Source: a virus. From it: 64,000 nt of DNA. Both the position numbers and the translations under genes were made by a program. Positions 1 to 64,000 of the stretch are shown here, in pieces (positions within the stretch are counted from its first letter, which is position 1; every line of letters begins with the position of its first letter). The notes under the pieces are model-generated. The model was given only the letters and a program-made list of their open reading frames with translations, made no database searches and was not told where the DNA came from. The stretch covers positions 25,066 through 89,065 of the IMG/VR virus record IMGVR_UViG_3300044712_001401; one strand, 5' to 3'.

Positions 1-1
1 G

Positions 2-130
2 TGGATTGTCGAACGCAACGGAACCGGCCTGCCGGATATGGGACCGTATCGGACGCGGGCGGAGGCGGACGACGACCGGGTTGGCGTGGCGAAGTTCTGC
101 CGACGGAATCCGGCGTACGTCGGTCCATAG
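2..130 (+). CDS. 3' end of an unidentified protein (5' truncated)
   Basis: An open frame enters from the left edge and encodes 42 residues ending NPAYVGP before a TAG stop. Its mixed composition (segments such as WIVERNGTGLPDMGPYR) reads like the natural C-terminus of a protein, and the frame closes just before the first promoter region. The start lies outside the window. No family can be assigned from this fragment; an overlapping frame starting GTG at base 1 is less protein-like. Confidence 0.45.
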   Translation, partial: WIVERNGTGLPDMGPYRTRAEADDDRVGVAKFCRRNPAYVGP

Positions 131-167
131 CCGAAAAAAAGAAACCCGGAAATCTTGTGCGGCGGGC

Positions 168-206
168 TTGCGTCCTATTCCGATGATGGTACTATGAACC
201 AGTCGG
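168..206 (+). promoter_or_regulatory. Promoter with CCGA-N19-TCGG arms (copy 1 of 6)
   Basis: TTGCGT (168-173), 16 bases, then TACTAT (190-195). CCGA (180-183) and TCGG (203-206) are inverted arms enclosing the -10 box. The purine-rich leader ending GGGAAACAAGAC leads into the ATG at 240. The same arrangement recurs at 36686, 37698, 50986, 51481 and 60037. A-rich sequence (133-147) precedes the -35 and may act as an UP element. The arms could bind a dimeric regulator; that is inference. Confidence 0.7.
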
Positions 207-239
207 ACGAACGCAACAATCAACAACGGGAAACAAGAC

Positions 240-473
240 ATGGCCACGAAGCAAAAATCACCGCTCGCGAAACCGGCTCCGAAGAACGGCGACGTCGTAC
301 GGCTGCACGGGTACGAGTTCACGGTAACGAACGTCCGGCAATACTCGCAGCCGGTACACGGAGAGAGCTTCGCGGTCTGCCGGTTCGAGGGGGTTTGCAC
401 CGCGAACCGAGTCAACGACACAATCCGCCGGACGTCGTACAACGGCGGAACGTACGGGTGGCGGATCGACTAG
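240..473 (+). CDS. Small early protein, function unknown
   Basis: 77 residues behind a member of the phage's repeated promoter family, with GGGAAAC upstream of the ATG. The N-terminus is lysine/proline rich (MATKQKSPLAKPAPKNG). The remainder is compact and probably beta-rich, with EFTVTNVRQYS and YNGGTYGWRID at the end. Placement directly behind this promoter class suggests early expression, like the genes at 51074, 51570 and 60125. No family recognised. Confidence 0.7.
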   Translation: MATKQKSPLAKPAPKNGDVVRLHGYEFTVTNVRQYSQPVHGESFAVCRFEGVCTANRVNDTIRRTSYNGGTYGWRID

Positions 474-490
474 GCGGAGACGAGAGCGGG

Positions 491-517
491 GTTGGGCTCG
501 CGGCTCGCGAGCCCAAC
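491..517 (+). terminator. 12-bp perfect hairpin without T-tract
   Basis: GTTGGGCTCGCG (491-502) pairs perfectly with CGCGAGCCCAAC (506-517) around a 3-base loop. It lies in the gap after the 240-473 gene. No run of T follows, so it is either a weak or Rho-assisted terminator or an mRNA-stabilising or processing structure. Confidence 0.4.
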
Positions 518-546
518 GGTATCGAGACATGAGACGGGAGACGAAC

Positions 547-840
547 GTGGCGACCTATGCGGTATTAACGCGCGACGCTCAAGGCGTCGCGTCGCTCGGG
601 TATGTCTTGGACGACTACAACGAGGCGGAGTCGCTCCTACGCGACGAGGAGGGCTCGGCGGACGGGGAACGACGCGAGTTGTGGTCGCTCCGCGCCGGCT
701 GGAAGCAAGCCGTTCGCGTGAGCGAGTTCGGGATTCCTTGCGACGACGGAACCGAGGAGAGCGACGTGCACTCCGCTCGTCGTCTCGCTCCGTATCTGAA
801 AGCCAAGATTGGCGAGCTAGTGGTGGTTGTCGACGAGTAA
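547..840 (+). CDS. Hypothetical protein
   Basis: 97 residues from GTG 547. This start is preferred over the in-frame ATG at 529 because the phage's usual ribosome-binding sequence GACGGGAGAC lies at 532-541, just before it. The protein is acidic with a charged middle (LLRDEEGSADGERRE) and a hydrophobic C-terminus ending ELVVVVDE. It opens a run of small overlapping or closely spaced genes leading to the methyltransferase. No domain recognised. Confidence 0.6.
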   Translation: MATYAVLTRDAQGVASLGYVLDDYNEAESLLRDEEGSADGERRELWSLRAGWKQAVRVSEFGIPCDDGTEESDVHSARRLAPYLKAKIGELVVVVDE

Positions 841-854
841 CAAAGGGGGTGGTT

Positions 855-1169
855 GTGAATAATCGGAGCCGAAAATTCGAGCCCTACGTTCGACGGTACA
901 AGCCGGGGGACAAGGCGGTGTCGTTGCGGACGGCCTGCCGGATGGCGTTTTACCATGTCATGGGGCGGAATTTTTTTGTGTTGTTGCAGCGGGGGAAACC
1001 GCGAGTCGTTCTCGACGTGGCTGGGAGCCGTCGCGAGTTAGAGCAGATGCAGGTGCAAGTGGCGATGGGGCGGATGACGTTTGCGAGTTGGGCTCGCGAG
1101 ATTGGGCGACAGGCTCGCGGCGGAAAATTCAATCGAGCCAAGACAAAAGACAAGCGGTGGCAGCGGTGA
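855..1169 (+). CDS. Small basic hypothetical protein
   Basis: 104 residues from GTG 855, six bases after the strong Shine-Dalgarno AAAGGGGG (842-849). Strongly basic, especially at both ends (NNRSRKFEPYVRRYK; KFNRAKTKDKRWQR), so nucleic-acid binding is possible. The central part contains a predicted strand (FFVLLQRGKPRVVLDVAG) and a helix. Its TGA overlaps the next GTG start, so the two genes are probably translationally coupled. Family unknown. Confidence 0.6.
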   Translation: MNNRSRKFEPYVRRYKPGDKAVSLRTACRMAFYHVMGRNFFVLLQRGKPRVVLDVAGSRRELEQMQVQVAMGRMTFASWAREIGRQARGGKFNRAKTKDKRWQR

Positions 1170-1447
1170 TCGAAATCAAACTACCGTTGGTTGACGTCGT
1201 CGACATAGCGTCGCTATCGGCGACAATCAATCAATTCCGTCGCCAAGTGCCATCGTCTGACCGGGCGTTCCGCAATTGGTACGAGCGGTTATCGCCAGCG
1301 GAGCGGCGTTTATTCTTGTATCGGATTCACGCGGTCGCGGAGATGCTAGAGCCGCTCCGTCACGCTAGGGTTTCTGTCGTCGCTCAAGTGTCCGGGGCCA
1401 GCGAGTCGCAGGAACGAGATACATCCGGGGGGCGTGATGTGCGGTAA
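1166..1447 (+). CDS. Hypothetical protein
   Basis: 93 residues starting at GTG 1166, overlapping the TGA of the preceding gene by four bases (GTGA). Mostly helical: an N-terminal hydrophobic segment (IEIKLPLVDVVDIASL), then a charged helix with NWYERLSPAERRLFLYRIH. The tail overlaps the start of the next gene by 11 bases. No recognised family; gene packing supports it being real. Confidence 0.55.
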   Translation: MIEIKLPLVDVVDIASLSATINQFRRQVPSSDRAFRNWYERLSPAERRLFLYRIHAVAEMLEPLRHARVSVVAQVSGASESQERDTSGGRDVR

Positions 1448-1847
1448 AAGTCATGAGTGGTTTTGTCCTCGTTGCTGGCGAGTGCTGGAGTGGCGCGAAG
1501 TGACGTTCCAAGAGACGCACGACGGATGCGGCGAAGGCGTCGAGAGTCGCGAGCGAATCGCGGCGAGAGCAACGCCGGAGCGTGTTTTGGCTATGATTGC
1601 GGCTCGCGGTTGGTCTTCGCACTGGACGCACCGTGGTGCGTATCTGCACTTGGAGGCGTCCGAGCTAATCGAAGCGGTGCGAGGCAAACGCGGCGACGTT
1701 GTCGACGAAGCCGGAGACGTGTTGCTCGTGTTGCTATCGATTGTGGGAGCGGCCGGCGTGTCTTGGGGGGACGTCGAGCGCGCAGCGGCTACCAAACTCG
1801 CAAAACTAGAACGGCCGGGGCCGTATCGCGACGAGGGGACACAATGA
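1437..1847 (+). CDS. MazG-like NTP pyrophosphohydrolase with N-terminal zinc ribbon
   Basis: 136 residues from ATG 1437, behind GGGGGG at 1427-1432. Residues 1-35 hold cysteines at CGK, CPRC and GC that could bind zinc. Residues 60-130 carry the all-alpha MazG/dUTPase pattern: EASELIEAVRGKRGDVVDEA, GDVLLVLLSI, then a helix ending TKLAKLERPG, with the ExxE and ExxD acid pairs expected to bind Mg2+. The family hydrolyses nucleoside triphosphates to monophosphates plus PPi, so a role in nucleotide-pool control during infection is likely. The last bases overlap the methyltransferase start (ATGA). Confidence 0.7.
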   Translation: MCGKSHEWFCPRCWRVLEWREVTFQETHDGCGEGVESRERIAARATPERVLAMIAARGWSSHWTHRGAYLHLEASELIEAVRGKRGDVVDEAGDVLLVLLSIVGAAGVSWGDVERAAATKLAKLERPGPYRDEGTQ

Positions 1848-2899
1848 ACACCGAGAAGTCTTGGTCGGTATTGATTGGCGATGTCCGGGTTCGTCTGCGC
1901 GACGTCCCGGACGAGTCGGTGCATTGTGTGGTGACATCGCCACCGTATTTCTCTCAGCGTGACTACGGGATGCCGGAGCAAATCGGGCTAGAGAAGACGT
2001 CGGCGGAATATGTCGCGCAACTCGTCGCGGTGTTCCGCGAAGTTAAGCGCGTCTTGCGTCACGACGGAACGCTCTGGCTGAATCTCGGCGACAAATACGC
2101 GAGCCAAGGTGGGGCTCGCAGCTATGGCTCGTCGGACGGCGCGGTGCGTCGGGCAGACGCTCCGGAGCGGAGAGCCCCGACGCTGCCACGCAAGAACTTG
2201 TACGGTATCCCGTGGCGTGTCGCGTTTGCCTTGCAAGACGACGGGTGGCTGCTGCGGCAGGATATTATTTGGCACAAATCGGATGCCATGCCGGAGAGCG
2301 TGACGGATCGGTGCTCGTCGGCGCATGAGTACGTTTTTCTTCTGGCTCGCGGATTCGATTACTTTTTCGATGCGGACGCCATCGCGGAGCCTGCCAGCGG
2401 AACGAGCGGCGGAGCGTGTTTCGGCAAGCAACAACACGATGCGGCCGGCTCCGGAGCGCAATCTCGCAGGTACGACCGGCCGGAGTACGAGACTCGCAAC
2501 AAGCGAAGCGTTTGGACCATGCCGACGTCCAAGTTTGGCGGAGCGCATTTCGCGACGTTTCCGCCGGCTCTCGTCGAGCCGTGCGTTCGTGCGGGCACGA
2601 GCGAGCGCGGGTGCTGCGCCGGATGCGGCGAGCCAATCCGTAGCGGAGGCGTCAAACGCTGGTGCACTTGCGGGAGCGAGGACGTTGCGCCGAGCGTGGT
2701 ACTCGATCCGTTTGGTGGCTCGGGGACCGTCGCGGCAGTCTGCGACCTGCTCGGCGGGCGACGGACAATCCTTTGCGAGCTAAACCCGGAATACGCGGCG
2801 ATGATTCCGGAGCGAGTGCGAGACGTTCGAGATGCGGCGTTCGGGCGGACGAAGCAGCGTGCGGTTCCGCCGATGCCGGGTCAAAAAGATCTTTTCTAG
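1844..2899 (+). CDS. Beta-class DNA methyltransferase (N6-adenine or N4-cytosine)
   Basis: 351 residues from ATG 1844. Catalytic motif IV TSPPYFSQRDYG lies near the N-terminus and the AdoMet-binding motif I DPFGGSGTVAAVC near the C-terminus, the order that defines the beta class. A four-cysteine zinc knuckle (CCAGCGEP ... CTCG) is inserted just before motif I. Length matches stand-alone phage enzymes. No restriction partner is adjacent, so it probably protects phage DNA or is an orphan regulator. TSPPY cannot separate adenine-N6 from cytosine-N4 activity. Overlaps the MazG-like gene by four bases. Confidence 0.85.
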   Translation: MNTEKSWSVLIGDVRVRLRDVPDESVHCVVTSPPYFSQRDYGMPEQIGLEKTSAEYVAQLVAVFREVKRVLRHDGTLWLNLGDKYASQGGARSYGSSDGAVRRADAPERRAPTLPRKNLYGIPWRVAFALQDDGWLLRQDIIWHKSDAMPESVTDRCSSAHEYVFLLARGFDYFFDADAIAEPASGTSGGACFGKQQHDAAGSGAQSRRYDRPEYETRNKRSVWTMPTSKFGGAHFATFPPALVEPCVRAGTSERGCCAGCGEPIRSGGVKRWCTCGSEDVAPSVVLDPFGGSGTVAAVCDLLGGRRTILCELNPEYAAMIPERVRDVRDAAFGRTKQRAVPPMPGQKDLF

Positions 2900-2910
2900 G
2901 AGACGAGACG

Positions 2911-3498
2911 ATGCCGGTGATTGTTGGGGTATCGAAAGATGGGGTTATTGAGTTCGCGACTGCGAGACTAACCGAGGAATCGGTGGAGCCACTAAACCAA
3001 ATCGTCGACGAAGGCGGATATGTCGCGATGGTCGATGGAAGGGTCACAGTGGGCGGGCGAGACGTCGAAAACGGTATTGTGCGGCCGGAGACGGCTAAGG
3101 CCGTTACGACGGTTTTCGATGTCGCGTTGTCGCTGCTGCTCCGCGTTGAGCAAGCCGGAATGATTGGCGACAAGTGGATGCGAGACATCGTCGCGAGACA
3201 GTCGCGGGCGGCTTGCGACGCGTGGGAGGAAGTCTACCCGAATGAGGCGTGTATATCGCGGCGAGCCTGGGATCGAATCGCGGACGAGATCGCTACGCGG
3301 CATGAACGGCTGATGGCAGGCGTACTTTCGCGGCTCAACGCCATGCAGATTTCTCCGGCTCCGCAACTCGTCGAGTCAGCACGGCCGGGAGTGTTTTTGA
3401 GTGTCACGCGAGAAACCGCAACCGGCTTTCGCATCGGAATTGCCGGGGCGTTGATGACGGCTCGCGAAGTGGCGCAAGTCATGTCGCAGGCGGACTGA
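2911..3498 (+). CDS. Hypothetical protein
   Basis: 195 residues from ATG 2911 with TAGGAGACG upstream, 11 bases after the methyltransferase stop. The N-terminal half looks beta-rich (MPVIVGVSKDGVIEFATARL; YVAMVDGRVTVGG). The middle is helical with charged residues (SRAACDAWEEVYPNEAC). The C-terminus RIGIAGALMTAREVAQVMS is a strand plus helix. No motif identifies it. It shares the transcription unit of the methyltransferase. Confidence 0.6.
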   Translation: MPVIVGVSKDGVIEFATARLTEESVEPLNQIVDEGGYVAMVDGRVTVGGRDVENGIVRPETAKAVTTVFDVALSLLLRVEQAGMIGDKWMRDIVARQSRAACDAWEEVYPNEACISRRAWDRIADEIATRHERLMAGVLSRLNAMQISPAPQLVESARPGVFLSVTRETATGFRIGIAGALMTAREVAQVMSQAD

Positions 3499-3558
3499 AT
3501 TGGCTCGGCGGGATGCGGTTTGTTTTTTTTGGTCGAAACGCAAGACGGGGAAAGAGCG

Positions 3559-4962
3559 ATGGAAGACACGGTGAAAATCACGGAGTTGGACCTAGGCGAA
3601 ATTTTCCTAGGCGAGTTGCGGAACAAGACCGCGAGAGTCGGAGTCGTCGGACTCGGAACGGTGGGGCTCCCACGGGCGGTGGCTCTGGCTCGCGCCGGAT
3701 GGGACGTCGTCGGAGTCGATCGCAACGACGAGCGACTAGCGAAGATTGCCAACGCGGCGATGTTCGGCGCTCGCCCCATCCCGGAGCCTGGGCTCCCCAA
3801 TCAAATCTGCGGAGTTCCGGCCGATGACATTTTTGCGGCTGGAGAAATGGGCTTTACTGTCTACGCGTGGGACCAGTTACGAAATGAAACGGACGGCGAG
3901 CAAATCGACGTCTGGATCGTTTGCGTCTCGGCTCGCTCTCGCAAGGGAAACGACAAGCGGATGGGACCAGACTACCGACAGGTTCTGGACGCGGTGGCGC
4001 AAATCGGTGCGTTGTCGGGCGGGCGGAGTGCGCCGTTGCTGGTTGTCTTGGAGTCGCTCGTCGGTCCGGGAGCCACCCGAGCCCTGGTCGGCGAGACGCT
4101 CCAACGGATGCGACAGGAGCGTACGGTGCTTGCGGCGTACTCTCCGCCTGACTCGGGGATCGATCCGGAAAGTTTCAAGATGGTGAGTGGGACTAGCACC
4201 CTAGCGAGCCAAGCGGCTCGCGTTGTTTACGAATCGATTTTCACGCGGATATTGATCCCAGCGAAGGCGGAGGTAGTCGAAGCGTCGGCGCTCGTGCGGC
4301 ATTGCCAACGAGTCACAATTCGCGCGCTTGCTAACGAAATGTCCGATGCCCTGGCATTGATGGGAATCTCGTACGCAGACGCGTCTTTGCTCGCTCGTGA
4401 TAGCGTCGGCCCGTTTGGGCATCGACACGTCTTGCCGGATGCCGGAGTCGAACCGACGGACTCCGCCGAGACGGCTCCGAGTGCGTTTGCCGATGTCGCG
4501 GATTCGTTTAGCGCAACTCCGATCATTCGGTACGCCGGCAATACGCAAGAGAGGCGATGGGAAAAGATCGTTGAACGCGTCGAGATACTCGCGGGACACT
4601 CGGGTCGCTCGCCTGGGGATGCCGAGCGCTGGCCGATGATAATCGGGGTGTACGGGCTGCGACCGAAAGAGAGCGACGACGTCGAAGACGGTTCGGTCGG
4701 AAGCAAGATCGCGCAGGGGCTCGCGGCTCGCGGCTATACGGTAAAGCTATTCGACGACGCGGGCGGCTCGCGTCCGACCGTCGATGATATGCGGCGGTGT
4801 TCCGTGCTCGTCTGCGTGCACGGAACGCAGGGGCTGCCGACGGAGATTCTCGCCAACGCGACGACGCAGGAGCCGTGGATTTACGACGTCAGGAACCCCC
4901 CGTCGTGCGACCGGATGCCGCGAGACTTGATCCGGCTCTGGCGAAAGTCGCTTGGCGAGTAA
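3559..4962 (+). CDS. Nucleotide-sugar dehydrogenase homologue lacking the catalytic cysteine
   Basis: 467 residues from ATG 3559 (GACGGGGAAAG upstream). Follows the UDP-glucose/UDP-ManNAc dehydrogenase plan: an NAD-binding Rossmann motif GVVGLGTVGLPRAVALARAG near residue 27; ESLVGPGATR, matching the family STVxPGTT segment; AYSPPDSGIDPE, matching YSPERI; then the central helix EVVEASALVRHCQRVTIRAL. Where active enzymes carry GGxCIPVDP with the nucleophilic Cys, this protein has GPFGHRHVLPDAGVEP and no Cys, and the usual Lys-x-x-Glu-Asn is altered. The C-terminal Rossmann-like domain is kept. Likely a non-oxidising sugar-nucleotide or NAD-binding protein, or an enzyme with changed chemistry. 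Confidence 0.7.
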   Translation: MEDTVKITELDLGEIFLGELRNKTARVGVVGLGTVGLPRAVALARAGWDVVGVDRNDERLAKIANAAMFGARPIPEPGLPNQICGVPADDIFAAGEMGFTVYAWDQLRNETDGEQIDVWIVCVSARSRKGNDKRMGPDYRQVLDAVAQIGALSGGRSAPLLVVLESLVGPGATRALVGETLQRMRQERTVLAAYSPPDSGIDPESFKMVSGTSTLASQAARVVYESIFTRILIPAKAEVVEASALVRHCQRVTIRALANEMSDALALMGISYADASLLARDSVGPFGHRHVLPDAGVEPTDSAETAPSAFADVADSFSATPIIRYAGNTQERRWEKIVERVEILAGHSGRSPGDAERWPMIIGVYGLRPKESDDVEDGSVGSKIAQGLAARGYTVKLFDDAGGSRPTVDDMRRCSVLVCVHGTQGLPTEILANATTQEPWIYDVRNPPSCDRMPRDLIRLWRKSLGE

Positions 4963-4981
4963 CCGGAATCGGAGATACGTG

Positions 4982-5554
4982 ATGCAGCGTCAGTTGCGGC
5001 TATTGGAACGCGGCGGTGTCGGAGTCGACGGGACGAGCGCGGAATACTCTCCGTGCAAGTTGTGGCGATACTCGCTAACGCGACTGTGGCGGCCGGCCGA
5101 CGGGCACGACGAGCACGCGGGGAGCGTGGCGTTCGTCGCGCTCAATCCGTCGACGGCTACGGAGTACGAGGACGACCCGACGGTCCGCCGGATGATTCGG
5201 TTCGCGAAAGAGTGGGGACACGGAGGGCTCGTCGTGCTCAACGCGTTTGCGTATCGCTCGACGGACCCGCGAGGGCTCTACAACGTAGCGGACCCGGTTG
5301 GTGTCGAGAACGATTTCGCGATTCTCCGGTGGGTCGCGAGAGTCTCGCGGCTTGTCGTCGCATGGGGACGGCATGGGACACTGCACGGGCGATCGCATTA
5401 CCTGTCGAGGCTCCTAGCTGACGCAAATCCGATGTGTCTTGGCACGAACGGAGACGGCTCGCCAAAGCATCCATTATACGTCGCGGCGGACACTCCCCTG
5501 CGACGATGGACCGGACGACCTATGACGCGGGCCGACGGATGTCGTGAACCGTAA
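4982..5554 (+). CDS. DUF1643 family protein
   Basis: 190 residues from ATG 4982 with GGAG seven bases upstream. Shows the DUF1643 signature in order: FVALNPSTATEYEDDPTVRR, a following FAKEWGHGGLVVLNAFAYRS block, DPVGVENDFAIL, a strand with VVAWG, and a C-terminal CLGTNGDGSPKHPLYV. The family is common in phages and mobile elements; its biochemical role is not established to my knowledge. It begins 19 bases after the dehydrogenase homologue and is probably cotranscribed. Confidence 0.8.
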   Translation: MQRQLRLLERGGVGVDGTSAEYSPCKLWRYSLTRLWRPADGHDEHAGSVAFVALNPSTATEYEDDPTVRRMIRFAKEWGHGGLVVLNAFAYRSTDPRGLYNVADPVGVENDFAILRWVARVSRLVVAWGRHGTLHGRSHYLSRLLADANPMCLGTNGDGSPKHPLYVAADTPLRRWTGRPMTRADGCREP

Positions 5555-5570
5555 GGCTATGCGCTGTGTC

Positions 5571-5599
5571 TTGTCGGATCGTGCCGGAGCCGGTATAGT
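5571..5599 (+). promoter_or_regulatory. Sigma-70-like promoter
   Basis: TTGTCG (5571-5576), 17 bases, TATAGT (5594-5599). Lies between the DUF1643 gene and the small zinc-finger gene at 5623. It lacks the CCGA/TCGG arms of the repeated family. Confidence 0.5.
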
Positions 5600-5622
5600 T
5601 CGATTCGACGGAGGGCATACTC

Positions 5623-5853
5623 ATGAGCAACGAAATCTGCAGCGGTTGTGGTGGCGTCAATACGGGGCCAGCGGTTGCGGCTCCGTCGCGAGCGGCTCGG
5701 CACTCGCTCTGCGTGGGATGCGCGGTCGAAGCTGCCGAGATTACGAGCGAGCAGGAGCGGGCGTCGCTGTCAAGTTTGCCTGAACTGGACCGGGTTGTCG
5801 CTCCGTGGCGACGCCGGAGCCGGGCGTTCGTGCACTCTCGCGGGGCGTTCTAA
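5623..5853 (+). CDS. Small zinc-finger-like protein
   Basis: 76 residues from ATG 5623, with CGGAGGG upstream. Two CxxC pairs (CSGCGG near residue 6 and CVGCAVEAAE near residue 30) form a probable treble-clef or zinc-ribbon site, followed by a basic C-terminus (PWRRRSRAFVH). The stop TAA shares its final A with the next ATG, so translation is probably coupled to the sialyltransferase-fold gene. Function unknown. Confidence 0.6.
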   Translation: MSNEICSGCGGVNTGPAVAAPSRAARHSLCVGCAVEAAEITSEQERASLSSLPELDRVVAPWRRRSRAFVHSRGAF

Positions 5854-6806
5854 TGAGCTGGGAAACGGACCCGCTGTGGCTTTGCAACCCACGGCGTCCG
5901 TGCGCGGCGTGCGGAAACAATCGGCGACGTCGTCGCGCGTGCGCGGCATGCGAAGGCGTGGGCTACGCGGCAGCCGATCTGGCGGGGCTCTGGCGCGGCT
6001 CGGCGGCGTTTCTGGTGTGCGGCGGTCCGTCGCTCGCGTCGCTTCCGGAAGGCGTGTTTCGCTTGCCGGGCGTTGCGTCGTTGGGCGTGAACAACGCGGC
6101 GGCGCACGCCGGCTGCCGGGCGTTTGTCTTCGGCGACCCGCAGTGGAAATTCTCGCACTCGCTTTTTTTGGACCCGACCGTGCTGGTGTTTGCGCCGTTC
6201 GGAAAGCTCCGGCGTTGCGTGCGAGTGCGGCTCCCTAATGGCTCGTTTCGGCAGTCGACGACCCGATTGTCGGATTGTCCAAACGTGTACGGTCTGGCGA
6301 GGACTGGCCGATTTAACGGGGCGGAGTTTTGCTCGACACGCTGGGCACAATGGGGACGCGGCGGTGTCGATTCTGACGCTCCGTTTAGGCGTCTTGCGAC
6401 GATGCTTTTGGGGCTGCGGTTGCTGGCGTATCTTGGAGCGACGCGGATTTACTTGGCCGGCGTGGACTTTGATTCGTCCGGCGGCTACGCGTGGGGCGAC
6501 CCGACAACGTGCGGCGGCTCGACGTGGACCAAAATCGGGCGGTTGCTCGACGAGTGCCGGGGGGCTATTGAGGCAGCCGGCGTCGTAGTGCGCAACGCTA
6601 CGCCGGGAAGTAAGTGCGCGGCATTTCCGGCCGTCGACTTTGCCGAGGCGTTGGCCGACGCTCGCGGATTGTGCGCCTATCCACCAGATTTGCGGGGGAT
6701 GTATTCGCGGCGATTGCTACGCGAAAACCTATCGGCGCATCCGGAGCCGATCTCAATTCAACAAGCCGTCGCGGAGGCGCGCCGGCAGGCGTCCGAAAGG
6801 CGATGA
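5853..6806 (+). CDS. Sialyltransferase-fold (CstII/DUF115-like) protein with N-terminal zinc knuckle
   Basis: 317 residues. Residues 15-40 carry CAACGNN and CAACEGVGY, a DnaJ-type zinc knuckle. The main domain starts with FLVCGGPSLASL, matching the nucleotide-binding G-x-GPSL loop of GT42/CstII and DUF115 proteins. It continues with VASLGVNNAA, a conserved core helix TMLLGLRLLAYLG and IYLAGVDF, matching the family YLSGIDF motif. Proteins of this fold transfer or bind nucleotide-activated sugars. A longer relative lies at 35066, so the phage has two copies that may glycosylate virion proteins; the donor and acceptor are unknown. Confidence 0.65.
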   Translation: MSWETDPLWLCNPRRPCAACGNNRRRRRACAACEGVGYAAADLAGLWRGSAAFLVCGGPSLASLPEGVFRLPGVASLGVNNAAAHAGCRAFVFGDPQWKFSHSLFLDPTVLVFAPFGKLRRCVRVRLPNGSFRQSTTRLSDCPNVYGLARTGRFNGAEFCSTRWAQWGRGGVDSDAPFRRLATMLLGLRLLAYLGATRIYLAGVDFDSSGGYAWGDPTTCGGSTWTKIGRLLDECRGAIEAAGVVVRNATPGSKCAAFPAVDFAEALADARGLCAYPPDLRGMYSRRLLRENLSAHPEPISIQQAVAEARRQASERR

Positions 6807-6930
6807 CGCCAAGGCGGACGTATCGCGCAAGACGTCCGGCCGATACAATCACTCGCGCCGAGGCTCGACGGAAGCGACGTCTGGTGACGTCGACGAGCCT
6901 GCGGCGGTTATTGCGACGACGGGAGAGCCG

Positions 6931-7470
6931 ATGATGGCGGAAGACTTGGAACGCGGAAACCAAAAGCCGGAGACGGAGTTTGCTGGAGTCAGAGCGGAGA
7001 ACGTCGAGCCCTACGATCTTAGCGGTCGAAATATCGACGTCAGGAATTGCGGGTCGTGCGATTGTGCGCATCAGCAATTGACGGTGCGGCCGTTGGCGGC
7101 TCGACAGTCGCATGGTTTCACGCATTGCTACACGTGTCCCACGACCGGCGATCCGGTTCCCGTGGCGCTCTACAAGCACGATGGGTCGCTGGTCGAAGTC
7201 GCTCCGGCAGCGTTGCGGGCGCTAATCTCTGCGGCGGCTCGCGGGCGCTATATGGTCGCGGTGTTCGTTTCGGAAGGGGAAACGGTCCATCTGCATCGGA
7301 CCACAAGTTCTTGGCCGACCGGACAGTTTGCGTTGGGGCTCAAGATGCTCGCGGACGATATCGACCGCGAAGTGGGTCCGCCGGTCACCGATACTCCGAT
7401 GGAACGGGCGGAACGTCCTCGTCCGTTGGTGGATTTGTTTTCCGGCGTTCCGTCGGGCGACGTCTCGTAA
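6931..7470 (+). CDS. Hypothetical protein with Cys/His cluster
   Basis: 179 residues from ATG 6931 (an adjacent ATG at 6934 is also possible), placed by GACGGGAGAG just upstream. Residues 35-65 contain CGSCDCAHQQ and HCYTCP, a possible metal site. The C-terminal half has a helix (PAALRALISAAARGRYM) followed by strands (VAVFVSEGETVHLHRT). The 124-base gap before it contains only a weak GATACAAT -10-like element near 6842. No family recognised; it precedes the coiled-coil protein and portal. Confidence 0.6.
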   Translation: MMAEDLERGNQKPETEFAGVRAENVEPYDLSGRNIDVRNCGSCDCAHQQLTVRPLAARQSHGFTHCYTCPTTGDPVPVALYKHDGSLVEVAPAALRALISAAARGRYMVAVFVSEGETVHLHRTTSSWPTGQFALGLKMLADDIDREVGPPVTDTPMERAERPRPLVDLFSGVPSGDVS

Positions 7471-7487
7471 ATCTCGGGGGCGTCAAC

Positions 7488-7838
7488 ATGCGGCGGATAT
7501 GGAAGCGGCTCCGGTTTTGGTTGGCGACACGGGCCGCACTGCAAAGGCAAGCGTCAAAAGCTCTCGACGACGTTCACGAGCTGACAAATATCCTGCGTCG
7601 CGAACAAGGAGAGCACCGCGAGACGCGCGAGACGCTCGCGGAAACGCAGTCCGAGTTGGCCGAAGCGGCTGCGGAGGAATCGCGGCTGCGTGGGACGCTT
7701 GAAGTTTGCAAGGCGCAACTGGAGATGTATGCTCTCTGGGAAGCTCGCGAGCGAGAGCGGCTCGAAGCGGAGGCTGCAATTCTGGCAGCGCGTAGAACGC
7801 TCGCGATCGGTTCGTCTCGCGGAGCGGGCGACGAGTAG
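7488..7838 (+). CDS. Small coiled-coil protein upstream of portal
   Basis: 116 residues from ATG 7488 with GGGGG upstream. The N-terminus is basic-aromatic (MRRIWKRLRFWLATRAAL). Residues 25-105 are a long uninterrupted charged helix rich in E, R, A and L, such as ETRETLAETQSELAEAAAEE, typical of a coiled coil. There is no signal peptide. Its position immediately before the portal suggests a head-module accessory, but function is unknown. Confidence 0.6.
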   Translation: MRRIWKRLRFWLATRAALQRQASKALDDVHELTNILRREQGEHRETRETLAETQSELAEAAAEESRLRGTLEVCKAQLEMYALWEARERERLEAEAAILAARRTLAIGSSRGAGDE

Positions 7839-7880
7839 GCACGGTTCGGACACGACGGTCAGCACCGGGGGACTCAAGCG

Positions 7881-10088
7881 ATGTCGGATTTTTTAGCGGA
7901 CGCGCGACGCTCCGCGCGTTCGCGGGTGGAGATGGCTCGGCGGTCGTTTGGGCAGTCGCTGCGCAAGGCAACGAGCGGTGGCGCAGTTGTCGGCGACGCG
8001 TCCGAGCTTGGGCTCATGTCGTCGCTCGGAACGTCTGACGGATTCTCGTTTGGCGACAAAGGAGCGAGTCAAGCTCGACTCGCTCTGGCCGAGTTTCGGT
8101 CGTGGGTCTATGTCTGCGTAAACGCGATCGCGGGGCGTCTGTCGTCGCAACCGATGGTCGCCTGCCTTGTGTCGGACGACCAAAAGTCAAAGACGGGCAA
8201 GCGTAACTCGCGGCTTGACGTCACGCGGAAAAGAAAAGTTCCGGAATCGATTCGCGCGAAACTCCCAACCGCTTTCAGCATGGAGATTCTCACGAGCGGC
8301 GATATCGTCCGGACGTTAGAGCAACCCAACCCGGTGCAATCGCGCTCGCAGTTCTTGTACTTTTCGGCGGCGTCGCTGCTTTTGTGCGGAGAGTGTTATT
8401 GGGTCGCTGGGCTCGCAACTCCAGACGAAAGCGACCAGACGAGCGACGATGGGCCGCGCGTGGAATATTGGGCGATTCCGCGAACGTGGATCAAGCCATT
8501 GCATGAGGGGCGGTTATTTTCGGGCTACGAGTTGCGGACGAGCCCCAACGCCGAACCGATTTTGTTATCGTCTTCGCAGGTCGCTCGGACGTACTTTCCT
8601 GATCCGTCGGACATCCGCGCGTGTCGTTCTCCGCTCCAAGCCGTCGCAACGTCGGTGCGTGTTGACGACCGGCTCCAAGCGAGCCAAGAGCAAGCGTTCG
8701 ACCGTGGGCTCGATCCGAACCTAATCGTCACGGTGGGGCGGCTACGCGACGAGGACGGCAAGTTAGGTGATCGTCGTCCTCGTCTGACGGGGAGCCAGCG
8801 GCGACAATTGATTCGGGCCGTGCAGGAGGTCTGGGACTCGACGGTCAACGAGGGCTACCCTGCCATCGTCGACGGTTTCATTGAGTCGGTACACAAGCTA
8901 TCCAACACGCCATCCGAAATGGATTGGACCGAGTCGGGCGACGTAATCAAGCGGCGTATCTTTCAAGCGTTTCGCGTGAACCCCATCATCGTCGGGGAGA
9001 TTGTCGGAGCGAATCGCGCCCAAGTCGTCGAGGCGGAGAAGCATTTTTGCGCGAACGCTGTCAACCCCATCGCGTCGGCTCTCTCGGACTCTGCGGATCG
9101 GCTCTCGCGTTCGTTTTTCGAGGGCGGCTCGTCGACGCGTCTAACCGTATACGTCGAGCAGGCCGAGCCCACGGACCCGGATCTCGATACGCGGCGATGG
9201 GGCGACGCGCGTAAGCTGGGCGACGTAACGCGAGACGAGTATAGAGCCGAGCTATTGGGACTGCCACCACTTGAGGACGACAACGCCACGCGCAACACCC
9301 TACTATCGACCGTCGGCGGAATTACGGGCACGGTCCAGGTTGTCACGGCGGTCGGGCAAGGCATGGTGCGCCCCGAACAAGCCCAAGCGATGTTGGAGCT
9401 ATTTCTCGAAATTCCTCCGGACGTCGCGGGCCGAATTGCCGGCGTTGGGCAGGCTCCGATCCCGGCTCTGACGCCACCGAATCCGCCGGGCGGACCAGTG
9501 CCATCGCCAGCACCGCCAAAGCCGGCCGATCCGGTGGACGACAACGAGGAGCCACCGCTTGCCGAGGACGCTCCGCCGCAGCCGGACGAGTCGCAGGAGG
9601 CGTCGTATGTGGCTCGCTATGACGTCGTACCGCTCGCGCCGACCCAATCCATGCAAGACGAAGCGGCCGTCGGTCTGGGCTTGCTAGGCGAACGCACGGT
9701 GCAAGTTTCGTCGGGGCTGCTGTCGGTGGCTCGTCGTATTGCCGGCGGAGAGCGATTGCGGGCGATCGAGTGGCGATGGCTTCGCAGCTATCTCGCACGG
9801 TGCGGAAACGCTGGGCGCAACGAGCCGGGATGGAATCGCGACGAGGCATCTTGGCCGTCGTTGCCGGCGTTGCTCTGGACGTGTTGCGGCGGTGACGCGG
9901 CGTTCGTGCGGTCCTCGTACGTGTGCGCGTGTCTCGATACGGCCGACCGTCGCGAGGCAAAGCGGGAAAAGTTTGCCGGGGCGACGACGACGATTACGCG
10001 AGCCGACGTCAAGGCGCTCAATGCCTCGCAGCTCAACGCGTTGATTGGAGGGGCTGCCGACCAAATCGGTGGCACGTTTCAAGGCTAG
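7881..10088 (+). CDS. Portal protein (HK97 family)
   Basis: 735 residues from ATG 7881. Forms the dodecameric head vertex through which DNA enters and leaves. Recognised by the portal order: WVYVCVNAIAGRLSSQP, the FLYFSAASLLLCGECYW region, YWAIPRTWIKPL, the stem/crown segment QEQAFDRGLDPNLIV, and the C-terminal IFQAFRVNPIIVGEIVGANR. Longer than most portals: after about residue 520 there is a Pro-rich linker and a ~160-residue extension ending AADQIGGTFQG of unknown role. Head of the morphogenesis module; the next gene (MuF) overlaps by 20 bases. Confidence 0.92.
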   Translation: MSDFLADARRSARSRVEMARRSFGQSLRKATSGGAVVGDASELGLMSSLGTSDGFSFGDKGASQARLALAEFRSWVYVCVNAIAGRLSSQPMVACLVSDDQKSKTGKRNSRLDVTRKRKVPESIRAKLPTAFSMEILTSGDIVRTLEQPNPVQSRSQFLYFSAASLLLCGECYWVAGLATPDESDQTSDDGPRVEYWAIPRTWIKPLHEGRLFSGYELRTSPNAEPILLSSSQVARTYFPDPSDIRACRSPLQAVATSVRVDDRLQASQEQAFDRGLDPNLIVTVGRLRDEDGKLGDRRPRLTGSQRRQLIRAVQEVWDSTVNEGYPAIVDGFIESVHKLSNTPSEMDWTESGDVIKRRIFQAFRVNPIIVGEIVGANRAQVVEAEKHFCANAVNPIASALSDSADRLSRSFFEGGSSTRLTVYVEQAEPTDPDLDTRRWGDARKLGDVTRDEYRAELLGLPPLEDDNATRNTLLSTVGGITGTVQVVTAVGQGMVRPEQAQAMLELFLEIPPDVAGRIAGVGQAPIPALTPPNPPGGPVPSPAPPKPADPVDDNEEPPLAEDAPPQPDESQEASYVARYDVVPLAPTQSMQDEAAVGLGLLGERTVQVSSGLLSVARRIAGGERLRAIEWRWLRSYLARCGNAGRNEPGWNRDEASWPSLPALLWTCCGGDAAFVRSSYVCACLDTADRREAKREKFAGATTTITRADVKALNASQLNALIGGAADQIGGTFQG

Positions 10089-13035
10089 CGTCGAGCAGTT
10101 TGTCGCGAGATTCATTGCGGCGAACCCGACATTGACGAAGGGGAGCGGAGCAACTCAAGCGTCTCGGCTCGTAAAGATGTTCGACGCGAAATCGGCTCTG
10201 GCCGATCTGTCGCGGCGGTGCATTAATCCGCTCGCGTCAGCGTTCGCGACTGGGGCAATCGTCGAGCGTCGGCTACACCGCGCCGTTTGCGTTGATCACA
10301 AATCCGGCGTCAAGACGACGGCCGAGGATATCGCGAGACGGCTACAAATCGACTTGCCACCGGGGATTTCGATTGGGCAAATGCCGGCGTGGCTCCGCGC
10401 TCGCGCGGCCGAGATTATCCACCGGACGTTCCAGGAGCCCTATTGGCAGCGCATACCCGAGACGACTCGCGACGATATCGAAGTGACGCTCCGCAACTCG
10501 ATCGACGAGGGGCTCTCCGTCCGGGAAGTCTCGCGTCAAATCATGGAGCGACACGGGGACCAATACGACCGATGGCGATCCGTCAACGTCGCTCGCACCG
10601 AGATGACGAACGCGCTCAACGCCGGGCACGTCGAGGGGATTCGCCAGACGGCGCAAGAAACCGGCCTGCGAATTGGCAAGGAGTGGGTGAGCGTGCTCGG
10701 CACCACGACTCGCGAGACGCACGCGGACGCGGACGGGCAGCAGACACCGGACGCGGAGGGAAATTTTACATTGGCCGGCTACGAAGTTCCGTGGCCGGGG
10801 CACTGGTCGCTGCCAGCGTCCGAGCGTTGCCATTGTTTCCCGGCGGGTACTCTGGTGCGTTCTATCGGCTCAACGCAAGCCGTGATGCGGGCATGGTATG
10901 AAGGCGTTGTCTATGAAATTACGACGGTTGGCGGGCGGAGACTTTCCGTCACCGAGAACCACCCCGTACTTACCGCGAGTGGATGGGTCGCGGCTGGAAA
11001 GCTCAAGATAGGCGACCAGTTGTTCGCCACAACGAGACAAGTCGAGTCGTCCGTGGCGAATGAACAAATACAAGACGAACCAACCAGAATTGAGCAAATG
11101 TTCGAGGCGGCGCGAGAGCGATCCGTTTTTGGTTCCGGGGCGTCCGGCTACAAACTCCGCCGGTGCAGTCGTCGAGACTTCTACGGCGATGGGGAATTCT
11201 CGCAGGGCTATGTCGAGATTGTATTGATCGACAGCGACCTGCGTGCGGATCGTGAATCCGCAGCCGACAAGGTACGACGAGACCAAGACTTCTCGCGAGT
11301 AAACATTTACCTGCCGGAGTTGCTTCGTCATGGCGCGGCGGCGTCTTCGTTCAATCGGCTCAGTGGACAAGCGGCGAGCGTTCCAAGCGGCAGAAAGGAC
11401 GTCGTTAGCCAAAGCGGATCGGTCGTCGTCGTCGAGCCCCGACCAGCGGCTACGTTGCCCATCGGAGTACGAGCGGATTTTGCGGCCGTTGGCTCGCAAT
11501 CTTTCGGCGAGCCACGGACGACTCACCCCGTACCGTTCGGCGACGCGCTTAAGGTTCTCGCCTGCGTCGTAGTCGCGGATCATGTCGCTCAAATCGTCGC
11601 GGTCAAGTCGGCGTGTCACGTGTACGATCTCCAAACTGAAAGCGGCCTGATTGAGGCGGGCACTGGCAATGGTGGTGTAATCGTATCAAATTGTCAATGT
11701 AGCGTTATATCGTCCGTCGTCATGGACGAAATCTCCGACGAGCCAAAGCCGGAACCGACACCGGAACCGGAGCCGACGCCACCGCCGGCAGTCGAGCCAC
11801 CGCCGGCGCAAGAACCGCAGCCAATCCCGGCGTGGGAGCCTGGGACGATTCCGACGTCGGACCAACTCGGTGCGATGAGCTACGAGGAACTGCGGCGAGT
11901 GCCTGTCGAACACGTCGTTAACTTGCATCCCGAATTGAACGACGTACATCAGCGGGTATTGAAAGCGGCGGACAAGTTCGACCGGCTTGGCGGCGCACCG
12001 CCGAAGGCGAAGCTCGACAAAGCGGCCGAGGATTACAACAAGGCACACAAGAAGGTTTACGAGCTTGAAGCGAAATGGATGCAAGCCAACGAGCGAGGCG
12101 ACAAGGAAAAGGCGAAGGCGTTGATGGAAAAAATCGACGCGGCTGCGGCGAAGTTTGAGGCGGCGAAGACCAAGTACGCGGGGATGCTCGACAAGCGATT
12201 TAAGGCGAACGAGTTCAAGACACCGGAAGAGGCTCGGCGGTCTTTCCTGGCATCCGTGGGCGTTCCGAAAGGCGAGCGATTGAAAATCTACGGAGTTAAG
12301 GCTCCGATGCATCCGCCAGAATACCGCGTCAACTTGGAGGATGGCGGGTCCGTCGTCGTCCAGTTTCAGGATCAAAATATGCTGCGGACCAGCACCGGAG
12401 ATTGGGACCGCAATTCGCACGTTGGCCGACGAATTGAGGAGGCGAAAAACTTTGTCGAACCACTGATTGCGAAGCGTGGTGTCTTTGCGGAAAGCGAGCG
12501 AATTGCCAACGAAGTGGCGAACGTGCGGTTTCATCTTGGGGAGGAAGGCGTTCGCGCGCATGCGAAAGCTAAAGGGCACGACGTCACGAAATCAGATGCT
12601 CCAAACTATCGCGGTGTTTTTATCTCGCCGTCGGACGACGTGGGGACTGTGGTGCATGAGCTAGGCCACGTCATCGAAGGGGCTCGCGGCGACGGCATGA
12701 CCAAACGTGCCGAGGAGTTTCGGCAATATCGCACGGCGAAGACGCCAGACGTCCCGATGCGAAAGTACAGTCCGTTCTATTCCGAGTGGGAAATTGGCAA
12801 CGAAGATCGATTTCATGGGGTCTTCGATAGCGACGCCAAGCCGGGGAAGGTATATGATGAAAAAGACAACGTTGCGAGGCGTGCTGCGTACACCGGCAAA
12901 GGCTATGGAATGTATGGCACGGAGCTAACGTCGATGGGGCTCGAAGCGATGTATCGCGACCCGTATCGGCTCGCGAAAAACGACCCGGAGTTGTTCAAGT
13001 TCGTGATTGGGGTGTTGCGTGGAATCGTCGAGTAG
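10069..13035 (+). CDS. MuF-type minor head protein interrupted by an intein, with C-terminal metallopeptidase-like domain
   Basis: 988 residues as translated, about 702 after splicing. Extein: an N-terminal MuF/SPP1-gp7 domain (YWQRIPETTRDDIEVTLRNS; VNVARTEMTNALNAG) ending in the Cys-rich RCH|CQCSV, where the intein sits exactly in the conserved HxCxC cluster. Then a Pro/Glu linker, a helical segment, and a C-terminal domain with VVHELGHVIEGARG at residues 863-867, the zinc-binding HExxH, plus a downstream TELTSMGLEAM that could give the third ligand. MuF proteins are packaged head proteins, and C-terminal enzymatic domains on them are often delivered with DNA. Start GTG 10069 lies inside the portal gene; TTG 10045 is an alternative. 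Confidence 0.85.
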   Translation: MARFKASVEQFVARFIAANPTLTKGSGATQASRLVKMFDAKSALADLSRRCINPLASAFATGAIVERRLHRAVCVDHKSGVKTTAEDIARRLQIDLPPGISIGQMPAWLRARAAEIIHRTFQEPYWQRIPETTRDDIEVTLRNSIDEGLSVREVSRQIMERHGDQYDRWRSVNVARTEMTNALNAGHVEGIRQTAQETGLRIGKEWVSVLGTTTRETHADADGQQTPDAEGNFTLAGYEVPWPGHWSLPASERCHCFPAGTLVRSIGSTQAVMRAWYEGVVYEITTVGGRRLSVTENHPVLTASGWVAAGKLKIGDQLFATTRQVESSVANEQIQDEPTRIEQMFEAARERSVFGSGASGYKLRRCSRRDFYGDGEFSQGYVEIVLIDSDLRADRESAADKVRRDQDFSRVNIYLPELLRHGAAASSFNRLSGQAASVPSGRKDVVSQSGSVVVVEPRPAATLPIGVRADFAAVGSQSFGEPRTTHPVPFGDALKVLACVVVADHVAQIVAVKSACHVYDLQTESGLIEAGTGNGGVIVSNCQCSVISSVVMDEISDEPKPEPTPEPEPTPPPAVEPPPAQEPQPIPAWEPGTIPTSDQLGAMSYEELRRVPVEHVVNLHPELNDVHQRVLKAADKFDRLGGAPPKAKLDKAAEDYNKAHKKVYELEAKWMQANERGDKEKAKALMEKIDAAAAKFEAAKTKYAGMLDKRFKANEFKTPEEARRSFLASVGVPKGERLKIYGVKAPMHPPEYRVNLEDGGSVVVQFQDQNMLRTSTGDWDRNSHVGRRIEEAKNFVEPLIAKRGVFAESERIANEVANVRFHLGEEGVRAHAKAKGHDVTKSDAPNYRGVFISPSDDVGTVVHELGHVIEGARGDGMTKRAEEFRQYRTAKTPDVPMRKYSPFYSEWEIGNEDRFHGVFDSDAKPGKVYDEKDNVARRAAYTGKGYGMYGTELTSMGLEAMYRDPYRLAKNDPELFKFVIGVLRGIVE
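10834..11691 (+). other. Intein coding segment within the MuF gene
   Basis: 286 codons, residues 256-541 of the MuF precursor. Block A is CFPAGTLVRS with Cys1. Block B includes the TxxH element TENHPVLTASGWVAAGKL. Block F is CHVYDLQTESGLIEAG. Block G is GGVIVSN followed by Cys+1. The penultimate residue is Ser instead of the usual His, seen in some active inteins. Excision would join RCH to CQCSV and restore the MuF cysteine cluster. The sense strand shows no LAGLIDADG or HNH endonuclease; instead the opposite strand carries a long endonuclease-like gene across most of the element. Confidence 0.85.
10870..11619 (-). CDS. Putative Vsr/PD-(D/E)XK-type homing endonuclease encoded antisense inside the intein
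   Basis: 249 residues on the minus strand from GTG at 11619-11617. A Shine-Dalgarno GGAG (11632-11629) lies nine bases upstream, which makes a chance open frame less likely. Residues 5-50 form a helix-turn-helix (LKRVAERYGVSRPWLAERL). Residues 112-190 look like a Vsr/PD-(D/E)XK nuclease core: helix VLVSSYLVGCGF, strand TIRTQVAVDQYNLDIAL with D136, strand FPIAVEV with E147, then a basic helix and GWFVLYLFIR. It covers 750 of the intein's 858 bases. Its register places the catalytic PIAVEV codon-for-codon opposite the sense motif DFYGDG (11176-11193). Likely promotes intein homing; activity is inferred. Confidence 0.7.
   Translation of the reverse strand: MTRRLDRDDLSDMIRDYDAGENLKRVAERYGVSRPWLAERLRANGRKIRSYSDGQRSRWSGLDDDDRSALANDVLSAAWNARRLSTEPIERRRRRAMTKQLRQVNVYSREVLVSSYLVGCGFTIRTQVAVDQYNLDIALREFPIAVEVSTTAPAEFVAGRPGTKNGSLSRRLEHLLNSGWFVLYLFIRHGRLDLSRCGEQLVAYLELSSRDPSTRGKYGVVLGDGKSPPANRRNFIDNAFIPCPHHGLR
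11704..11731 (-). promoter_or_regulatory. Possible promoter for the antisense endonuclease gene
   Basis: On the minus strand TTTCGT (11731-11726), 16 bases, then TATAAC (11709-11704), about 85 bases upstream of the GTG start. The -10 is good and the -35 weak. The sense codons here (GTA, TCA, AAT, TGT, ATA) are unusually AT-rich for this genome, which fits selection for something other than protein. Confidence 0.3.
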
Positions 13036-13339
13036 AATTGAACCAAAGCTCACAAAGCGGATTCCGGGCGGACGTCTGGTTGCGACGCTTGATAAGTCGC
13101 TCAAGTTCGTGGTCGCGTTTGAGCCGAGCGACGAAACGCGATTCGACGACCAAATTGAAGCCATTATTCGAGTCTCGCAGCGGATGCTCAACTCCATCGC
13201 GGACATTGCCGCGCGGTCGTTCCGGTTTGGGCCAAGCGACGGAAATAAGTTTGATGGGATCTTGCACGCGGCGGCGTCGGCGGGCGAGTGGACAATTGAG
13301 CGGCCGGAGCCAATCGACGTGGGGGAGGTTGTGTGGTAG
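13019..13339 (+). CDS. Hypothetical head-module protein
   Basis: 106 residues from GTG 13019, seven bases after GGGG and overlapping the end of the MuF gene by 17 bases. Contains LVATLDKSLKFVVAFEPSD and a helix with IIRVSQRMLNSIADIAARSF. Acidic C-terminus. Overlap with both neighbours implies translational coupling in the head operon. Family not recognised. Confidence 0.55.
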   Translation: MESSSRIEPKLTKRIPGGRLVATLDKSLKFVVAFEPSDETRFDDQIEAIIRVSQRMLNSIADIAARSFRFGPSDGNKFDGILHAAASAGEWTIERPEPIDVGEVVW

Positions 13340-13569
13340 TCGAAATTGAAAAACGCGAGGATGGCGAGCTAGTCGTAGCGATGGCGGGCGGGGCCGGTGG
13401 CGGTATGGGGGCTGCGTCTTGCGTGCGCGTACGTCCTGACGAGTGGTGGCGTGGGTGGAAATACTCGCGGCTGGAGCGGCTTGCGGGGCGTGGCAAAGTG
13501 GATCTGCAAACTAAAGACCAACGACGCGCGGCGGACGGCGTATCGATTGGCGGCGAACGTCCGGAATAG
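13333..13569 (+). CDS. Small hypothetical protein
   Basis: 78 residues from GTG 13333, preceded by GGGGGAGG (13321-13328) and overlapping the previous stop. Gly-rich stretch (MAGGAGGGMGAASCV) followed by a basic, Trp-containing segment (DEWWRGWKYSRLERLAGRGK). No family recognised; retained because of the ribosome site and gene packing. Confidence 0.45.
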   Translation: MVVEIEKREDGELVVAMAGGAGGGMGAASCVRVRPDEWWRGWKYSRLERLAGRGKVDLQTKDQRRAADGVSIGGERPE

Positions 13570-13586
13570 CCGAGGAGCATAAGCAC

Positions 13587-14033
13587 GTGGCGAGAGTATC
13601 GGGAGACTTTCTGGGGCTTGTTGGCGAAATGGCGGTGCGCCGAATTGCAATGGTCTACGGCAAGCGAGCCCAACGCAACGGAGGGCGGCTGGAGTTGTCG
13701 CCAGACGAGCACCGATTGTCGCTGGTGTGTCGTACGCTCCATCATCGGTTCCTGTCTCGTAAGTACGAGGCGAGCGAGCGCGAAGTCGACGAGATGCTCG
13801 CGTTGGCAGAACTGCTGGTTGTGGCGCACAAGCAAAACACCCACGGCGTAGCGCCGGGGCCGATTGCTGGTCGCGACGAGCCGAGCCGCTCGTTTGATAT
13901 CGACCGGGCGGCGCTGATTCTCAAGACTGAAACCGAGTTGCCAGCGACGGCATACGCCGAGATTGTCGCGGCGATCCAGGGCGGCGCAATCGACGGTGGA
14001 AATCCGGACGCGATGATCGGCGGCGAGCAATGA
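13587..14033 (+). CDS. Hypothetical protein
   Basis: 148 residues from GTG 13587, with GAGGAG ten bases upstream. Predominantly helical: FLGLVGEMAVRRIAMVYGKR, then REVDEMLALAELLVVAHKQN, and a C-terminal region that may be flexible. The stop overlaps the next ATG (ATGA at 14030). Unknown function within the head operon. Confidence 0.55.
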   Translation: MARVSGDFLGLVGEMAVRRIAMVYGKRAQRNGGRLELSPDEHRLSLVCRTLHHRFLSRKYEASEREVDEMLALAELLVVAHKQNTHGVAPGPIAGRDEPSRSFDIDRAALILKTETELPATAYAEIVAAIQGGAIDGGNPDAMIGGEQ

Positions 14034-14302
14034 GCGGCGACGGCTCGAAGTCGTCGGGGCGTTCGTCGGCGGCGATTAACGCAGACGGCGACTCCGCGCG
14101 AGCGCTCGCGTTACTGTTGCGCGCAACGAAGAAATTCCAGGACCGATTTCACGAATCGGTTCGTGCACGCGATACGACGTGGCATCGTCTGGCCGTAAAA
14201 GTCGATCGCGGTCGAATCGTCTCGATTCAATTGATTCTCGACGAGTCGGTGGATGTACCCAAGCCAGACGCGGACGAACGCGAGGCGGAACCAAATAGCT
14301 GA
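14030..14302 (+). CDS. Small hypothetical protein
   Basis: 90 residues from ATG 14030. Ser/Gly-rich N-terminus, a basic helix (ARALALLLRATKKFQDRF), then a strand pair (RLAVKVDRGRIVSIQLILD) and an acidic tail. Last gene of this transcription segment: a promoter and terminator pair follows it. Family unknown. Confidence 0.55.
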   Translation: MSGDGSKSSGRSSAAINADGDSARALALLLRATKKFQDRFHESVRARDTTWHRLAVKVDRGRIVSIQLILDESVDVPKPDADEREAEPNS

Positions 14303-14319
14303 CGCGACTTGTGGAATTG

Positions 14320-14348
14320 TTGACCTGCGACCACCGAGTTTGTATTGT
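14320..14348 (+). promoter_or_regulatory. Near-consensus promoter in the 14.3-14.6 kb intergenic region
   Basis: TTGACC (14320-14325), 17 bases, TATTGT (14343-14348). It reads into a stretch with no convincing open frame that ends at a strong terminator about 70-100 bases later. Confidence 0.5.
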
Positions 14349-14354
14349 GTCGCT

Positions 14355-14452
14355 AGTGGGCAGGTGACGTCGCTATCTAAAAGCGGCGAAGCGAGGCGAC
14401 AGGCCGGGGAGCGGGCCGGCGTCCGTGGCGAATCGGACGCCGGCCTTTTTTT
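14355..14452 (+). ncRNA. Candidate small phage RNA (~95 nt)
   Basis: The space between the promoter at 14320-14348 and the terminator at 14414-14452 has no start codon plus ribosome site of useful length. A transcript starting near 14355 would be about 95 nucleotides and end in the 11-bp terminator hairpin with seven U residues. This is the layout of a bacterial small RNA. Alternatively it is a leader with an attenuator. The rest of the 335-base gap holds a second promoter-like element at 14475. Confidence 0.35.
14414..14452 (+). terminator. Strong intrinsic terminator
   Basis: GGCCGGCGTCC (14414-14424) pairs perfectly with GGACGCCGGCC (14435-14445), loop of ten bases, followed by seven T (14446-14452). 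Separates the MuF-proximal genes from the Ser-rich protein and protease genes. Confidence 0.85.
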
Positions 14453-14474
14453 GTTGGCGTGGTGTAGCAAGGTC

Positions 14475-14504
14475 TTGACGCAGCCACCGATAGGGTACTA
14501 GGCT
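14475..14504 (+). promoter_or_regulatory. Putative promoter for the Ser-rich protein gene
   Basis: TTGACG (14475-14480), 18 bases, TAGGCT (14499-14504), followed by a ~130-base leader to the ATG at 14638. A similar TTGCGG-N18-TAGGTA occurs before the 29241 terminator. The -10 match is only moderate. Confidence 0.35.
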
Positions 14505-14637
14505 ACGCCGGACGTTCCAGGCGAACCGATGACGAATCACGAGCCGGGGCGGAGTCTCTAGGCGCAGCGTCGAACCCACCCTTTCGACGTTTGCATCTTG
14601 GCTCCGTCTCGGCTCGTTCTTTTTGCGGGTAGAAGCG

Positions 14638-15558
14638 ATGTCGAAAAACTGCTCGTTTTATCTGGGACCGGCGGTAAACCTTTCGGCTCGAAAAGTGCGG
14701 GTCGTTTGCACGAACTATCAACCGCCCGATCTCATTACGCAGCAGACGCTCGCGGGAAACGCGACGACGTTCTCCATCGAACTTGAGGACGATAAGAAAT
14801 ACGAGATTCGCTTGATCGACGTGCGCGGCGGCGTGGACGGTCTCCCGTCGTACCTGCGAGTCGATACGTCTTCCGATTTGATTCCGTTTCAGTCCGGCGA
14901 AATCGTGCTCGTATCGGCGGAGGACACTTCCTCCTCGTCGCTATCGTCGCTGTCGTCGGTATCGTCGTCATCGTCTCGCGGATCGTCGCTCTCGTCCAAG
15001 TCGAGTAGCAGCCGGTCCTCGTCGTCTCGCTCCAGCTCGTCGAGCCAGAGCAGCCTTAGCAGCTTGAGCAGCCTATCGTCGTCGTCGTCTCGCGGCTCGT
15101 CGCTGTCGTCGCTCTCGTCCAAGTCGAGTAGCAGCCGGTCCTCGTCGTCGAAGTCGTCTAGTGGCAGCTCGTCATCGTCGTCGATTACGCAATCGCTCTC
15201 GGCATCGTCTCGCTCGTCCAAGTCGAGCAGTAGCCGGTCGTCTGGTGGCTCGTCGCAGAGCAGCTTGACGTCGTCGCTCTCGTCGCTGTCGAGTTTAACC
15301 AGCAGCCGCTCGTCGTCGTCGTCGATGAAGTCGATGACCGAATCCAGCCTCTCGTCGCTCTCGTCCGTCTCGTCGAGCCGGTCCAGTTTGTCGTCCGTCT
15401 CGTCGAGCCTATCGAGCCAAAGCAGCAGCCGCTCGTCGTCGTCCAAGTCGTCGAGTAGCAGCGTGTCGTCGTTGTCGTCGTCCTCGTCCAGCAATTCCAG
15501 CAGCAACTCCTCTTCGACGTCGAGCCAATCGGTCTCGTCGTCGTCGACGGAACCCTAA
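14638..15558 (+). CDS. Ser-rich virion-associated protein
   Basis: 306 residues from ATG 14638. Residues 1-100 form a beta-rich globular domain (SKNCSFYLGPAVNLSARKV; KKYEIRLIDVRGGVDGLP). From about residue 100 to the end the protein is almost only serine in doublets and runs separated by L, V, R, K, Q or T, using TCG, TCC and AGC codons. The globular part resembles in style the 115-residue protein at 24872. Placed between MuF and protease, it is probably a decoration or accessory virion protein with a long flexible, possibly O-glycosylated stalk. No signal peptide. Confidence 0.65.
   Translation: MSKNCSFYLGPAVNLSARKVRVVCTNYQPPDLITQQTLAGNATTFSIELEDDKKYEIRLIDVRGGVDGLPSYLRVDTSSDLIPFQSGEIVLVSAEDTSSSSLSSLSSVSSSSSRGSSLSSKSSSSRSSSSRSSSSSQSSLSSLSSLSSSSSRGSSLSSLSSKSSSSRSSSSKSSSGSSSSSSITQSLSASSRSSKSSSSRSSGGSSQSSLTSSLSSLSSLTSSRSSSSSMKSMTESSLSSLSSVSSSRSSLSSVSSSLSSQSSSRSSSSKSSSSSVSSLSSSSSSNSSSNSSSTSSQSVSSSSTEP
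14925..15549 (+). repeat. Serine-codon low-complexity repeat
   Basis: About 620 bases of imperfect TCG/TCC/AGC repeats, including a near-repeated block from 14986 and 15106 (CTCTCGTCCAAGTCGAGTAG both times). It encodes the Ser-rich arm of the 14638 gene. Such arrays are prone to slippage, so length may vary between isolates and assemblies. Confidence 0.75.
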
Positions 15559-15576
15559 TTTTAGGAGCATCCCGAG

Positions 15577-15957
15577 ATGGCTCGGAACCGTTTGTCCGGA
15601 ATCAACGTGGCGCAAGTGGTGCGTTACGTTTTGCAGGCTCCCGTCGATTCTTTCGATGCGCTGTTTAACGCGGTCGAAGCGTCCATGCAGCGGCTCGGAG
15701 TTCCGTCGAATCGACGAGCACTTCGCGACGTCGGGCACGCGAGCGTCACGATCAACTTGCGTTCGGTGATCGCGTGGGCGGAGGCACTGCCGACGCCGAC
15801 CGAGGACAACCCGATTGCGACGGAGACCGTCGACGCGCTGGTGCAAATTCACGCGGCATGCTCGACTCGCTATCGGGCATCCGGATACACGGCGAAGAAG
15901 CCGTCGGCCGAGGACGTGGCAGCCGTAAACGATTTGGGCGAACGCCAAGGCGAGTAG
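15577..15957 (+). CDS. Hypothetical head-module protein
   Basis: 126 residues from ATG 15577 with TTAGGAG ten bases upstream. Mostly helical: VAQVVRYVLQAPVDSFDALF, ASMQRLGVPSN, then a region ending VAAVNDLGERQGE. It precedes the protease-ATPase fusion by 68 bases. Unknown function. Confidence 0.6.
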   Translation: MARNRLSGINVAQVVRYVLQAPVDSFDALFNAVEASMQRLGVPSNRRALRDVGHASVTINLRSVIAWAEALPTPTEDNPIATETVDALVQIHAACSTRYRASGYTAKKPSAEDVAAVNDLGERQGE

Positions 15958-16025
15958 ATGCCGGGCGAGCGTCGGTTCGGCTCCAAAAGTTGGGACGTCT
16001 GATTCGGGTCTGGAGGATTAACGCG

Positions 16026-18794
16026 ATGTCGATTCACGAACGGTTGGTGGAGTCGCTCAAGGCGCGAGCCGTGGCGCGCGCGGGCAAGTCGGCGAACGCG
16101 TTCGGCTATGGAATCGGTTTGGCCGAAGCGTACGTCGCTCGCGCGTTTGATGAGCTTGGCTTTGGCGAGACAATCGCAGGAGCCAAGCGAGCGGACATTC
16201 TCGCGGCATCGTCCGGCAAGTTGGTGTACTGCCAACCGGAACTGGAGATTTTCCGCAAGACGACGCGGTCCTCTCAATTTGCGGAGCTACTTCCGGACGG
16301 AATCAAAGCCCCAGACAACACGCTCTTGGTCTTTCAGAACGTGGTGACGACGCCACGCATCGATCGCGACAAAGACGTCTTGGAAACGTCTGGCGGAATG
16401 CTTGACCCGAAGGCTCCGCTGTTGTGGCAGCACCTATACAATCTGCCGCTCGGTCCGGTGCTCGCGACGATTGAGCACACCCCCAAGGCGCTCAAGGTCG
16501 CGTGCGCAATTGTCGACGTCAACGATCTCACATCGGACGCGGCGAAATTTGTGGAGGCGGGGGTGCTCCGTATCTCGCACGGATTCCGGGCGTTGGAGTG
16601 GGACCAGCGCAAGGCGGAGCCGGGGGACGCGATGGGCGAACCGGGCTATCACATCACCAAGTTTGAGATAATGGAAGTCTCGCTGGTTTCCGTTCCGTCG
16701 AACGTCGATGCCGTGATCGAGATGTACGCCAAGGGCTCGCTCTCGTCCGACGTCGCGAAGGCGTGGGCTCGCAAGTCGTACGATGCTCGCCATCGCTCGT
16801 GGCGCGGCGTGACGCTCGACGACGCGAGCCAGACGGCGGTGGCTCCGTCCGGAGTCAAGCGAGTCGTGATTGACGACGCGACGCCGGCGAACGAGACGGA
16901 AGAACCGGCAATCGACTCCGGCGATGTTGATTCGATTTGGGGCAAGTCAATTCCGGGCGGCGCGAAGGCGTTCGACGTCCAACGGCAAAACTTGGAGGCG
17001 TCGCGATTGGAGTACGAGTGGGTGTCGCGTTATCTCGGCACCGAAATCAAGAACGTCACGAGCCGGGACGAGCGAGCGTCGGGGGTGTGGGTCGGTACGT
17101 TCTTGTATGGCGTAGAGGAGGCGTTGGTTGGGCTCGACGCCAAGCAGGATGACTTGCGAAATCTGACGGACGACGGCAAGGAGATGCCACCCGAGTTTGC
17201 GCACGTCGAGCTAAACTCGAAAACGAGCCGCTCGTTCGTCGTCGAGGGGCTGCGTTTTTTTAAGACGGCTCGCGGACATCTGGTCGTCAAGACGTATCGG
17301 ACGTGGCACGGCGTTGGTGTCTGCGCCTATGCGGCGGATCAGCAACTCGCAACCGACGTCATCGATTCAGCGTGGGCTCTCGGGCATCAGAAAAATCTGC
17401 TGCGCTACGAGGCTTTTTCTCTGTCGGGTGAGTTCTTGCCGGCGACGTCCGAGAAGTTTGACGGCTTGTTTTTGACGCCGGAAAACGAGGCGTCAGTGAA
17501 GCGAATCGTCCGCTTGCTCAACGAGAAGGGTGGCGATCTGCCGAATCGCGGAATGATCCTGGCCGGACCGCCGGGGACTGGCAAGACGCTTTCCTCGCGA
17601 ATCGTGCGCAACGAGGCGAACGCGACCTTCGTTTGGATTGCGGCGCGGGACTTTTCGCGATTTGGTGCGTACGGAACCTTCGGGATGGCGTTTGATTTGG
17701 CAAAGGCTCTCGGGCCGTGCGTCTTATGTTTCGAGGACATCGATTCGTGGATCGACGGATACTCGGTCGACCTGCTCAAGACGGAACTGGACGGAGTCGG
17801 GCGTAGTCGTGGCATCGTTACGATGCTATCGACGAATCATCACCAGCGGTTGCCAAAGGCTCTCGTCGATCGGCCGGGGCGGTTCCATGACGTCTTGGTG
17901 TTTGATTTGCCGGACGACGCGACGCGCGCGAAAATGATTGAACGGTGGCTGCCGGAACTTCCGGACGAGTCGCGGGCGCGAGTCGTGGAGCAAACCAAGG
18001 GCTACGCCGGCGCTCATGTTTTCGAGTTGTGCTACTTTGCTCGCGTGCTCGGCGACGACGAGAAGATGGCGGTGGATGCGGCGGTCGATGTCGCGTTGAA
18101 AAAGATCTCGCAAGCCCGCGAATTGGTGGGAGCCAAGTCGGGCGAATCGCTGCAAGTCAAGGCGGCGCGTCCCGTGGCATACAAGCGGCTCGCGTTCGGA
18201 GTCAAGTCGGCGGAGACTCCGAGCGGCGTGGCCGAGGCGGCTCCGCCGCTACCGACTGCGGACGAGACGGTGCTAGACGGCTCCGCACGCGTCCCTGACG
18301 CGTCGAGCGGTGATCCGGGCGACGACACGGCAGAGCCAACCGAAAGCGGCGAGGCGGGCGACGGTGCGTCCGAGACAGGCGAACCGCTTGTCGGCACGTC
18401 GGGCGACCTGGAGACTCCGAAACAATCCGGCGCGAACGTGAGAAAGGCCGGACGCGTCTTGAGCGAAAAGAACTTGACCGCGCTCAAGGAGTGCCAACAA
18501 GACATGGAGCACGTCATCGACAACGAGGAGCTAAGCCGTTCGGGGCTCGCGTTGATGGAGCGGTGCGTGGACAGAATCAAAACGGTGATTTCGACGGCTC
18601 AACCGGAAGTTGGGCCGGTCGTGGACCCGGCGTTGGCCGGGCAGGCGAGTGCGGCGGAGTCGCTCTCGGCAAAGAGTGCGTTTTCGTTGGCGCTGACGTT
18701 GTCATCGAAGCAAGAGCGTCGGCGATGGCGAGCCGCTCTCGATTCGGTGGTGGCTCGGGACGAAGACGATGACGTTATGGCGGATTTGATGTAA
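16026..18794 (+). CDS. Prohead protease (S78-like) fused to an AAA+ ATPase and a scaffold-like tail
   Basis: 922 residues from ATG 16026, several times the usual ~200 of a prohead protease. Residues ~80-230 are the HK97-type serine protease: TTPRIDRDKDVLETSGG, WQH (H136), RISHGF (S184) and MEVSLVSVPSN (E217). Residues ~490-690 are a canonical AAA+ module: Walker A GPPGTGKT (514-521), Walker B VLCFEDID (566-573), sensor region LSTNHHQRLP, and RPGRF (616-620). The C-terminus (around 810-860) has GRVLSEKNLTALKECQ, resembling scaffold/delta segments behind phage proteases. The major capsid gene follows. It may couple protein unfolding or threading to maturation cleavage; this is inference, but the fusion itself is read directly. 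Confidence 0.85.
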   Translation: MSIHERLVESLKARAVARAGKSANAFGYGIGLAEAYVARAFDELGFGETIAGAKRADILAASSGKLVYCQPELEIFRKTTRSSQFAELLPDGIKAPDNTLLVFQNVVTTPRIDRDKDVLETSGGMLDPKAPLLWQHLYNLPLGPVLATIEHTPKALKVACAIVDVNDLTSDAAKFVEAGVLRISHGFRALEWDQRKAEPGDAMGEPGYHITKFEIMEVSLVSVPSNVDAVIEMYAKGSLSSDVAKAWARKSYDARHRSWRGVTLDDASQTAVAPSGVKRVVIDDATPANETEEPAIDSGDVDSIWGKSIPGGAKAFDVQRQNLEASRLEYEWVSRYLGTEIKNVTSRDERASGVWVGTFLYGVEEALVGLDAKQDDLRNLTDDGKEMPPEFAHVELNSKTSRSFVVEGLRFFKTARGHLVVKTYRTWHGVGVCAYAADQQLATDVIDSAWALGHQKNLLRYEAFSLSGEFLPATSEKFDGLFLTPENEASVKRIVRLLNEKGGDLPNRGMILAGPPGTGKTLSSRIVRNEANATFVWIAARDFSRFGAYGTFGMAFDLAKALGPCVLCFEDIDSWIDGYSVDLLKTELDGVGRSRGIVTMLSTNHHQRLPKALVDRPGRFHDVLVFDLPDDATRAKMIERWLPELPDESRARVVEQTKGYAGAHVFELCYFARVLGDDEKMAVDAAVDVALKKISQARELVGAKSGESLQVKAARPVAYKRLAFGVKSAETPSGVAEAAPPLPTADETVLDGSARVPDASSGDPGDDTAEPTESGEAGDGASETGEPLVGTSGDLETPKQSGANVRKAGRVLSEKNLTALKECQQDMEHVIDNEELSRSGLALMERCVDRIKTVISTAQPEVGPVVDPALAGQASAAESLSAKSAFSLALTLSSKQERRRWRAALDSVVARDEDDDVMADLM

Positions 18795-18853
18795 GGCGTT
18801 TTCTCGCGGCGTCCTGGGGCGTCTCGGGTTTCTTTTTTATCGGGGAGCCAGTT

Positions 18854-20455
18854 ATGAAGATTACCGCCGGCCTGAAAACTTGGGCCGTCTCGAAGGGGCT
18901 CGCGGAAAACGCGAGCGAGTTGCAAATCAAGCGGTGCGTGGCGGACGCGTTAGCGGACGGCTCGCTCACGCATGATGATTATTTGGCGTTGACGTCGGAC
19001 GCACCGAACGCCGGCGCGAAGGCGTTGCTGGAGCGAATCGCGTCCTCGTTGGAGAGCGGCGTCAAGCCGGCGGCTGCGGAGGCCGGCGCGATCAAGGGCA
19101 GCGTCGGAGGAGCCACGCCGGAACCGAAGCGGGCGAAGCCGAGCGCGTTTGAGCGGGCGTTCTCGACGGCCGATGGCGACGACGAGCCGGAGCGGGTCGT
19201 CATCGAAGTCGTGGGCGTGCACGAGCGCTACGACAACACCCGCAAGTCGGCTCGCTTTCCCGAGCGGACGATGAAGGGGGCGAAGCACTCGCGCGCCGGG
19301 CAACTGGTGACCGAAGGCGGCGACCGTGGCGTGCGCACGATCGAGGAGCCGTCGGAGTTGGATCTTGCGCTCTGCGGGGCGTACGTCAAATTCTCGATTG
19401 CGTCGCAACTGGGCGGCGTGAATCGGGTTCCTCGCCCGCTCCGTATGACGGAGCACGATTCGCAGCTCATGCAGTACGCGTTGGCGAAGGCCAAGTGGGG
19501 CGGCGTGCTCCACGGGGAGGGGACGGACGTCGAGGGAGCCATCGGCGTGAAGGGGGCTTTGCTCACGCCGAGCCAGCAAAAGGCGCTGATCGACGACGCC
19601 ACGAGCGGCGGTCTCGAAATCGCGCCGATCGCGTTCGACGACGCGGTCATCATGACTCCGCTTTTGTTCTCCGAGTTCTACCAGCGGGTGAACACGGTCC
19701 CCATCACTCGCGGCCGGCGCATCGAGGGCGCGTCGATGGGCAACGTCACGATCTCGGGGACGGGCGGCGACGATACGAACATCCCGCTGTTCAACACCGC
19801 GAGTTTCATCGCGGCGTTCGACACGACGATCTTTCCGGTCAACGGAGCGGTCGAGATTGGGCTGGATTTCATTTCCGATTCGCCAATCGACGTGGCGAAT
19901 ACGGTGGTGCGTCAATACGGAAACGTGTTGCTCGCGTGGCTCGACGAGCAGGTATGCATCGGCGACGGAACGACGGAGCCGGAAGGCGTGCTGAACGCGT
20001 CGGGGACGACGTCGGTGAACGCGGAGAACGGCGCGGGCGGTCCTCCGACTGTCGGCGATTACGAGAACCTGTTGTTCGGCGTGGCAAAGGCGTTCAAGGC
20101 GGGGACGAGCCCCGACCGGATCACGTTCGGCGCGAACGAAACGACGTACCAGCGGGCACGCGGGATCGCGGTTTCGACGACGGATCAACGCCGGGTGTTC
20201 GGGATGACGCACGAGGATTACGTGCTGTTGAACCGCACGTTCGGCATCGGCGAGTTCTTTACGAATCGCCAATCCGTCTTTGTGAACTGGGCTCGCTATC
20301 GGATGTATCGTCGGCTCGGCCTGACGATCAAGGTGACGACCGAAGGCTCGACGCTCACGCGTAAGAACCTGATGTTGCTCACCGCGCGTGCTCGCTACGG
20401 CGGACAACTGGAAGACGGTGGCGCGGCGGCCGTTTGCGCTGACGGGCAATCGTAG
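18854..20455 (+). CDS. Major capsid protein (HK97 fold)
   Basis: 533 residues from ATG 18854. Residues 1-~110 are helical and charged, like a scaffolding delta domain that the upstream protease would remove. The remainder shows a typical HK97 order: an N-arm, FPERTMKGAKHSRAG, the long spine-helix region YALAKAKWGGVLHGEGTD, EFYQRVNTVPITRGRRIEGA, a VCIGDGTTEPEGVLN loop (the family's gDGtg-P-Gil segment), and a C-terminal RRLGLTIKVTTEGSTLTRKN. The position after the protease and before a terminator supports this. Confidence 0.9.
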   Translation: MKITAGLKTWAVSKGLAENASELQIKRCVADALADGSLTHDDYLALTSDAPNAGAKALLERIASSLESGVKPAAAEAGAIKGSVGGATPEPKRAKPSAFERAFSTADGDDEPERVVIEVVGVHERYDNTRKSARFPERTMKGAKHSRAGQLVTEGGDRGVRTIEEPSELDLALCGAYVKFSIASQLGGVNRVPRPLRMTEHDSQLMQYALAKAKWGGVLHGEGTDVEGAIGVKGALLTPSQQKALIDDATSGGLEIAPIAFDDAVIMTPLLFSEFYQRVNTVPITRGRRIEGASMGNVTISGTGGDDTNIPLFNTASFIAAFDTTIFPVNGAVEIGLDFISDSPIDVANTVVRQYGNVLLAWLDEQVCIGDGTTEPEGVLNASGTTSVNAENGAGGPPTVGDYENLLFGVAKAFKAGTSPDRITFGANETTYQRARGIAVSTTDQRRVFGMTHEDYVLLNRTFGIGEFFTNRQSVFVNWARYRMYRRLGLTIKVTTEGSTLTRKNLMLLTARARYGGQLEDGGAAAVCADGQS

Positions 20456-20596
20456 TCGAAGCGGTCGCGGGCGTTGCTCGCGGCGACAAACTAGGCGAGG
20501 CGCGACCGTAGGTGTTGCGTCTCGCGTTCGAGTCTGGCACGATGCCGGGGCGAAAGCGCCGGGTTGCAGTTTTTCCGTCGGCTGCCTCACGGCGTT

Positions 20597-20628
20597 CCGC
20601 TCGGCATCATGCCGGGCGGTTTTCTTTT
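20597..20628 (+). terminator. Terminator downstream of the major capsid gene
   Basis: CCGCTCGGC (20597-20605) and GCCGGGCGG (20611-20619) pair over nine positions with a five-base loop, followed by TTTTCTTTT (20620-20628). It probably sets off high capsid expression from the decoration genes. It also argues that the next gene starts at GTG 20660 and not at ATG 20630. Confidence 0.7.
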
Positions 20629-20659
20629 CATGGCGACGGAGCAAGACGGAGAATCTTAC

Positions 20660-21262
20660 GTGGCAAACGAACCACAAAACACGTCGGCCGAGCAAGACCG
20701 GGCCGTGCGGGCTCGCAGTGGCGGGCCGGCGTTCGTCGTCGAGTTTGGCGACGACAACTGCCGGACGATTACGATTAACACGCTCAAGCTCCGAGTACGT
20801 GGGCGGTTCTCGTCATCGGTGCTCCACAAGCGGCCGATGGGCGGGCGAGATATGGGGCAAGCCATGAATCGGATGCCGGACATCCCTGGCATGCGATTGA
20901 GCTTTGACCCGCGAACCAAGACGTGTCGATTGTACGACCCGTTGGAGGCGGACAAGACGTTACTCGATCGCGTCAATTCAGCGGCGGAGGGCGTTCCGGC
21001 GATCATCAAGTCGGGCGGACGGTTTACGTTTGTGCCGGCGTCCGAGCATGACTTCTCAGACCCCGACCGGCTCAAGACGCTGCTCGTCGAGTTGCTAAAC
21101 AAGGTCGAGTCCGGTTCGTGCGTTGTGGTCGAAGGCGAGCTACCAACGCGGGACCAACTGACCAAAATTCCGGGACGTCGCCTGCACGATCCGTGGAATT
21201 CGTCGGCGACGAAGCCACGCTACTCGGACGAGGCGGAGGAAGCTCTCCACGCGGCGGAGTAG
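20660..21262 (+). CDS. Hypothetical protein after major capsid
   Basis: 200 residues from GTG 20660, preceded by ACGGAGA. Hydrophilic N-terminus, then strands (AFVVEFGDDNCRTITINTL) and a C-terminal helix-rich part (DRLKTLLVELLNKVESGS) ending in an acidic tail. Possible capsid accessory by position; no family recognised. Confidence 0.6.
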   Translation: MANEPQNTSAEQDRAVRARSGGPAFVVEFGDDNCRTITINTLKLRVRGRFSSSVLHKRPMGGRDMGQAMNRMPDIPGMRLSFDPRTKTCRLYDPLEADKTLLDRVNSAAEGVPAIIKSGGRFTFVPASEHDFSDPDRLKTLLVELLNKVESGSCVVVEGELPTRDQLTKIPGRRLHDPWNSSATKPRYSDEAEEALHAAE

Positions 21263-21298
21263 GAATCGCTCGCGACTCGCGAGAGAAAGACAGGACGC

Positions 21299-21454
21299 AT
21301 GAGCGCGAAGACGATGGAGCCGCAGAAGAACGCGGCGGGACCGTGCCGAGTTTGCGGCGGACGTAAGACGGTCGATGGTCCCGGTGGAAAAAAAGTCCCG
21401 TGCGTCGCGTGTCGCGGCACGGGACGTAATGGTGTCTCGACTCAAAACAAGTAG
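21299..21454 (+). CDS. Mini zinc-finger protein (DnaJ-like CxxCxGxG)
   Basis: 51 residues from ATG 21299. Two cysteine pairs, CRVCGGR and CVACRGTGRNG, form the classic DnaJ-type zinc knuckle. It lies between the capsid accessory and the 21470 gene on the same strand with no other open frame. The same module occurs inside the proteins at 5853 and 51074. Likely a zinc-stabilised adaptor or chaperone-like peptide; role unknown. Confidence 0.6.
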   Translation: MSAKTMEPQKNAAGPCRVCGGRKTVDGPGGKKVPCVACRGTGRNGVSTQNK

Positions 21455-21469
21455 CTTTAGGAGATGACG

Positions 21470-22030
21470 ATGACTCCTGCACAACTGGCGACGCTCAAGG
21501 CGGATATTCTCGCCAATCCCAACGTCAACACGATTCCGCGCAATCCCGATGGGTTCGTCTCGATTGCGGCTTGGTACAACCAAACGGCGGCTCCCGATTT
21601 CGTCGTCTGGCGAACCGACGTTCCGGTGGAAGACATTCAGAACGCCATCGTCTATGCCAATATGACTCCGGCTCAGGCGATTCCGGCGGGGCCAACGAAC
21701 GACATCCTCGCGTGGCAGTCACGGGCGCTCGCGGCGCAGGGAAAGCAGTTCAACCTGCAAAATCTGCTGCTCGGGCGAACAACGGTGAACGCGTCGCGAA
21801 CCAATATTCGCGCGGCGTTCCAGGACTGTCTCACGGGATTGCCGACGAAGGCGGACGGGACGACGCAGGCGGCCGGCTGGGCGGCGGTGCAAACGGCAAT
21901 GCAACGTTTGGCAACGAACGGCGAAAAGCTCTACGCGACCGGAGACGGAGCCGGCGGGGCTCCCGATACGATGACCTTCGAGGGGGCGGTGCAAGGTCAA
22001 GACGTCGAAGCGGCGTTGGCGTTGCCCTAG
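21470..22030 (+). CDS. Conserved-type phage virion-module protein
   Basis: 186 residues. TTTAGGAG ends at 21463, favouring ATG 21470 over ATG 21464. Its layout (MTPAQLATLKADILANPNV, a WRTDVPVEDIQNAI block, FNLQNLL, NIRAAFQDCL, EKLYATGDGAGGAPDTMTF) is one I associate with hypothetical proteins in the head-tail region of many tailed phages. Mostly helical and soluble. Function is not established. Confidence 0.6.
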   Translation: MTPAQLATLKADILANPNVNTIPRNPDGFVSIAAWYNQTAAPDFVVWRTDVPVEDIQNAIVYANMTPAQAIPAGPTNDILAWQSRALAAQGKQFNLQNLLLGRTTVNASRTNIRAAFQDCLTGLPTKADGTTQAAGWAAVQTAMQRLATNGEKLYATGDGAGGAPDTMTFEGAVQGQDVEAALALP

Positions 22031-22090
22031 TCGTCGGAGCCACGAGCGGACGGGCGTAGAGTTGGCGTCTCAAGCAACGAGGGAAAGATC

Positions 22091-22897
22091 GTGGGTAGCA
22101 TCTCCATCAATGGATTCGGAAACGCGGCGTTGCTCCGCTCTCCGTCGCTCGACGACGTGACGATTGAGCTGTTCGGAGTTTGTCGTCGATGTCGGCTCTA
22201 TCACAAAATCAGAGCGAACCCGATGTCGTTCGGGTCGCTCGCGTTCGATTGGCAGCACAAGCACCGATTGTGCGAATTGGAGACTCCCGGCTCCGTCGAG
22301 TTCATTTCGCCACGGCGAACGATGCCAAGGAATTTCGACGATCGGATTTACAATCGGCTCGGGTATGGTCCGCAATGGCTCGACTGGCGGCCGAATGCGG
22401 ACGTGAAGTTGGCGTACGCGGCAGACGCGGCGATGACGATGGACCTTTCAGCTCTCAACTCGTCGTCGACGTTTACGCTCGGCCGAGAGTCGACGGCGGT
22501 CGACAATACGGCCAATCTCTATCTCGACTTCCGGATCACCGGAACCTACATAGCGGGCACTACGCCGACGACTCCTGCCGAGACTCGTTTGTATTTGATT
22601 ATACCAACCGATGACACCCCTGCGTGGCCAGACGTGTTCGACGGGACGGATAGCAATGAAACCGTCACGAATTCAAACATACTTGATACGCTCCCGATGT
22701 TGTGGTCTGGAACCGTTGGTACGACATCCAATCAGACGTATCCAATTATCTCAGCGATGACGGTCGCGCAAGTGCTCGGTTTTTGCCCATCGCGGTGGGG
22801 ACTGTTCTTTACTCACTTTCACACCGCCGCTCTCAAGACCGATGCGGGAAATACTAACTCGATCTACCGTCAAGGTCTTTACGCCACGGTGATTTAG
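22091..22897 (+). CDS. Putative virion/decoration protein
   Basis: 268 residues from GTG 22091 with GGGAAAG upstream. The N-terminal 70 residues contain CRRCRLYH plus a later LCELE, suggesting a metal site. The C-terminal 170 are beta-rich with repeated Thr/Asn strands (NLYLDFRITGTYIAG; FTHFHTAALKTDAGN). No membrane segments. Its stop shares a base with the LamG gene start, so the two are coupled. A decoration or head-fibre base is plausible by context. Confidence 0.55.
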   Translation: MGSISINGFGNAALLRSPSLDDVTIELFGVCRRCRLYHKIRANPMSFGSLAFDWQHKHRLCELETPGSVEFISPRRTMPRNFDDRIYNRLGYGPQWLDWRPNADVKLAYAADAAMTMDLSALNSSSTFTLGRESTAVDNTANLYLDFRITGTYIAGTTPTTPAETRLYLIIPTDDTPAWPDVFDGTDSNETVTNSNILDTLPMLWSGTVGTTSNQTYPIISAMTVAQVLGFCPSRWGLFFTHFHTAALKTDAGNTNSIYRQGLYATVI

Positions 22898-24861
22898 TGC
22901 TCACGCAAGGCGTACCCTACAATCTTGGCGGACCGATCGAGCCGCAGCACCCGTTGCATCGGGGGCTCGTCTCGCATTTCATTTGTTTGCCTGGATTGAT
23001 GGGCGGAGCGAGGCTGCAAAATAGAATAGCTCCGCACCGCTATGCTCGTTTCGTGACCAATACGACGCGACCTTCGTGGTGGTCGTCGTTTGGACGAACG
23101 GCCGGCGCTGGCTCGATCAAGTTTCAGCATAGCTCGACGAACGGCGGCTATCTCGACCAGGACTATACGGGAATCTCCGCGTATCCGTTATCGCTCGCGG
23201 CGTGGGTGTACTGCGGAGGCATCACCGATACGTTCTACCGTGCGATCCTGACGGTCGGCTCCGACGGGTCGAATCGTGGCTGGTGTAATATCGTCGTTCG
23301 CGGGACCACATCGACTTCGATGCGGTTTGGGATGACGACAGACAACAACGACGTAGGTGGTGGATCGGCGGCCGATACAAGCACGACAAATTACTCATCC
23401 GCATGGCATCACGTAGTGGGGGTCTGGGAGTCAGCAACATCGAGAAAACTGTACGTCGACGGGCTGCTGCTTGCGACCTATACGTCGTCAGTCACGCTTG
23501 CCGCTGGAATCGCGACCGGTTCAACGTGGCTCGGCGCGCAGAACCTTCGCGGGTCTGTCTCTGGCAATACATCGCTGACCGGCTACGCAGACGATTGGAG
23601 AGTTTGGAATCGCGGCTTGTCGTCGTCGGAGGTTTGGACGCTTTACAATCTCACTCGCGTAGGTAGCCCCATGCGCTACGTGCGAGGATGTCGGATTAGT
23701 TCGATTTTGCTCGACGGAGACACGGCGGTTTCGAGCCAATCATCTTCGCTTAGCTCGCTCTCGTCTTCGCGTTCGTCGTCTTCGCGTTCGTCGCTTAGCT
23801 CGCTCTCATCGTTGTCGAGCCTGTCGAGTTCGTCGCGTTCGTCCTCGTCGATTAGCTCGCTCTCATCGTTGTCGAGCCTGTCGAGTTCGTCGCGTTCGTC
23901 CTCGTCGATTAGCTCGCTCTCGTCGTTGTCGTCGTCGAGCGTGTCGAGCCTTAGTAGCTTGTCGAGCCTGTCGACGTCTTCGCGTTCGTCGTCGTCTCGC
24001 TCGTCGTCGTCGATATCGAGCGTGTCGAGTCTCTCGACGTTGTCGAGTCAATCGAGTTCGTCGCTGTCGAGCCTGTCAAGCCAATCGAGTTCGTCGCGGT
24101 CGTCGAGTTCGTCGCTCTCGTCGCTGTCGTCGCTGTCGAGTTCGTCTCGCTCGTCGTCGAGCGTGTCGAGCCCAAGCAGTTTATCAACGCAGTCATCGCA
24201 GTCGACGTCGAGCCTGTCGAGCTTGTCGAGTGCGTCGAGCGCGTCGGTGATATCGCTATCGACTCCGTCAAGTCAGTCCAGTTTTTCGAGTTCGTCGCGG
24301 TCGAGTTCGTCTCGGTCGAGTTCGTCTCGTTCGTCGTCGTCTCGTTCGTCGTCGTCTTCGCTTAGCTCGCTTTCGTCGTTCTCGTCCTCGTCGCGGTCCT
24401 CGTCGTCGCTGTCGAGCGCGTCGAGCGTGTCGAGCCTGTCTAGCCAATCGTCGTCGCTCTCGTCCGTCTCGTCGCTTAGCTCGCTCTCGTCGTCGAGCGT
24501 GTCGAGCATTTCAAGTGCATCGAGTTCGTCTCGCTCGTCGCTGTCGAGTTTATCAAGCCTGTCGAGTTCGTCGCGGTCGTCGTCGTCGCTTAGCTCATTG
24601 TCGAGCCAATCAAGCTCGTCGGTTTCTTCGTCGAGCGCGTCGAGCGTGTCGAGCCTGTCTACCCAATCGGTTAACTCGTCGTCGTTCTCATCGTCGCTCT
24701 CGTCCGTCTCGTCGTCGTCTGTCTCGTCGTCGAGCACGTCCGACGCGTTCGGTGGGCATCCGTGGCCTGGATACGCGACGGCTGCGGGGCGGACCGGAGA
24801 AAATGACGGGGGCGGATACGCGACGGTGTCGGGCGGCTATAGCGGCGTTGTTGTTCGCTAG
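22897..24861 (+). CDS. LamG-type adhesin with very long Ser-rich domain
   Basis: 654 residues from GTG 22897. Residues ~20-250 are a concanavalin-like LamG/laminin-G fold: HRGLVSHFICLPGLMGG, PLSLAAWVYCGG, AWHHVVGVWESATSRKLYVD, GYADDWRVWNRGLSSSEV. Residues ~280-620 consist almost wholly of serine with L, R, V, Q and T spacers. A short Gly-rich end (GGGYATVSGGYSGVVVR) follows. LamG domains bind glycans, so this is probably a head fibre or surface adhesin held on a long flexible stalk. The stalk is a candidate glycosylation substrate for the phage's glycosyltransferases. Confidence 0.75.
   Translation: MLTQGVPYNLGGPIEPQHPLHRGLVSHFICLPGLMGGARLQNRIAPHRYARFVTNTTRPSWWSSFGRTAGAGSIKFQHSSTNGGYLDQDYTGISAYPLSLAAWVYCGGITDTFYRAILTVGSDGSNRGWCNIVVRGTTSTSMRFGMTTDNNDVGGGSAADTSTTNYSSAWHHVVGVWESATSRKLYVDGLLLATYTSSVTLAAGIATGSTWLGAQNLRGSVSGNTSLTGYADDWRVWNRGLSSSEVWTLYNLTRVGSPMRYVRGCRISSILLDGDTAVSSQSSSLSSLSSSRSSSSRSSLSSLSSLSSLSSSSRSSSSISSLSSLSSLSSSSRSSSSISSLSSLSSSSVSSLSSLSSLSTSSRSSSSRSSSSISSVSSLSTLSSQSSSSLSSLSSQSSSSRSSSSSLSSLSSLSSSSRSSSSVSSPSSLSTQSSQSTSSLSSLSSASSASVISLSTPSSQSSFSSSSRSSSSRSSSSRSSSSRSSSSSLSSLSSFSSSSRSSSSLSSASSVSSLSSQSSSLSSVSSLSSLSSSSVSSISSASSSSRSSLSSLSSLSSSSRSSSSLSSLSSQSSSSVSSSSASSVSSLSTQSVNSSSFSSSLSSVSSSSVSSSSTSDAFGGHPWPGYATAAGRTGENDGGGYATVSGGYSGVVVR
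23727..24744 (+). repeat. Serine-codon low-complexity repeat (~1 kb)
   Basis: Continuous TCG/AGC repeat with a ~57-base near-exact duplication starting at about 23806 and 23863 (TCGTTGTCGAGCCTGTCGAG in both). Encodes the stalk of the LamG adhesin. The complementary strand reads as Asp/Leu-rich, which yields spurious antisense frames. Confidence 0.75.
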
Positions 24862-24871
24862 GAGGTGTGTT

Positions 24872-25219
24872 GTGAGTGTCAATCTTGTCGCGCAACGACG
24901 ACGGACCTTGATTCGGGAGTTCACGTTTTACGACACGGGCGACGAGCTACTAACGATCGACGCGGGGGATGTGATCGAGGTCCGCATCGGGCGCAACGGC
25001 TCTCCCGCGTTGATTGAAATCTCGTCGGCGGGGCCGACCGCAAACGGGAGCACGTGCCAGCAAAATAACCCGTGCGTGGTTGTCTTTCACGAGGACGACG
25101 TTTCCGAATTGCACGCGGGCAACTACGATCTTGAAATCGTGCTCGTCGACGCAAGCCGTGGCGGCGTGGAACTTGAGATTGAACGCGGCGTGTTTTCGGT
25201 CTTGGAGGCGGTGCAATGA
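24872..25219 (+). CDS. Beta-sandwich virion-module protein
   Basis: 115 residues from GTG 24872, with AGGAGG six bases upstream. A succession of amphipathic strands: TLIREFTFYDTG, VIEVRIGRNGSPALIEI, NYDLEIVLVDASRGGVELEI. Two cysteines (TCQQNNPC) may form a disulphide. It resembles the N-terminal domain of the 14638 protein in size and style. Probably a small structural protein; its stop overlaps the connector start. Confidence 0.55.
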   Translation: MSVNLVAQRRRTLIREFTFYDTGDELLTIDAGDVIEVRIGRNGSPALIEISSAGPTANGSTCQQNNPCVVVFHEDDVSELHAGNYDLEIVLVDASRGGVELEIERGVFSVLEAVQ

Positions 25220-26046
25220 GCGTATTGATTTCCGAGGCTGACGTGCGGGTGTCGCTAGGAATCGCCGCGATCATCACGGACGAGGAGCGGCAGGTGCTCT
25301 CGACGGTTGTTGTCGAAGCGACCAAGGCAATCGCCGATTTTCTCGGATACGATCCGGTGCAGCGTTCGGTCACCGAGTTCTACCCGCGAGGCAATTTGGC
25401 AAGCTCGCGGCGTGGCTCGGAAGAGTTCGACTCCAACGGAACGCGAGCCTACATCCGCAGCACTAGTGGGCGTCGTCAGACGCTCCAGCTTGCGCGGCTC
25501 CCGGTGCGATCCGTGGCGTCAGTTCGCGTCGATCTCACCGGGCGATTCGGGCAGGCGTCCGGGGCGTTTCCAGGTAGCACCGAGTTGGTTTCAGGCGTCG
25601 ATTACTGGGCGGAGTTCGAGGAAGCGAACCTATGCCAATCTGGCATGCTGATTTCAACGGGGCTTTGGCCGACGGAGCCGGGCAGCGTGCGGGTCACCTA
25701 CGTCGCGGGGTACTCGTCGCAGGAATTGGCGGGTCGGGCGTATACGACTGAAACCGTCGGCGGAGACGTCACGGAGTACACCAACGCCGGCGTAAACGCG
25801 TCGGCGATCGTACGAGCCGCGAAGCTCACGGCCTCCAAGTTTTTCCAAACCGAGATGTCGAACCGGAAGTCGTCGGCGACGGGGTGGCGAGCGGCCGGCT
25901 CGCTCACCGGCGAGAAGCTCGGAGACTACGCTTACACGAAAGACGCGATGGCGTCTCGCTCGCTCACCGGGATGGCGATTAGCCTTCCAGGGGAGGCGGC
26001 CGAGTTGCTGGAGCCCTACGTGCACTACGGCTTAGCTCGGACGTAG
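25216..26046 (+). CDS. Head-tail connector protein (gp6-like adaptor)
   Basis: 276 residues from ATG 25216, overlapping the previous stop. Matches the HK97 gp6/SPP1 gp15 adaptor pattern: an N-terminal helix pair with LISEADVRVSLGI and VVVEATKAIADFLGYD, a central strand region with FYPRG and LARLPVRSVASVRVD, GVDYWAEF, VRVTYVAGY, and a C-terminal helix with AAKLTASKFFQTE. It would sit beneath the portal. Longer than the ~110 residue HK97 protein because of a larger beta insertion, as in other gp6-like adaptors. Confidence 0.75.
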   Translation: MSVLISEADVRVSLGIAAIITDEERQVLSTVVVEATKAIADFLGYDPVQRSVTEFYPRGNLASSRRGSEEFDSNGTRAYIRSTSGRRQTLQLARLPVRSVASVRVDLTGRFGQASGAFPGSTELVSGVDYWAEFEEANLCQSGMLISTGLWPTEPGSVRVTYVAGYSSQELAGRAYTTETVGGDVTEYTNAGVNASAIVRAAKLTASKFFQTEMSNRKSSATGWRAAGSLTGEKLGDYAYTKDAMASRSLTGMAISLPGEAAELLEPYVHYGLART

Positions 26047-26058
26047 GAGGCTCTCGTC

Positions 26059-26256
26059 GTGGCCGGACAGTCAAACGGAGGCGTAACCGTATTCCTGCGA
26101 GTGGTGGTGCGGAATCGTGCGGCCGTTGCGGCGTTGATGTCGGTTGTCGACGAGCTACGCGAGATGGCGGAGGATCTGCCGTGGACGTCGGCCGGCGAAA
26201 TGGCCGATCGTCTTGAGGCGTCTTTAGAGGAGCTAGACGTTGTCTCTACTCGATAA
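26059..26256 (+). CDS. Small hypothetical connector-region protein
   Basis: 65 residues from GTG 26059, with AGGAGG eight bases upstream. Hydrophobic strand (GVTVFLRVVVRNRAAV) then an acidic helix (VDELREMAEDLP). It overlaps the next gene by 17 bases. Unknown role, retained because of a strong ribosome site. Confidence 0.55.
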   Translation: MAGQSNGGVTVFLRVVVRNRAAVAALMSVVDELREMAEDLPWTSAGEMADRLEASLEELDVVSTR

Positions 26257-26614
26257 CCTGCCGCACCAAGTTACGATTTCGCGGATGTCGTACGCGAGCG
26301 ATTCGTATGGAAGAATTGAGTCGCTCCGACCGTTGGCGTCGGGCGTCAGCGCGTGGGTGCAAAACGCGACGCAAAGCGACATCGTCGAGTCGCAAAAACG
26401 CAAGCAAATCGTAACGCATCGGATCGCCTTTTCCGGTGTCCCATCCGTGCGGATGCGTCCCGGCGATTACGTCACGGTCACTAGCGGGCCGTCGTTCGTC
26501 GGCAGCCAATTCAAGTTTCTCAGCGCGACCGACCGTTCGGCAGGGCTTGGCGTGCTATGGATTGGGCTATTCGAGGAAAACACGCAAGACGACCCGCCGG
26601 AGGACGATTCGTGA
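26240..26614 (+). CDS. Head closure/stopper protein
   Basis: 124 residues from TTG 26240 inside the previous gene, with GAGGAG upstream. Shows the phage head-tail joining pattern (HK97 gp7/SPP1 gp16-like): LPHQVTISRMSYASDSYGR, VSAWVQNATQSDIVESQKR, THRIAFSGVPSVRMRPGDYV and a C-terminal strand LWIGLFEENTQ. It would close the connector channel after packaging. Order between adaptor and gp10-like protein supports the call. Confidence 0.7.
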   Translation: MSLLDNLPHQVTISRMSYASDSYGRIESLRPLASGVSAWVQNATQSDIVESQKRKQIVTHRIAFSGVPSVRMRPGDYVTVTSGPSFVGSQFKFLSATDRSAGLGVLWIGLFEENTQDDPPEDDS

Positions 26615-26949
26615 AAATTCAAGTTGCAAACGTCGACGATTTTTTAGGCGAGCTACACTGCGAGAGCACGCGGGTGAAAAATGGCGTTGTTCGCTTTCAG
26701 GTCTATCGAACGCCGGAGCAAGACGAGCGGGTGTCGTTCGACGTCGCGGTCCTGGCAACGGCTATTTTGACGGACGACGACAAGCGGCCGGTCGCGATTC
26801 TGGAATACATCGAAGCGTGCGGTCGCGACTCGCGAAAAGAAGTCGACGCTGGGAGCCGCCGCGCGGCGGAGATTGAATTACGGATTCGCGAGGCGTGCGG
26901 AAGTTTGAACCTGTCGGTTCGTCCCGGCAAGTTTGAGCTGTTTTATTAG
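26611..26949 (+). CDS. Hypothetical head-tail joining region protein
   Basis: 112 residues from GTG 26611, overlapping the stopper stop (GTGA) with CCGGAGG upstream. Mixed strands and helices, with VSFDVAVLATAILTDDD and a charged helix RRAAEIELRIREACGS. Unassigned, but located between the stopper and the gp10-like gene. A tail-connecting role is possible. Confidence 0.55.
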   Translation: MKIQVANVDDFLGELHCESTRVKNGVVRFQVYRTPEQDERVSFDVAVLATAILTDDDKRPVAILEYIEACGRDSRKEVDAGSRRAAEIELRIREACGSLNLSVRPGKFELFY

Positions 26950-26964
26950 AGCGAGGGCGCAAAC

Positions 26965-27435
26965 GTGGTATCAGCGGAACGCATGCGAGCCGGCCGAGCC
27001 GCGAGAATCGAGCGATACAATACGCGTCTCCGTTGGTTTGGCGACCAACTGGAAGCCGGTGTCAGAATGAGCGTTGAGGCTCGGCTGCGACTTGCGGCGC
27101 AATTGTTGCGCGACAAGGTGGTTGTCAATCTCTCGGTTCCCGTGGTCAAAGAGCGGCGGCGCGGCGCGGGCGGTCGCTTCGCTCGCGTGCGCGTGACGCA
27201 GCGCTCGCGACCGGGAGAGTTTCCGCGAGCCGACACGACGCGACTGATGAAAGACATCTATTATGAGATGCAGGGTCGCGAAATGGCGATCGTGGGGACG
27301 ACGCTTGATTACGGGTTGATTCTTGAGACGCGGATGGACCGGGCGTTCTTGCGGCGTACGCTCCTGGAAATGCAAACCGACCTGACGAGGATTTTGACGG
27401 CTGGGCTCGGCGGCGCGGACCTGCGTATTACTTAG
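26965..27435 (+). CDS. HK97 gp10-like tail completion protein
   Basis: 156 residues from GTG 26965. Family pattern: a basic N-terminal helix, SVEARLRLAAQLLRDKVVVN, the Pro/Arg loop with RSRPGEFPRADTTRLMKDI, a strand VGTTLDYGLILET, and the C-terminal helix FLRRTLLEMQTDLTRIL. Members attach the tail tube to the head connector. Position after the stopper and before the terminator protein is canonical. Confidence 0.8.
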   Translation: MVSAERMRAGRAARIERYNTRLRWFGDQLEAGVRMSVEARLRLAAQLLRDKVVVNLSVPVVKERRRGAGGRFARVRVTQRSRPGEFPRADTTRLMKDIYYEMQGREMAIVGTTLDYGLILETRMDRAFLRRTLLEMQTDLTRILTAGLGGADLRIT

Positions 27436-27452
27436 CTAGCGAGGAGAACGCG

Positions 27453-27962
27453 ATGACGACACCGGCTGGGCGCGGAGCGTGGACGTTGACGAAGGCGATT
27501 CGTGCGAAGTGGACCGCTTCGTCTCCGTCGCTCGACAACGCTTTTCGCGCGTATTGGACGATGCCGACAGAAACCCGAGTTCCTGTCTTATCGCTTGGGG
27601 AGGCGCGACCGTCGACGCCGGGGCCGTACGCAGTCTTCGCGACCGAGTTTGTGCGGCACGTCGCGGCGATGACCGGAGTCGAGCGAGACACCGAAAACCA
27701 GTTGCAAGAATACTGGGTCCGAATCCGGATTCACGCCAAGCAAACCGCGAGCGTTTCGGCTCTCGGAGTTGCGGCTGCTCTCGCGACGTTGGTGGCTTCG
27801 GAGTTTGACTCTCGCTCGCGTCGTCTCGACTTAACGCCGGATGCCTTGGTGTCTCAACGTCGGATGGGCGACGTCGTGGTCGAACAAGACGATGTCGCGG
27901 AGATCGAGCTATCATGGCTCGTCGTCGTCGATTGCGTCTATGAAGGGCCAGTGGTATCCTAG
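27453..27962 (+). CDS. Tail terminator protein
   Basis: 169 residues from ATG 27453, preceded by GCGAGGAGAACG. Pattern of the tail terminator fold: an N-terminal helix with WTLTKAIRAKWTASSPSLD, strands including PYAVFATEFV, ENQLQEYWVRIRIHAK, a helix ALGVAAALATLVASEF, and closing strands. It would cap the tail tube as a hexamer. Position immediately before the tail-protein genes fits. Confidence 0.65.
   Translation: MTTPAGRGAWTLTKAIRAKWTASSPSLDNAFRAYWTMPTETRVPVLSLGEARPSTPGPYAVFATEFVRHVAAMTGVERDTENQLQEYWVRIRIHAKQTASVSALGVAAALATLVASEFDSRSRRLDLTPDALVSQRRMGDVVVEQDDVAEIELSWLVVVDCVYEGPVVS
27932..27960 (+). promoter_or_regulatory. Putative promoter ahead of the tail protein genes
   Basis: TTGCGT (27932-27937), 17 bases, TATCCT (27955-27960), inside the end of the terminator-protein gene. 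The 57-base leader ends in CGGGGGACG before the 28018 ATG. It could raise expression of the abundant tail proteins. Confidence 0.4.
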
Positions 27963-28017
27963 CGGCGAATTCTTGCGCGACGACGGTTGACAAATTAGCA
28001 ACTCGGGGGACGTGGCG

Positions 28018-28683
28018 ATGGGCGAGCGAACTGGCGAGGCGCAAATCAAGATCACGGTCGGCGGGAATATCTACAACACTTCCGGCCTGAACGTGTCGAC
28101 GTCGATCATTGGCGCGGCAATTACGAAGCTCACGCTCGAATCGGGCATTGAGGCCGACGAGTTTAACCGGGCGTGGCAAAGCATCGACCGCACGCTCGCA
28201 TCGGGCGCAAGTGAGACGCTCGATTTGTACGACTTCGCGACGCTCGACATCGGAGGCGGCGCGGGGAACGACGTGCTCGGGCAGGCGTTGACGATGGAAG
28301 AAATCGTCTGTCTGGTGATCGTGCAAGAAGAGGGTCCGGGGCGACTTGAAATCAACGAGACTCCGCCGGCCAACGTGATCGCGTGGCTTGGCTCGCATAC
28401 CGTGGCGAACGGCGGGGCACTCAAGGCGGGTGGCGTCCGGCTCTGGTTGGAGTCGGACGCTGACGCGTTGGACATCACCGATGCGTCCTCTCACAAGGTG
28501 ACGTTTAAGGCGAACGGCGGAGCGGTCACGTACTCAATTTACATTCTCGGACGTCACGACGATAACGAGTCGTCATCGTCAAGCCTGTCATCGTCCTCGT
28601 CGTCGTCCTCGTCTCGCTCGTCGTCTTCGCGGTCGAGTTCGTCAAGCGTATCGTCGCTGTCGTCCTCGTCCTCGTCTCCGTAG
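28018..28683 (+). CDS. Tail/virion protein with C-terminal Ser-rich tail
   Basis: 221 residues. Start ATG 28018 is seven bases after GGGGGA; GTG 28012 is too close. Beta-rich: AQIKITVGGNIYNTSGLNV, SGASETLDLYDFATLDIGGG, then GGVRLWLESDADALDIT and VTYSIYILGRHDD. This ending is common to a family of phage structural proteins with DUF-like tails. The last ~35 residues are a Ser-rich extension like those in three other proteins here. Probably a tail or decoration protein; exact role uncertain. Confidence 0.6.
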   Translation: MGERTGEAQIKITVGGNIYNTSGLNVSTSIIGAAITKLTLESGIEADEFNRAWQSIDRTLASGASETLDLYDFATLDIGGGAGNDVLGQALTMEEIVCLVIVQEEGPGRLEINETPPANVIAWLGSHTVANGGALKAGGVRLWLESDADALDITDASSHKVTFKANGGAVTYSIYILGRHDDNESSSSSLSSSSSSSSSRSSSSRSSSSSVSSLSSSSSSP

Positions 28684-28757
28684 TCGTTTCGGTTGGGGTT
28701 TGTCGAGGCGGAACGGCAACCCGCAAATAGTTCCACAACTCGCGGGAGTATTGTTCT

Positions 28758-29192
28758 ATGACCACACCTGCCGACGGCTCGACTGCTCGCTCTGGCGAGC
28801 TTGGCAAGGCCGTAATCGAAGACACGTTGGTGGCTCGCATCACGAAGTGGAGCCTGGAGGATTCCGTTGGAGAGTCGGCTTGGGGCGACTCGGACAGCGA
28901 AGGCTACACGAACCGGAAGGCAGCGCGAAAGGATTGCACCGGCTCGCTGGAGGGCAAGTTCGACGAGGACTCTCCGGTCTATGACTTGTTCGCCACGGGC
29001 GACATCGTCGAGTTGGTATTGTGGGAGACGGCCACCGATTACTGGGCGTTTCCGCGAGCGCTGATGAAGAACTTCAAAATCACCTACGACCAAGACACCA
29101 AGGAGGTCGTCGGGTGGACCGCCGATTTTGGCGCGGACGGCAAGTTCTATCGGCCGGGAGCGGTCGGGGCTCCGGCGCACACCCTGCCGTAG
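28758..29192 (+). CDS. Major tail tube protein (putative)
   Basis: 144 residues from ATG 28758. Compact beta-rich protein: EDTLVARITKWSLEDSVGES, CTGSLEGKFDEDSPVYDLF, IVELVLWETATDYWAFPRAL, KNFKITYDQDTKEVVGWTAD. This order (mixed beta, K-F-D, LW-x-Y, then a V-x-W strand before FGADGKFY) is typical of short siphovirus tube proteins. It lies directly before a strong terminator and the tail chaperones, the expected place for a highly expressed tube gene. Confidence 0.7.
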   Translation: MTTPADGSTARSGELGKAVIEDTLVARITKWSLEDSVGESAWGDSDSEGYTNRKAARKDCTGSLEGKFDEDSPVYDLFATGDIVELVLWETATDYWAFPRALMKNFKITYDQDTKEVVGWTADFGADGKFYRPGAVGAPAHTLP

Positions 29193-29240
29193 TCGCACTT
29201 GCGGCGATAATCGGTGGGCAACTAGGTACGGCAATTCCGA

Positions 29241-29273
29241 GCCGTTCGGCGAAGTGCCGGACGGCTTTTTTTT
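29241..29273 (+). terminator. Terminator downstream of the tail tube gene
   Basis: GCCGTTCGGC (29241-29250) pairs with GCCGGACGGC (29256-29265) with one G-T wobble and a five-base loop, followed by eight T (29266-29273). It separates abundant tube expression from the chaperones and tape measure. Confidence 0.85.
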
Positions 29274-29298
29274 ATTTTGACAGACGGAGACGGTGTTT

Positions 29299-30012
29299 AT
29301 GTCGGCGGATCGGATGGAAGCGGTGGTGCGGCGCGAGCGCGTCGTCGATATGCCGGACGGAAAGAAAATGGTGATTACGGGGCTCGGGCTACAAGACTTT
29401 GTCGCGGCTCGGGACGAGGCGTTGCGGCTCTACCGTCGCGCGCACGTGCAGGCGGTTGAAGACATCGCAGACTTGATTGCGGATGAGGACGAGCGACAAC
29501 GACGCCGGATGAAGGCGTTTGACGAAGCGCAATCGATGACGGTGGATTCGTTGCCTACTCGCGTCGTTTCAATTCCGGTGCGAGACCGCGCCGGGCGTCC
29601 CGTTCGTGCGGTCGGCAAGCCGGGCGAGTATATGACGGTGCAACGCGAAACGGAGTACACCATCTGGTGGATGAGCGAGACGCCGTCGGGGCGTCTATTT
29701 ATGACGTGGCGTTCGTTGCGCGGAGCACCGGGGCAGGAATCCATTACGCTGGACGAGGCGGATACGATTTTCCGGGACGCGGCAGCACAACTGCAATCGA
29801 TCGCGAACGAGGTCGGAGAGTTGTCGAGTACGTCGCTATTGGCCGACGATGCAACGGTGGAGACGCTGGGAAACTCAACAGGCCGGACGTCGTCGAACCC
29901 CACGGGCGGCCGGCCGGAAGTGGCGACAGCAGCGGCGGGGCTATCGAGGCGACAGCGTCGCAACTTGGCGAGGCTGGAACGCCGGCGAAGTCGGCGAGAC
30001 GGCCGGGCGTGA
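29299..30012 (+). CDS. Tail assembly chaperone (G-like, putative)
   Basis: 237 residues; ATG 29299 chosen because GACGGAGA lies nine bases upstream. N-terminal strand-rich part (VVRRERVVDMPDGKKMVITG), charged helices, IWWMSETPSGRLFMTWRSL, and a basic C-terminus with SRRQRRNLARLERRRSRRD. Position between tube and tape measure and the paired downstream gene match the G/GT chaperone pair of siphoviruses. Here the second gene starts at an overlapping GTG instead of by frameshift. Confidence 0.55.
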   Translation: MSADRMEAVVRRERVVDMPDGKKMVITGLGLQDFVAARDEALRLYRRAHVQAVEDIADLIADEDERQRRRMKAFDEAQSMTVDSLPTRVVSIPVRDRAGRPVRAVGKPGEYMTVQRETEYTIWWMSETPSGRLFMTWRSLRGAPGQESITLDEADTIFRDAAAQLQSIANEVGELSSTSLLADDATVETLGNSTGRTSSNPTGGRPEVATAAAGLSRRQRRNLARLERRRSRRDGRA

Positions 30013-30386
30013 ATTGGGCGGTCGTCGCGAGAAAGATTTGTGAAGCCTACCCTGGGGTAACGACGGACGCGGTCGGACGGATGACGATTGACCAAATTCT
30101 GGTTATGGTTTTGCCTATCAAGCAACTCCAAGCTACGCATGGGGTGGTCGAAATTTCGACGGCCGAGGCTGCGGCGTTGGGGCTTGTGCGGCGCGACAGT
30201 AACGGCGAGTCACTCGTTCAACGCATCCGGGCATCCGAAGAACACCGTAGGAAAGTGGCAGCGGCGAGGGCCGAGCGGAAAGAAGAGCGGCGGCGACGTC
30301 GCGAGAAACGGCGAGCGGAAATCGAGCGGCAGACGAAGGCCGATCGTGCTCAACGGCGCAAAGAGCGGCGGCGACGTCGCAGGTAG
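30009..30386 (+). CDS. Second tail assembly chaperone (T-like, putative)
   Basis: 125 residues from GTG 30009, overlapping the upstream TGA (GTGA). The N-terminal half (NWAVVARKICEAYPGVTTD; AVGRMTIDQILVMVLPIKQL) resembles the T-domain segment that recruits the tape measure. The C-terminal half is an extremely basic helix (ERKEERRRRREKRRAEIERQ). The overlap implies coupled translation, setting a fixed ratio to the first chaperone. Assignment rests on position and this short similarity. Confidence 0.5.
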   Translation: MNWAVVARKICEAYPGVTTDAVGRMTIDQILVMVLPIKQLQATHGVVEISTAEAAALGLVRRDSNGESLVQRIRASEEHRRKVAAARAERKEERRRRREKRRAEIERQTKADRAQRRKERRRRRR

Positions 30387-30416
30387 AGCGGACGACGGGC
30401 GGTTTTTGGGGGGCTT

Positions 30417-32429
30417 ATGGCTGCATCTGTAAAACTCGCCGAGGCGTTCGTTGCGCTCACAATGAATCTCGGCGGATTGCGAGAAGGGCTCTCATCCGCC
30501 AAGTCGGAGATCTCCGCCGGCGTTGCTGGATTTCAATCGCTGCTGGGTGGGCTTGGCTTGGCGGGCGGACTGGGTGGGTTCTATCTGGGAGCCGAGGCGG
30601 CTGCCGATTCTGCGCTGCGCGGAATTGACGCGCAAGCGAGGCTCGCGGCCGCGCTCAAGGCTACTGGAGGAGCGGCCGGATTTTCGGCGGAGGAGTTGGC
30701 TTCGTGGGCGGGTGAATTGCAAGACGCAACCAACATCGAAGATGAAACCATCATGGAATCGATGGCGCTCTTGTCGACGTTCAAGAGCGTGCAAAACGAC
30801 GTGTTCAAACGTGGAACGCAAGCGGCTCTCGACTTAGCAAAGACGGGGTTCGGCTCGGCGGAGTCGCAAGCTGTCGCGCTGGGAAAGGCGTTAGAGAATC
30901 CAACAAAGGGCATTACGGCGCTCGGGCGGTCCGGCGTTACGTTTACGGATGCCGAGAAGGCAAAGATCAAGGAGCTACAAAAGAGCGGCAATCTCTACGA
31001 GGCGCAGCTTGTCATCTTGAACGCTGTCGAGGGGCAGGTCAAAGGCGTCGCGGAAGCCATGCGAAACACGCCGGCGGGGCAATACGAGGCGGCGAAAATC
31101 GCGCTCGGAGATTTGCAAGAGGAGCTAGGCGGAGCCGTCTTGCCTAGTCTTACGCGATTCAAGCAGCAGGTCGTCTCGGCGGCCGGCGTGGGGCTCGTCT
31201 TCGCGAAGGGGCTCCTGGCGGTCAATGACGCGTTAGGCGGGATGCCTGGAACACTCGCGGCCGTTTCGTCTGGCGTCATGGCGGTCGCGGCGGCGCTCAA
31301 GGCGGCGCGGCTCGCGGGTCTCACGTTCGGCGCTGCCATGCGGACCGCATTGATTGGGACCGGCGTTGGTATTTTGCTGGTGGCGTTGGGCTCGATAGCC
31401 TCGCTGATTTGGTCGGCGATTGAGGCGGCGATCGAGTTCGCAAAAACGCAGGGCGAGTGGGAGGGAATTGTCGCGCAGTTTTCGGTTGCGTGGGAAAACG
31501 TGGTCGCTTCGTTCGACGCGATTTGGCAATCGCTGGTTTCAATTGCGACGTCGGCGCTTGCGGCAATCGGCATCGACATTGAGACAACGACAGAGGACGG
31601 CTTGTCGTCGTTTGGCTCGTTCGTGCTCTCGGCGATTCAATGGTTTGCGGACTTGGCGGTGAACGCGTCCGAGTGGCTGCGAGTCATTGCCGAGAACGCC
31701 GGGACCGTTTGGGAAATGGTGAAAAACGGTCTCTGGGTCGCGTTGCTCTTCATGGGCGATTTGCTGATGAACTGGCCGGGTGTTTGGTCTTACATGAGCG
31801 GGCGAGTGTTACGGTTCTTCTGGGACATGCTGATGTCGTTGATCGACTTCCTGGCGAAAGCCCTGGAAGTAATGGCGAACGCGGTCGGGGAGTTTGTGGG
31901 GTGGCTCTGGGACGCAATCAAAGCGGCTATCACCGGAGACGCAATCCCAGATTTTTTCGCGTCGCTCTCGTCGAGATTGATGCAAGAAGCAGCCGACGTT
32001 GGGACCGCGTTTCAAGACGGCTGGAACAAGGCGGGGATGTCGCTTACGTGGCAGCCATCGGCGGCGTTTACGAACGCGATTAAAGAGCAGGAGCGACTCG
32101 CCGATAAGTTACTAGACGCAAAGGCGCAGCTAGAAGCCGGCCGTGGCGGGCGTCTTGCGGACCTTCTCAAAGGTGACAAGAAAATCGGCAATGGAAACGC
32201 GGACCGAAAAGTTGAAATCAGCGCGGCCGAGCTAAAAGTTCCCAGCGGGTTCATCCAGTTTGACGCGCTCGGAAAAAGTTTCCAAGACGCGATGATTGAG
32301 AAGAACGACCCAGCCAAGCAAACGGCGAAAAATACCGACCTGATGCGACAAGCGGCGGAGCGTCAAGAGCAACTCTTGAAAGACATCAAGGCGAACACGG
32401 AAGACGAAGATCAGGTTGCGGACGACTAG
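30417..32429 (+). CDS. Tail tape measure protein
   Basis: 670 residues from ATG 30417 after GGGGGG. Ala/Gly-rich with long helices. Contains a characteristic tape-measure segment (LKATGGAAGFSAEELASWA; MESMALLSTFKSVQNDVF; GLSSAKSEISAGVAGF near the start) and several hydrophobic stretches in the middle (IGTGVGILLVALGSIASLIW; LWVALLFMGDLLMN) that could cross membranes during DNA ejection. Length predicts a tail of about 100 nm by the usual 1.5 angstrom per residue rule. Confidence 0.85.
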   Translation: MAASVKLAEAFVALTMNLGGLREGLSSAKSEISAGVAGFQSLLGGLGLAGGLGGFYLGAEAAADSALRGIDAQARLAAALKATGGAAGFSAEELASWAGELQDATNIEDETIMESMALLSTFKSVQNDVFKRGTQAALDLAKTGFGSAESQAVALGKALENPTKGITALGRSGVTFTDAEKAKIKELQKSGNLYEAQLVILNAVEGQVKGVAEAMRNTPAGQYEAAKIALGDLQEELGGAVLPSLTRFKQQVVSAAGVGLVFAKGLLAVNDALGGMPGTLAAVSSGVMAVAAALKAARLAGLTFGAAMRTALIGTGVGILLVALGSIASLIWSAIEAAIEFAKTQGEWEGIVAQFSVAWENVVASFDAIWQSLVSIATSALAAIGIDIETTTEDGLSSFGSFVLSAIQWFADLAVNASEWLRVIAENAGTVWEMVKNGLWVALLFMGDLLMNWPGVWSYMSGRVLRFFWDMLMSLIDFLAKALEVMANAVGEFVGWLWDAIKAAITGDAIPDFFASLSSRLMQEAADVGTAFQDGWNKAGMSLTWQPSAAFTNAIKEQERLADKLLDAKAQLEAGRGGRLADLLKGDKKIGNGNADRKVEISAAELKVPSGFIQFDALGKSFQDAMIEKNDPAKQTAKNTDLMRQAAERQEQLLKDIKANTEDEDQVADD

Positions 32430-32449
32430 ACCGCTCCGGGAGGTTAGTT

Positions 32450-33376
32450 ATGGGCTCTGATATTGACGACGCGCGCCTAGCTACCGATGGCGGGATTCCG
32501 TACAAGCTCATGGAGGGCTATCCGCGAATCTCCGCAAGCGACGACGGCTGCTCAGCGGAGGAGCAATACTTGATTCGCTCGCGAGACGTCGCGGCGTTCT
32601 TTGCGGAATCGATGCCTCCGCCGATTGTGTTTCTTGATTTCATTACGCAGCCGGCGCGGCGGCGTATGCCGGGAACCGGATTCTTGGTGACAAAGGAGGT
32701 TTCGTTCGAGCCATTCGACAAAACGAAACCGGGCGATCCGTTTCGCGTTGATCCGTCGGCGGCGTCCGGAACCTATTCAGATTTGTACGTCGCGAATATC
32801 AAGTACGAGACAGGGCAGGAGAGCGACGAGACAGAGCACGACGAGAACAAGCCGGAGACGTTTCTGGAGCATGACGTCAACGTGGGCGGCGAGTTCCTTA
32901 GTATTCCGCCAGCAAAGACGAAGATTGTCGAAGACGACCTAGGGACTCCGCAATCGTACGGCGCAGCGGTGGACAATCCGGATCGCAATTCTCCGGTGCA
33001 AAAAATCGTCGCGACGATGGAGCATAACTTGCGGTGGAAGTTCGTGCTCGTGCCTCCGTGGGAAGAAATTCTGCGACAGTTAGGCCACGTGAACCGCGCA
33101 CGTCATGCGGTTTTTTTTGACTCGCCCGCCGAGTGCGTTTTGTTCATGGGAGTGAGTGGGAAGCGGCAGTACCTTTGGAACGGCGCAAGCGTCGTCGTAC
33201 AACCGTGGAGTCTCGACTACAAGTTTTCCGCGAAAGAGATTACCGAGGGCGCGAACACCTGGGGTTGGAATCACGTGTACTCTCCCGACAAGGGAAAGTT
33301 TGTGCGGCTATTTCGCGCGGGCGGGCTGCCGTTGTACGAGTCTGCCGATTTCACGCTTCTATTTAAGAAGGGGTAG
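32450..33376 (+). CDS. Putative distal tail/baseplate protein
   Basis: 308 residues from ATG 32450 with GGGAGG upstream. First gene after the tape measure, where distal tail proteins lie. Mixed fold with YPRISASDDGCSAEEQYLIR at the N-terminus and NHVYSPDKGKFVRLF plus PLYESADFTLLF at the end. No motif confirms hub or Dit identity. The C-terminus is reminiscent of proteins in planctomycete prophage-like regions, from memory only. Confidence 0.5.
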   Translation: MGSDIDDARLATDGGIPYKLMEGYPRISASDDGCSAEEQYLIRSRDVAAFFAESMPPPIVFLDFITQPARRRMPGTGFLVTKEVSFEPFDKTKPGDPFRVDPSAASGTYSDLYVANIKYETGQESDETEHDENKPETFLEHDVNVGGEFLSIPPAKTKIVEDDLGTPQSYGAAVDNPDRNSPVQKIVATMEHNLRWKFVLVPPWEEILRQLGHVNRARHAVFFDSPAECVLFMGVSGKRQYLWNGASVVVQPWSLDYKFSAKEITEGANTWGWNHVYSPDKGKFVRLFRAGGLPLYESADFTLLFKKG

Positions 33377-33379
33377 AAC

Positions 33380-35053
33380 GTGCCACGCGAGCCGATGAGA
33401 GAGCACTCCGGGACCGGCGCTTACAAGGTCTCCGGAAAATGGCTTACGCAGCATGCGCGGCTGCACAATGCCGATTTGTTGGGGAACGGCGTTGGATGGG
33501 ACCGCCGCACGAAGGGACACATCGGCGCGCAAAACTCCGACGAGCCACTTCGTATTGGGCCGGCGACGATTGTTGAAGTTGTATCTGGCGAGGCGTTCAC
33601 GTATCGCGCGCGGTTTCGTTGGTGGTCGGGGACGTCTGGAATTTGGCAAGAAATGCAGGAAGACCTGCTGCTTGATTCGTCGGCATACTGGGAGGGCATC
33701 GTCTCAGACGAATCGGTTGAAGTCGGCATCTCGGGTGTGTGCTCGTTGCTCTCGGACGCGAGCAACTCTCCGGTGGCCGGGCCGGCGTTTGGTGCGATTC
33801 CAACGTTTTACGCAGGCGATGTGGTGATTGCTTATTGGGACTCCGTGCGGCAGCGGCTCATTCCGATTATTTCTCCGCCGGAGCCAGAAGCGCAAGCCGA
33901 GTTCGTTTCGCTCACGCAGCAAGCGATTGCGTATCGAGCCGACCGCCCCGATTCAAACTATGTCGAGGCGTATATTGAAGTCTTGTTGCCGGCCGGTTCC
34001 TGGACGCGTCGCGCAAAGATTTGTTGGCCGGTTCCTCGTTACGACCGGGGGCGGTGGTACGATAGCCGGTCAGGCTTTTTGACGTTCTACGCACCGAACG
34101 CGTTGGGCTCAACTACGAGCGTTCGGATGCGTTTTGTGTCGTCCGTTTCGTCTTACGAAATTGACGTTCTTGAAGCTCGTCTGCGGTTCTACCCAATTGC
34201 GAGATTGTCAGTTGGAGCTACGGGGACCGGCTCGACTGTCTCGGGGCGTTCTGGCGGAACCGTAAAGACGGGTTTTGCTGTCATCGGTGGAACGCCGGGG
34301 CGATTTGCCGATTCGCCCTATTTTTCGACTGCCGGCGGACCGGTCGATATCAGCTATTCGGACGCGTGCGACGGCTGGGTTATCGGTCTGGAATACTCGG
34401 CGATAATTGGCAACATCGAGCAATCATCGTCTGCCTCGTCGTCGTCTAGTTCGTCGTCGAGCAGCAGCAGCTCGTCTAGTTCGTCTAGCTCGTCGTCGAG
34501 CAGTAGCAGCTCGTCGAAGTCGTCATCCTCGTCAAGCGAGTCGTCAGAGCACACCTACTGCTACTGCGTGGTTGTCTCGGACGTAATTTGCAACTTGGAC
34601 GGAACGGTCGCGGCCGTATGTTATACGACGCTGACGCTGCCGATGGTCAATGGTAGCTGCGCGACTGTGTGCGGCACTCAATACTGCGTCCCGTGCGGCG
34701 AACGGTCCTCCGCATCGTCGATGTCGTCGGTGTCGTCGCAGTCGTCTCGCTCGTCGTCGTCGCACTCGTCTTCGTCGAAGTCGTCTTCGTCTTCGTCGTC
34801 TTCGTCGCACTCGTCTTCGAGCAAGTCGAGCGTGTCAAGTTTGTCGAGCGTGTCGAGCAACTCGGCGACGTCGATCAGCGCGTTGCTATTTTGCGAGGGC
34901 GGCTGCTTGTGGGTGGCGACGCAAGTAGAGCCGTACGTTTGGGACACTCCGCCGGTCGATACGTGCGAGGCGGGCTGCGAGTGTCCACCCCCGTCGCGTC
35001 CAACTCCGACGGGACCAGAAGACCAACTCTATGATTTTTGCGTGCCGAGCTAG
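33380..35053 (+). CDS. Tail fibre/tip protein with two Ser-rich linkers and a Cys-rich domain
   Basis: 557 residues from GTG 33380 with AAGGGG upstream. Residues 1-~340 are beta-rich (VEVVSGEAFTYRARFRWWS; VIAYWDSVRQRLIPIIS; YVEAYIEVLLPAG). A ~35-residue poly-Ser stretch leads to a Cys-rich module (YCYCVVVSDVICNLDG; CATVCGTQYCVPCGE), a second Ser-rich linker follows, and a final Cys-rich domain (CEGGCLWVATQ; CEAGCECPPPSRP). The cysteines suggest disulphide-stabilised binding domains at the tip. Receptor-binding role inferred from position. Confidence 0.6.
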   Translation: MPREPMREHSGTGAYKVSGKWLTQHARLHNADLLGNGVGWDRRTKGHIGAQNSDEPLRIGPATIVEVVSGEAFTYRARFRWWSGTSGIWQEMQEDLLLDSSAYWEGIVSDESVEVGISGVCSLLSDASNSPVAGPAFGAIPTFYAGDVVIAYWDSVRQRLIPIISPPEPEAQAEFVSLTQQAIAYRADRPDSNYVEAYIEVLLPAGSWTRRAKICWPVPRYDRGRWYDSRSGFLTFYAPNALGSTTSVRMRFVSSVSSYEIDVLEARLRFYPIARLSVGATGTGSTVSGRSGGTVKTGFAVIGGTPGRFADSPYFSTAGGPVDISYSDACDGWVIGLEYSAIIGNIEQSSSASSSSSSSSSSSSSSSSSSSSSSSSSSSKSSSSSSESSEHTYCYCVVVSDVICNLDGTVAAVCYTTLTLPMVNGSCATVCGTQYCVPCGERSSASSMSSVSSQSSRSSSSHSSSSKSSSSSSSSSHSSSSKSSVSSLSSVSSNSATSISALLFCEGGCLWVATQVEPYVWDTPPVDTCEAGCECPPPSRPTPTGPEDQLYDFCVPS

Positions 35054-35065
35054 ACGGAGCGAGCG

Positions 35066-36559
35066 ATGAGGCGGAGACGACGAAGCGGTGGCGGAGTGTC
35101 GTCGGCAATCGCGAGATATCGCGAGGCGATGGGGCGATGGAAAGCGGCCGGCAGTCCGCTTCGGACACCACAACGGATTGAGTACATCCACAAAAAAATT
35201 TGTCGGCCGTGCACTCATTACAAACCATTGCTCGGCGATTTTGGGGTCTGTCGGCTTTGCATGTGCAGCCTGAACTTAGGCAATCGCATGAACAAGCTAG
35301 CGTGGGCAACCGAAGAGTGTCCGGACGACCCGCCAAGGTGGCTTGCGGAGATTCCGGTTCCGGCGTCGTCCTCTCCGGTGAGCGGCGTTGCTCTCGGGGG
35401 CGACGTCCAACTAGACCAGACGGAGATAGACGGCATGACGGACCAACCGACGGTGGCGGAGACAGGCGATCGAGAAGAGAATACCGGGCGACGAGCCAGA
35501 ATCGAACGGCGCGCCGCGCGGCGAGCCGCAAGGCGAGCGGCGCGAGAAGCAGAACGGCAATCGGCGGATGCAGGGGCTTTAGATCACGTCGTAGCGGACG
35601 CGTCCGCCGGGGCGTTGGCAGAATCCGTCGAGCGACGCCGGCGACGTCGCGAGCGACGAGCGGCTCCGCCGGCTATATCGCTTCCGGCAAACGCCGACCC
35701 GCTGGAGTTATTTGGCAAAAATAGCGAGCCAATCGGCCACGCGTTGCGCAACTTGTGGGCTCCTGCGCCGGCGTTTCTGGTGTGCGGAGGACCGTCGCTC
35801 CGCTCGCTCGACGTCTCTCTGCTCGGGCAGCGTGGCGTTGTCTCGCTAGGCGTGAACAACGTCGCGGGGTTCGCGCCCGTGCGCGCTTTCGTGTGCTCGG
35901 ACCCGCCGGAAAAGTTTCATCACGGGATCTGGCTGGACCCAGCGATTCTCAAGTTTGTGCCACGACCAAAACTCCCGAAACGGATTCGCGCCAAACGCGA
36001 GGATGGCTCGTTCGCGTTTACGTCAATGAGAGTCGCGGACTGCCCATCAACTTTTGCCTTTACGCGAGATTCCGAGTGGGAGCCGGAAAACTTCTTGCGA
36101 CGTCCGGCGGCGACGTGGGGCGTTGGCAAGGGCGCGGCGGAAAAGACCGGACGTCCGAAGCAATTTTGTACGATGCTGCTCGGGCTGCGGCTACTCTGTT
36201 ATCTCGGCGCGCGTCGCGTGTACTTGCTAGGCGTTGATTTTGCGATGGGACCAACGGACGAGAGCGGAGCCGGGAACGGATACGCGTTTAACGAGCGGCG
36301 AGACGTCGACGCGGCGGCGAGCAACAACGCCAAATACAAAGACGTTGCAAAGCTCGTCGCGGAGCTGCGGCCGACGTTCGAGGCGGCCGGCGTCGAAGTG
36401 TTTAATTGCAACGCGTCTTCGGCACTGACGGCGTTTCCGTTCGTGTCGTTCGAGGACGCGATTGCCGACGCTCGCCACCATATTCCGCCAGAGCCGTTTG
36501 ACTTGCTCGGGTGGTACGACAAAGACGACGAGCGAGAGCGAAAAGCCGACGCGGATTAA
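35066..36559 (+). CDS. Sialyltransferase-fold (CstII/DUF115-like) protein with N-terminal zinc module
   Basis: 497 residues from ATG 35066. Residues 45-90 form a Cys cluster (CRPCTHYKPLLGDFGVC, then CMCSL and ECP). Then comes an Arg/Ala-rich low-complexity linker (RRAARRAARRAAREAERQ). Residues ~235-480 are homologous to the 5853 protein: FLVCGGPSLRSL, VVSLGVNNVAG, FCTMLLGLRLLCYLGARRVY, LLGVDFAMGP. The fold belongs with nucleotide-sugar-using GT42/DUF115 proteins. Last gene of the late operon, followed by a large terminator; possible glycosyltransferase for Ser-rich virion proteins. Confidence 0.65.
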   Translation: MRRRRRSGGGVSSAIARYREAMGRWKAAGSPLRTPQRIEYIHKKICRPCTHYKPLLGDFGVCRLCMCSLNLGNRMNKLAWATEECPDDPPRWLAEIPVPASSSPVSGVALGGDVQLDQTEIDGMTDQPTVAETGDREENTGRRARIERRAARRAARRAAREAERQSADAGALDHVVADASAGALAESVERRRRRRERRAAPPAISLPANADPLELFGKNSEPIGHALRNLWAPAPAFLVCGGPSLRSLDVSLLGQRGVVSLGVNNVAGFAPVRAFVCSDPPEKFHHGIWLDPAILKFVPRPKLPKRIRAKREDGSFAFTSMRVADCPSTFAFTRDSEWEPENFLRRPAATWGVGKGAAEKTGRPKQFCTMLLGLRLLCYLGARRVYLLGVDFAMGPTDESGAGNGYAFNERRDVDAAASNNAKYKDVAKLVAELRPTFEAAGVEVFNCNASSALTAFPFVSFEDAIADARHHIPPEPFDLLGWYDKDDERERKADAD

Positions 36560-36588
36560 GGCAAACCGCAAATAAAATCCGCAAGTGC

Positions 36589-36664
36589 GGTCGATTTTAC
36601 GAAAAAAGAACCTGCGGTTTTCATGCAGGAAACCGCAGGATTTCGTGAATCGACCATTTTTTTT
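36589..36664 (+). terminator. Nested-hairpin terminator at the end of the structural operon
   Basis: Three nested stems: GGTCGATT (36589-36596) with AATCGACC (36648-36655); CGAAA (36600-36604) with TTTCG (36641-36645); CCTGCGGTTT (36611-36620) with AAACCGCAGG (36630-36639). Eight T follow (36657-36664). The ~215-base gap between genes is filled by this element and the promoter at 36686. Confidence 0.8.
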
Positions 36665-36685
36665 GGTGGATTGCGTGCAGTGGGC

Positions 36686-36724
36686 TTGCATCCTATGCCG
36701 ACTGTGGTAGTATTACCCCATCGG
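36686..36724 (+). promoter_or_regulatory. Promoter with CCGA-N19-TCGG arms (copy 2 of 6)
   Basis: TTGCAT (36686-36691), 16 bases, TAGTAT (36708-36713). CCGA at 36698-36701 and TCGG at 36721-36724. A ~50-base purine-rich leader ends GACGGGAGACGGGAAAC before ATG 36775. Drives the amidoligase gene. Confidence 0.75.
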
Positions 36725-36774
36725 ACGCACGGGGCGGACGAGACGAAAAGACGAGACGACGGGAGACGGGAAAC

Positions 36775-37614
36775 ATGAACGCCAACGAAATGACCTTCGG
36801 GATCGAAATCGAAACGCACGCCGGAGCCCAAGCCATCGCGGCGGGGTTGGTCGTCGGAGGCTACGGAGTTGGAACCCAAGTCCCCTACCTTCCGGCCGGC
36901 TGGAAAGCGAGCCGAGACGGGTCAATCAACGCACCGGCCGGGCGAGTTTCGGCCGAAATCGTCTCGCCCATCCTGAAAGGCGAAGAGGGCTTGCGGCAAG
37001 TGGTCGAAGTCGTGCGAGCCTTGAATGCTCACGGACACCAAGTCAATGCGTCGTGCGGCGTTCACGTTCACGTGGGGTTCGACCCCCGGCTGCCGGCCGA
37101 AAAGCTCGCTCGGCTTATGTCGGCCGTATCGCACCTGGAACGAGCCTTGTACGCCATCACGGGCACGAAGTCGCGAGAACGTGGTCACTATTGCGGCGGA
37201 ATCCGCAAGTATGGCAATGTCAACGAAGCCAAGCGGAACATGGACCGGAGCCGGTATCACCTGCTCAACATCACCAACTTGGCTTCCGGCCGTCGGCCGA
37301 CCGTGGAGTTCCGCGTGTTCTCCGGCTCGCTCAACGAAGTCAAAATCGCGGGCTGGGTTCAAGTGGCTCTCGGCATCGTCGAGCGAGCCTTGAGCACGAC
37401 CCGCGCCCCGAAGTGGGAGCCGAACGCTCGCAAGCTGTACGCCGGAACGGCGACCAGCGAGTGCCTTCGCCTGTTGCAATATCTCGGGTGGTATTTCGCC
37501 CCGGAAACGACCAAGCACTGGGGTTGGCTTGGTAACGTCGTCGCGTTGAAAGACGTCCGCAAGATGTTCCGCCGGCTCGCCAAGAAGTACGACGCGGAAC
37601 CGGCCGTCGCCTAG
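36775..37614 (+). CDS. Amidoligase (glutamine synthetase/GCS-fold ATP-dependent ligase)
   Basis: 279 residues from ATG 36775. Matches Amidoligase_2: MTFGIEIETHAG with the metal-binding GIEIE at the N-terminus, INASCGVHVHVGFDPRL-like segment NASCGVHVHVGFDPRL, YHLLNITNLASGRRPTVEFR and VFSGSLNE. The family forms amide bonds with ATP, using amino acids or peptide side chains. Published comparative genomics reports such genes in phages and with class II glutamine amidotransferases, as here (38120). Own promoter upstream. May build a peptide or modified metabolite tag; substrate unknown. Confidence 0.8.
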   Translation: MNANEMTFGIEIETHAGAQAIAAGLVVGGYGVGTQVPYLPAGWKASRDGSINAPAGRVSAEIVSPILKGEEGLRQVVEVVRALNAHGHQVNASCGVHVHVGFDPRLPAEKLARLMSAVSHLERALYAITGTKSRERGHYCGGIRKYGNVNEAKRNMDRSRYHLLNITNLASGRRPTVEFRVFSGSLNEVKIAGWVQVALGIVERALSTTRAPKWEPNARKLYAGTATSECLRLLQYLGWYFAPETTKHWGWLGNVVALKDVRKMFRRLAKKYDAEPAVA

Positions 37615-37620
37615 TCGGAC

Positions 37621-37665
37621 GCGAGCGGGGGGCGGCTCGCGGAGCCGCCCCCGTTCGGGGCTCGC
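37621..37665 (+). terminator. Two-tier hairpin after the amidoligase gene
   Basis: GGGGGCGGCTC (37628-37638) pairs with GAGCCGCCCCC (37642-37652) around a three-base loop, with an outer GCGAGC/GCTCGC stem (37621-37626, 37660-37665). An A-rich run follows instead of T, so it would work as a canonical terminator only for minus-strand transcription. On the plus strand it may be a weak terminator or mRNA stabiliser. Confidence 0.45.
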
Positions 37666-37697
37666 AAAAAGAAAACCGGAAATCTTGTGCGGTGGGC

Positions 37698-37736
37698 TTG
37701 CATCCTATTCCGATGGTGGTAGTATTACCCCATCGG
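37698..37736 (+). promoter_or_regulatory. Promoter with perfect operator-like arms (copy 3 of 6)
   Basis: TTGCAT (37698-37703), 16 bases, TAGTAT (37720-37725). The inverted arms are longest here: TCCGATGG (37709-37716) and CCATCGGA (37730-37737). A 130-base segment including GGAAATCTTGTGCGG upstream is nearly identical to the region at 151-180, so these are recent duplicates. Confidence 0.8.
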
Positions 37737-37767
37737 ACGAACGCAACGCAAACGGGAGACGGGAATC

Positions 37768-38064
37768 ATGAACGCCAACGAAACGAACGAAGTGCGAAAC
37801 GAAGACAAGCCGGTGCTCGTTGGAATCCTGCGTAACGCGAGCCGTCTTGGCTCGACGCTCGCAGACCTAGCGGCGGACACTGGTTTTACGGCTGCACGAA
37901 TCGCGGCCGTTGCCAAGCGATACGAGGGGCGACGCTTTCGCGGCGGAGTCATCACCTATGTCGCGCCGCAGTCCGGCTCGTTCAAGTCCGCCTGCCCTGG
38001 AATCAAGAACCCGCGAACGGGCATCTCCGGCCGAGTTCCGGCCGAAGTTTTCGTGACGCGTTAG
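37768..38064 (+). CDS. Small protein sharing its N-terminus with the amidoligase
   Basis: 98 residues from ATG 37768. Starts MNANETNE, like MNANEMTF of the amidoligase, and its promoter and leader are duplicates too, so the region probably arose by duplication. Residues 28-60 (STLADLAADTGFTAARIAAV) look like a helix-turn-helix with a following basic strand. It could be a regulator of the cluster; not proven. The promoter is a strong family member. Confidence 0.6.
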   Translation: MNANETNEVRNEDKPVLVGILRNASRLGSTLADLAADTGFTAARIAAVAKRYEGRRFRGGVITYVAPQSGSFKSACPGIKNPRTGISGRVPAEVFVTR

Positions 38065-38119
38065 ACGAGACAAAACGGAACGAGACTAAACGAACAACTA
38101 GACGACGGGAGAGATTACG

Positions 38120-38809
38120 ATGTGCGGAGTTTTTGGTTTTGTGGCGAACGGGGATCGCGGGCCGAGTCTCAAGATGCTGCGTCTTTTGGCAAAAGAAACA
38201 CAATCGCGAGGGCGTCACGCGTTCGGCTTGGCGTACGTCAACCACGACGACGAAACGGTGCGGACGTGGAAGGCTCCGGGCGACGCCGACCAGCACTTGG
38301 CGCAGCTCGACGAAGTCGCAAATGCCCGCATCGTCATCGGGCATTGCCGGTGGGCAACGCACGGATCGCCAGACGATAACGGCAACAACCACCCGCATGA
38401 AATCCGTAAGAGCGGCGGGTGGCTTGTCCACAATGGGGTCGTGCGCAATTATCGCGAAATCGTCAAGGCGTGCGGCGCTCGCATGCGGACGGAGTGCGAC
38501 TCGGAAAGCCTTGCCATCCTGCTCGGCAAGCTCAACGGAAGTGTCTCCCGTCGGCTCGCGAAAATGGCAGAGCTATCGTCGGGGGTCTTGGCGGTGCTGT
38601 CGATCATGCCGGGCGACGACGGCAGGCTGCGTCTCGGGGCAGTCCGTCGCGGTAATCCGTTGCACTATGCGGTGTCGCGTCACGGATACTATTTCGCGAG
38701 CTTGCCAAATGGGCTCGGCTACGCTCGCGAGTTTCCGGATTTGACGTCGTGGGAGTTCAACGGCGCAAAGCGACAAGCTGCGGCCGTCGTCGCGACGCTC
38801 CAAGCGTAA
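38120..38809 (+). CDS. Class II glutamine amidotransferase
   Basis: 229 residues from ATG 38120 (GACGGGAGAG upstream). N-terminal nucleophile Cys2 (MCGVFGF), then GHCRWATHGSPDDNGNNHPH, the family Arg/Trp/Gly motif; LVHNGVVRNYREI; and ECDSESLAILLGKL. These are the ammonia-generating N-terminal domain features of GlmS/PurF/AsnB. It stands alone without a synthase domain, next to an amidoligase, the pairing described for amide-forming phage and bacterial cassettes. Likely supplies ammonia or acts as a peptide amidase. Confidence 0.85.
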   Translation: MCGVFGFVANGDRGPSLKMLRLLAKETQSRGRHAFGLAYVNHDDETVRTWKAPGDADQHLAQLDEVANARIVIGHCRWATHGSPDDNGNNHPHEIRKSGGWLVHNGVVRNYREIVKACGARMRTECDSESLAILLGKLNGSVSRRLAKMAELSSGVLAVLSIMPGDDGRLRLGAVRRGNPLHYAVSRHGYYFASLPNGLGYAREFPDLTSWEFNGAKRQAAAVVATLQA

Positions 38810-38920
38810 CGCGATTACGTGACGCACGGCGAGGCGTTCGCTACGATGTGCGAGCCTATCGACGGCTCGCGCGTGGCGAGAGTTTTAGACGGACCGGAAA
38901 AGCTCAGACGGAGAGAGACG

Positions 38921-39484
38921 ATGGAACATAGACGATGGCAGCCGGTACTGCCGGCGGCGTTGAACACGCCGGAGCCGAGAGCGTGGGGATTTGCGACGCA
39001 GGTAGAGCCAACTGAACGCGGTGCGTTCAATTGCTACGCTGAAATGGCGTGCGGCGGCTTTTCCTCGTTTCATGTTCATCCCCGGCATGCAAACCGGTTC
39101 AGTATTGAAGCGGGGGTCGCGGCGGTGTTCGTCGAGCGTCCTGCAGAAGAAGGCTACGACGTTTTCATTTTGGACGCGTTCGCGTCTGGATACGCCGACC
39201 GAACGATTCACGTTCACGCGGGGGCCGTTCATGCGTTCGCCTGCCTTTCGGATCGGGCGGTGGTCTTTGAGCGTTATCTTCCGGTGCTTGGTTGGGCGCA
39301 GAGTGTTCCGACGATTCGCCGATTTACGAAGTCGGGTCGGCTTTGTCCGGACGCCGGAAATCTGCAAAGTCTGGCCGATATCCTGGCTTCAATTCTCGAC
39401 GTCATCGAAGCCGTAAATCCGGAATTCTGCTGCGGTCTTGCGAATTCCGCAAAGGAGGTCGAGTGGCCGAGCCGCAAAGAATAA
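38921..39484 (+). CDS. Cupin-fold protein
   Basis: 187 residues from ATG 38921, placed by GACGGAGAGAG upstream (an in-frame GTG at 38819 has no such site). Cupin pattern: SSFHVHPRHANRFSIEAGVA for the first metal-binding strand and HVHAGAVHAFACLSDRAVVF for the second, with His residues in place. Could be a sugar-phosphate isomerase or epimerase-like enzyme, or a metal-bound binding protein. Position inside the sugar/peptide cluster supports carbohydrate chemistry. The end overlaps the next gene by 22 bases. Confidence 0.6.
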   Translation: MEHRRWQPVLPAALNTPEPRAWGFATQVEPTERGAFNCYAEMACGGFSSFHVHPRHANRFSIEAGVAAVFVERPAEEGYDVFILDAFASGYADRTIHVHAGAVHAFACLSDRAVVFERYLPVLGWAQSVPTIRRFTKSGRLCPDAGNLQSLADILASILDVIEAVNPEFCCGLANSAKEVEWPSRKE

Positions 39485-40269
39485 TCGAACGCATGACGGT
39501 TGTTGTTGGACTCGACGCGCGAACGTCAAAGCAGTTCGTTGCGTCGTCGCCAACGTGGATCGCTGCTTATCCCGAGCTGCTGCGGGCTCGTTGGCTTGTG
39601 TTTTTCGACCAGACTCAGCTACCGGGTGATGCCGTGCTCGACGCTCTGGAGCGAGTACTACCGGCCGGCGTTGCTTTCGATTTAATGTCGTGGGGACTCG
39701 GCACGGAGTACGAGTCGCAACGCGAAAAGATGTTGACCGGGTTTGTGCTCGGGGCTCCATTTCGCGTACGGACCGATTGGTGGATTAAGATCGACACCGA
39801 CGCGCTCGCCGAGCGGCGTTCGGACTGGCCGAATCCGGATTGGTTCAGAGGCGAAGACGGCCGAACGCCGGCAATCGTGGCGAGCCCTTGGGGCTACACA
39901 AAACCAGCGGACCAAATGGCGAGGCTCGACGCGTGGGCGACGGTTGCCGGCGTTCCAGGCGAGCCGCTCAATTTGCCAGTCGAGCCGGGCGCAAGTCGGT
40001 GTTGCCATCCGCGAATTGCCTCCTGGCTCTCGTTCTATCGGACGTCGTTTACGCTTGACGCGGCTCGATACTGCGAGCCTCCGGCGTCGCGAGGCTCCGG
40101 CGTTGCGGCATACAAGATGCCGGTCCCGTCGCAGGATGGCTTTCACTGGTATATGTCGCGGCGTCTTGGCGAGCTAGTCGTTCGTGCCAATATGAAGCGA
40201 CGCGGTTGGACCAATATTTCGAGTTTTGACAAGCTCAAAGCGAGGGCCGATGAAATTCTTGGCAAGTGA
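39463..40269 (+). CDS. Glycosyltransferase-like protein
   Basis: 268 residues from GTG 39463, four bases after AAAGGAGG. GT-A-like start TVVVGLDARTSKQFVASSP, a hydrophobic strand with WLVFFDQTQL, and WWIKIDTDALAERRSDWP, an acidic metal-binding motif of the D-x-D type. C-terminal half has WLSFYRTSFTLD and a basic end. Probably transfers an activated sugar; substrate unknown. Overlaps both neighbours, so it is cotranslated within the cluster. Confidence 0.55.
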   Translation: MAEPQRIIERMTVVVGLDARTSKQFVASSPTWIAAYPELLRARWLVFFDQTQLPGDAVLDALERVLPAGVAFDLMSWGLGTEYESQREKMLTGFVLGAPFRVRTDWWIKIDTDALAERRSDWPNPDWFRGEDGRTPAIVASPWGYTKPADQMARLDAWATVAGVPGEPLNLPVEPGASRCCHPRIASWLSFYRTSFTLDAARYCEPPASRGSGVAAYKMPVPSQDGFHWYMSRRLGELVVRANMKRRGWTNISSFDKLKARADEILGK

Positions 40270-41137
40270 TGGCGTGCTCTACATGCTCAACGGGGACAAG
40301 CACGCGAACCATCTGGTGGTGTCTTTGTACTCGCTCCGGAAGTCGGGCTATCGCGGCGCGGTCGCAATTGCGGCCGGCGACGAAGCCGGGCGGCGCGTGG
40401 CGTCGCTGTGTCGCGCAGACTCACGACTTGGTCCGATTGTCATCGTGGAGTGGAACTGCCCTACGCGACGAACGCACGGCAACGGGATTCAATACGCGAA
40501 CAAAACGCAGATGCATACGTTGACTCCGTTCGGCCGGACGGTATTTCTTGACGCCGACACGTTGGTGGTCGGGCCGGCCGAATCGGACGATTCGTCTCCG
40601 AGCCTTGCGGATATGCTGCCGGATCACGAGCAGGTGCGATTGACGCGTTTCGCCCGTTGGACGTCGCAGGACATTGCCGGACGGATCGAGCCGTGGCGAG
40701 AAGTGCGACCGCGAGAAGTTGCGGTGCAACTCGCCAGAGCATATCCAGCAATCAACACCGGGGTCGTGGGATTTGCGAGGACGAGCCACCGGTTCATGGA
40801 TGAGTGGCGACGGGCGACGTTGCAACGAGTAGGTTTCATTTGCGACGAAATCGCGGCGCAGCTTATCTTCCCGGATTTTCCGCACGTCGTGCTGTCGGAC
40901 CGCTGGAACGCGTCACCAGTCTACTCTAACCCAATTGATTACAACGCCGGGAAGGTTATTGTCTGGCACGGACACGGATTCAAGTTTCACAAAAAAGAAG
41001 TCGGGCGAGCGATTTGGCGACCGTGGTACGAAGAAGCCATCGGCCAAAATCTAGCCGACATCGCGACGTGGACCAACAACGTGCCGAAGTCGCCAGACTC
41101 ATTTATCAAAACGGATTCGGAAGACGGGGACGAGTGA
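40250..41137 (+). CDS. Glycosyltransferase, GT8/GT-A type
   Basis: 295 residues from ATG 40250, overlapping the preceding gene by 20 bases. Starts with a nucleotide-binding strand-helix (GVLYMLNGDKHANHLVVSLY; SLRKSGYRGAVAIAAGDE). Catalytic metal motif TVFLDADTLVVGP (DAD). AYPAINTGVVGF and ICDEIAAQL match later GT8 segments, and VIVWHGHGFKFHK carries the second metal histidine. Good match to glycogenin-like retaining enzymes, sugar unknown. Confidence 0.75.
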   Translation: MKFLASDGVLYMLNGDKHANHLVVSLYSLRKSGYRGAVAIAAGDEAGRRVASLCRADSRLGPIVIVEWNCPTRRTHGNGIQYANKTQMHTLTPFGRTVFLDADTLVVGPAESDDSSPSLADMLPDHEQVRLTRFARWTSQDIAGRIEPWREVRPREVAVQLARAYPAINTGVVGFARTSHRFMDEWRRATLQRVGFICDEIAAQLIFPDFPHVVLSDRWNASPVYSNPIDYNAGKVIVWHGHGFKFHKKEVGRAIWRPWYEEAIGQNLADIATWTNNVPKSPDSFIKTDSEDGDE

Positions 41138-42345
41138 TGCTTCCGCGAACCTTTGAGTTTGATGACTACCCACGAGACGGAATCCGGTTGTTGTCATTGC
41201 TGGATTTTCTCAAGTCTCGCTATCCAAAATTCAAGGCGTGCGTCTTTTGTATTCCGGTGGAAATGACCGACGCTGCGTGGTCTGAATTGCTACGCCGCTC
41301 GGAGTGGTTGAAAGCGTATCCGCACGGCTTTAAGCACGTGAAGGGCGAGTGCCGACGCAGCAAGAAAAAAGCGAGACACCTAAAGACGCTCGACGCGATC
41401 GCGCGCGACGCACGGTGGGGCTCCGTCTTTAAGCCACCGTGGTACGGCTACTGCGGCGAGTTTTTCGCGGAGCTGCACACTCGCGGATTTTCGCTTGCGA
41501 CTAAGTCGCTCCAGCATCTACCGTTCCCGATGCCGGCCGAGTGGCGAACGTGGAACGTACGCGACGCCGAGTGGGCTACGAGTCGCGACGCGCGCAAGCG
41601 AGACGCCGGAAGGCACGTTGTTTGTCACCCGGTGTATAACGACGCACGAGCCAACAAGGCAAAGCGAACGGAGATCTCGTCGAAGCACGTCGCACGGTGG
41701 TCGCATGACTGGACACCCGACGATGAGTGGGCTTTCGTCGACGCGTTGGTGCGTCCGGTGACCGTTAAGCTGCATCTGGCTTGCGGTCCGGATGCGGTGT
41801 GGCAAGGCTGGGACTCGTTCGACGCGCGGGAATTTCCGGGCGTGCAACAATGGCGGTGGGGCGAGTCGCTGCCGTTCGGAGACAACCGCGCGGACGTGGC
41901 TTTTTGCTCGCACTCGTTCAACTACATCGACGAAAGCGAGTACGCAACGGCCGCGCTCGAAGTTTGGCGAGTGCTGCGCCCTGGCGCGATCTGGCGACTG
42001 TCCGAGGACGCGACCGATAGCGGTTACGTTTGGCGTTCTCCGGGGCAGCGCGCTCGCGGAACTGGGACGATTCGGTCGCTGCCAACGCGGGCCAAACTCG
42101 TAGCGGCTCTCCGTCGAGTTGGGTTCACGGTTCACGATGCGGAGCCGGGCAACACGCGGTCGGTTCATTCCGACGTGTTGCAAGGCGATAGTCGAGACCG
42201 ACGGTATCGAGCCGGCCACAAGTTCTATCTTGAAGCGTGCAAGTCGATCGACATTCCGGATTTGTCGCGGTCGCGGTTTTACGACCCGCGAGCCAGACGC
42301 ACCGGAGTCTATCGGCTGCCAGACGAGGCGGAGCAATCGCGATGA
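41137..42345 (+). CDS. Polysaccharide deacetylase-like domain fused to an AdoMet methyltransferase
   Basis: 402 residues; ATG 41137 shares a base with the previous stop and follows GACGGGGA. Residues 1-~200 resemble a NodB-type deacetylase: FEFDDYPRDGIRLLSLLDFL, FKACVFCIPVEM, PHGFKHVKGECR, VFKPPWYGYCG, DAGRHVVCHPVYN. Residues ~215-345 are a class I methyltransferase: VKLHLACGPDAVWQGWDSFD, SLPFGDNRADVAFCSHSFN and VWRVLRPGAIWRLS. The fusion suggests removal of an acyl group and methylation of the same glycan. Substrate unknown. Confidence 0.6.
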   Translation: MLPRTFEFDDYPRDGIRLLSLLDFLKSRYPKFKACVFCIPVEMTDAAWSELLRRSEWLKAYPHGFKHVKGECRRSKKKARHLKTLDAIARDARWGSVFKPPWYGYCGEFFAELHTRGFSLATKSLQHLPFPMPAEWRTWNVRDAEWATSRDARKRDAGRHVVCHPVYNDARANKAKRTEISSKHVARWSHDWTPDDEWAFVDALVRPVTVKLHLACGPDAVWQGWDSFDAREFPGVQQWRWGESLPFGDNRADVAFCSHSFNYIDESEYATAALEVWRVLRPGAIWRLSEDATDSGYVWRSPGQRARGTGTIRSLPTRAKLVAALRRVGFTVHDAEPGNTRSVHSDVLQGDSRDRRYRAGHKFYLEACKSIDIPDLSRSRFYDPRARRTGVYRLPDEAEQSR

Positions 42346-43124
42346 GCTTTCAACGCACGATTGATATCGTAACGCACGTTTACTGCCCACCCGGATTGAG
42401 CTGCTACGCGAAGCACCTGCTGTGGCAATATGCGAGCCTGCGTCGATACTCGCCACCAGAAGTTTGCGTGCGCCTCAAAGTCTGTGCGTCGTTTCATGAC
42501 AAGACGACGATGGCGATTCTCGCCCGCGTGTTGGATGACGATTCGCGGCGAGCAACTCCGGAGTTTGCGGTTGTTCCAGTGTTGCTAGACCAGGAGCGGC
42601 TGTTTCGGCGCGCGATTGGTCGTAACATTGCGACCAACGCAACTCTCGCCGATGTGGTGTGGTATACCGACGCCGATTATCTATTTGGCGACGGATGCCT
42701 AGACGCGGTTGCGCGGCTCGTGCGTCCGGATCAGTGCGCCATGCCTGCTCGCGTCAAGATTTCGACGGATCATGAAACCGGTCAACGTATGGTTGACGAC
42801 CCGCCGCTCGACGACGACGGATGGCCGGTCATTGACGACACCCGGTTTTCGGAGCGGCGCGAAAGAGTCGCTATCGGCGGGCTGCAAATCGTCGGCGGCG
42901 ACGTCGTGCGCGAGCGAGGCTACTTGCGAGAAGACCGCGAGTGGCAGCAGCCAGTCGACGCAAGCCTAGGGTTTCGCTCGTGCAAATGCGACGTCGCATT
43001 TCGTCGATACGTTGGGCAGCCGTTCGTTCGGCTGGATATTCCCAACGTCTATCGAATTCGGCACACATCCGACGGACGCGACTTTGCGGCCGACGGGACC
43101 AACTTGGGGAAGCAGGCGTGGTAG
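42342..43124 (+). CDS. Glycosyltransferase, GT-A type
   Basis: 260 residues from ATG 42342, overlapping the previous stop. IDIVTHVYCPPGLSCYAKHL is the first beta-strand loop, DVVWYTDADYLFGDGCLDAV carries the D-x-D metal site, and an acidic DDPPLDDDGWPVIDDT loop precedes the acceptor region. Resembles GT2-like enzymes. Last clear sugar transferase of the cluster. Confidence 0.65.
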   Translation: MSFQRTIDIVTHVYCPPGLSCYAKHLLWQYASLRRYSPPEVCVRLKVCASFHDKTTMAILARVLDDDSRRATPEFAVVPVLLDQERLFRRAIGRNIATNATLADVVWYTDADYLFGDGCLDAVARLVRPDQCAMPARVKISTDHETGQRMVDDPPLDDDGWPVIDDTRFSERRERVAIGGLQIVGGDVVRERGYLREDREWQQPVDASLGFRSCKCDVAFRRYVGQPFVRLDIPNVYRIRHTSDGRDFAADGTNLGKQAW

Positions 43125-43780
43125 CAACGATCGAAAATCCAAAGACGGATGAACGCGGGCGACGCTGGACCAACGAGTGGTTTGAGTCTGGCACTCGCCC
43201 GACGTGGGACAAATTGCTGCTGCCATACGTCGCGAAAGCGTTTCCACTTGGAACCGCTCGCTACGTGGAGATTGGCGTCTGCGAGGGAGCGTCGATGTTG
43301 TACGCGCTCGAATCGCTCAACGTCTGGTCGGCGGATGGCATCGATCCGTGGCGTCCGATTCGCGATTTGGAGCGGCTGCGCCGAGCGTCGGCTGCATACG
43401 AAGAGCATGCGAGGCACAATCTAAGCGTCTACACGTCGCAGCAAATCACGGGGCGAGGCAAGTACACTCGGACGCGGGCGAGACTGCATGCGCGGTCGTC
43501 GTACGATATGATTCGCGACGGCTCATTCGCGGCGCTTGGCGAGTTCGATATCGCCTATGTCGACGGCGATCACGCGGCGGCGCGAGCGTTGGTCGATTGC
43601 TGCGCTTGCTTTGGCTCGCTCGTTCGCGGCGGCGTGCTGATTATCGACGACCTGGACCGGCGTTGGCATCTTGGCAAACCGTGGGTGTACGAGGCAGCTC
43701 GGGCGTTTCTCGACGCGTTCGAGAAGCTCTACCGGGTGCTCTATCGAACGGACACGCAACTGGCGGTGGTAAAACTATGA
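43118..43780 (+). CDS. Class I methyltransferase (Methyltransf_24-like)
   Basis: 220 residues from GTG 43118, overlapping the glycosyltransferase end. AdoMet motif ARYVEIGVCEGASMLYALE near residue 47, then FDIAYVDGDHAAARALVDC, VRGGVLIIDDLDRRWH, and a C-terminal FEKLYRVLYRTDTQLAVVKL strand. This set matches the Methyltransf_24 group often found in glycan or surface-polymer gene clusters. Substrate unknown; the genes on both sides suggest a sugar or peptide tag. Confidence 0.75.
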   Translation: MVATIENPKTDERGRRWTNEWFESGTRPTWDKLLLPYVAKAFPLGTARYVEIGVCEGASMLYALESLNVWSADGIDPWRPIRDLERLRRASAAYEEHARHNLSVYTSQQITGRGKYTRTRARLHARSSYDMIRDGSFAALGEFDIAYVDGDHAAARALVDCCACFGSLVRGGVLIIDDLDRRWHLGKPWVYEAARAFLDAFEKLYRVLYRTDTQLAVVKL

Positions 43781-44406
43781 GCGACGCGACGGAGCAAGGT
43801 GCATTTGGAGCAAAATTTTCGCGGCGTCGCGGAGCCTCAATCGACGAGTCGCTCGCGGAGGTGCTGCGCCACGTAATTGCGGACGCGCAAGCACGCATGA
43901 ATCCGCTCACGACGACGGTGGCGGATATCGGCGCGGGGGCCGGCGGCTACGTGCTGATGGCGTCGAAGCTGCCGGGCGTGCTCGCTGTCGGAGTGGACGG
44001 GACGCCGGGGATCGAGCAAATCTCCGGCGGTTTCGTGCGTGAGGTAAACTTAGCCTCCGTGCAGCTAACCAATTGGGTATTCTGGACGTGGGAGGACCGG
44101 TTCAAGCAAGTGAAGCGAACTACGCTCGACGTCGCGTGGTTCATCGAAGTTGGCGAGCATATTCCAAAGATTTGCGAGCAAATCGTCTTCTGGAACTTGT
44201 GGCGCAGCAATGCGGCGACGTTGGTGGTTTCATGGGCGACGCCGGGGCAACGCGGTCGCGGACACGTCAACTGCCGGTCTTCGGAATACGTCGCGAACCG
44301 TCTAGGCGAAAGCGGATACGTCATTGACGACGAGGCGACTGCCAACGCAAGGCGCAGCGCGGGGCGAGGCTGGGACCGGAAACTGATGATTTTGAGGCGA
44401 GCATGA
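43777..44406 (+). CDS. Class I methyltransferase
   Basis: 209 residues from ATG 43777, overlapping the preceding stop by four bases. VADIGAGAGGYVLMASKL is AdoMet motif I, followed by AVGVDGTPGIEQISG, LDVAWFIEVGEHIPKICEQI (motif II/III region) and ATLVVSWATPGQRGRGHVNC. Different subfamily from the preceding methyltransferase. It may methylate another position of the same product. Confidence 0.75.
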   Translation: MSDATEQGAFGAKFSRRRGASIDESLAEVLRHVIADAQARMNPLTTTVADIGAGAGGYVLMASKLPGVLAVGVDGTPGIEQISGGFVREVNLASVQLTNWVFWTWEDRFKQVKRTTLDVAWFIEVGEHIPKICEQIVFWNLWRSNAATLVVSWATPGQRGRGHVNCRSSEYVANRLGESGYVIDDEATANARRSAGRGWDRKLMILRRA

Positions 44407-44636
44407 GCAACGAATGTAAGCTGCGAGTTCGTAGACGCGGAGACTTCGTTGAAACGTACACGGCGACGCGAGCCGGGGCCGGCGTGATTTTTTGTCGCGC
44501 CGGCAATGCCATCACAAGTCGTGGCGAATTCGCCTTTCCTCGCGACGTAGCGGCGGACGTTGCCGAGTGGGACCGGATCTATGAGCGGCTCGGAGGCGTG
44601 GCGATTTACGACGAGGACGGAGATCAGGTTTTGTAA
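44403..44636 (+). CDS. Small hypothetical protein ending the biosynthetic cluster
   Basis: 77 residues from ATG 44403, overlapping the methyltransferase stop. Basic N-terminus (NECKLRVRRRGDFVE) and an acidic end (VAIYDEDGDQVL). Possibly a small beta domain. No family recognised; coupled to the cluster by overlap. Confidence 0.55.
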   Translation: MSNECKLRVRRRGDFVETYTATRAGAGVIFCRAGNAITSRGEFAFPRDVAADVAEWDRIYERLGGVAIYDEDGDQVL

Positions 44637-44652
44637 AGATCCGAGAATCCGG

Positions 44653-44681
44653 TTGCCGAACTATTCCGGGCATGGTATAGA
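44653..44681 (+). promoter_or_regulatory. Promoter for csrA and the recombination genes
   Basis: TTGCCG (44653-44658), 17 bases, TATAGA (44676-44681). The spacer CTATTCCGGGCATGG resembles the CTATTCCGATGGTGG of the six-member promoter family, but the right TCGG arm is GTCGAG here, so it is a divergent relative. Confidence 0.6.
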
Positions 44682-44750
44682 ATACGTCGAGCCGCACGAG
44701 AGCCGAGCGTGAGTCGCGAGGCGCGGCAAGAAGGCGACGGGAGACGCAGG

Positions 44751-45062
44751 ATGCTAGTATTATCGCGAGAGATTGGAGAGACGATTCACATCGGCGACAA
44801 CGTCACGGTGACGGTTGTTGAGCTGCGACGTCATGGCGCTATGCGAGTGCGTCTCGGAGTGGACGCACCGCCCGACGTGCGAATTTGTCGCGGGGCGAAG
44901 CAAGCGGCGACGGACGACCCGCAAACGCGAGCCGAGCGGCGTTTAATCGCGGCGTTGCGAGAGTTTTTTACGCACGGGCCGGCAGACTCAATGGCGGCGC
45001 TGTCTGCCATCGTCGCTCGCTTGGCGACGGAATCAAACGACGGGAGACTTGGCGATGAATGA
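44751..45062 (+). CDS. csrA: CsrA-family RNA-binding regulator
   Basis: 103 residues from ATG 44751, after GACGGGAGACGCAGG. Residues 1-50 match CsrA/RsmA closely: MLVLSREIGETIHIGDN, VTVTVVELRRHGAMRVRLGV, APPDVRICRGAK. Host CsrA is ~60-70 residues; here a ~50-residue helical extension (RRLIAALREFFTHGPADSM) is added. CsrA dimers bind GGA in mRNA leaders to block or stabilise translation, so this one could reprogram host or phage mRNAs. First gene of the recombination-replication operon; overlaps the exonuclease start. Confidence 0.85.
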   Translation: MLVLSREIGETIHIGDNVTVTVVELRRHGAMRVRLGVDAPPDVRICRGAKQAATDDPQTRAERRLIAALREFFTHGPADSMAALSAIVARLATESNDGRLGDE

Positions 45063-45972
45063 CCCTCTATCCGTGCCGGTGGAAGTACCGGCGGAGGACG
45101 CGTTGCGATCACGTGACGCGGCAAGCGATATCGAGCGGCGGGCGATGGAAGGCGCGGAGTATCACCGCGCCGAGGGACTTTCGCAAAGCATGCTGAAAGT
45201 GTTCCGCGAAGACCCCGAGCGATTTTTTGAGCTGTACGTTTCGCGCGTCGTCGCCGACGCAAGCGAGCCAACGGACTCGCAGCGGTTCGGTCTGGCGTTG
45301 GAACGGCTCGTGTTTTACGGCGAGACTGGGCATAAACTGATTCCTCCGGACGTGCTCAACGAGCAGGGACACCGCAAGGGCGGACGCTGGACCGAATTTA
45401 AGAACCGGATGGAGCAAGAACACGGTCCGGGCGTGTCGCTTTTGACAATCGACGAGTGGGACAAAAAGGTCGGTCCCGTCATGACCGCATGCGACAAGCT
45501 GCGCGAACACCCGCGAGCGTCCAAGCTCTTGTGGGGGCAAGGCGATCCGCATGTTGCCTATTTTTGGACGGACGAACAAACCGGGCTGCGCTGTAAATGC
45601 CAGCTCGATATTTTGTCCTCGCGTGGAATCATCGTCGACTTGAAGGCGATGGCTTCGGTGTCGGCTCGTGATTTCGCGTCTTCGGTGTACGAGTACGGAT
45701 ATCACTGGCAGGCTTGGTGGTATCAGCAAGCGGTGCGGCGAGCGACAGGCGAAACGATGCCTTTCGTTTTCGTTTGCGCGAAAAACAAACCGTCGCATCA
45801 CGCCGAGTGCTACGAGCTAGGCGCGGACTGGATGCGATTAGCAGAGTTAGAGATTCGGCGGTCACTCGCCGATCTGAAAGCGGCGTATGACACCGGAGAT
45901 TGGCATAGTGCCACTCACGGAGATGTTACGGTTTTGAACCCGCCGAGTTGGGTTCTCACGAAGACGGAGTAA
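45055..45972 (+). CDS. PD-(D/E)XK exonuclease (RecE/YqaJ-like, DUF3799)
   Basis: 305 residues from ATG 45055, with GACGGGAGACTTGGCG upstream. Nuclease core: RCKCQLDILSSRGIIVDLKA, where D and the D-L-K acid/basic pair form the PD-(D/E)XK motif, followed by the helix YGYHWQAWWYQQAVRRATG with the conserved Tyr-x-x-Q. N-terminal AEGLSQSMLKVFREDPERFF and GLALERLVFYG match DUF3799 proteins. Expected to resect double-stranded ends for the adjacent annealing protein. Confidence 0.8.
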   Translation: MNDPLSVPVEVPAEDALRSRDAASDIERRAMEGAEYHRAEGLSQSMLKVFREDPERFFELYVSRVVADASEPTDSQRFGLALERLVFYGETGHKLIPPDVLNEQGHRKGGRWTEFKNRMEQEHGPGVSLLTIDEWDKKVGPVMTACDKLREHPRASKLLWGQGDPHVAYFWTDEQTGLRCKCQLDILSSRGIIVDLKAMASVSARDFASSVYEYGYHWQAWWYQQAVRRATGETMPFVFVCAKNKPSHHAECYELGADWMRLAELEIRRSLADLKAAYDTGDWHSATHGDVTVLNPPSWVLTKTE

Positions 45973-45977
45973 AAACG

Positions 45978-47342
45978 ATGGCAATGGGACAGACGGACGA
46001 CATGGGGTTTGAGGATTCCGTATTAGCGGGATTATCCGCGAACGCGGTTACGGCGCTTTCGACGACAGGGGTAACGGCGCAACGGACTGGAAATCAATTC
46101 TCAACGGCGGTTCGCGTTCAAGTTCCTCGCGTGCTGCAAGAAAAGCACAAGCAACTGCTGCAAGAAGCGACGCTCGCGGGAGAGTCGTTCTACTACGGCT
46201 GGGGGACCGGAAAAGACCGGGTTCTGGGACCGTCGATTGGGCTCGCAATGGCTGCGGCGAGAGTGTGGGGCAACTGCGCGGTCGACCTTGCGCCCATGCA
46301 GGAAGCGGCGGACGCGTGGATTTTCACGGCTCAATTTATTGACCTGGAAACCGGTTTCACGCTCGCGCGACAATTCCGCCAATCGAAGCACTGGTCGGTG
46401 CAGGGAAAGTACGACCAGGAGCGAAAAGATGACATGAGGTTTCAGATCGGCCAGTCAAAGGCGGCTCGCAATGTCGTCATCAACGCGCTGCCAAAGTGGC
46501 TCATTGATGCGGCGGTCGCGGCGGCTCAAAACGGCGTGCGAAAGCGCATCGAGCAGTACGTTGAAACCAACGGGCTCGCGAAAGCCGTTGATATTGTGCT
46601 CAAGCAGCTCAAGCAGCACGGCGTCAGCGAAGAAGCAATATTGGCAAAATGCCAAGTCGCGAAGGTGACGGGGCTCGACGTCGAGCACGTCGTGATGTTG
46701 CGTGGCGACCTATATTCGCTCCAGCAAGGCACGGACCGTCCGGAGGCGTTGTTCCCAACGGGCGGCGAGTTGCCGGCGGCGCAGCAAGCGACAAACGCCA
46801 CGACGACGCGAGGGACCGGTCCGGTGCGGTCGGCGGTTAACGATGCGCTGGATGACGACGCGGCGACGGACTCGCGGCCGGTGCAATCCGAGAAGGCGAA
46901 AGTCGCGAGCGAGCAAGCGACGACGCCGGCGGCAAAATCAAAGAAACCGCGAGCCGAGGCGTCTGCGGTGACAAAATCGACGCCAGCTCCGGTAGGTCCG
47001 CCGGCTGAACCGGTTCCGTCGCCGATCGACGCGGTGGCGGATGACGTTGGCGAGTTGGCAACGGCAGTCGCTGGCGAGCAGCCAATTGCATCCGACAACT
47101 CCGCGACGGACGTGGAGCCGCAGTCGCAGCCGTCGTCGGGCGGCGACGTCGGCGAGGGACTCATTGATTTGCCAAACGGATTCCGCGCGCGGCTCAAGAC
47201 GACTCGCGCGCCGGCGGAAATCGACGCGCTGATGAAGGAGTTCGACGTCGAGACGACGACGGATGAGCAATGGAAGGTGATGACGACGTTGGCGGAAAAG
47301 CGACGCGTTGAACTACGCCAAGCGGCGCGACGCGGAGCCTAG
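45978..47342 (+). CDS. Putative single-strand annealing recombinase (RecT-like)
   Basis: 454 residues from ATG 45978. Core residues 1-260 are conserved in style: ESFYYGWGTGKDRVLGPSI, LAMAAARVWGNCAVDL, FIDLETGFTLARQFRQSKHW, FQIGQSKAARNVVINALPKW and a helical end VEHVVMLRGDLYSLQQG. I associate this layout with phage proteins placed beside RecE-type nucleases. The tail is an Ala/Pro/Ser-rich linker and a short final domain (WKVMTTLAEKRRVELRQ). Pairing with the exonuclease suggests a Red/RecET-type recombination module; the RecT relationship is inferred. Confidence 0.6.
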   Translation: MAMGQTDDMGFEDSVLAGLSANAVTALSTTGVTAQRTGNQFSTAVRVQVPRVLQEKHKQLLQEATLAGESFYYGWGTGKDRVLGPSIGLAMAAARVWGNCAVDLAPMQEAADAWIFTAQFIDLETGFTLARQFRQSKHWSVQGKYDQERKDDMRFQIGQSKAARNVVINALPKWLIDAAVAAAQNGVRKRIEQYVETNGLAKAVDIVLKQLKQHGVSEEAILAKCQVAKVTGLDVEHVVMLRGDLYSLQQGTDRPEALFPTGGELPAAQQATNATTTRGTGPVRSAVNDALDDDAATDSRPVQSEKAKVASEQATTPAAKSKKPRAEASAVTKSTPAPVGPPAEPVPSPIDAVADDVGELATAVAGEQPIASDNSATDVEPQSQPSSGGDVGEGLIDLPNGFRARLKTTRAPAEIDALMKEFDVETTTDEQWKVMTTLAEKRRVELRQAARRGA

Positions 47343-47499
47343 CGTTTTGGCGCGACGCGGAGCGAGTCGAGACGCACCACCAGAAGCATTCCGTGATGCT
47401 CGGATTCTGGCGAGGAAGGTGGGCGGCGCGGTAGCCGGCGCAACTCTCGACTCGCTCGCGGCGTTGCGCGCGAGCAATCTTGAGGCGTGGGGATTCGCG

Positions 47500-47802
47500 A
47501 TGGGACAGCGAGAGCTTTTCGACGGGGACGGAAACCCGACCGCGAGACGCGGACTTGCGCCGCGCGACCCGCACGTGCGAACGAGTGACGCACCGCGAAT
47601 TCGCGGGCAAAATCTCGCGGTGTTGTTGCGCCTGCGGGAGCGTCCGGCTACGTCCGCCGAGTTGGCGGCGATTTCGTTGAAGTACACTGGGCGAGTCTCG
47701 GATTTGCGCAAAGCCGGCGCGGAGATTATCTACGACGGCGAACGGGCCGTTTACGTGCTAGTGCGGGATCTCATTTTGGACGGAGACACCAACCGTGGCT
47801 GA
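47500..47802 (+). CDS. Winged-helix DNA-binding protein
   Basis: 100 residues from ATG 47500, with GTGGGGAT upstream. The frame is open back to 47347 (TTG), so up to 51 more residues are possible. Residues 45-95 form a winged helix: NLAVLLRLRERPATSAELAA, ISLKYTGRVSDLRKAGAEII, then a YDGERAVYVL wing. Likely a transcription or replication regulator next to the origin protein. Confidence 0.6.
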   Translation: MGQRELFDGDGNPTARRGLAPRDPHVRTSDAPRIRGQNLAVLLRLRERPATSAELAAISLKYTGRVSDLRKAGAEIIYDGERAVYVLVRDLILDGDTNRG

Positions 47803-47977
47803 TCCGAAACGCAAGCCGGGAAGTCGAGCGGCAGCGGTTGTTTGTCAATGTCGCGCGCACAATCCAACGCTGTGGAAAGACGAGCCGGCGGTGTCTGGCT
47901 CAATTCGGACGGTTTGCAAGCTATGCGGGCGTTTCATCGGACGACGGCCGGTGGACGACAAACGGAAGACCCGCTAA
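47795..47977 (+). CDS. Small zinc-finger-like basic protein
   Basis: 60 residues from GTG 47795, overlapping the previous stop. A cysteine set (VCQCRAHNP; CKLCGRFIGRR) and lysine/arginine-rich ends point to a nucleic-acid-binding zinc finger. Located just before the initiator gene. Function unknown. Confidence 0.5.
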   Translation: MADPKRKPGSRAAAVVCQCRAHNPTLWKDEPAVSGSIRTVCKLCGRFIGRRPVDDKRKTR

Positions 47978-48037
47978 GGTTCGACGCGTCGACGCAAGAC
48001 GACACGCGAAGCGAGACGCGAGACGGGAGACGAGACG

Positions 48038-49126
48038 ATGCAGGCGGAGCGGGTGGGAGCCCTTGCGCGGGCGTTATTGTCCGGGGGCGTAGTCGGAAGC
48101 CTAGGAGCCGAAGCGGCGGTCGTGGCTTTGGCAATCGCGGTTCATGGTCGCGACGATACGAGCCATCTGGCGCAATGTCTCGGGATTAGTGAGCGGAGCG
48201 TTCGGCGACACCGGGCCGCAGCCGAGCGGGCCGGGATTATTCCGGCGGGCGACGGAACGCACCAGGGGCTCGCGGACGCGACGATAGGCTCGGCGACGAG
48301 CGGAGAGCCAAGCGACAGCGTCCGGACGCGTCTGGCGAGCCATGCGGCGACGGAGAGCGACGCGAGGCAGGCTGGAAGCGATGGCGACGAGGCGGAACGA
48401 GGCGCGGCCAAATCTGGCCGGGATCGAGGCGATGGCAGCGAAGCGAGCGGCCAAATCTGGCCGGAGCCAGTCCTAACGGGTGGTTTGCATCGGCCAAATC
48501 TGGCCGATGGCACTTCCGACGGGGGGTTGCTCGCGGCCAAATCTGGCCGGGAGCGGCCAAATCTGGCCGGAGCCTCGCGCGAAGAATCTAGTTTAAACCC
48601 AGCACTACGGTTCCGGTCTTCTCCTGGCGCATTAAATCACGGCGCGCCGCGCCGCGCCGTATTTGGATTTCGGTTGTCCGAAGATGACATCGAGACGTTT
48701 CCGACGATTCCGGGGATCGACGGGATCAAGCGTCGACGAGTTGCGCCGCTCGCTCGGGGCTCGCTCGTGGACGGCTGCGACGTGTGCCGAGTTCTTCCGG
48801 CGGATATCTGCCGGGATATTCAACGGCTTGTTGTGTGGTGGCGTCAGCAAATCGGAGTGTCCGGGGCGGTTACTGGGGACTCGGGGCTAGAGTTGGTTTT
48901 AGTCGTGGCGAAGGCGTTGGCGATTGCTCGCGGCGGGAGTCGCGTGCGGAATACGGCTGCTGTGCTCGTGTCGTGTTTTCGGTCGGGGGCGTGGCGACAG
49001 GAGCGAGATTGTTTGGCGGACGCGGTGCGGTGGGTTTCTCGGCTCGTCGAGACGGGCGACGTTGCGTGGGCGACGTCGGACGACGAGCGGGATTTGATTT
49101 CTTGGAAGACGGGAGCGGTCGGATGA
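48038..49126 (+). CDS. Replication initiator (lambda O-like) with helix-turn-helix
   Basis: 362 residues from ATG 48038, behind GACGGGAGACGAGACG. Residues 25-75 form a helix-turn-helix: LALAIAVHGRDDTSHLAQCL, GISERSVRRHRAAAERAGII. The middle (about residues 110-180) is low complexity because its DNA carries five 16-bp iterons. The C-terminal domain (DDIETFPTIPGIDGIKRRRV; DIQRLVVWWRQQIG; RNTAAVLVSCFRSG) precedes the overlapping DnaB helicase gene. This is the architecture of lambda O: N-terminal iteron binding, origin in the gene, C-terminal helicase loading. Function inferred from context and motif order. Confidence 0.75.
   Translation: MQAERVGALARALLSGGVVGSLGAEAAVVALAIAVHGRDDTSHLAQCLGISERSVRRHRAAAERAGIIPAGDGTHQGLADATIGSATSGEPSDSVRTRLASHAATESDARQAGSDGDEAERGAAKSGRDRGDGSEASGQIWPEPVLTGGLHRPNLADGTSDGGLLAAKSGRERPNLAGASREESSLNPALRFRSSPGALNHGAPRRAVFGFRLSEDDIETFPTIPGIDGIKRRRVAPLARGSLVDGCDVCRVLPADICRDIQRLVVWWRQQIGVSGAVTGDSGLELVLVVAKALAIARGGSRVRNTAAVLVSCFRSGAWRQERDCLADAVRWVSRLVETGDVAWATSDDERDLISWKTGAVG
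48405..48569 (+). repeat. Five palindromic iterons: candidate replication origin
   Basis: CGGCCAAATCTGGCCG occurs five times without change: 48405-48420, 48448-48463, 48491-48506, 48534-48549 and 48554-48569. The first four starts are spaced exactly 43 bases (about four helical turns) and the last by 20 (about two turns). The relatively AT-rich GAATCTAGTTTAAACCC (48582-48600) directly follows and could be the unwinding element. The array lies within the initiator gene and is read in different frames, showing the DNA, not the peptide, is conserved. Confidence 0.85.
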
Positions 49127-50862
49127 GTTCTGGAGATTTTGGTCCAGTCGGGTCGCGGTCAACGAGACCGATAGCGACAAGCGAACAAGAGCGACGCGAG
49201 CAGCCTCCGGACGGCGAGCCGTCGGTGGCGGGCGTCTGGAGCGACGAGTTGCCGTTGCCGGACAACGGAACGCGGCAAGCGAACCGGCGAGCAGCAACGC
49301 AACGCGGCGGTCGCGGAGCGGCTCGCGCGGGGCGTCGCGCAGCGGAGAACGCTCCGCCGGATGTCGCAACGTCCGAGGCGTTGCGGCTTCCACCTGTCGA
49401 CGTCGAGGCGGAGACTTCGGTGATTGGCTCGGCTCTGTTATCGGCGGAGGCGTTCGATGAAATGGCGTTAGTGGTGAGTGACGCCGATTTCGCGGACCCC
49501 GTGCTCGCGGTGATGTGGCGAGCGATTGCAGCGATTCGGGAAGCAGGCCGGCCGCTCGACATCGTGCTCCTCGCGGAGCGTTTGCGGGCGGAGGGAACGT
49601 ACGAGCGGATTGGCGGAGCGGCCGGATTGCACCGGCTATTCAATGCGGTCCCGAACGCGGCGCACGGTAGATACTATGCCGGAATCGTGCGCTCAAAATC
49701 GATTCTGCGGCAGTTGTTGCTCGCGTCCGAAACGACGATTACAGAGACCTACGCCGAGGCGGCCGAGCCGGAGGCGATCTTGTCGGCGGCCGAGCAGCGA
49801 ATCTACGCCATCGCGGATCGAGGCGTTGCGGCGACAACTAGCGGCGTTGACGTGGGGGCGGTGCTTGCGGAGGCGATTGAAAGGATCGAGGCGAGACGCG
49901 GCGGGGGGCTCGTCGGCATGCCGACCGGGATTCACGACCTAGACGAAATTACGGGCGGGTTTAGGCGTCAAGAGTTTGTCGTGATCGGCGGACGGCCGTC
50001 GATGGGGAAAACGTCGCTCGGCTGGACGATTTGCCGGGCTGCGTCGCGAGCTGGGAATCGAGTGATGTTTGTCTCGCTCGAAATGTCGGCGCTAGAACTG
50101 GCGGACCGGGCGTTGTGTATGGAAGCTCGCGTTAACCTGCACCGCGCTCGCTCGGGGACAATCTCGAACGAGGACCGGGCTAGGCTCGTCGAATCGGCGG
50201 GTGAAATTTCGTGCCTGCCGATTGTCTTTGACGACACGCCGGCGCGACGCGTGGCGCAAATCGCGGCGTTGGCTAGACGCGAGCAACGACGGTCGGGACG
50301 GCTCGACATGATCGTGATCGACTACCTGCAACTCGTCGAACCGGACTCGTCGCGAGACCCACGACAAGAGCAAGTCGCGAAGATCGCGCGGCGGCTCAAG
50401 CTCCTGGCTCGCGAGCTAAACGTATGCGTGGTGGCTTTGGCTCAAGTCAATCGGCAAAGCGACCGCGCCGGCGAGCCACCAAGGCTCTCGGACCTTCGCG
50501 AGTCGGGGGCGATCGAGCAGGATGCGGACGTGGTGGTGTTTGCGCATCGGCCGGCGTACTACGGGAAAGGGGACGTCGAGCCGACGGCCGACGCGGAACC
50601 GGCGGAGCTACACGTCGCCAAGCAACGGAACGGTCCATGCGGACAAGTCGATGTGATTTGGATGCGGCGGTTTGCGGCATACACGGATCGAGCGAGCGAG
50701 CGGTACGACGGCGACGAGTGGACCCCATATCGGGAGTCGTCCTCGCCTGGGGCGTACGATTTCGGTCCGATGTCGACTCCGCCGGCCGAGCCGACAATAC
50801 CGGGGGTTCCTAGCGTCGATACGCCGGTGTCGAATCCAGCGAATCGACGCGACTTGTTTTAG
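49123..50862 (+). CDS. dnaB: Replicative DNA helicase (DnaB family)
   Basis: 579 residues from ATG 49123, overlapping the initiator stop by four bases. N-terminal linker rich in charged residues, then the DnaB N-domain (PPVDVEAETSVIGSALLSAE; LHRLFNAVPNAAHGRYYAGI). RecA-like core: FVVIGGRPSMGKTSLGWTI (Walker A, K296), FVSLEMSALELADRAL, LDMIVIDYLQLVEP (Walker B), VVALAQVNRQSD, and RESGAIEQDADVVVFAHRP. Unwinds DNA at the fork; expected to be loaded by the preceding O-like protein. The terminator follows 50 bases downstream. Confidence 0.92.
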   Translation: MSSGDFGPVGSRSTRPIATSEQERREQPPDGEPSVAGVWSDELPLPDNGTRQANRRAATQRGGRGAARAGRRAAENAPPDVATSEALRLPPVDVEAETSVIGSALLSAEAFDEMALVVSDADFADPVLAVMWRAIAAIREAGRPLDIVLLAERLRAEGTYERIGGAAGLHRLFNAVPNAAHGRYYAGIVRSKSILRQLLLASETTITETYAEAAEPEAILSAAEQRIYAIADRGVAATTSGVDVGAVLAEAIERIEARRGGGLVGMPTGIHDLDEITGGFRRQEFVVIGGRPSMGKTSLGWTICRAASRAGNRVMFVSLEMSALELADRALCMEARVNLHRARSGTISNEDRARLVESAGEISCLPIVFDDTPARRVAQIAALARREQRRSGRLDMIVIDYLQLVEPDSSRDPRQEQVAKIARRLKLLARELNVCVVALAQVNRQSDRAGEPPRLSDLRESGAIEQDADVVVFAHRPAYYGKGDVEPTADAEPAELHVAKQRNGPCGQVDVIWMRRFAAYTDRASERYDGDEWTPYRESSSPGAYDFGPMSTPPAEPTIPGVPSVDTPVSNPANRRDLF

Positions 50863-50912
50863 GCGTGGCGTTGTGCTAATCTTCTCGACGCGGATTCGTC
50901 TCCCGCGCTCAG

Positions 50913-50953
50913 AGCCCCGCTGTGATTCCCGTCCGGCGGGGCTTTCTTTTTTT
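50913..50953 (+). terminator. Terminator after the replication genes
   Basis: AGCCCCGC (50913-50920) pairs with GCGGGGCT (50936-50943), 15-base loop, followed by TTTCTTTTTTT (50943-50953). It isolates the replication operon from the next promoter at 50986. Confidence 0.8.
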
Positions 50954-50985
50954 CCGGATTCTTTTCCGGATTCGCTCGCCTGCTA

Positions 50986-51024
50986 TTGCATCCTATTCCG
51001 AAGGTGGTAGTATTACCCCATCGG
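50986..51024 (+). promoter_or_regulatory. Promoter with CCGA-N19-TCGG arms (copy 4 of 6)
   Basis: TTGCAT (50986-50991), 16 bases, TAGTAT (51008-51013); CCGA 50998-51001, TCGG 51021-51024. The leader ends AGACGAGACGACGGGAGACGG before the ATG at 51074. Preceded by a terminator. Confidence 0.75.
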
Positions 51025-51073
51025 ACGCGGGTTGCGGCCGAGGCGGAAAGACGAGACGACGGGAGACGGGAAG

Positions 51074-51460
51074 ATGTGCCAGACGACGAAAACCGAACGC
51101 GGAACCATCAAGACTTGCAAGCGCTGCGGCGGAAAAGGATTCGGGAATTGGGCGGTCGCTCATCTTGGGGTTCCTGGGCTCTGCATGGCCTGCAACGGCT
51201 CGGGGCAAGTCGTCGCCTTCTCGATGGCGACGCGGGTCGCTCAATATTTGTCGCGGATGCAGGCTTGGGCGGACAAGCTAGAAACCAACGCGAACAAGCT
51301 GGAAACGGCATTGCAAAACAAGCGGTTTGGCTCGGACTTTCATCAACAACAAGTCGCGAGCTTTCGGGCGAAGCGGGTTGAAGTTTTGGCGGACATCGCA
51401 CGCGTCGCAGCGGCCGGAAAGGTTTCGGCGAAAGAGCAAGCGGCGAGCGGACCGGCTTAG
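51074..51460 (+). CDS. Zinc-knuckle plus coiled-coil early protein
   Basis: 128 residues from ATG 51074 behind a family promoter. Residues 12-50 carry CKRCGGKGFGNWA and CMACNGSGQV, a DnaJ-type zinc knuckle. Residues ~60-110 are a charged helix (ADKLETNANKLETALQNKRF). A helper or adaptor role in early infection is suggested by the promoter class and zinc domain; no specific activity can be stated. Confidence 0.6.
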   Translation: MCQTTKTERGTIKTCKRCGGKGFGNWAVAHLGVPGLCMACNGSGQVVAFSMATRVAQYLSRMQAWADKLETNANKLETALQNKRFGSDFHQQQVASFRAKRVEVLADIARVAAAGKVSAKEQAASGPA

Positions 51461-51480
51461 AAAAAAGACGGAGCGGGGGC

Positions 51481-51519
51481 TTGCATCCTATTCCGTATGC
51501 GGTAGGATGTTGGAGTCGG
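51481..51519 (+). promoter_or_regulatory. Promoter with CCGA-like arms (copy 5 of 6, divergent)
   Basis: TTGCAT (51481-51486), 16 bases, TAGGAT (51503-51508). The left arm is CCGT (51493-51496) instead of CCGA; the right arm TCGG (51516-51519) is intact. The leader is similar to copies 2 and 4. Drives the 51570 gene. Confidence 0.65.
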
Positions 51520-51569
51520 ACGCACGGGGCGGACGACGAGACGAAACGACTACAACGGGAGACGGGAAG

Positions 51570-52121
51570 ATGGCAATTGCAACGGAACGCGTCGGGGCGC
51601 GAGTGTACGTCACTGGGAACACGTACGAGATTCGCGGGCAACTAAAAAACGCCGGCTGCCACTGGGATGGCGATCGCAAGGCGTGGTGGATCGGGGCAGC
51701 TAAGGCGTCCGAGCTTGAAAGTCTGATCGCGGGGCTCGGCTCTGCGCCGGCGGCCGCGCAAAGCTCGGAGCAACGCGAGGACGTCTCGGGGCGACCTGTC
51801 TACGGGAAGGTTGAGTACAAGGGGCGAGCCTATTACGTCATCGGAATTTCTCAACGAACCGGAAAACTCTGGCTTACTGTGCTCGACGGCTCAATCAATT
51901 TTTGGGCTGCGGAAACCGCGTGCCGGTGGACCAAGACGTACGAGCCGCGAGAGTATCGCGGGCGACGCGAGCACCAGACGCTCGGCGGGCTGCGACGCTT
52001 TATCGAACGCTCGCGGGAAGCGGACCGAGAGATTGCGGCCGGGCGAATCCCGCACGGGTACGCGATTGACCGCGAAGACGGCCAAGTAAAACGCCGCTCC
52101 GAGTGCGATATGCCGGAGTAG
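51570..52121 (+). CDS. DUF5710-like domain protein
   Basis: 183 residues from ATG 51570. N-terminal 50 residues have RVYVTGNTYEIRGQLKNAGC and HWDGDRKAWWIGAAKASELE, matching the short domain seen in phage and plasmid proteins as DUF5710. The middle (GKVEYKGRAYYVIGISQRTG) is beta-rich, and the C-terminal part is basic and helical. Early promoter and small size suggest host takeover or nucleic-acid contact; not demonstrated. Confidence 0.65.
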   Translation: MAIATERVGARVYVTGNTYEIRGQLKNAGCHWDGDRKAWWIGAAKASELESLIAGLGSAPAAAQSSEQREDVSGRPVYGKVEYKGRAYYVIGISQRTGKLWLTVLDGSINFWAAETACRWTKTYEPREYRGRREHQTLGGLRRFIERSREADREIAAGRIPHGYAIDREDGQVKRRSECDMPE

Positions 52122-52136
52122 GCGACGAGCACAACG

Positions 52137-52160
52137 CCGGCCGGAGAACGCTCCGGCCGG
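52137..52160 (+). terminator. 10-bp perfect hairpin upstream of the 52175 gene
   Basis: CCGGCCGGAG (52137-52146) and CTCCGGCCGG (52151-52160) with loop AACG. No T run follows; the next gene's ribosome site GGGAGGA is only five bases away. It could be a weak terminator or a translational control stem. Confidence 0.35.
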
Positions 52161-52174
52161 ATTGGGAGGAAAAG

Positions 52175-52564
52175 ATGAGCAAAAAAAAGAGCGAGCCGAT
52201 CGACTTGCCACGACTCGAAACTGCGTACGGGAACACCGTGCTGGTGCGGGCCGATGGGTTTGTTTGCGTCGCGGGGGTCGACTATTCGACGTGCCACATC
52301 GAGGTGGCAGGCGTTAACGACGACGTCTTAGTGTTGTACGTCCCGAGCCGCACCGCGTACCTCAGCCGAATGTCTCGGTCAAAGCATTGCTCGCCCGAAT
52401 ATCTGGTGTTCCGGATTAAGTCGCTATCGGTCGACGAGAGCGGGACTCGCAAATACGAGGTGCAGCCGCTCGGGTCGATCGACGTTGGGCGAGACACAAT
52501 AAAAGAGCGGCGGATGCGTTGGGCGGCGCAAATCGAGTCGCGGCGAACTAAGCCGGGAGGCTAA
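52175..52564 (+). CDS. Hypothetical protein
   Basis: 129 residues from ATG 52175 after GGGAGGAAAAG. Starts with a lysine run (MSKKKSEPIDLPRL), then beta-rich with two Cys (FVCVAGVDYSTCHIEV) and a strand-helix end (GTRKYEVQPLGSIDVG). The C-terminus is basic (ERRMRWAAQIESRRTKPGG). No family recognised. Confidence 0.6.
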   Translation: MSKKKSEPIDLPRLETAYGNTVLVRADGFVCVAGVDYSTCHIEVAGVNDDVLVLYVPSRTAYLSRMSRSKHCSPEYLVFRIKSLSVDESGTRKYEVQPLGSIDVGRDTIKERRMRWAAQIESRRTKPGG

Positions 52565-52565
52565 T

Positions 52566-53015
52566 GTGACGGAGTTAAAGCGAGTGCTAGAGCGGCTTAC
52601 GTCGCCTTATGACGACCGCTCGTGGCTAGAGTGCGATGGTCTCACGCGGGTGCTCGCGTACGTGCTCGCGGGGGCCGGCGTTCCACATCGGGCAATGGTT
52701 GGTCGCGTCGAGTATTCCGGGCATGAGTTCGAGCCGCATTTCTGGCTCGTCGTCGAGCCGTGGATTATCGATTATCGGCTGCGAATGTGGCTCGGACCAT
52801 CGGCTCCGCACGGCGTGTTTTTGCTGGAACACGGGACGCCTAGACAGGACCGCTCACGCTATGGCACCGGCGAGCACCCGGACTATCACGGGCGGGTGTG
52901 TCAGTTCTTGGCAACAGAAACGATTTTCGAACTTTTATCGGGGCGGAAAGCGGAGACGGCAACGTGGCAAGCGATCATGCAAGGCAAAAAGTTTGCGACG
53001 CGATCGAGCGAGTGA
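52566..53015 (+). CDS. Transglutaminase-like/cysteine-peptidase-fold protein (first of a pair)
   Basis: 149 residues from GTG 52566, with GGGAGG upstream. A Cys-His-Asp order suggests the transglutaminase-like fold: LECDGLTRVLAYVLAGAG holds Cys, GHEFEPHFWLVVEPWIIDYR holds His and Asp. The spacing and W near the His fit NlpC/transglutaminase enzymes. Overlaps the next gene by 52 bases, and that protein shows the same pattern. Substrate unknown; could be a crosslinking or protease-like enzyme. Confidence 0.5.
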   Translation: MTELKRVLERLTSPYDDRSWLECDGLTRVLAYVLAGAGVPHRAMVGRVEYSGHEFEPHFWLVVEPWIIDYRLRMWLGPSAPHGVFLLEHGTPRQDRSRYGTGEHPDYHGRVCQFLATETIFELLSGRKAETATWQAIMQGKKFATRSSE

Positions 53016-53536
53016 CGCTCGACGTACTCGCGGCGGGGCGTGCCAGTATCGGTCCAAACGAGTGCGTGCGGTGGGCGTTTGTCTTGCTGCAAGAGTTGAC
53101 TTGCCGACGCTCGATGCCGCGAGCAATCTTCCAATCGGGCACCGCTATGTTTCCAATGCTCTCGCAAGGAACGCCGGACGACGGCGGTGAAACGCACTTT
53201 TCGTACGTGTGGGAGTTGAGCGAGCAGACGCGGCGACGCGTCGAACGCGGCGTGATGCCAGAAATGCACGCGTGGGTTGCGGTGCCGGATCACGGCATCA
53301 TCGTCGATGCAACGCTAGGGTTTCAGCGCGAGAACTACACGCGGACGCAGGCGATAGCGAACGCTGACGCGTCACGTTGGACGAACGCCGAGTTGCCGGC
53401 GGTGTTCGTCGGAGACTCCGAGGACGCTGGACGACTGCGACTTTCGTATCGTGCGGACATGGCGGCGATCGAGTGCGTGCACGTATTGCGCGAGCCGACG
53501 TTGGCTCGTCGCTGGATTAGGCATTATTTTGACTAG
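52964..53536 (+). CDS. Transglutaminase-like/cysteine-peptidase-fold protein (second of a pair)
   Basis: 190 residues from GTG 52964, with CGGAGACGG upstream, within the preceding gene. NECVRWAFVLLQELTCRRSM supplies a candidate Cys; MPEMHAWVAVPDHGIIVDAT supplies His and Asp. A FSYVWELSEQTRRRVERG helix lies between. Possibly a duplicated relative of 52566 with a longer C-terminus. Exact chemistry unknown. Confidence 0.5.
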   Translation: MASDHARQKVCDAIERVTLDVLAAGRASIGPNECVRWAFVLLQELTCRRSMPRAIFQSGTAMFPMLSQGTPDDGGETHFSYVWELSEQTRRRVERGVMPEMHAWVAVPDHGIIVDATLGFQRENYTRTQAIANADASRWTNAELPAVFVGDSEDAGRLRLSYRADMAAIECVHVLREPTLARRWIRHYFD

Positions 53537-53546
53537 GAGACGACGG

Positions 53547-54611
53547 ATGGCGGAACAATCGAAGATTGCGTGGACGACGTCGACTTGGAATCCGTGGCGA
53601 GGCTGCACCAAAGTGGCCGAGGGCTGCCGGAACTGTTACGCGGAAAAACTCGCCGAGCGATTTCCGGATACGTTTGGTGTCTGGGGCGACGCTGGTGCTA
53701 GGGTGGTCGCGTCCGAAAAGCAATGGAACGAGCCGAAACGCTGGGAGACGCGAGCCGCAAACGCGAAGCCGGGTGATGCTCCGTGGTATGTGTTCTGCGC
53801 CTCGCTCGCGGACGTCTTCGAGTACTGGCGAGGATCTTTGCGGCATAGCGCGGGTGTCACGATGCGCCTAATGCACGAGCCAAACGGGCATCCTTTGAAA
53901 TGGGGAGCCGGCGTCGTGCTCGATCACCCTGGAACCGGGCGACTGTTGACAATGCAAGACGCAAGGCAGCGGGTGTTTGATACGTGGCAAGCGACTCCGC
54001 ACTTGCGGTGGCTCGTGCTTACGAAGCGACCGAAAAACATTCTTCCGATGCTCGACGGCCGGAAGTTTCCAAACGTCATGTTTGGGACGTCGGCGGCGAT
54101 TCAAGACGACGTTGACCGGCTGCTGCCGTATCTAATCGCGGTCAAACGTGCTGGTGTGTGTGCCGGCGTGTTTTTATCGGCCGAGCCACAAGTCGAGCGG
54201 CTTACGCTCGATCACGACTACGATGCGACCAGCGGATTGACGCGGCGATGGCTCGGACCGGGCGGTCTAGATTGGGTGATTATTGGGGGCGAGAGCGGGC
54301 AAAACGCAAGGCTTTTTTGCGTCGATTGGGCACGTGATTTAATCGACGAGTGCCGCGCCGCTGGGACCGCTTGTTTTTTCAAGCAAACCGGCTCGGTCAC
54401 GATGATGAGTCGAGACAGCATCGAGCGACGAAGAGCGGGCAATAATCCGGAGAATGAGTGGCCGGAGGGAACGTCGTTTACTTCGCGAGCGTGCGACATT
54501 GGAACCGAATGGCAGGGGCACTTGGTCGCGTTGCGCAGTACGAAAGGCGAAGATCCGGCCGAGTGGCCGGAGTGGTTGCGTGTCCGAGAATTCCCAACGT
54601 GCTTTGAGTAG
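53547..54611 (+). CDS. Gp37/Gp68 family protein (DUF5131)
   Basis: 354 residues from ATG 53547 (TAGGAGACGACGG upstream). Signature WNPWRGCTKVAEGCRNCYAE near residue 12, with Cys arranged as in radical-SAM-like proteins; FCASLADVFE; LVLTKRPKNI; VMFGTSAAIQDDVDRLLPYL; DWVIIGGESGQNARLF; FFKQTGS. This order is diagnostic of phage Gp37/Gp68, of unproven function, possibly an iron-sulphur enzyme. Confidence 0.85.
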   Translation: MAEQSKIAWTTSTWNPWRGCTKVAEGCRNCYAEKLAERFPDTFGVWGDAGARVVASEKQWNEPKRWETRAANAKPGDAPWYVFCASLADVFEYWRGSLRHSAGVTMRLMHEPNGHPLKWGAGVVLDHPGTGRLLTMQDARQRVFDTWQATPHLRWLVLTKRPKNILPMLDGRKFPNVMFGTSAAIQDDVDRLLPYLIAVKRAGVCAGVFLSAEPQVERLTLDHDYDATSGLTRRWLGPGGLDWVIIGGESGQNARLFCVDWARDLIDECRAAGTACFFKQTGSVTMMSRDSIERRRAGNNPENEWPEGTSFTSRACDIGTEWQGHLVALRSTKGEDPAEWPEWLRVREFPTCFE

Positions 54612-54624
54612 GCGAGGCGAAGTC

Positions 54625-54861
54625 ATGAACGCCACGACGTGCCGAGCGTGCGGAGAGCGTTTGCGAAACGTCGCGATGGAGCGGCGAAAAATTCGCAAAA
54701 CGCGAAACCAACCGATTGTGGACGAAGAGCTAGACTACTGCCTAGATTGTGCTGATGAAATGTTTTTTGGTGTGCTGGCTTGTCAGCGTTCCTTGGGAGA
54801 GTTCCGGTTTGGGACTCGCGGCGGAGATCGCGTGATTCGCTCAACGAGAGGGCTTGCGTGA
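54625..54861 (+). CDS. Small zinc-binding protein
   Basis: 78 residues from ATG 54625. Four cysteines in two CxxC pairs (TTCRACGERL; YCLDCADEMF) separated by a basic helix (MERRKIRKTRNQP). Probably a zinc finger; the stop overlaps the HNH-like gene start. Function unknown. Confidence 0.55.
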   Translation: MNATTCRACGERLRNVAMERRKIRKTRNQPIVDEELDYCLDCADEMFFGVLACQRSLGEFRFGTRGGDRVIRSTRGLA

Positions 54862-55211
54862 GTATTAATCGCACCAAACCGCGCGTACGACGTAGCGCCA
54901 AGTGGGAGGCATTGTCAAAGCGGATTATTGCCAAGCACCCCTACTGCGCGGTGTGTGGCAACACGACAAAGCGAGAGCTACGCGGACATCACAAAGTGCC
55001 GGTTCACGTCGATCCGTCGCGCGAGCTTGACGAAGCGAATGTCGTTGTTCTCTGTCAAGGTAAGACCGTCAATTGTCACTTGTTGGTTGGGCATTTAATG
55101 AGCTGGCGGTCGTGGAACGTCGCGGTCGATTCCGATATTGCAAGGCTCGCGTCGGCAATTCAATCGCGGCCGATGCTCGCTCAAAAAACACAACCGGAGA
55201 GCAACTCATGA
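54858..55211 (+). CDS. HNH endonuclease-like protein
   Basis: 117 residues from GTG 54858, overlapping the previous stop. CAVCGNTTKRELRGHHKVP gives the zinc pair plus HH, then EANVVVLCQGKTVNCHLLVG with the second Cys pair and His, matching HNH order. Basic N-terminus (NRTKPRVRRSAKWEALSKR). Phage HNH proteins nick DNA near packaging or as homing enzymes; no terminase is adjacent here. Role unknown. Confidence 0.7.
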   Translation: MSINRTKPRVRRSAKWEALSKRIIAKHPYCAVCGNTTKRELRGHHKVPVHVDPSRELDEANVVVLCQGKTVNCHLLVGHLMSWRSWNVAVDSDIARLASAIQSRPMLAQKTQPESNS

Positions 55212-55804
55212 TCAAAGCGGACAAGGAGGAAAGTTTTGGCTGCGTCGGCTCGTCAATTGTCTTGCGGTCTGGACGTTACATCGACCTGTTGAATCCAAAG
55301 CCGAGCGATATTCGGATCGAAGACATTGCGGCGGCGTTGGCGAAGCTCTGTCGATTTGGCGGGCATTGCTCGCGGTTCTATTCCGTCGCAGAACACTCGA
55401 TACACGCGGCATCAATTGTCAAAGACGACGGCGCGGAGCGTCTCGCAATACTGGCGACGCTGCTACACGATGCGGCAGAGGCATACATCGGCGACGTCGT
55501 CCGGCCGTTGAAGCGAGTGCTCGGCGAGCGCGTGCGTCAAATCGAGGAGCGAATTCTAGCGGTCGTGTCGGACCGGTTTCTAGTCGACGTGATGGCGTAC
55601 AAACCGGTGTGGGAGCCTGTCGACAATGCGCTTTTGATTGCCGAGCGCAACGCGTTGTTTCCGTCGCGAATGAGTGGCGATCCGGTGTGGCATCTGGAAG
55701 ACAGAGTGCGAAAGGTGCGTTTGTTTTCGTTCGGATATTCCTCCGAAAAATCGGAGAAAGCATTTTTGGACTTTTTTGACAGTCTATCGGGGAGCGTCTC
55801 GTGA
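55208..55804 (+). CDS. HD-domain phosphohydrolase (YfbR-like)
   Basis: 198 residues from ATG 55208, overlapping the HNH end by four bases. Metal site: CSRFYSVAEHSIHAASIV with the first His, LLHDAAEAYIGDVVRPLK with the HD pair, and a downstream Asp in VDNALLIAERNALF. Fits 5'-deoxynucleotidases/nucleotide phosphohydrolases, which phages carry to shape dNTP pools. Works in the same direction as the MazG-like protein at 1437. Confidence 0.75.
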   Translation: MIKADKEESFGCVGSSIVLRSGRYIDLLNPKPSDIRIEDIAAALAKLCRFGGHCSRFYSVAEHSIHAASIVKDDGAERLAILATLLHDAAEAYIGDVVRPLKRVLGERVRQIEERILAVVSDRFLVDVMAYKPVWEPVDNALLIAERNALFPSRMSGDPVWHLEDRVRKVRLFSFGYSSEKSEKAFLDFFDSLSGSVS

Positions 55805-56238
55805 AAGTGATTTTTGACGACGCAGAGTTCAGCCGAGTCATTAAGGGCTCGGCGGGTAGTGTTGACGCAAGCGAAGTCGCGGTCGTCGTGCGAGAGCACG
55901 GAACGGAGCAAGGCAATCCAGTTGCGGCGTTCACGTTTTTGGTGCGAACGGAAAACGGTCCTTTGCGCGTGCAAGCGACGTCGACGGTCCGTTCGTTTCT
56001 GCTACTTGCGGCGGCGCTACGCGGCAAGTTTGAGCATCTTGATTTAGAAGCTCCAGTGCCGCTCCCGGAGAACGCACCGAAAACGATTCGCGGCATCGTC
56101 GATGGCGTTGGCTATGATGCGGTGCTCATGGAGCGGGTCTACTTGGTGCATGCGGACGGGTCCGGCATCGGGATCGCGACTACCGAGGCGGAAATCCCAG
56201 TCATCGCAAAGGCGTTGGATTCGCGACGCGTTCGCTGA
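55801..56238 (+). CDS. Hypothetical protein
   Basis: 145 residues from GTG 55801, overlapping the HD gene stop. Alternating strands and helices (VAVVVREHGTEQGNPVAAFT; TVRSFLLLAAALRGKFEHLD; VYLVHADGSGIGIATTEAEI). No motif recognised. Maintained in a tight gene string with RusA. Confidence 0.55.
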   Translation: MKVIFDDAEFSRVIKGSAGSVDASEVAVVVREHGTEQGNPVAAFTFLVRTENGPLRVQATSTVRSFLLLAAALRGKFEHLDLEAPVPLPENAPKTIRGIVDGVGYDAVLMERVYLVHADGSGIGIATTEAEIPVIAKALDSRRVR

Positions 56239-56264
56239 TTTTGCATAGAAACCGGGGTGTCCTC

Positions 56265-56876
56265 TTGATTCGTCTGGTCGGTAACGCGTCGATTGTGCTG
56301 CCGTTGCCACCCAAGGCTCTCGACCCAAATGCTAGGCCGTCGCGATGGGGGAAAATTCGCGCGAAGTCCAAATATAGAAAGCAAGTTGCCGAGGCTGGAA
56401 TCGCGTGGATTATTGATCGTTACGGCTGCCTAGCGAAGCCAAACTTTCGGCAAGAACGAGTGCGTCTTGTCTATCAATTTGGGCGACGAGCAAAGCGACG
56501 CGACCCGGATAATTTGATCGCGTGGGCTAAGGCGGCGATTGATGGATTGGTGGACGCGGGGATTTTTGCCGACGATAGCCAATTGACTTACGATCCACCA
56601 ACGCAAACGACGGGCGTAGACCTGCCGTCGTTGATCGTCGAGATTGTTTCGGTGGGGTGGAAAAGCGAAGCGACGCAAGAAGACAAACCACCAAAACAAC
56701 GCGAGCAATTATCAGGTGACGACGTCGGGCGAGTCGCGGCGGCGCTTGCGGCATGCGTTGACGTGTTAGAGAGCTTTTCGCTTACGGCGGTGGTCGCAAT
56801 TGGCAACCGAGAATCGCGACGCGTCGCGGCATTGTCGGACGCTCGCGCCGCTCTGGACGTACTAGGCCGCTCTTGA
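56265..56876 (+). CDS. rusA: RusA-family Holliday junction resolvase
   Basis: 203 residues from TTG 56265 (GGGGT upstream; an in-frame TTG at 56241 has no site). Core: IVLPLPPKALDPNARPSRWG, VRLVYQFGRRAKRRDPDNLI, WAKAAIDGLVDAGIFADDSQ, which includes the Asp residues that bind metal in RusA. A C-terminal helix of 80 residues is longer than usual. Resolves junctions from recombination before packaging; complements the exonuclease/annealing pair at 45055-47342. Confidence 0.85.
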   Translation: MIRLVGNASIVLPLPPKALDPNARPSRWGKIRAKSKYRKQVAEAGIAWIIDRYGCLAKPNFRQERVRLVYQFGRRAKRRDPDNLIAWAKAAIDGLVDAGIFADDSQLTYDPPTQTTGVDLPSLIVEIVSVGWKSEATQEDKPPKQREQLSGDDVGRVAAALAACVDVLESFSLTAVVAIGNRESRRVAALSDARAALDVLGRS

Positions 56877-56992
56877 CTCGGCTTTTTGCCGAACCGATAA
56901 CTAGGCGATTCTGCCGGCGGTCAACGCGTGGACGTGGCGCGGTGCTGCGAGTCAACGCTTGACGCAGGCGGGTTTCTCTAGGAGACGTGTCG

Positions 56993-57616
56993 ATGCTTGG
57001 CAGATTCGTGCTGGCGGTGTTGTTGTCTTGCGTGACGTGCGGAGGAGCGATTCAAGCGACGGAGCCACCGGTAATCGCGGTGGATATCTCGACGCTCAGC
57101 GATGGATCATACGTGCTCGTAAAGGCAGGGGGGACCGTAACGCTGCGCCCTTTGCAACTGATTGTCCCATCGGTCGCTCCGACGCCGATTCCACCGCAGC
57201 CGCAACCGTCGGTGCTCACGGCTCGCCAAATCGCGTTTCGGGACAAAACGCAGGCGGTCGCGACGGACGCGGCGAAGGCTCAGGGGCCGGCGCTCGCGGC
57301 GCTTTATCGCCAAGTTGGCAAGTCGGTGCGGACGGGCCAGCTAGGCGACGCGGCGACAGCGGCGATGGCGACCAAAGCGGCGACCGATCTGCTGTTGACG
57401 ACGAACGCGGCTCCGTGGGCCGGCGTTCGGCAAACGCTCTCAGACGAGTGGACCAAGCTCCAAACGTCTGGCGCGCCTATCGCTTCTTACGCGGAATTAT
57501 TGGAAGACGCGGCGGTCGGCATTGAGGCGGCGAGCCCACGGGCAATTGACCCGGCAATGCTCGCGCTGATTCTCGAAATCGTCAAAATCATCTTGGCACT
57601 GTTCAAGCCTGTCTAA
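56993..57616 (+). CDS. Secreted or membrane-anchored hypothetical protein
   Basis: 207 residues; ATG 56993 lies nine bases after AGGAG. Signal-peptide-like start (MLGRFVLAVLLSCVTCGGA), a Pro-rich linker (PSVAPTPIPPQPQP), a helical domain, and a hydrophobic C-terminus (AMLALILEIVKIILALFKPV) that could be a membrane helix. A lysis or envelope role is plausible next to the papain-like peptidase; unproven. Confidence 0.55.
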   Translation: MLGRFVLAVLLSCVTCGGAIQATEPPVIAVDISTLSDGSYVLVKAGGTVTLRPLQLIVPSVAPTPIPPQPQPSVLTARQIAFRDKTQAVATDAAKAQGPALAALYRQVGKSVRTGQLGDAATAAMATKAATDLLLTTNAAPWAGVRQTLSDEWTKLQTSGAPIASYAELLEDAAVGIEAASPRAIDPAMLALILEIVKIILALFKPV

Positions 57617-57667
57617 TCGATCGCGGTCCGCCGCACCAAACTGAAGCGCACGACGGAGAAATTGTCG

Positions 57668-58900
57668 ATGTTCCGAGCCCATCCATTGTCGCACCTGATC
57701 CCAAGTCGCAACACGTTCTCCGCCGAACCGATGACGCCGGCAACGTCGGCGGTTGTGTTGTCGTCGCTCTATTCTGACTCCGGCGGTTTCGTGGGAGCGT
57801 TTTGCGCAAATAGCGAACGCGGTCCGACGTGGGCGAATCGCGTAGCCAACTACGATCGCGACGAGTTTCGACACGATACGCCGGGGAATATCAAACGATT
57901 TTCAGAATTGCCGACGGCTCGGATTCAACCGGGGGCCGGTAAGGGGCAGCGGTCGATCGTGTGGCGTCACGCGTTGGAGCAATGGCGCAAGAACGGCTCG
58001 GAGGGGCCGTTACCTTTTTCGTGCTATCAGGATTATGGTTCGTGCGTCGACGCGGAGGCGTCGGAACGCATCACGGCGATGGCTGGGTGGAGAGCCGCTC
58101 AGCCGACGTTGCGGGAGCGATTCCGGCGAGCGGCGGCGTGGTATCGCTACGCCAACCGTGGGTTTTGCTCGGACGGCTGGAGCGGCTGGGCGTGCGCGAA
58201 AGTCGCGTTACAAATCGGTGTTGCTTGGCGTCAGAAGTACGATGAGGGCGATTTCGAGGACGACGACAAGAACGAGCAAATTGTCGCGCGCACGTGGTGC
58301 AGGAACGGTGTGCCAAAAAGTCTTGCGGAACGAACGCAACGCGAGCACCCGCACAAAGACGGATCGATCACCGATTTCGATGGCGGGATGGAAGGGTTGC
58401 GAGACGTGTTGCTGGCGGGTGGGACCATCGCGACGGGCGGAGTCGTTACCAGCGGTGGCTCTCGTCCGTTCACTCCGGGACGAGTTGGGCCGCATATGCA
58501 AGGCATCGGCGGGTTTGACGACACCGACGAGTACCGGAAGTTCATCAAGGACCGGATGGGGTATACGCTCCCGGAAAACGACTTTGCGCTAGTGTTCAAC
58601 CAGACCTGGGGCGAGGGCTGGAGCGGCGAGTGCGCCGACCAATACTGGCCGGATTTTTGGGGCGAAAAACCGCAGGGGGCGTGGGTCTGTCTGGCATCGT
58701 GGGCGTTACGCAATTTTGAGGGCGATATGCTGGCTTGGCTCCCGGATTTCGTTGGCGTGGCGGACCCAAATCCGGTTCCGCCGAATCCGGTTCCACCGCC
58801 GGCTCCGCCGGGGCCGATTCCGCCGAGCGGCGTTGTCGTCGGCGGGCAAGTAACGCTGAACGGCAAGGCTTACATTTTGGTTCCGAAACCGGAACTGTAG
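57668..58900 (+). CDS. Papain-like (C1-type) cysteine peptidase
   Basis: 410 residues from ATG 57668, with GGAG nine bases upstream. Cys-His-Asn triad in papain order: YQDYGSCVDAEASERITAMA (C126), GPHMQGIGGFDD (H276), FALVFNQTWGEGWSG (N311), the last matching the family NSWGxxWG. No signal peptide at the N-terminus. After the domain is a Pro-rich linker (PNPVPPNPVPPPAPPGPIPP) and a short final beta hairpin. Could be an envelope-acting or virion-internal peptidase. The linker and small C-terminal domain resemble cell-wall-binding architecture. Confidence 0.7.
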   Translation: MFRAHPLSHLIPSRNTFSAEPMTPATSAVVLSSLYSDSGGFVGAFCANSERGPTWANRVANYDRDEFRHDTPGNIKRFSELPTARIQPGAGKGQRSIVWRHALEQWRKNGSEGPLPFSCYQDYGSCVDAEASERITAMAGWRAAQPTLRERFRRAAAWYRYANRGFCSDGWSGWACAKVALQIGVAWRQKYDEGDFEDDDKNEQIVARTWCRNGVPKSLAERTQREHPHKDGSITDFDGGMEGLRDVLLAGGTIATGGVVTSGGSRPFTPGRVGPHMQGIGGFDDTDEYRKFIKDRMGYTLPENDFALVFNQTWGEGWSGECADQYWPDFWGEKPQGAWVCLASWALRNFEGDMLAWLPDFVGVADPNPVPPNPVPPPAPPGPIPPSGVVVGGQVTLNGKAYILVPKPEL

Positions 58901-58973
58901 TTGTTGGAGTTGATTGCGTCTGGTGTAATCCGCCGACGGATTGTTCGTTGGCACTTTGTTTAGGAGCAAATCG

Positions 58974-59219
58974 ATGAATCGCAAGGCTTGTTTGCGTGTG
59001 TTGGTGTTGGGCGTGGTGGCGTTGGCGTTCCTCATTCCGATCGGCGGCGTTGACGCTGGCGAGTGCGGGCTGCTCTCGGGTGTGTGCGGGCGTGGAGTCA
59101 CGCGCGACCGCGAGGGGCGATATGTCGCACGCGTTGGCGAGCGAGTCGCGGTCGTCGGCGGAGTCGTGCTCAGGAAGGCTCGCGGCGCTTTTCGTTGGAC
59201 GATTCGCGCTCGCTCGTAA
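58974..59219 (+). CDS. Small secreted/membrane protein
   Basis: 81 residues from ATG 58974, with TAGGAG seven bases upstream. Basic start and a hydrophobic core (RVLVLGVVALAFLIPIGGVD) form a signal peptide or single membrane span, followed by a Cys pair (CGLLSGVCGR) and a basic tail. Small size and location beside other membrane proteins suggest a lysis accessory such as holin or spanin part; not established. Confidence 0.5.
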   Translation: MNRKACLRVLVLGVVALAFLIPIGGVDAGECGLLSGVCGRGVTRDREGRYVARVGERVAVVGGVVLRKARGAFRWTIRARS

Positions 59220-59245
59220 CGACGGTCGGTGAGGCTAACGTAGTC

Positions 59246-59278
59246 GCTCCGCCCGAGCCAAAGGTACTCGGGCGGAGC
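59246..59278 (+). terminator. 12-bp perfect hairpin without T-tract
   Basis: GCTCCGCCCGAG (59246-59257) pairs with CTCGGGCGGAGC (59267-59278), loop of nine bases. CGTTCTAAAAACG follows, no T run. Lies in the 95-base gap before the PAS-like membrane protein. Confidence 0.4.
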
Positions 59279-59314
59279 CGTTCTAAAAACGCTCAAGATA
59301 CGATTGGGGAAAGC

Positions 59315-59941
59315 GTGGACTCGACAGCAGACATAGCGACCGTTGTGATCTCAGTGTTGGGAGCCGGCGGTTTGTCGGCGCTTTCTGTGAAGTGGCTTGA
59401 ATATCGGCAGAAAGCGCACGAGATGGACCAGACGCACGAATCTGGAGTCCTGGAGCGGATGGAGACGCGGCTCACCATTGTCGAGGCGGCCGAACGCGAG
59501 TGCCAAAACGCGAAGGAGTCGTTGCTACGAGAAATCGGAACGCTACGCTCGGAGAACGCCGGACTCAAGGCGGACGTCGCGCAAATCAAGCGGCATATTG
59601 AGCGAGCGAACGGCTCACGCGTCATCCGGGGATCGTGCTGCGACGACGGACGGATTACGGCATGGTTCGATGCGGCGGATGGAGCATGGATTGGATGGCG
59701 TTGCGCCGAGATGCTGGGAAGCCCAATTGAACGGCTTGTTCCACCCGAGGCTCGGGATGCTCACATCGAGGCGTTTACGCTCGCGGCTCGCTCGGCCGAA
59801 CCGATTCGCAATCGGCAATTTCGCGACGTCTATATCCAAACGGCAGGCGGCGCAACAATGCAGGCGACCGTGATTGTCAACACCGTAGAGCGAGACGGGA
59901 ACCGCTCGTTTGAGTTCGAGATCCATCGACGCGACGAGTAG
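59315..59941 (+). CDS. Membrane-anchored coiled-coil protein with PAS-like domain
   Basis: 208 residues from GTG 59315 after TTGGGGA. A hydrophobic segment at residues 5-25 (IATVVISVLGAGGLSALSVK) could anchor it. Residues ~30-95 are coiled coil (ETRLTIVEAAERECQNAKES; LLREIGTLRSENAGLKADV). Residues ~110-205 look like a PAS fold: ITAWFDAADGAWIGWRCAEM, LGSPIERLVPPEARDAHIEA, FEFEIHRRDE. PAS domains bind small ligands or partners; such a domain is unusual in a phage membrane protein. Possible sensor for lysis timing; inferred. Confidence 0.55.
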   Translation: MDSTADIATVVISVLGAGGLSALSVKWLEYRQKAHEMDQTHESGVLERMETRLTIVEAAERECQNAKESLLREIGTLRSENAGLKADVAQIKRHIERANGSRVIRGSCCDDGRITAWFDAADGAWIGWRCAEMLGSPIERLVPPEARDAHIEAFTLAARSAEPIRNRQFRDVYIQTAGGATMQATVIVNTVERDGNRSFEFEIHRRDE

Positions 59942-59971
59942 CGGCGGTGGCAAACACCCGATCTGACGTGC

Positions 59972-60005
59972 AAAAAGGCGAGCCTAGAACGGCTCGCCTT
60001 TTTTT
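59972..60005 (+). terminator. Strong terminator after the membrane-protein genes
   Basis: AAAAAGGCGAGCC (59972-59984) pairs with GGCTCGCCTTTTTTT (59991-60005), loop of six bases, with a T run of seven. The A run on the left also makes it bidirectional. Confidence 0.88.
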
Positions 60006-60036
60006 GTGGATTCTTTCAGGAATCAGTGCTTGCCGG

Positions 60037-60075
60037 TTGACTCCTATGCCGAGGATGGTAGTATTGCCCCATCGG
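60037..60075 (+). promoter_or_regulatory. Promoter with CCGA-N19-TCGG arms (copy 6 of 6)
   Basis: TTGACT (60037-60042), 16 bases, TAGTAT (60059-60064); CCGA 60049-60052, TCGG 60072-60075. Best -35 of the family. The leader resembles copies 2 and 4. Confidence 0.75.
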
Positions 60076-60124
60076 ACGCACGGGGCGGACGAGACGAAAA
60101 ACGCGAGACGACGGGAGACTGGAA

Positions 60125-60451
60125 ATGACTACAAAAGCATACGCACCGCGAATAATCGAAACTGGACTCACGGCGGTAGTCAAGGCTCGGGTGACAAAGT
60201 CGCTCGACGGGACCGGGTTTACGGTTTGGGCGGACGTCGTAACGCCGGTCGTCGACAGGCCCACGACATATGGGATCACGGTACGGTCGGCGGCTCTCGC
60301 GGGGCGAATCGCGGCTTGTATCGACGATCAGAAAGCCTTCGGGCCGGCGGCCGAGTTGCGAGCCGACATCAACGGCCAGACCTATATTTCGCACTCGGCG
60401 AAAATCTTGGGGCGAACCGCGAACGCCGACCTTCGGCGGCTCGGGTACTAG
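60125..60451 (+). CDS. Small early protein, function unknown
   Basis: 108 residues from ATG 60125 behind a family promoter. A beta-rich first half (TGLTAVVKARVTKSLDGTGF; TVWADVVTPVVDRPTTYGIT) and a helical second half (SAALAGRIAACIDDQKAFGP). Weak similarity in style to the small protein at 240. No family recognised; a 9-bp hairpin follows. Confidence 0.6.
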   Translation: MTTKAYAPRIIETGLTAVVKARVTKSLDGTGFTVWADVVTPVVDRPTTYGITVRSAALAGRIAACIDDQKAFGPAAELRADINGQTYISHSAKILGRTANADLRRLGY

Positions 60452-60464
60452 GAGCAAGACGAGC

Positions 60465-60489
60465 GGCGAGCGTCGCGGGGACGCTCGCC
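60465..60489 (+). terminator. 9-bp hairpin between the early gene and AAA+ gene
   Basis: GGCGAGCGT (60465-60473) pairs with ACGCTCGCC (60481-60489), loop of seven bases. No T run; more likely an attenuator or processing site than a full terminator, because the AAA+ gene behind it has no separate promoter. Confidence 0.35.
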
Positions 60490-60527
60490 ACGGGGCGAGT
60501 TGTAAGACGACAACGGGAGACGACACG

Positions 60528-62096
60528 ATGGCGACGACAAGCAAAAAAAAGACGGCGAAGACGCAACACGAGCCGGCAAAGGAAAATCGGCGCGACGGGT
60601 TGGTGCGGCAATTCAAGGCGGCGAGGCGAGTGTCGGTTCCGCTGATCTGGATCAAGACGCCGGATGCGTCGCGGACGCAGACCGTAATCGCGGATGCCGT
60701 GAACGGCGACCGGCCGGCGGCGAAGTTATCGTGGGACGTCGTGCGAGGCGTCCACGCGCTAAATGACGCGGGGCGGGAAGCCTTGCGGACTCTCGGCGAC
60801 GACAAGGTTCAGGAGACGGTTCAGAATCCGACGGCAATGCTTGTTATCGCGCAGGGATTGCCGGAGCGGACCGTTTTGTTTTTCCATAACGCGCAGCGTT
60901 TCATCGACGACGTCTCGGTCATGCAGGCGGCGGCTAACCTCCGGGACGCGTACAAAGGAGACCGTCGCACGTTGGTCCTGCTTGGGCCGTCGGCTCCGCT
61001 ACCCGTCGAGTTGCAAACCGACGTCTTGGTTCTGGACGAGCCGCTCCCGGCGGAAGCCGAATTGCGCGAAATTGTGCAAGAGCAAATCTCGGCGGCCGGC
61101 GACCAAATCGAGTTCGCGGTTACGCCGGAACTACTCACGGACGCGGCGGGGCGGCTCAAGGGGACGTCGGCTTTCGCGGCGGAGCAACTTACGGCGATGT
61201 CGCTGGGGCGGTCGGCGATCGACATGCACGGTCTCGACGAGCAGGCACGCGAGCTAATCGAGCAAACGCCGGGGCTTGCCTTCGAGCGAGGGGCGGAGAC
61301 GTTCGAGGACATCGGCGGTCTGGACTTCGCCAAGGCGTTCGGCTCGCGACTATTTGGCGGGCCGCTCGCGCCGTCCGTCGTCGTGCGAGTCGAGGAAATC
61401 GAAAAGGTGATGTCCGGGGCAAAAGGGGACTTGAGTGGAACGAGCGGCGACGCGCTGCAAGTGCTCTTGAGCGAGATGGAGGATAACGGGTGGACCGGAA
61501 TGCTCGCCTTCGGCGCGCCTGGAGCAGGAAAATCGCTATTCGCGAAAAGCCTTGCTAACACGTTCAACGCTCGCCCAATCCGGTTCGACATGAACGCGAC
61601 CAAGGGCTCGCTCGTTGGGCAGTCCGAGCAGCGGATTCGAGCCGCGCTCAAAGTCATCAAGACAATCGGCGGATCGCGGGTGTTTTTCCTAGCGTCTTGC
61701 AATCGGCTCGACTCGCTCCCGGCGGAGCTACAACGCCGGTTCCGTTGCGGCGTTTGGTTTTTTGATATTCCTGGACCGGCGGAATTGTCGCAAATCTGGG
61801 ACATCAACCGCGCGCGGTTTGGCATTGCCGACGACGACGAAACGCCGGCGATCTCGGAATTGACTGGTGCGGACGTCCGGAATATCTGCGAGATGGCGGC
61901 GGCGTTGCGGTGCTCGCTCTCCGAGGCGCTTGCCTTTGTCGTGCCTCTCAAGCAGCAGAGCCCCACGGCGGTGGCGGACGCACGCGCGATGGCGGCGAAT
62001 AAGTTTATCTGCGCGACTCGCGGCGGAGTGTACGAAACGCCGGACAAGCGAAGGGCTCGCGGCGAGCGTCCGACGCGGACCGTCGAAGTCGAATAG
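60528..62096 (+). CDS. AAA+ ATPase, Ycf46-like, with the Walker B-like motif ahead of Walker A
   Basis: 522 residues from ATG 60528 after CGGGAGACGACACG. Residues 30-260 resemble the Ycf46 N-domain (SVPLIWIKTPDASRTQTVIA; LSWDVVRGVHAL; LPERTVLFFHNAQRFIDDV; VLVLDEPLPAEAELREIV). FEDIGGLDFAKAF follows. The acidic strand VVVRVEEIEKVMSG (284-297) comes before Walker A FGAPGAGKSLFAKSLA (GKS, K335). After KGSLVGQSEQRIRAALKVI the chain goes directly to the sensor-1 strand RVFFLASCNRL with no DExx strand between. So the core appears circularly permuted relative to standard AAA+. Probably a remodelling ATPase; partner unknown. Confidence 0.75.
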   Translation: MATTSKKKTAKTQHEPAKENRRDGLVRQFKAARRVSVPLIWIKTPDASRTQTVIADAVNGDRPAAKLSWDVVRGVHALNDAGREALRTLGDDKVQETVQNPTAMLVIAQGLPERTVLFFHNAQRFIDDVSVMQAAANLRDAYKGDRRTLVLLGPSAPLPVELQTDVLVLDEPLPAEAELREIVQEQISAAGDQIEFAVTPELLTDAAGRLKGTSAFAAEQLTAMSLGRSAIDMHGLDEQARELIEQTPGLAFERGAETFEDIGGLDFAKAFGSRLFGGPLAPSVVVRVEEIEKVMSGAKGDLSGTSGDALQVLLSEMEDNGWTGMLAFGAPGAGKSLFAKSLANTFNARPIRFDMNATKGSLVGQSEQRIRAALKVIKTIGGSRVFFLASCNRLDSLPAELQRRFRCGVWFFDIPGPAELSQIWDINRARFGIADDDETPAISELTGADVRNICEMAAALRCSLSEALAFVVPLKQQSPTAVADARAMAANKFICATRGGVYETPDKRRARGERPTRTVEVE

Positions 62097-62141
62097 TGGT
62101 GGGTCTCTCGTTTCCGCCGGCTCGTCACCGGCGGAGTCTCG

Positions 62142-62177
62142 GGGGCGGACGTTGGGAGCAATCCTGACGTCCGCCCC
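62142..62177 (+). terminator. 11-bp hairpin after the AAA+ gene
   Basis: GGGGCGGACGT (62142-62152) pairs with ACGTCCGCCCC (62167-62177) with a 14-base loop; a smaller CCGCCGG/CCGGCGG stem lies just upstream (62115-62134). No T run, so possibly Rho-dependent or processing-related. Confidence 0.4.
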
Positions 62178-62201
62178 ACCCGTATCTAGGAGCGTGGGCC
62201 T

Positions 62202-63101
62202 ATGGAGTCGCTGTTGTATCGTCGAAAAATTGAGTGTATGGAGGCGGTGACCGTGGTCGAAATTCAACGGCCGTCTCCCTACGAGCGGGTGGCTCCGTTT
62301 GCGCGGTGGCGGGCGCGTCGCGAGTCGCTCGACGGTTCGCAGGTAGGCGAGTGGGGCGAATTTACGAACCTGCTTCCGGCCGGCGGGTCGCACGTTGACG
62401 CGCGCTCTAAGTCGCAGGAATTTGAGGCGCGGATTTTGCGAGACGGCTGGGCTCCGGTGTCTCGTCGCTCGAACGCGGCGATCGCGCCGTCGCAAGGCGA
62501 GGCTGGATTCGGCGATCGGCCAGTCGTTGTCGAGTCGCGAGTTTATATGCGCGAAGACGACGTCTCGAAAGTCGATTGCGTGACCGTTTCGGCGTTGGTC
62601 GCGGACCCGTTTCGCTATCGTCCCGAACAAGTCGATGGCTACAACCCGGTTCTGGTCGGCGTTGGAGGCGACATCCCGGTCCCGTCGTTGATTCGTCCCG
62701 TGCCTTGTGTCGTTGAGTCGTGCGAGAGCGATGGCGGAGTCGATTCGCGGTCTGGTGGCACGCGGGTGCGGCTTGTTTTGCGCCCTGTTGAGTTGCCAAC
62801 GCGCGACCCCGTGCAAGTTTGGCTTCGCAGCTTAGTCGGGCGTCCAAGGCCGCTCTCGTACGAGACGCTTTGGTCGGAACTGTCGCGGGTTGTCGGCGAC
62901 TCGCGGCAGCGGCGCGCAATTCTGGCACAAGTGATGCGAGACGAAGTTGACGTCGGAATTTCCGAGGAGCAACGCGCGGAGCGGATCGCGGCGATTCAAG
63001 AACGCGAACAAGCCGAGCGAAAGGCGACGGAGGCGGCGAGAGAGGAGCGGCGAGCGGCGTACGCTCGCCCGGTGCGTAAAATCGATTTGGGAGACGAGTG
63101 A
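62202..63101 (+). CDS. Hypothetical protein
   Basis: 299 residues from ATG 62202 with TAGGAG nine bases upstream. A mixed central region with many short strands (VESRVYMREDDVSKVDCVTV; VRLVLRPVELPTRDPVQVWL) and a highly charged C-terminal helix (EEQRAERIAAIQEREQAERK). The tail helix is probably coiled coil. Stop overlaps the next ATG by one base. Family unknown. Confidence 0.55.
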   Translation: MESLLYRRKIECMEAVTVVEIQRPSPYERVAPFARWRARRESLDGSQVGEWGEFTNLLPAGGSHVDARSKSQEFEARILRDGWAPVSRRSNAAIAPSQGEAGFGDRPVVVESRVYMREDDVSKVDCVTVSALVADPFRYRPEQVDGYNPVLVGVGGDIPVPSLIRPVPCVVESCESDGGVDSRSGGTRVRLVLRPVELPTRDPVQVWLRSLVGRPRPLSYETLWSELSRVVGDSRQRRAILAQVMRDEVDVGISEEQRAERIAAIQEREQAERKATEAAREERRAAYARPVRKIDLGDE

Positions 63102-63829
63102 TGCGAGACGAGACAAAAAAGCTCTTGGCAATTAAGCGAACGACGTGCGACTGTGAAAGTTGTCGCTGCGGTTGCTATACGAATCCGGGGACGCTGTCGC
63201 CAACCGATATCGTCGCGATTGAGTCGCTACGATGCGTCGACGTTGGGCAGCGCGAGGCGTGGTGGATTCGTCACGCTGAAATCTCGGCAGCGGCTCGGAT
63301 GCGCCGGACGGTCGAAATCAAACAAGCGGATGGCAGCAAGACGACGCAGGTTGTTGATATCCCGGTGGCGGTGATTGTTCCGTCGCTCGTCGTCGACGAG
63401 GGCTCGCCAACCGGCAAGCGGTGCGTGTTCTTGGGCGAGGATGGGCGTTGCGGAATCCACGAGGCGTCGCCCGTCGGTTGTCGCTTGTTCGATTCGCATC
63501 AGCCGACCGTTGTCGCACTTCGGATTTTGCGAGTCATTGCGGACGAGTCGGTTCACTCGGCGGCGACCGTGATGCTGGCCCCCGAGACTGCGACGGAAGC
63601 CGATCGAGCCCATGAACTGGTCGCGGAATCGCTTTTGAAAAGCAAGAAAATATCAACGTCGTCTCCGCAGGCTCGCGCTCAGAACATGCGAGAGCTACAC
63701 CGAATTATCACGGCTGCTCAATTGCTCGGTCCGTCGGTTGCGTCGGCGGTCCGAGCGGCGACTGCCTGCTCTGGAATTGATCTAGACGCGGCTTACATCG
63801 CGGATGACGGCGGGCCGCACGGAGTATAG
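63101..63829 (+). CDS. YkgJ-family cysteine-cluster protein
   Basis: 242 residues from ATG 63101. Cysteine pattern CDCESCRCGCYTNPGTLSPT in the N-terminus and KRCVFLGEDGRCGIHEASP plus VGCRLFDSH later give the eight-Cys YkgJ-like cluster that is thought to bind zinc or Fe-S. The C-terminal half is helical. Genes of this family occur in phages and bacteria with unproven roles. Last gene in the window; tandem repeats begin 11 bases downstream. Confidence 0.7.
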   Translation: MRDETKKLLAIKRTTCDCESCRCGCYTNPGTLSPTDIVAIESLRCVDVGQREAWWIRHAEISAAARMRRTVEIKQADGSKTTQVVDIPVAVIVPSLVVDEGSPTGKRCVFLGEDGRCGIHEASPVGCRLFDSHQPTVVALRILRVIADESVHSAATVMLAPETATEADRAHELVAESLLKSKKISTSSPQARAQNMRELHRIITAAQLLGPSVASAVRAATACSGIDLDAAYIADDGGPHGV

Positions 63830-63839
63830 AGCGATTCTT

Positions 63840-64000
63840 GGGGCGTGCTTGGGGCGTGCTTGGGGCGTGCTTGCGGGCGTGCTTGGGGCGTGCTTGGGGC
63901 GTGCTTGGGGCGTGCTTGGGGCGTGCTTGCGGGCGTGCTTGGGGCGTGCTTGCGGGCGTGCTTGGGGCGTGCTTGCGGGCGTGCTTGGGGCGTGCTTGGG
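63840..64000 (+). repeat. 11/12-bp tandem repeat array running off the window
   Basis: Fourteen complete units from 63840 to 63997: ten copies of GGGGCGTGCTT (11 bp) and four of GCGGGCGTGCTT (12 bp) in the order A A A B A A A A B A B A B A, then GGG at the edge. There is no open frame of note. Possible roles are an origin or packaging element, a recombination hotspot or an assembly boundary; it is not a CRISPR, since there are no spacers. Confidence 0.9.

Follow-up and report, generated by a model that had tools for sequence, protein, structure and literature searches.

Inteins that carry a homing endonuclease are classically organized with the nuclease nested in frame and cotranslated. Such LAGLIDADG and HNH inteins share with the locus described here terminal HINT blocks, insertion at a conserved cysteine motif, an associated nuclease and a patchy distribution. 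Other systems resemble it in part. In myxomycete group I introns the homing endonuclease lies antisense to the host gene, as does I-DsqI, for which activity has been demonstrated (PMC9548176). A phage insertion with an HNH endonuclease hidden in another frame is, like our locus, open in the host frame, and spreads by homing. The Vsr-like I-Bth0305I/EDxHD homing endonucleases (PMC3943268) combine a nuclease with HTH-type DNA-binding modules, and genes of the MTES_1575/DUF559 type (Pfam) encode the same fold with conserved D, E and R positions.

The locus also departs from these systems. Its predicted nuclease is a separate, opposite-strand protein outside the translated intein, and the nuclease gene extends over the N-splicing block, the linker and some of the C-splicing block, unlike the in-frame nucleases of LAGLIDADG and HNH inteins. 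I-DsqI belongs to a ribozyme intron in rDNA, whereas here both strands are protein-coding over about 250 codons. The HNH-carrying phage insertion uses another frame, with antisense coding not described, and is without an intein splicing domain, and those MTES_1575/DUF559 genes that we checked lie outside inteins, as ordinary genes with a fusion to AbiEi-type domains. We interpret the locus, located in a window of 64,000 nucleotides (the whole stretch of viral DNA that was analyzed), as a mobile intein for which the complementary strand of the same DNA supplies the homing endonuclease gene, and assign this reading a probability of about 0.88. Its features are as follows.

10045 to 13035, + strand: host ORF, MuF-like minor head protein split by the intein (Pfam Phage_Mu_F, 1e-9; PHROG head proteins)
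10834 to 11691, + strand: intein, 286 aa (Pfam Intein_splicing, 4e-7), with C1 at 10834-10836 and the terminal N at 11689-11691
10834 to 11043, + strand: N-terminal splicing (HINT) segment in the AlphaFold model, carrying block A and block B (TENH, its His encoded at 10960-10962)
11176 to 11193, + strand: sense motif DFYGDG, of the family DF[HY]GDG, under constraint on both strands and complementary to antisense PIAVEV
11251 to 11553, + strand: sense linker, residues 140-240, predicted to be disordered (pLDDT 34-58)
11554 to 11691, + strand: C-terminal splicing segment, block F (HVYDL) and block G (VSN/C), from pLDDT of 84-98 and alignment
10870 to 11619, − strand: antisense homing-endonuclease-like gene, 249 codons (conserved family, codon test and fold)
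11629 to 11632, − strand: Shine-Dalgarno GGAG, complement of CTC-C in sense VYDL-Q, kept in most loci
11617 to 11619, − strand: GTG start codon at a conserved site, complementary to the sense His that precedes block F VYDL
11491 to 11601, − strand: N-terminal helix-turn-helix, residues 7-43 (Pfam HTH families; AlphaFold helices 7-18, 23-30 and 34-43)
10954 to 11298, − strand: predicted PD-(D/E)XK nuclease domain, residues 108-222 (fold, profile and conserved residues)
11290-11292, 11212-11214, 11179-11181 and 11107-11109, − strand: conserved nuclease residues E110, D136, E147 and R171, respectively

By its junction residues, HINT blocks and fold, the + strand from 10834 to 11691 is an intein, and it is predicted to splice. 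It is inserted in MuF at CHC/CQC (the slash marking the insertion point), and its terminal Asn codon is followed in frame by the C+1 codon at 11692-11694, giving an N/C downstream junction. The HINT blocks recognized are TENH (block B), VYDL (block F) and VSN/C (block G). The intein ends align across 78 nonredundant loci, solved inteins top the Foldseek match list for the sense intein, and AlphaFold modeled its residues 1-70 with a pLDDT of about 89-98. These data bear out the proposal, made in an earlier note on this DNA, of a continuous + strand intein at the MuF cysteine cluster. The penultimate intein residue is Ser, where His is usual. An in-frame sense endonuclease was considered and rejected, as the sense linker is disordered in the AlphaFold model; the complement of this linker encodes much of the nuclease gene.

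The antisense gene runs from a GTG at 11619-11617 to a last codon at 10873 and a stop codon at 10872-10870, thereby spanning 87% of the intein, and a GGAG lies nine bases upstream of the GTG, at 11632-11629; the earlier note had given this same frame and the same signals. The mirror alignment that it had seen is likewise exact: antisense codons and sense codons pair one to one as reverse complements, PIAVEV and DFYGDG being complements at 11176-11193, and all 91 of the first 91 homologous loci combine this register with an open sense frame. The antisense frame is, by sequence comparison, far beyond chance. Antisense stop codons numbered 0 where 533 were expected, a count from which no p-value was drawn because the open frame itself had defined the overlap. 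Both the Shine-Dalgarno and the start codon are conserved, and both lie within the complement of block F of the intein. Specifically, ATG or GTG occupies the exact start site in 57 of 78 nonredundant loci, about a quarter having no start there, and the block F Leu codon opposite the Shine-Dalgarno shows a synonymous excess of CTC (z = 7.4 and 10.7). Annotation hardly ever records the antisense gene: of the annotated records that we inspected, a single one shows it as anything other than MuF or "hypothetical."

A search for sigma-70 promoters upstream of the antisense start found nothing convincing, the sole promoter-like site lying inside the ORF. This result, together with a decayed copy in locus L192 and a broken one in L109 (an unverified record), would fit a fossil endonuclease, formerly mobile, whose expression has been lost and whose gene is decaying in most phages. 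We consider this very unlikely, given the conserved start and Shine-Dalgarno and the antisense purifying selection evident even between the close relatives L104 and L105 (see below).

The antisense protein was modeled by AlphaFold with a pLDDT of 91 as a helix-turn-helix plus a PD-(D/E)XK nuclease, whereas the linker obtained by reading the same DNA in sense reaches only 34-58. Its best structural match in the PDB is I-Bth0305I (probability 0.99), followed by Vsr (0.93), in agreement with the helix-turn-helix and Vsr/PD-(D/E)XK nuclease that the earlier note had recognized. PDB sequence matches to 8cws, 8cwy, 5cwb and 7mwr were discarded, these being designed helical proteins that match the helix-turn-helix. 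Compared with I-Bth0305I/EDxHD enzymes, the antisense protein has its helix-turn-helix at the N terminus and a conserved set of E, YN-D, VE and R; a His at the candidate EDxHD column, in a motif placement of our own, is present in 27 of 64 family members and not in the window. A profile search with the family matched 3hrl (1.2e-5), the I-Bth0305I/EDxHD group is a profile match as well as a structural one, and 45 of the 64 members match Pfam MTES_1575. The window protein by itself gave weak matches in Pfam, PHROGs and NCBIfam and stayed below the Pfam thresholds (MTES_1575, E = 0.2), so the nuclease assignment of this copy comes through the family profile. The acidic residues are conserved in nearly every one of the 154 sequences (E110 in 148, D136 in 153 and E147 in 153). 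Thus, the antisense protein is a predicted PD-(D/E)XK/Vsr-like nuclease.

With the antisense protein as query, tblastn at E ≤ 0.01 retrieved 110 GenBank phage records, the best at 2e-21; in the same records the sense intein reached 2e-15 at best, a weaker match. Antisense relatives were also found on 256 IMG/VR contigs. When inteins were instead collected with nothing but the sense N-terminal splicing block, all of the best 80 carried the antisense family, 79 of them at E < 1e-6. The decayed copy in L192 is among these 80; its nuclease frame is broken and its intein frame open, and its antisense stops are accompanied by loss of the greater part of the linker. These searches show the arrangement to be conserved across many phage lineages, in over 150 sequences from phages and prophages. 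Family alignments were required: when viral contigs were searched with single sequences (the window, Salmonella and Gordonia proteins), either nothing or only near-identical copies came back. A full-length nonoverlapping homolog was sought, and every full-length match examined lay antisense in inteins; ordinary nonoverlapping homologs contain the helix-turn-helix or the nuclease domain only, those with the nuclease being DUF559/MTES_1575 genes.

To compare selection on the two frames, we used the sense protein to align 20 separate pairs. In the overlap core, sense-changing but antisense-silent differences outnumbered the opposite kind 623 to 195, compared to 100 versus 699 in the N-extein; third-position wobble shifts onto the antisense strand in the core. 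Antisense identity exceeded sense identity in 19/20 pairs in the core and in 0/20 in the exteins, and the close relatives L104 and L105 differ by 18 versus 4 such changes in the overlap and 1 versus 52 outside it. The catalytic residues are fixed in antisense, while the sense residues opposite alternate through antisense-silent changes: sense Val (99) or Ile (54) faces D136, and E110 is encoded by GAA (76) or GAG (72), giving Phe or Leu in sense.

The DF(H/Y)GDG motif, which the earlier note had taken as a possible mark of a conserved antisense gene, is real in phage inteins but is constrained in the sense frame too, and therefore its conservation alone does not establish the antisense gene. 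Opposite its His, 58 of 63 Val codons are GTG, versus 21% at other antisense Val codons, and this His-preserving bias led us to reject the motif as a pure antisense shadow. Such sense constraint, which extends to the block B Thr, is what a mirror-frame artefact would draw on, in which only the sense intein is selected and the facing codons make the antisense frame seem open and conserved; sense Leu and Ser codon choice can also avoid antisense stops in this register. However, the substitution pattern is reversed inside the gene and normal again in the exteins, the catalytic columns are antisense-fixed while the sense drifts, the confident nuclease fold comes from the antisense strand only, and nonoverlapping ordinary homologs exist, leaving such an artefact the least credible of the explanations weighed. 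Both frames are, on these alignments, under purifying selection, antisense-dominated in the core and acting on both strands in the splicing blocks, and the sense intein cannot account for the codon-level conservation in the overlap. The points on which the earlier proposal could have failed thus came out in its favor, with homologs existing outside this DNA and a nuclease fold predicted. Its central claim, that one segment is both splicing element and antisense mobility nuclease, is supported by homologs, fold and codon test, with expression and cutting as its conjectural part.

Intein-region DNA of Escherichia coli phage Snoke and Salmonella phage sidste is 96.0% identical, compared to 66.8% for the N-extein, and intein-free relatives exist both of Snoke (90.9%) and of Pseudomonas aeruginosa CF23a-type phages (phi297, 97.4%). 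Other host genes of such inteins encode dCMP deaminase, UDG-PolA and RecA, several of them unrelated. The empty alleles and the intein/extein divergence mismatches support horizontal spread, and the distribution suggests that the antisense nuclease probably mediates it by homing. Alternatively, the nuclease could be real but serve phage–phage competition, attack on host DNA or another task, for its fold is a prediction and its ordinary relatives are AbiEi/DUF559 genes without a known role. We judge this unlikely: the gene is present in all of the 80 best sense-ascertained inteins, accompanies the intein as it moves among phages that infect different hosts and lies in inteins that interrupt several unrelated host genes, its closest structural match is a homing endonuclease, and a PADLOC search for defence families returned no match to the protein.

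For the mobile intein that we propose, the sense strand would be translated within MuF, and the terminal HINT segments would excise the intein and join the exteins into the CHCQC motif. On the antisense strand, a separate Shine-Dalgarno and start codon would direct translation of a protein of 249 aa, in which a DNA-binding helix-turn-helix is combined with a PD-(D/E)XK domain resembling those of Vsr and I-Bth0305I. At the insertion site of MuF alleles lacking the intein, this nuclease would make a cut, and repair of the cut allele would copy in the intein with both genes. We infer from sequence that the antisense gene is transcribed and translated in the phage, and likewise infer protein splicing, DNA cleavage and the target site.

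The locus seems, on balance, to represent an old and widespread class of phage intein, in which a homing endonuclease lies antisense and in mirror register over the splicing DNA, with its ribosome-binding site opposite block F and its active site opposite a functional DFHGDG, and we lean toward the view that a two-strand, self-contained mobile element of this kind has not previously been described. The intein architecture is new, with priority uncertain beside a 2025 preprint by Gosselin, Arsenault and Gogarten (doi 10.1101/2025.01.02.630785), a survey of actinobacteriophage inteins that reportedly notes a "non-canonical architecture" and probably includes the Gordonia MuF inteins. To our knowledge, this is among the clearest cases of two long proteins on opposite strands of one DNA, with sequence diversity sufficient for constraint to be measured codon by codon. 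Because splicing and mobility sit on separate strands, expression of the nuclease need not be tied to that of the structural gene. The arrangement may explain the many phage inteins that seem endonuclease-free or have an unassigned linker, and it opens to test how an antisense homing gene comes to be expressed and how a single DNA segment accommodates two proteins.

Re-examination of the window, which is taken from a viral record with a total length of 89,065 bases, bore out all coordinates and sequence statements of the earlier note, which had described a homing endonuclease-like gene running antisense across an intein in a MuF gene. The features of the locus are:

7881-10088: portal gene (Pfam Phage_portal, 1e-27), preceding the MuF-like gene
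10045-13035, + strand: MuF-like minor head gene (Pfam Phage_Mu_F, 1e-9), interrupted by the intein
10834-11691, + strand: intein within MuF, with C1 at 10834, the N at 11691 and C+1 at 11692
11619-10870, - strand: antisense frame of 249 codons, opening with GTG at 11619 and closed by a stop at 10870; GGAG lies nine bases upstream of the GTG

Splicing would restore the MuF Cys motif CHC-QC. The frames lie in mirror register: the codons of the two strands pair one to one as reverse complements, with antisense position 1 opposite sense position 3. Towards its C-terminus (12600-13035), the MuF ORF carries a VVHELGH motif, whose sequence suggests that MuF is fused to a domain resembling zinc metallopeptidases. 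Adjoining the capsid gene, one ORF (15774-18794) unusually combines a prohead protease (Peptidase_S78) with an AAA ATPase domain (Pfam 3e-14). A 581-codon frame on the - strand (18950-20695), antisense to the major capsid gene (18854-20455), had no Pfam match and, at high G+C, is probably open by chance.

The earlier note had let its proposal depend on relatives of the antisense protein outside the window, and these were found in 110 GenBank phage records (tblastn, E<=0.01; best E 2e-21) and, with an 11-member profile, in 256 encoding IMG/VR contigs, 80 of which were retrieved. The GenBank matches covered >=80% of the query in 102 of the 110 records, at about 25-33% identity; for the P. aeruginosa records among them, the sense intein as query gave 2e-15. 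The matches came from phages of Salmonella, Gordonia, Pseudomonas, Escherichia, Vibrio, Cronobacter, Mycobacterium, Rhodococcus, Aggregatibacter and Idiomarinaceae and from a Chloroflexota plasmid-borne phage, and the annotation of most matching stretches reads MuF/head or hypothetical protein. The sense frame was open in the identical mirror register in 91/91 loci collected by that stage. Among the records inspected, that of vB_StyS-sam (NC_073177.1, 1745-2146 of the locus) alone annotates any of the antisense gene, as a "hypothetical protein" (ORF43).

Structure prediction and Pfam searches supported the nuclease assignment. The AlphaFold model of the antisense protein (64 members; mean pLDDT 91) comprises an HTH of three helices at the N-terminus, a linker that is also helical, and a core ordered helix-strand-strand-strand-helix-strand. 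Its best Foldseek PDB matches were the catalytic domain of the homing endonuclease I-Bth0305I (probability 0.99) and Vsr (0.93), with modest E-values of about 0.01-0.04, and its matches among viral models were endonuclease-like, DNA mismatch endonuclease and DUF559 proteins. Separately from structure, sequence profiles matched 3hrl (1.2e-5), I-Bth0305I (1.9e-5 with a smaller profile, 0.0044 with a larger one) and, weakly, Vsr, and 45/64 family members matched Pfam MTES_1575. Ordinary, single-strand-encoded bacterial genes share this nuclease domain. The His of EDxHD nucleases is present in 27/64 members and absent from the window protein; we therefore regard the protein as a Vsr/I-Bth0305I-like nuclease and do not file it as an EDxHD member. 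The sense model of the same DNA matches solved inteins, with confident HINT ends, fairly confident residues 80-131 and a disordered linker at residues 140-240 (pLDDT 34-58).

Selection on each strand was compared in 20 separate locus pairs, with the sense protein guiding the alignment. For sense positions 1/2/3, the N-extein gave difference frequencies of 0.347/0.287/0.524 and the overlap core 0.428/0.197/0.306. Among codons that changed by a single base, the ratio of sense-silent, antisense-changing cases to the reverse class was 699:100 for the N-extein and 195:623 for the core (binomial p 7e-53, for sites that are not fully independent). Identity was higher in antisense than in sense for 19/20 cores and 0/20 exteins, and one pair (L104/L105) gave ratios of 52:1 outside the overlap and 4:18 within it. 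Where the antisense gene covers splicing blocks, both strands are constrained. Among 154 aligned antisense sequences, D136 is Asp in 153 (GAC 99, GAT 54), so the opposite sense residue is V in 99 and I in 54; E110 is Glu in 148 (GAA 76, GAG 72), which places F/L opposite; and R171 is Arg in 149, opposite a sense residue that varies among A/S/T/L/P.

So that the antisense gene played no part in selecting inteins, for an independent ASCERTAINMENT we searched IMG/VR with an alignment restricted to 73 residues of the sense N-terminal splicing region and took the best 80 of at least 600 matching stretches, a similarity-ranked sample rather than a census that shares some contigs with the antisense-found set. 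The antisense profile matched all 80 inteins, 79 of them with E<1e-6. The exception, L192 (2216-3052), is a shortened intein that lacks most of the antisense nuclease core and has two stops in the antisense frame, with the sense frame open and its EFHGDG motif kept, as expected if the nuclease can be lost and the splicing element retained.

The antisense active-site segment, (P/A)-V/I-A-V-E-V, is encoded opposite the sense motif DF(H/Y)GDG (window 11176-11193), which lies in the confidently predicted sense segment (residues 80-131), beyond the classical HINT blocks. The V of this segment is GTG in 58/63 Val codons, compared to 21% elsewhere, so that the sense His is retained. This preference, together with the persistence of EFHGDG in L192 after nuclease loss, indicates that the motif is selected on both strands.

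Translation signals are likewise embedded in the sense frame. Read on the opposite strand, the codon just before VYDL (intein block F) is the antisense start, and the Leu codon CTC with the next C is the Shine-Dalgarno sequence. ATG or GTG stands exactly at the conserved start position in 57/78 non-redundant loci, mostly with GGAG, GGAGG, GAGG or AAGG 8-9 bases upstream. CTC was used at the block F Leu in 45/56 loci, against 13.5 expected from same-gene usage, and in 36/50 of the sense-ascertained set, against 13.8.

Queries of joined flanks recovered many intein-free alleles. An E. coli phage that lacks the intein is 90.9% identical to Snoke in the extein, and phi297, also intein-free, is 97.4% identical to the extein of the P. 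aeruginosa CF23a type. Between Snoke and Salmonella phage sidste, identity was 96.0% in overlap DNA versus 66.8% in the N-extein, and in the L059/L082 pair 84% versus 45%; the overlap is not always the better conserved (L001/L099, 89% versus 94%). Other hosts of the element are a dCMP deaminase, UDG-PolA fusions, a RecA-like protein and a Mu portal-MuF fusion. The dCMP deaminase (Pfam 5e-11) of virus Rctr197k (KX853510.1, 2165-3517 of the locus) carries an antisense-nuclease-type intein at its PC..C motif and is annotated as a "putative head morphogenesis protein," apparently a misannotation caused by the intein. In two loci (L080 and L144), a phage UDG domain is fused to a family A DNA polymerase (UDG 3e-26 and DNA_pol_A 2e-50 in L080), with the intein inside the UDG part.

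Antisense homing genes with demonstrated activity are known in myxomycete group I introns (PMC9548176), and a phage methylase insertion carries an out-of-frame HNH gene without an intein (PMC11855218). The literature searched, with incomplete coverage, yielded no account of an intein with its endonuclease encoded antisense; PMC11855218 cites a 2025 preprint (10.1101/2025.01.02.630785) about inteins of actinophages with non-canonical architecture, which may overlap with this finding. Our data establish that two conserved genes overlap, that the antisense one has translation signals and a predicted nuclease fold, and that the element has empty alleles and has moved horizontally. In the mechanism we infer, an antisense transcript would give rise to the nuclease, which would cut intein-free alleles, and repair after cutting would copy in the whole intein.

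Follow-up and report, generated by a model that had tools for sequence, protein, structure and literature searches.

A prohead protease, an AAA ATPase and a scaffold-like tail in one reading frame

The window analysed here is a 64,000-nucleotide stretch of an 89-kb IMG/VR virus record, in which the fusion is preceded by genes for a portal and a MuF-like protein, a Ser-rich ORF and a small ORF, and is followed by the capsid gene. The fusion ORF (P0001; 922 codons, 16026-18794, + strand) is open throughout with no internal stop, as the first-pass annotation had read it, and that annotation had also placed it directly before the capsid gene; an HK97-fold capsid is indeed the next gene. The features are as follows.

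7881..10088, + strand: portal protein (context; profile match)
10045..13035, + strand: MuF-like head morphogenesis protein with intein-like insert (context; profile match)
16012..16016, + strand: ribosome-binding site GGAGG of the fusion ORF, 9 bases before the ATG at 16026 (sequence)
16026..18794, + strand: protease / N-domain / AAA / scaffold fusion ORF, P0001, 922 aa
16293..16790, + strand: HK97-type (S78) prohead protease domain, residues ~90-255 (Pfam, PHROG, alignment, structural model)
16431-16433, 16575-16577 and 16674-16676, + strand: codons of the protease triad H136, S184 and E217
16797..16961, + strand: disordered linker 1, residues 258-312 (structural model and relatives)
16962..17465, + strand: N-domain of the ATPase module, residues 313-480 (model pLDDT 93.5, structure comparisons)
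17466..18140, + strand: AAA ATPase domain and lid, residues 481-705 (profiles, alignment, model)
17565-17588, 17721-17744, 17835-17837 and 17871-17885, + strand: AAA motifs Walker A, Walker B, sensor-1 N604 and RPGRF
18147..18452, + strand: disordered linker 2, residues 708-809 (structural model)
18444..18605, + strand: scaffold-like helical segment, residues 807-860, KAGRVLSEKN... (identity to relative L004, predicted helices)
18854..20455, + strand: HK97-fold major capsid protein (Pfam Phage_capsid 1.6e-13)

Analysis of P0001 with Pfam identified Peptidase_S78 at residues 130-235 (E 2.3e-6; 28.3 bits, cutoff 21) and AAA at residues 510-627 (E 2.8e-14). The PHROG family phrog_80, 'head maturation protease', matched at 2.3e-15, and NCBIfam TIGR01543 reached 31.1 bits, under its equivalog cutoff of 59. 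H136, S184 and E217, the catalytic residues picked out in the first pass, were the sole invariant columns over 50 relatives (50/50 rows); by profile and by these His/Ser/Glu residues, the protease is of the HK97 type (S78). In the AAA-bearing rows, K520 of Walker A, E570, D571 and D573 of Walker B, N604, R616 and R619 were invariant (46/46). With Walker A, Walker B, sensor 1 and arginine fingers all present, the ATPase is, judged by its motifs, a classical AAA with its catalytic residues intact. Walker A (514-521) and RPGRF (616-620) lie where they were first read; Walker B (566-573) had been placed correctly but reads E-D (CFEDID), not the usual D-E.

A structural model of full-length P0001 was built from the 50-row alignment. 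It predicted a folded protease (residues ~90-255) and a folded unit of N-domain and AAA (313-705) with pLDDT mostly >90, disordered linkers at 258-312 and 708-809, and scaffold-like helices at 814-858. Failure to model either enzyme, which the first-pass annotation had named as counting against the fusion, was thus not seen. That annotation had described a complete AAA+ module; the AAA itself was borne out, but it had overlooked an extra conserved folded domain of ~165 residues (313-480), which precedes the AAA and is part of the ATPase module. The proposed scaffold-like C-terminus is supported by residues 807-858, a 52-aa stretch 46% identical to the tail of the protease-scaffold protein of L004, which has no AAA. 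With a scaffold segment C-terminal to the protease and the capsid gene next, P0001 is by its sequence layout a protease-scaffold fusion. It resembles the known HK97-type prohead proteases and protease-scaffold fusions (Pfam S78; PHROG 80/617) in the His/Ser/Glu residues, the site before the capsid gene and the scaffold-like C-terminus; those proteins have no ATPase, whereas P0001 carries ~400 residues of N-domain and AAA between protease and scaffold.

Several other features of the head region were recorded. The MuF-like protein (10045-13035, + strand) has an intein-like insert at about residues 264-545 (CFPAGTLV...VSNC; Pfam Intein_splicing 5.4e-6, under cutoff). Antisense within this insert lies a 254-aa ORF (10870-11634, - strand) with a weak HTH_23 match (0.0034) and, on visual inspection, a part that may resemble an endonuclease; were it a homing endonuclease, its antisense position within an intein would be unusual. 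Long Ser-rich, low-complexity ORFs of the SSLSSLSS type (14623-15558 and 22897-24861, + strand) lie amid the head and tail genes, and L004 has a similar Ser/Thr-rich ORF in the same position. For P0001 itself, an intein reading was rejected: there were no intein matches, and visual inspection of the module ends revealed no splice-junction cysteines.

The fusion belongs to a large family in metagenomic phages

A first scan with the whole P0001 protein gave no matches. A protease-based scan uncovered two more virus types with the fusion, along with several AAA-less ones, and a first ATPase scan had FtsH-like and other AAA genes among the matches listed. For the family survey, IMG/VR was searched with the C-terminal half of the ATPase, a query that includes no protease sequence. 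This revealed 131 relatives, the best 80 of which were kept and formed 59 clusters at 80% identity. Among these clusters, the prohead protease was encoded in the same ORF as the ATPase in 51/59 and in a neighbouring ORF in 6/59; the remaining 2 contigs are incomplete at the 5' end. Control loci around other AAA genes contained a prohead protease in 0/16 cases. Proteases were scored with a profile built in this analysis, whose sensitivity for the family is high by design because it was seeded partly with family proteases; the unaided Pfam S78 model identified the protease in 23/49 and PHROG 80 in 35/49. The first sizeable downstream ORF was a Pfam capsid in 35/50.

The order protease-AAA-variable tail was observed in 47 clusters and in L058, which has a variant Walker A, and the order AAA-protease-capsid, on a single chain, in 3 (L035, L050, L057). 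In L035 (2693-6001), one 1102-aa ORF comprises AAA, prohead protease and HK97-fold capsid. Six clusters have a separate AAA ORF adjoining the protease. In L091, L100 and L103 this ORF lies directly upstream of the protease and has no scaffold tail; in L092 and L098 it overlaps the protease ORF, and these two may be frameshifts. The separate ATPase ORFs of L103 (4802-7417) and L100 (193-2697) carry a long N-terminal extension with a weak match to DNA_ligase_A_M (ATP-dependent DNA ligase; 1.7e-5 and 0.0047, respectively, both under the Pfam cutoff).

An assembly or sequencing error joining two genes, which the first-pass annotation had raised, has a negligible probability. Because the same fusion recurs in dozens of independent contigs, among them near-identical copies from different metagenomes (L009/L010/L018), we excluded it. 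The search of metagenomic phages for the same domain pair, proposed in that annotation, thus identifies the fusion, from sequence, as a member of a large phage-specific family, neither an assembly error nor a one-off.

The ATPase and the protease have been paired repeatedly

Local gene order is shared with L004, the closest capsid relative of the window (56% identity), whose 461-aa protein consists of protease and scaffold only, without AAA. P0001 and L004 are 55% identical over the protease and, as given above, 46% over the 52-residue scaffold segment; the gap between the two matches spans ~535 residues in P0001 versus ~70 in L004. In sister phages whose proteases are 55-66% identical, an AAA is missing from the protein and from the remainder of the contigs, which are fragmentary; the ATPase is therefore not universally needed. 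In a tree of the protease domain, where the window adjoins L004, AAA presence or absence switches at least 6 times, 4 of them forced by well supported branches. Across the family, AAA and protease identity were loosely correlated (Spearman 0.21): L102 and L110 are 83% identical over the AAA and 29% over the protease, and L035 and L036 are 66% and 22% identical, respectively, with the domain order swapped. The loose correlation, the re-pairing of near-identical ATPases and the gain and loss in the tree indicate that the coupling was made or re-made repeatedly across diverged phages, and this is the most compelling reason to infer that the two are functional partners. In pairs close enough to measure, omega of the AAA was ~0.04-0.14, near that of the protease domain, with looser tails; the ATPase module is under purifying selection. 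Recurrence (57/59 clusters versus 0/16 controls), permuted fusions and purifying selection strongly support, by comparative sequence evidence, a functional link between the ATPase and the prohead protease.

The main alternative to a role in assembly is that the ATPase is an internal or ejection protein, which would enter the prohead on the scaffold, be freed by the protease, be injected with the DNA and act in the host, like the T4 internal proteins. Packaging of the ATPase in the prohead is plausible, and T4 and SPN3US provide precedents for ejection proteins that undergo cleavage (PMC7411985); as in P0001, these have domains that the prohead could take up and its protease could cut. The ATPase sits between disordered linkers and comes and goes among sister phages. 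At the site of linker 1, relatives either have no AAA module or hold other segments, and the linker-region extras include zinc ribbons (L012/L013), a Cys-rich segment (L013) and other inserts (L007/L008). The IetA-like ATPases, which are distant relatives, are also consistent with a passenger. In IetA, of the anti-phage system IetAS, an AAA is likewise paired with a protease gene, and the PADLOC IetA model matches the C-terminal half of the AAA (E 2e-9). This match is weak and partial, however (NCBIfam IteA, 33.7 bits versus a cutoff of 510), and IetA-like genes scored at most 140 bits with the phage ATPase model, compared with ~400-670 for family members. Unlike the T4 and SPN3US proteins, the phage-family ATPase can also be a separate gene, and in L091, L100 and L103 it is still found directly upstream of the protease despite having no scaffold tail; moreover, one ATPase type is kept where the accompanying proteases are very diverged, and it occurs in either domain order. 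We consider it unlikely that the ATPase is such a passenger, but this is a serious rival to a role in assembly.

One of the relatives with linker extras, L013 (5989-8127), is an AAA-less protease-scaffold protein whose protease-scaffold linker holds both the zinc ribbon and the Cys-rich segment; by eye, the latter resembles a four-helix copper-storage protein.

The ATPase module resembles YjoB and Bcs1 in predicted structure

By sequence, the best NCBIfam match of the ATPase was FtsH and the best PDB match p97/Cdc48. A Foldseek search with the predicted N-domain and AAA ranked YjoB first (1.2e-17) and Bcs1 next. Structural alignment to YjoB gave Z 21.6 for 352 residues over N-domain and AAA together (rmsd 7.3), and to Bcs1 Z 18.3 for 338 residues (rmsd 8.3); the Z scores of proteasomal ATPases were almost as high, mostly over ~240-250 residues centred on the AAA. 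Against Bcs1, the N-domain alone scored Z 5.8, inside the tool's stated noise range, and it had no relatives in a PDB sequence search. Because this score is middling, the kinship of the modelled module to Bcs1 is suggestive, not shown. Bacillus YjoB and the mitochondrial AAA chaperone/translocase Bcs1 align with the predicted N-domain and AAA of P0001 and, like it, have no conserved aromatic pore loop; P0001 differs from them in that it has no visible membrane segment, is fused to a phage protease and is only ~15% identical.

The first-pass annotation had suggested a built-in unfoldase that threads its substrate. As an ATP-dependent protease like FtsH or Lon, the AAA ring would unfold the scaffold or the capsid N-arms and thread them into the attached prohead protease. 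AAA and protease lie on one chain or adjacent in 57/59 clusters, and structural alignments give 27-30% identity of the AAA to FtsH-type domains, in line with the sequence matches above. However, the aromatic-hydrophobic-glycine pore loop 1 of the FtsH type is not conserved in the family alignment, where the loop is ~3 residues shorter (alignment by eye), which makes a strict FtsH-like threading machine less likely; the ranking of YjoB and Bcs1 over N-domain and AAA also speaks against it. To our knowledge, the prohead proteases of known phages require no ATPase. In contrast to FtsH and Lon, the protease of P0001 is a serine protease (S78) N-terminal to the AAA; Pfam and NCBIfam identified no HExxH zinc metalloprotease or Lon protease domain in P0001, and the FtsH match is limited to the AAA. 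An FtsH/Lon-like mechanism thus appears doubtful. Given the unconserved aromatic pore-loop triplet and YjoB as the top structural match, the ATPase is probably Bcs1/YjoB-like and not a threading FtsH-like unfoldase. In Bcs1, the substrate moves through a cavity in its folded state, and ATP is used in a concerted manner (PMC11143374). For the phage ATPase, the predicted structure and the absence of a conserved aromatic pore loop favour a Bcs1/YjoB-type mode, with folded or loosely folded substrates, over processive threading. The functional link implied by the unfoldase idea thus held up well, while ATP-driven threading fared poorly.

Distribution and novelty

No family members were found among 50,697 phage records, and none in cultured phages, where the best matches were FtsH-like or unrelated AAA genes; plasmid matches were mostly FtsH-annotated among the matches listed. 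A genome-collection scan identified one fused member, on a Cloacimonadota MAG contig, and two IetA-like genes, and 637 sampled genomes of two phyla contained no family members in a scan run without a positive control. In the Cloacimonadota phylum, 2/124 genomes matched, one through the fused member and the other through L117, a phage-like contig with a distantly related gene that stands alone. The fused member, whose MAG carries the label Cloacimonadota, is the only hint of a host. Simple recent capture of a host gene was rejected on the few matches in these scans. The L117 gene (8454-9926; 179 bits), a relative of the ATPase module, lies amid replication/recombination-type genes and does not adjoin a protease.

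The first-pass annotation knew of no well-described example of the fusion, and we likewise found none in the phage records or in the open-access literature searched. The components are known; their combination appears to be new.

Proposed role in head morphogenesis

We propose that P0001 is a prohead protease-scaffold polypeptide carrying its own AAA, a head-morphogenesis ATPase that acts on or with the protease/scaffold core, and give this reading a probability of about 0.5. The chain would be brought into the growing prohead by its scaffold tail or, in members of the AAA-protease-capsid order, by the capsid itself; there, the tethered N-domain and AAA units would form a ring, as AAA proteins such as Bcs1 do. 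While heads assemble and mature, this ring may spend ATP to remodel the scaffold/protease core or keep it soluble; alternatively, ATP could time the action of the protease. The prohead protease would then cleave the flexible linkers. We infer these steps, from prohead entry and ring formation to ATP-driven remodelling and release by proteolysis. Two observations weigh against a role in assembly: the AAA is missing in sisters with 55-66% identical proteases, and the linker-region extras would fit passenger domains.

A ring might instead serve mainly to oligomerise or organise the protease and scaffold copies, for example at the portal, with ATP bound and little remodelling. AAA proteins form rings and the linkers of P0001 are long and flexible, but all the hydrolysis residues (Walker B E/D, sensor N and arginine fingers) are invariant (46/46), and we regard a mainly structural role as very improbable.

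In the textbook view, the protease and packaging drive head maturation in tailed phages and herpesviruses, with ATP spent by the terminase only. The ATPase-protease fusion family suggests a second ATP-using step in head building. More tentatively than the reading of P0001 itself, the family may represent a widespread, undescribed class of tailed phages that hydrolyse ATP in or on the prohead, in which an AAA ring, joined by covalent linkage to the protease and to the scaffold or capsid, would drive remodelling or clearance of the scaffold core and maturation would be energy-dependent and chaperone-assisted. The fusion is a directly testable system, with one gene, two mutable active sites and natural ATPase-less sister phages, and it offers a likely function for AAA proteins whose nearest viral families (PHROGs) carry the label 'unknown function'.
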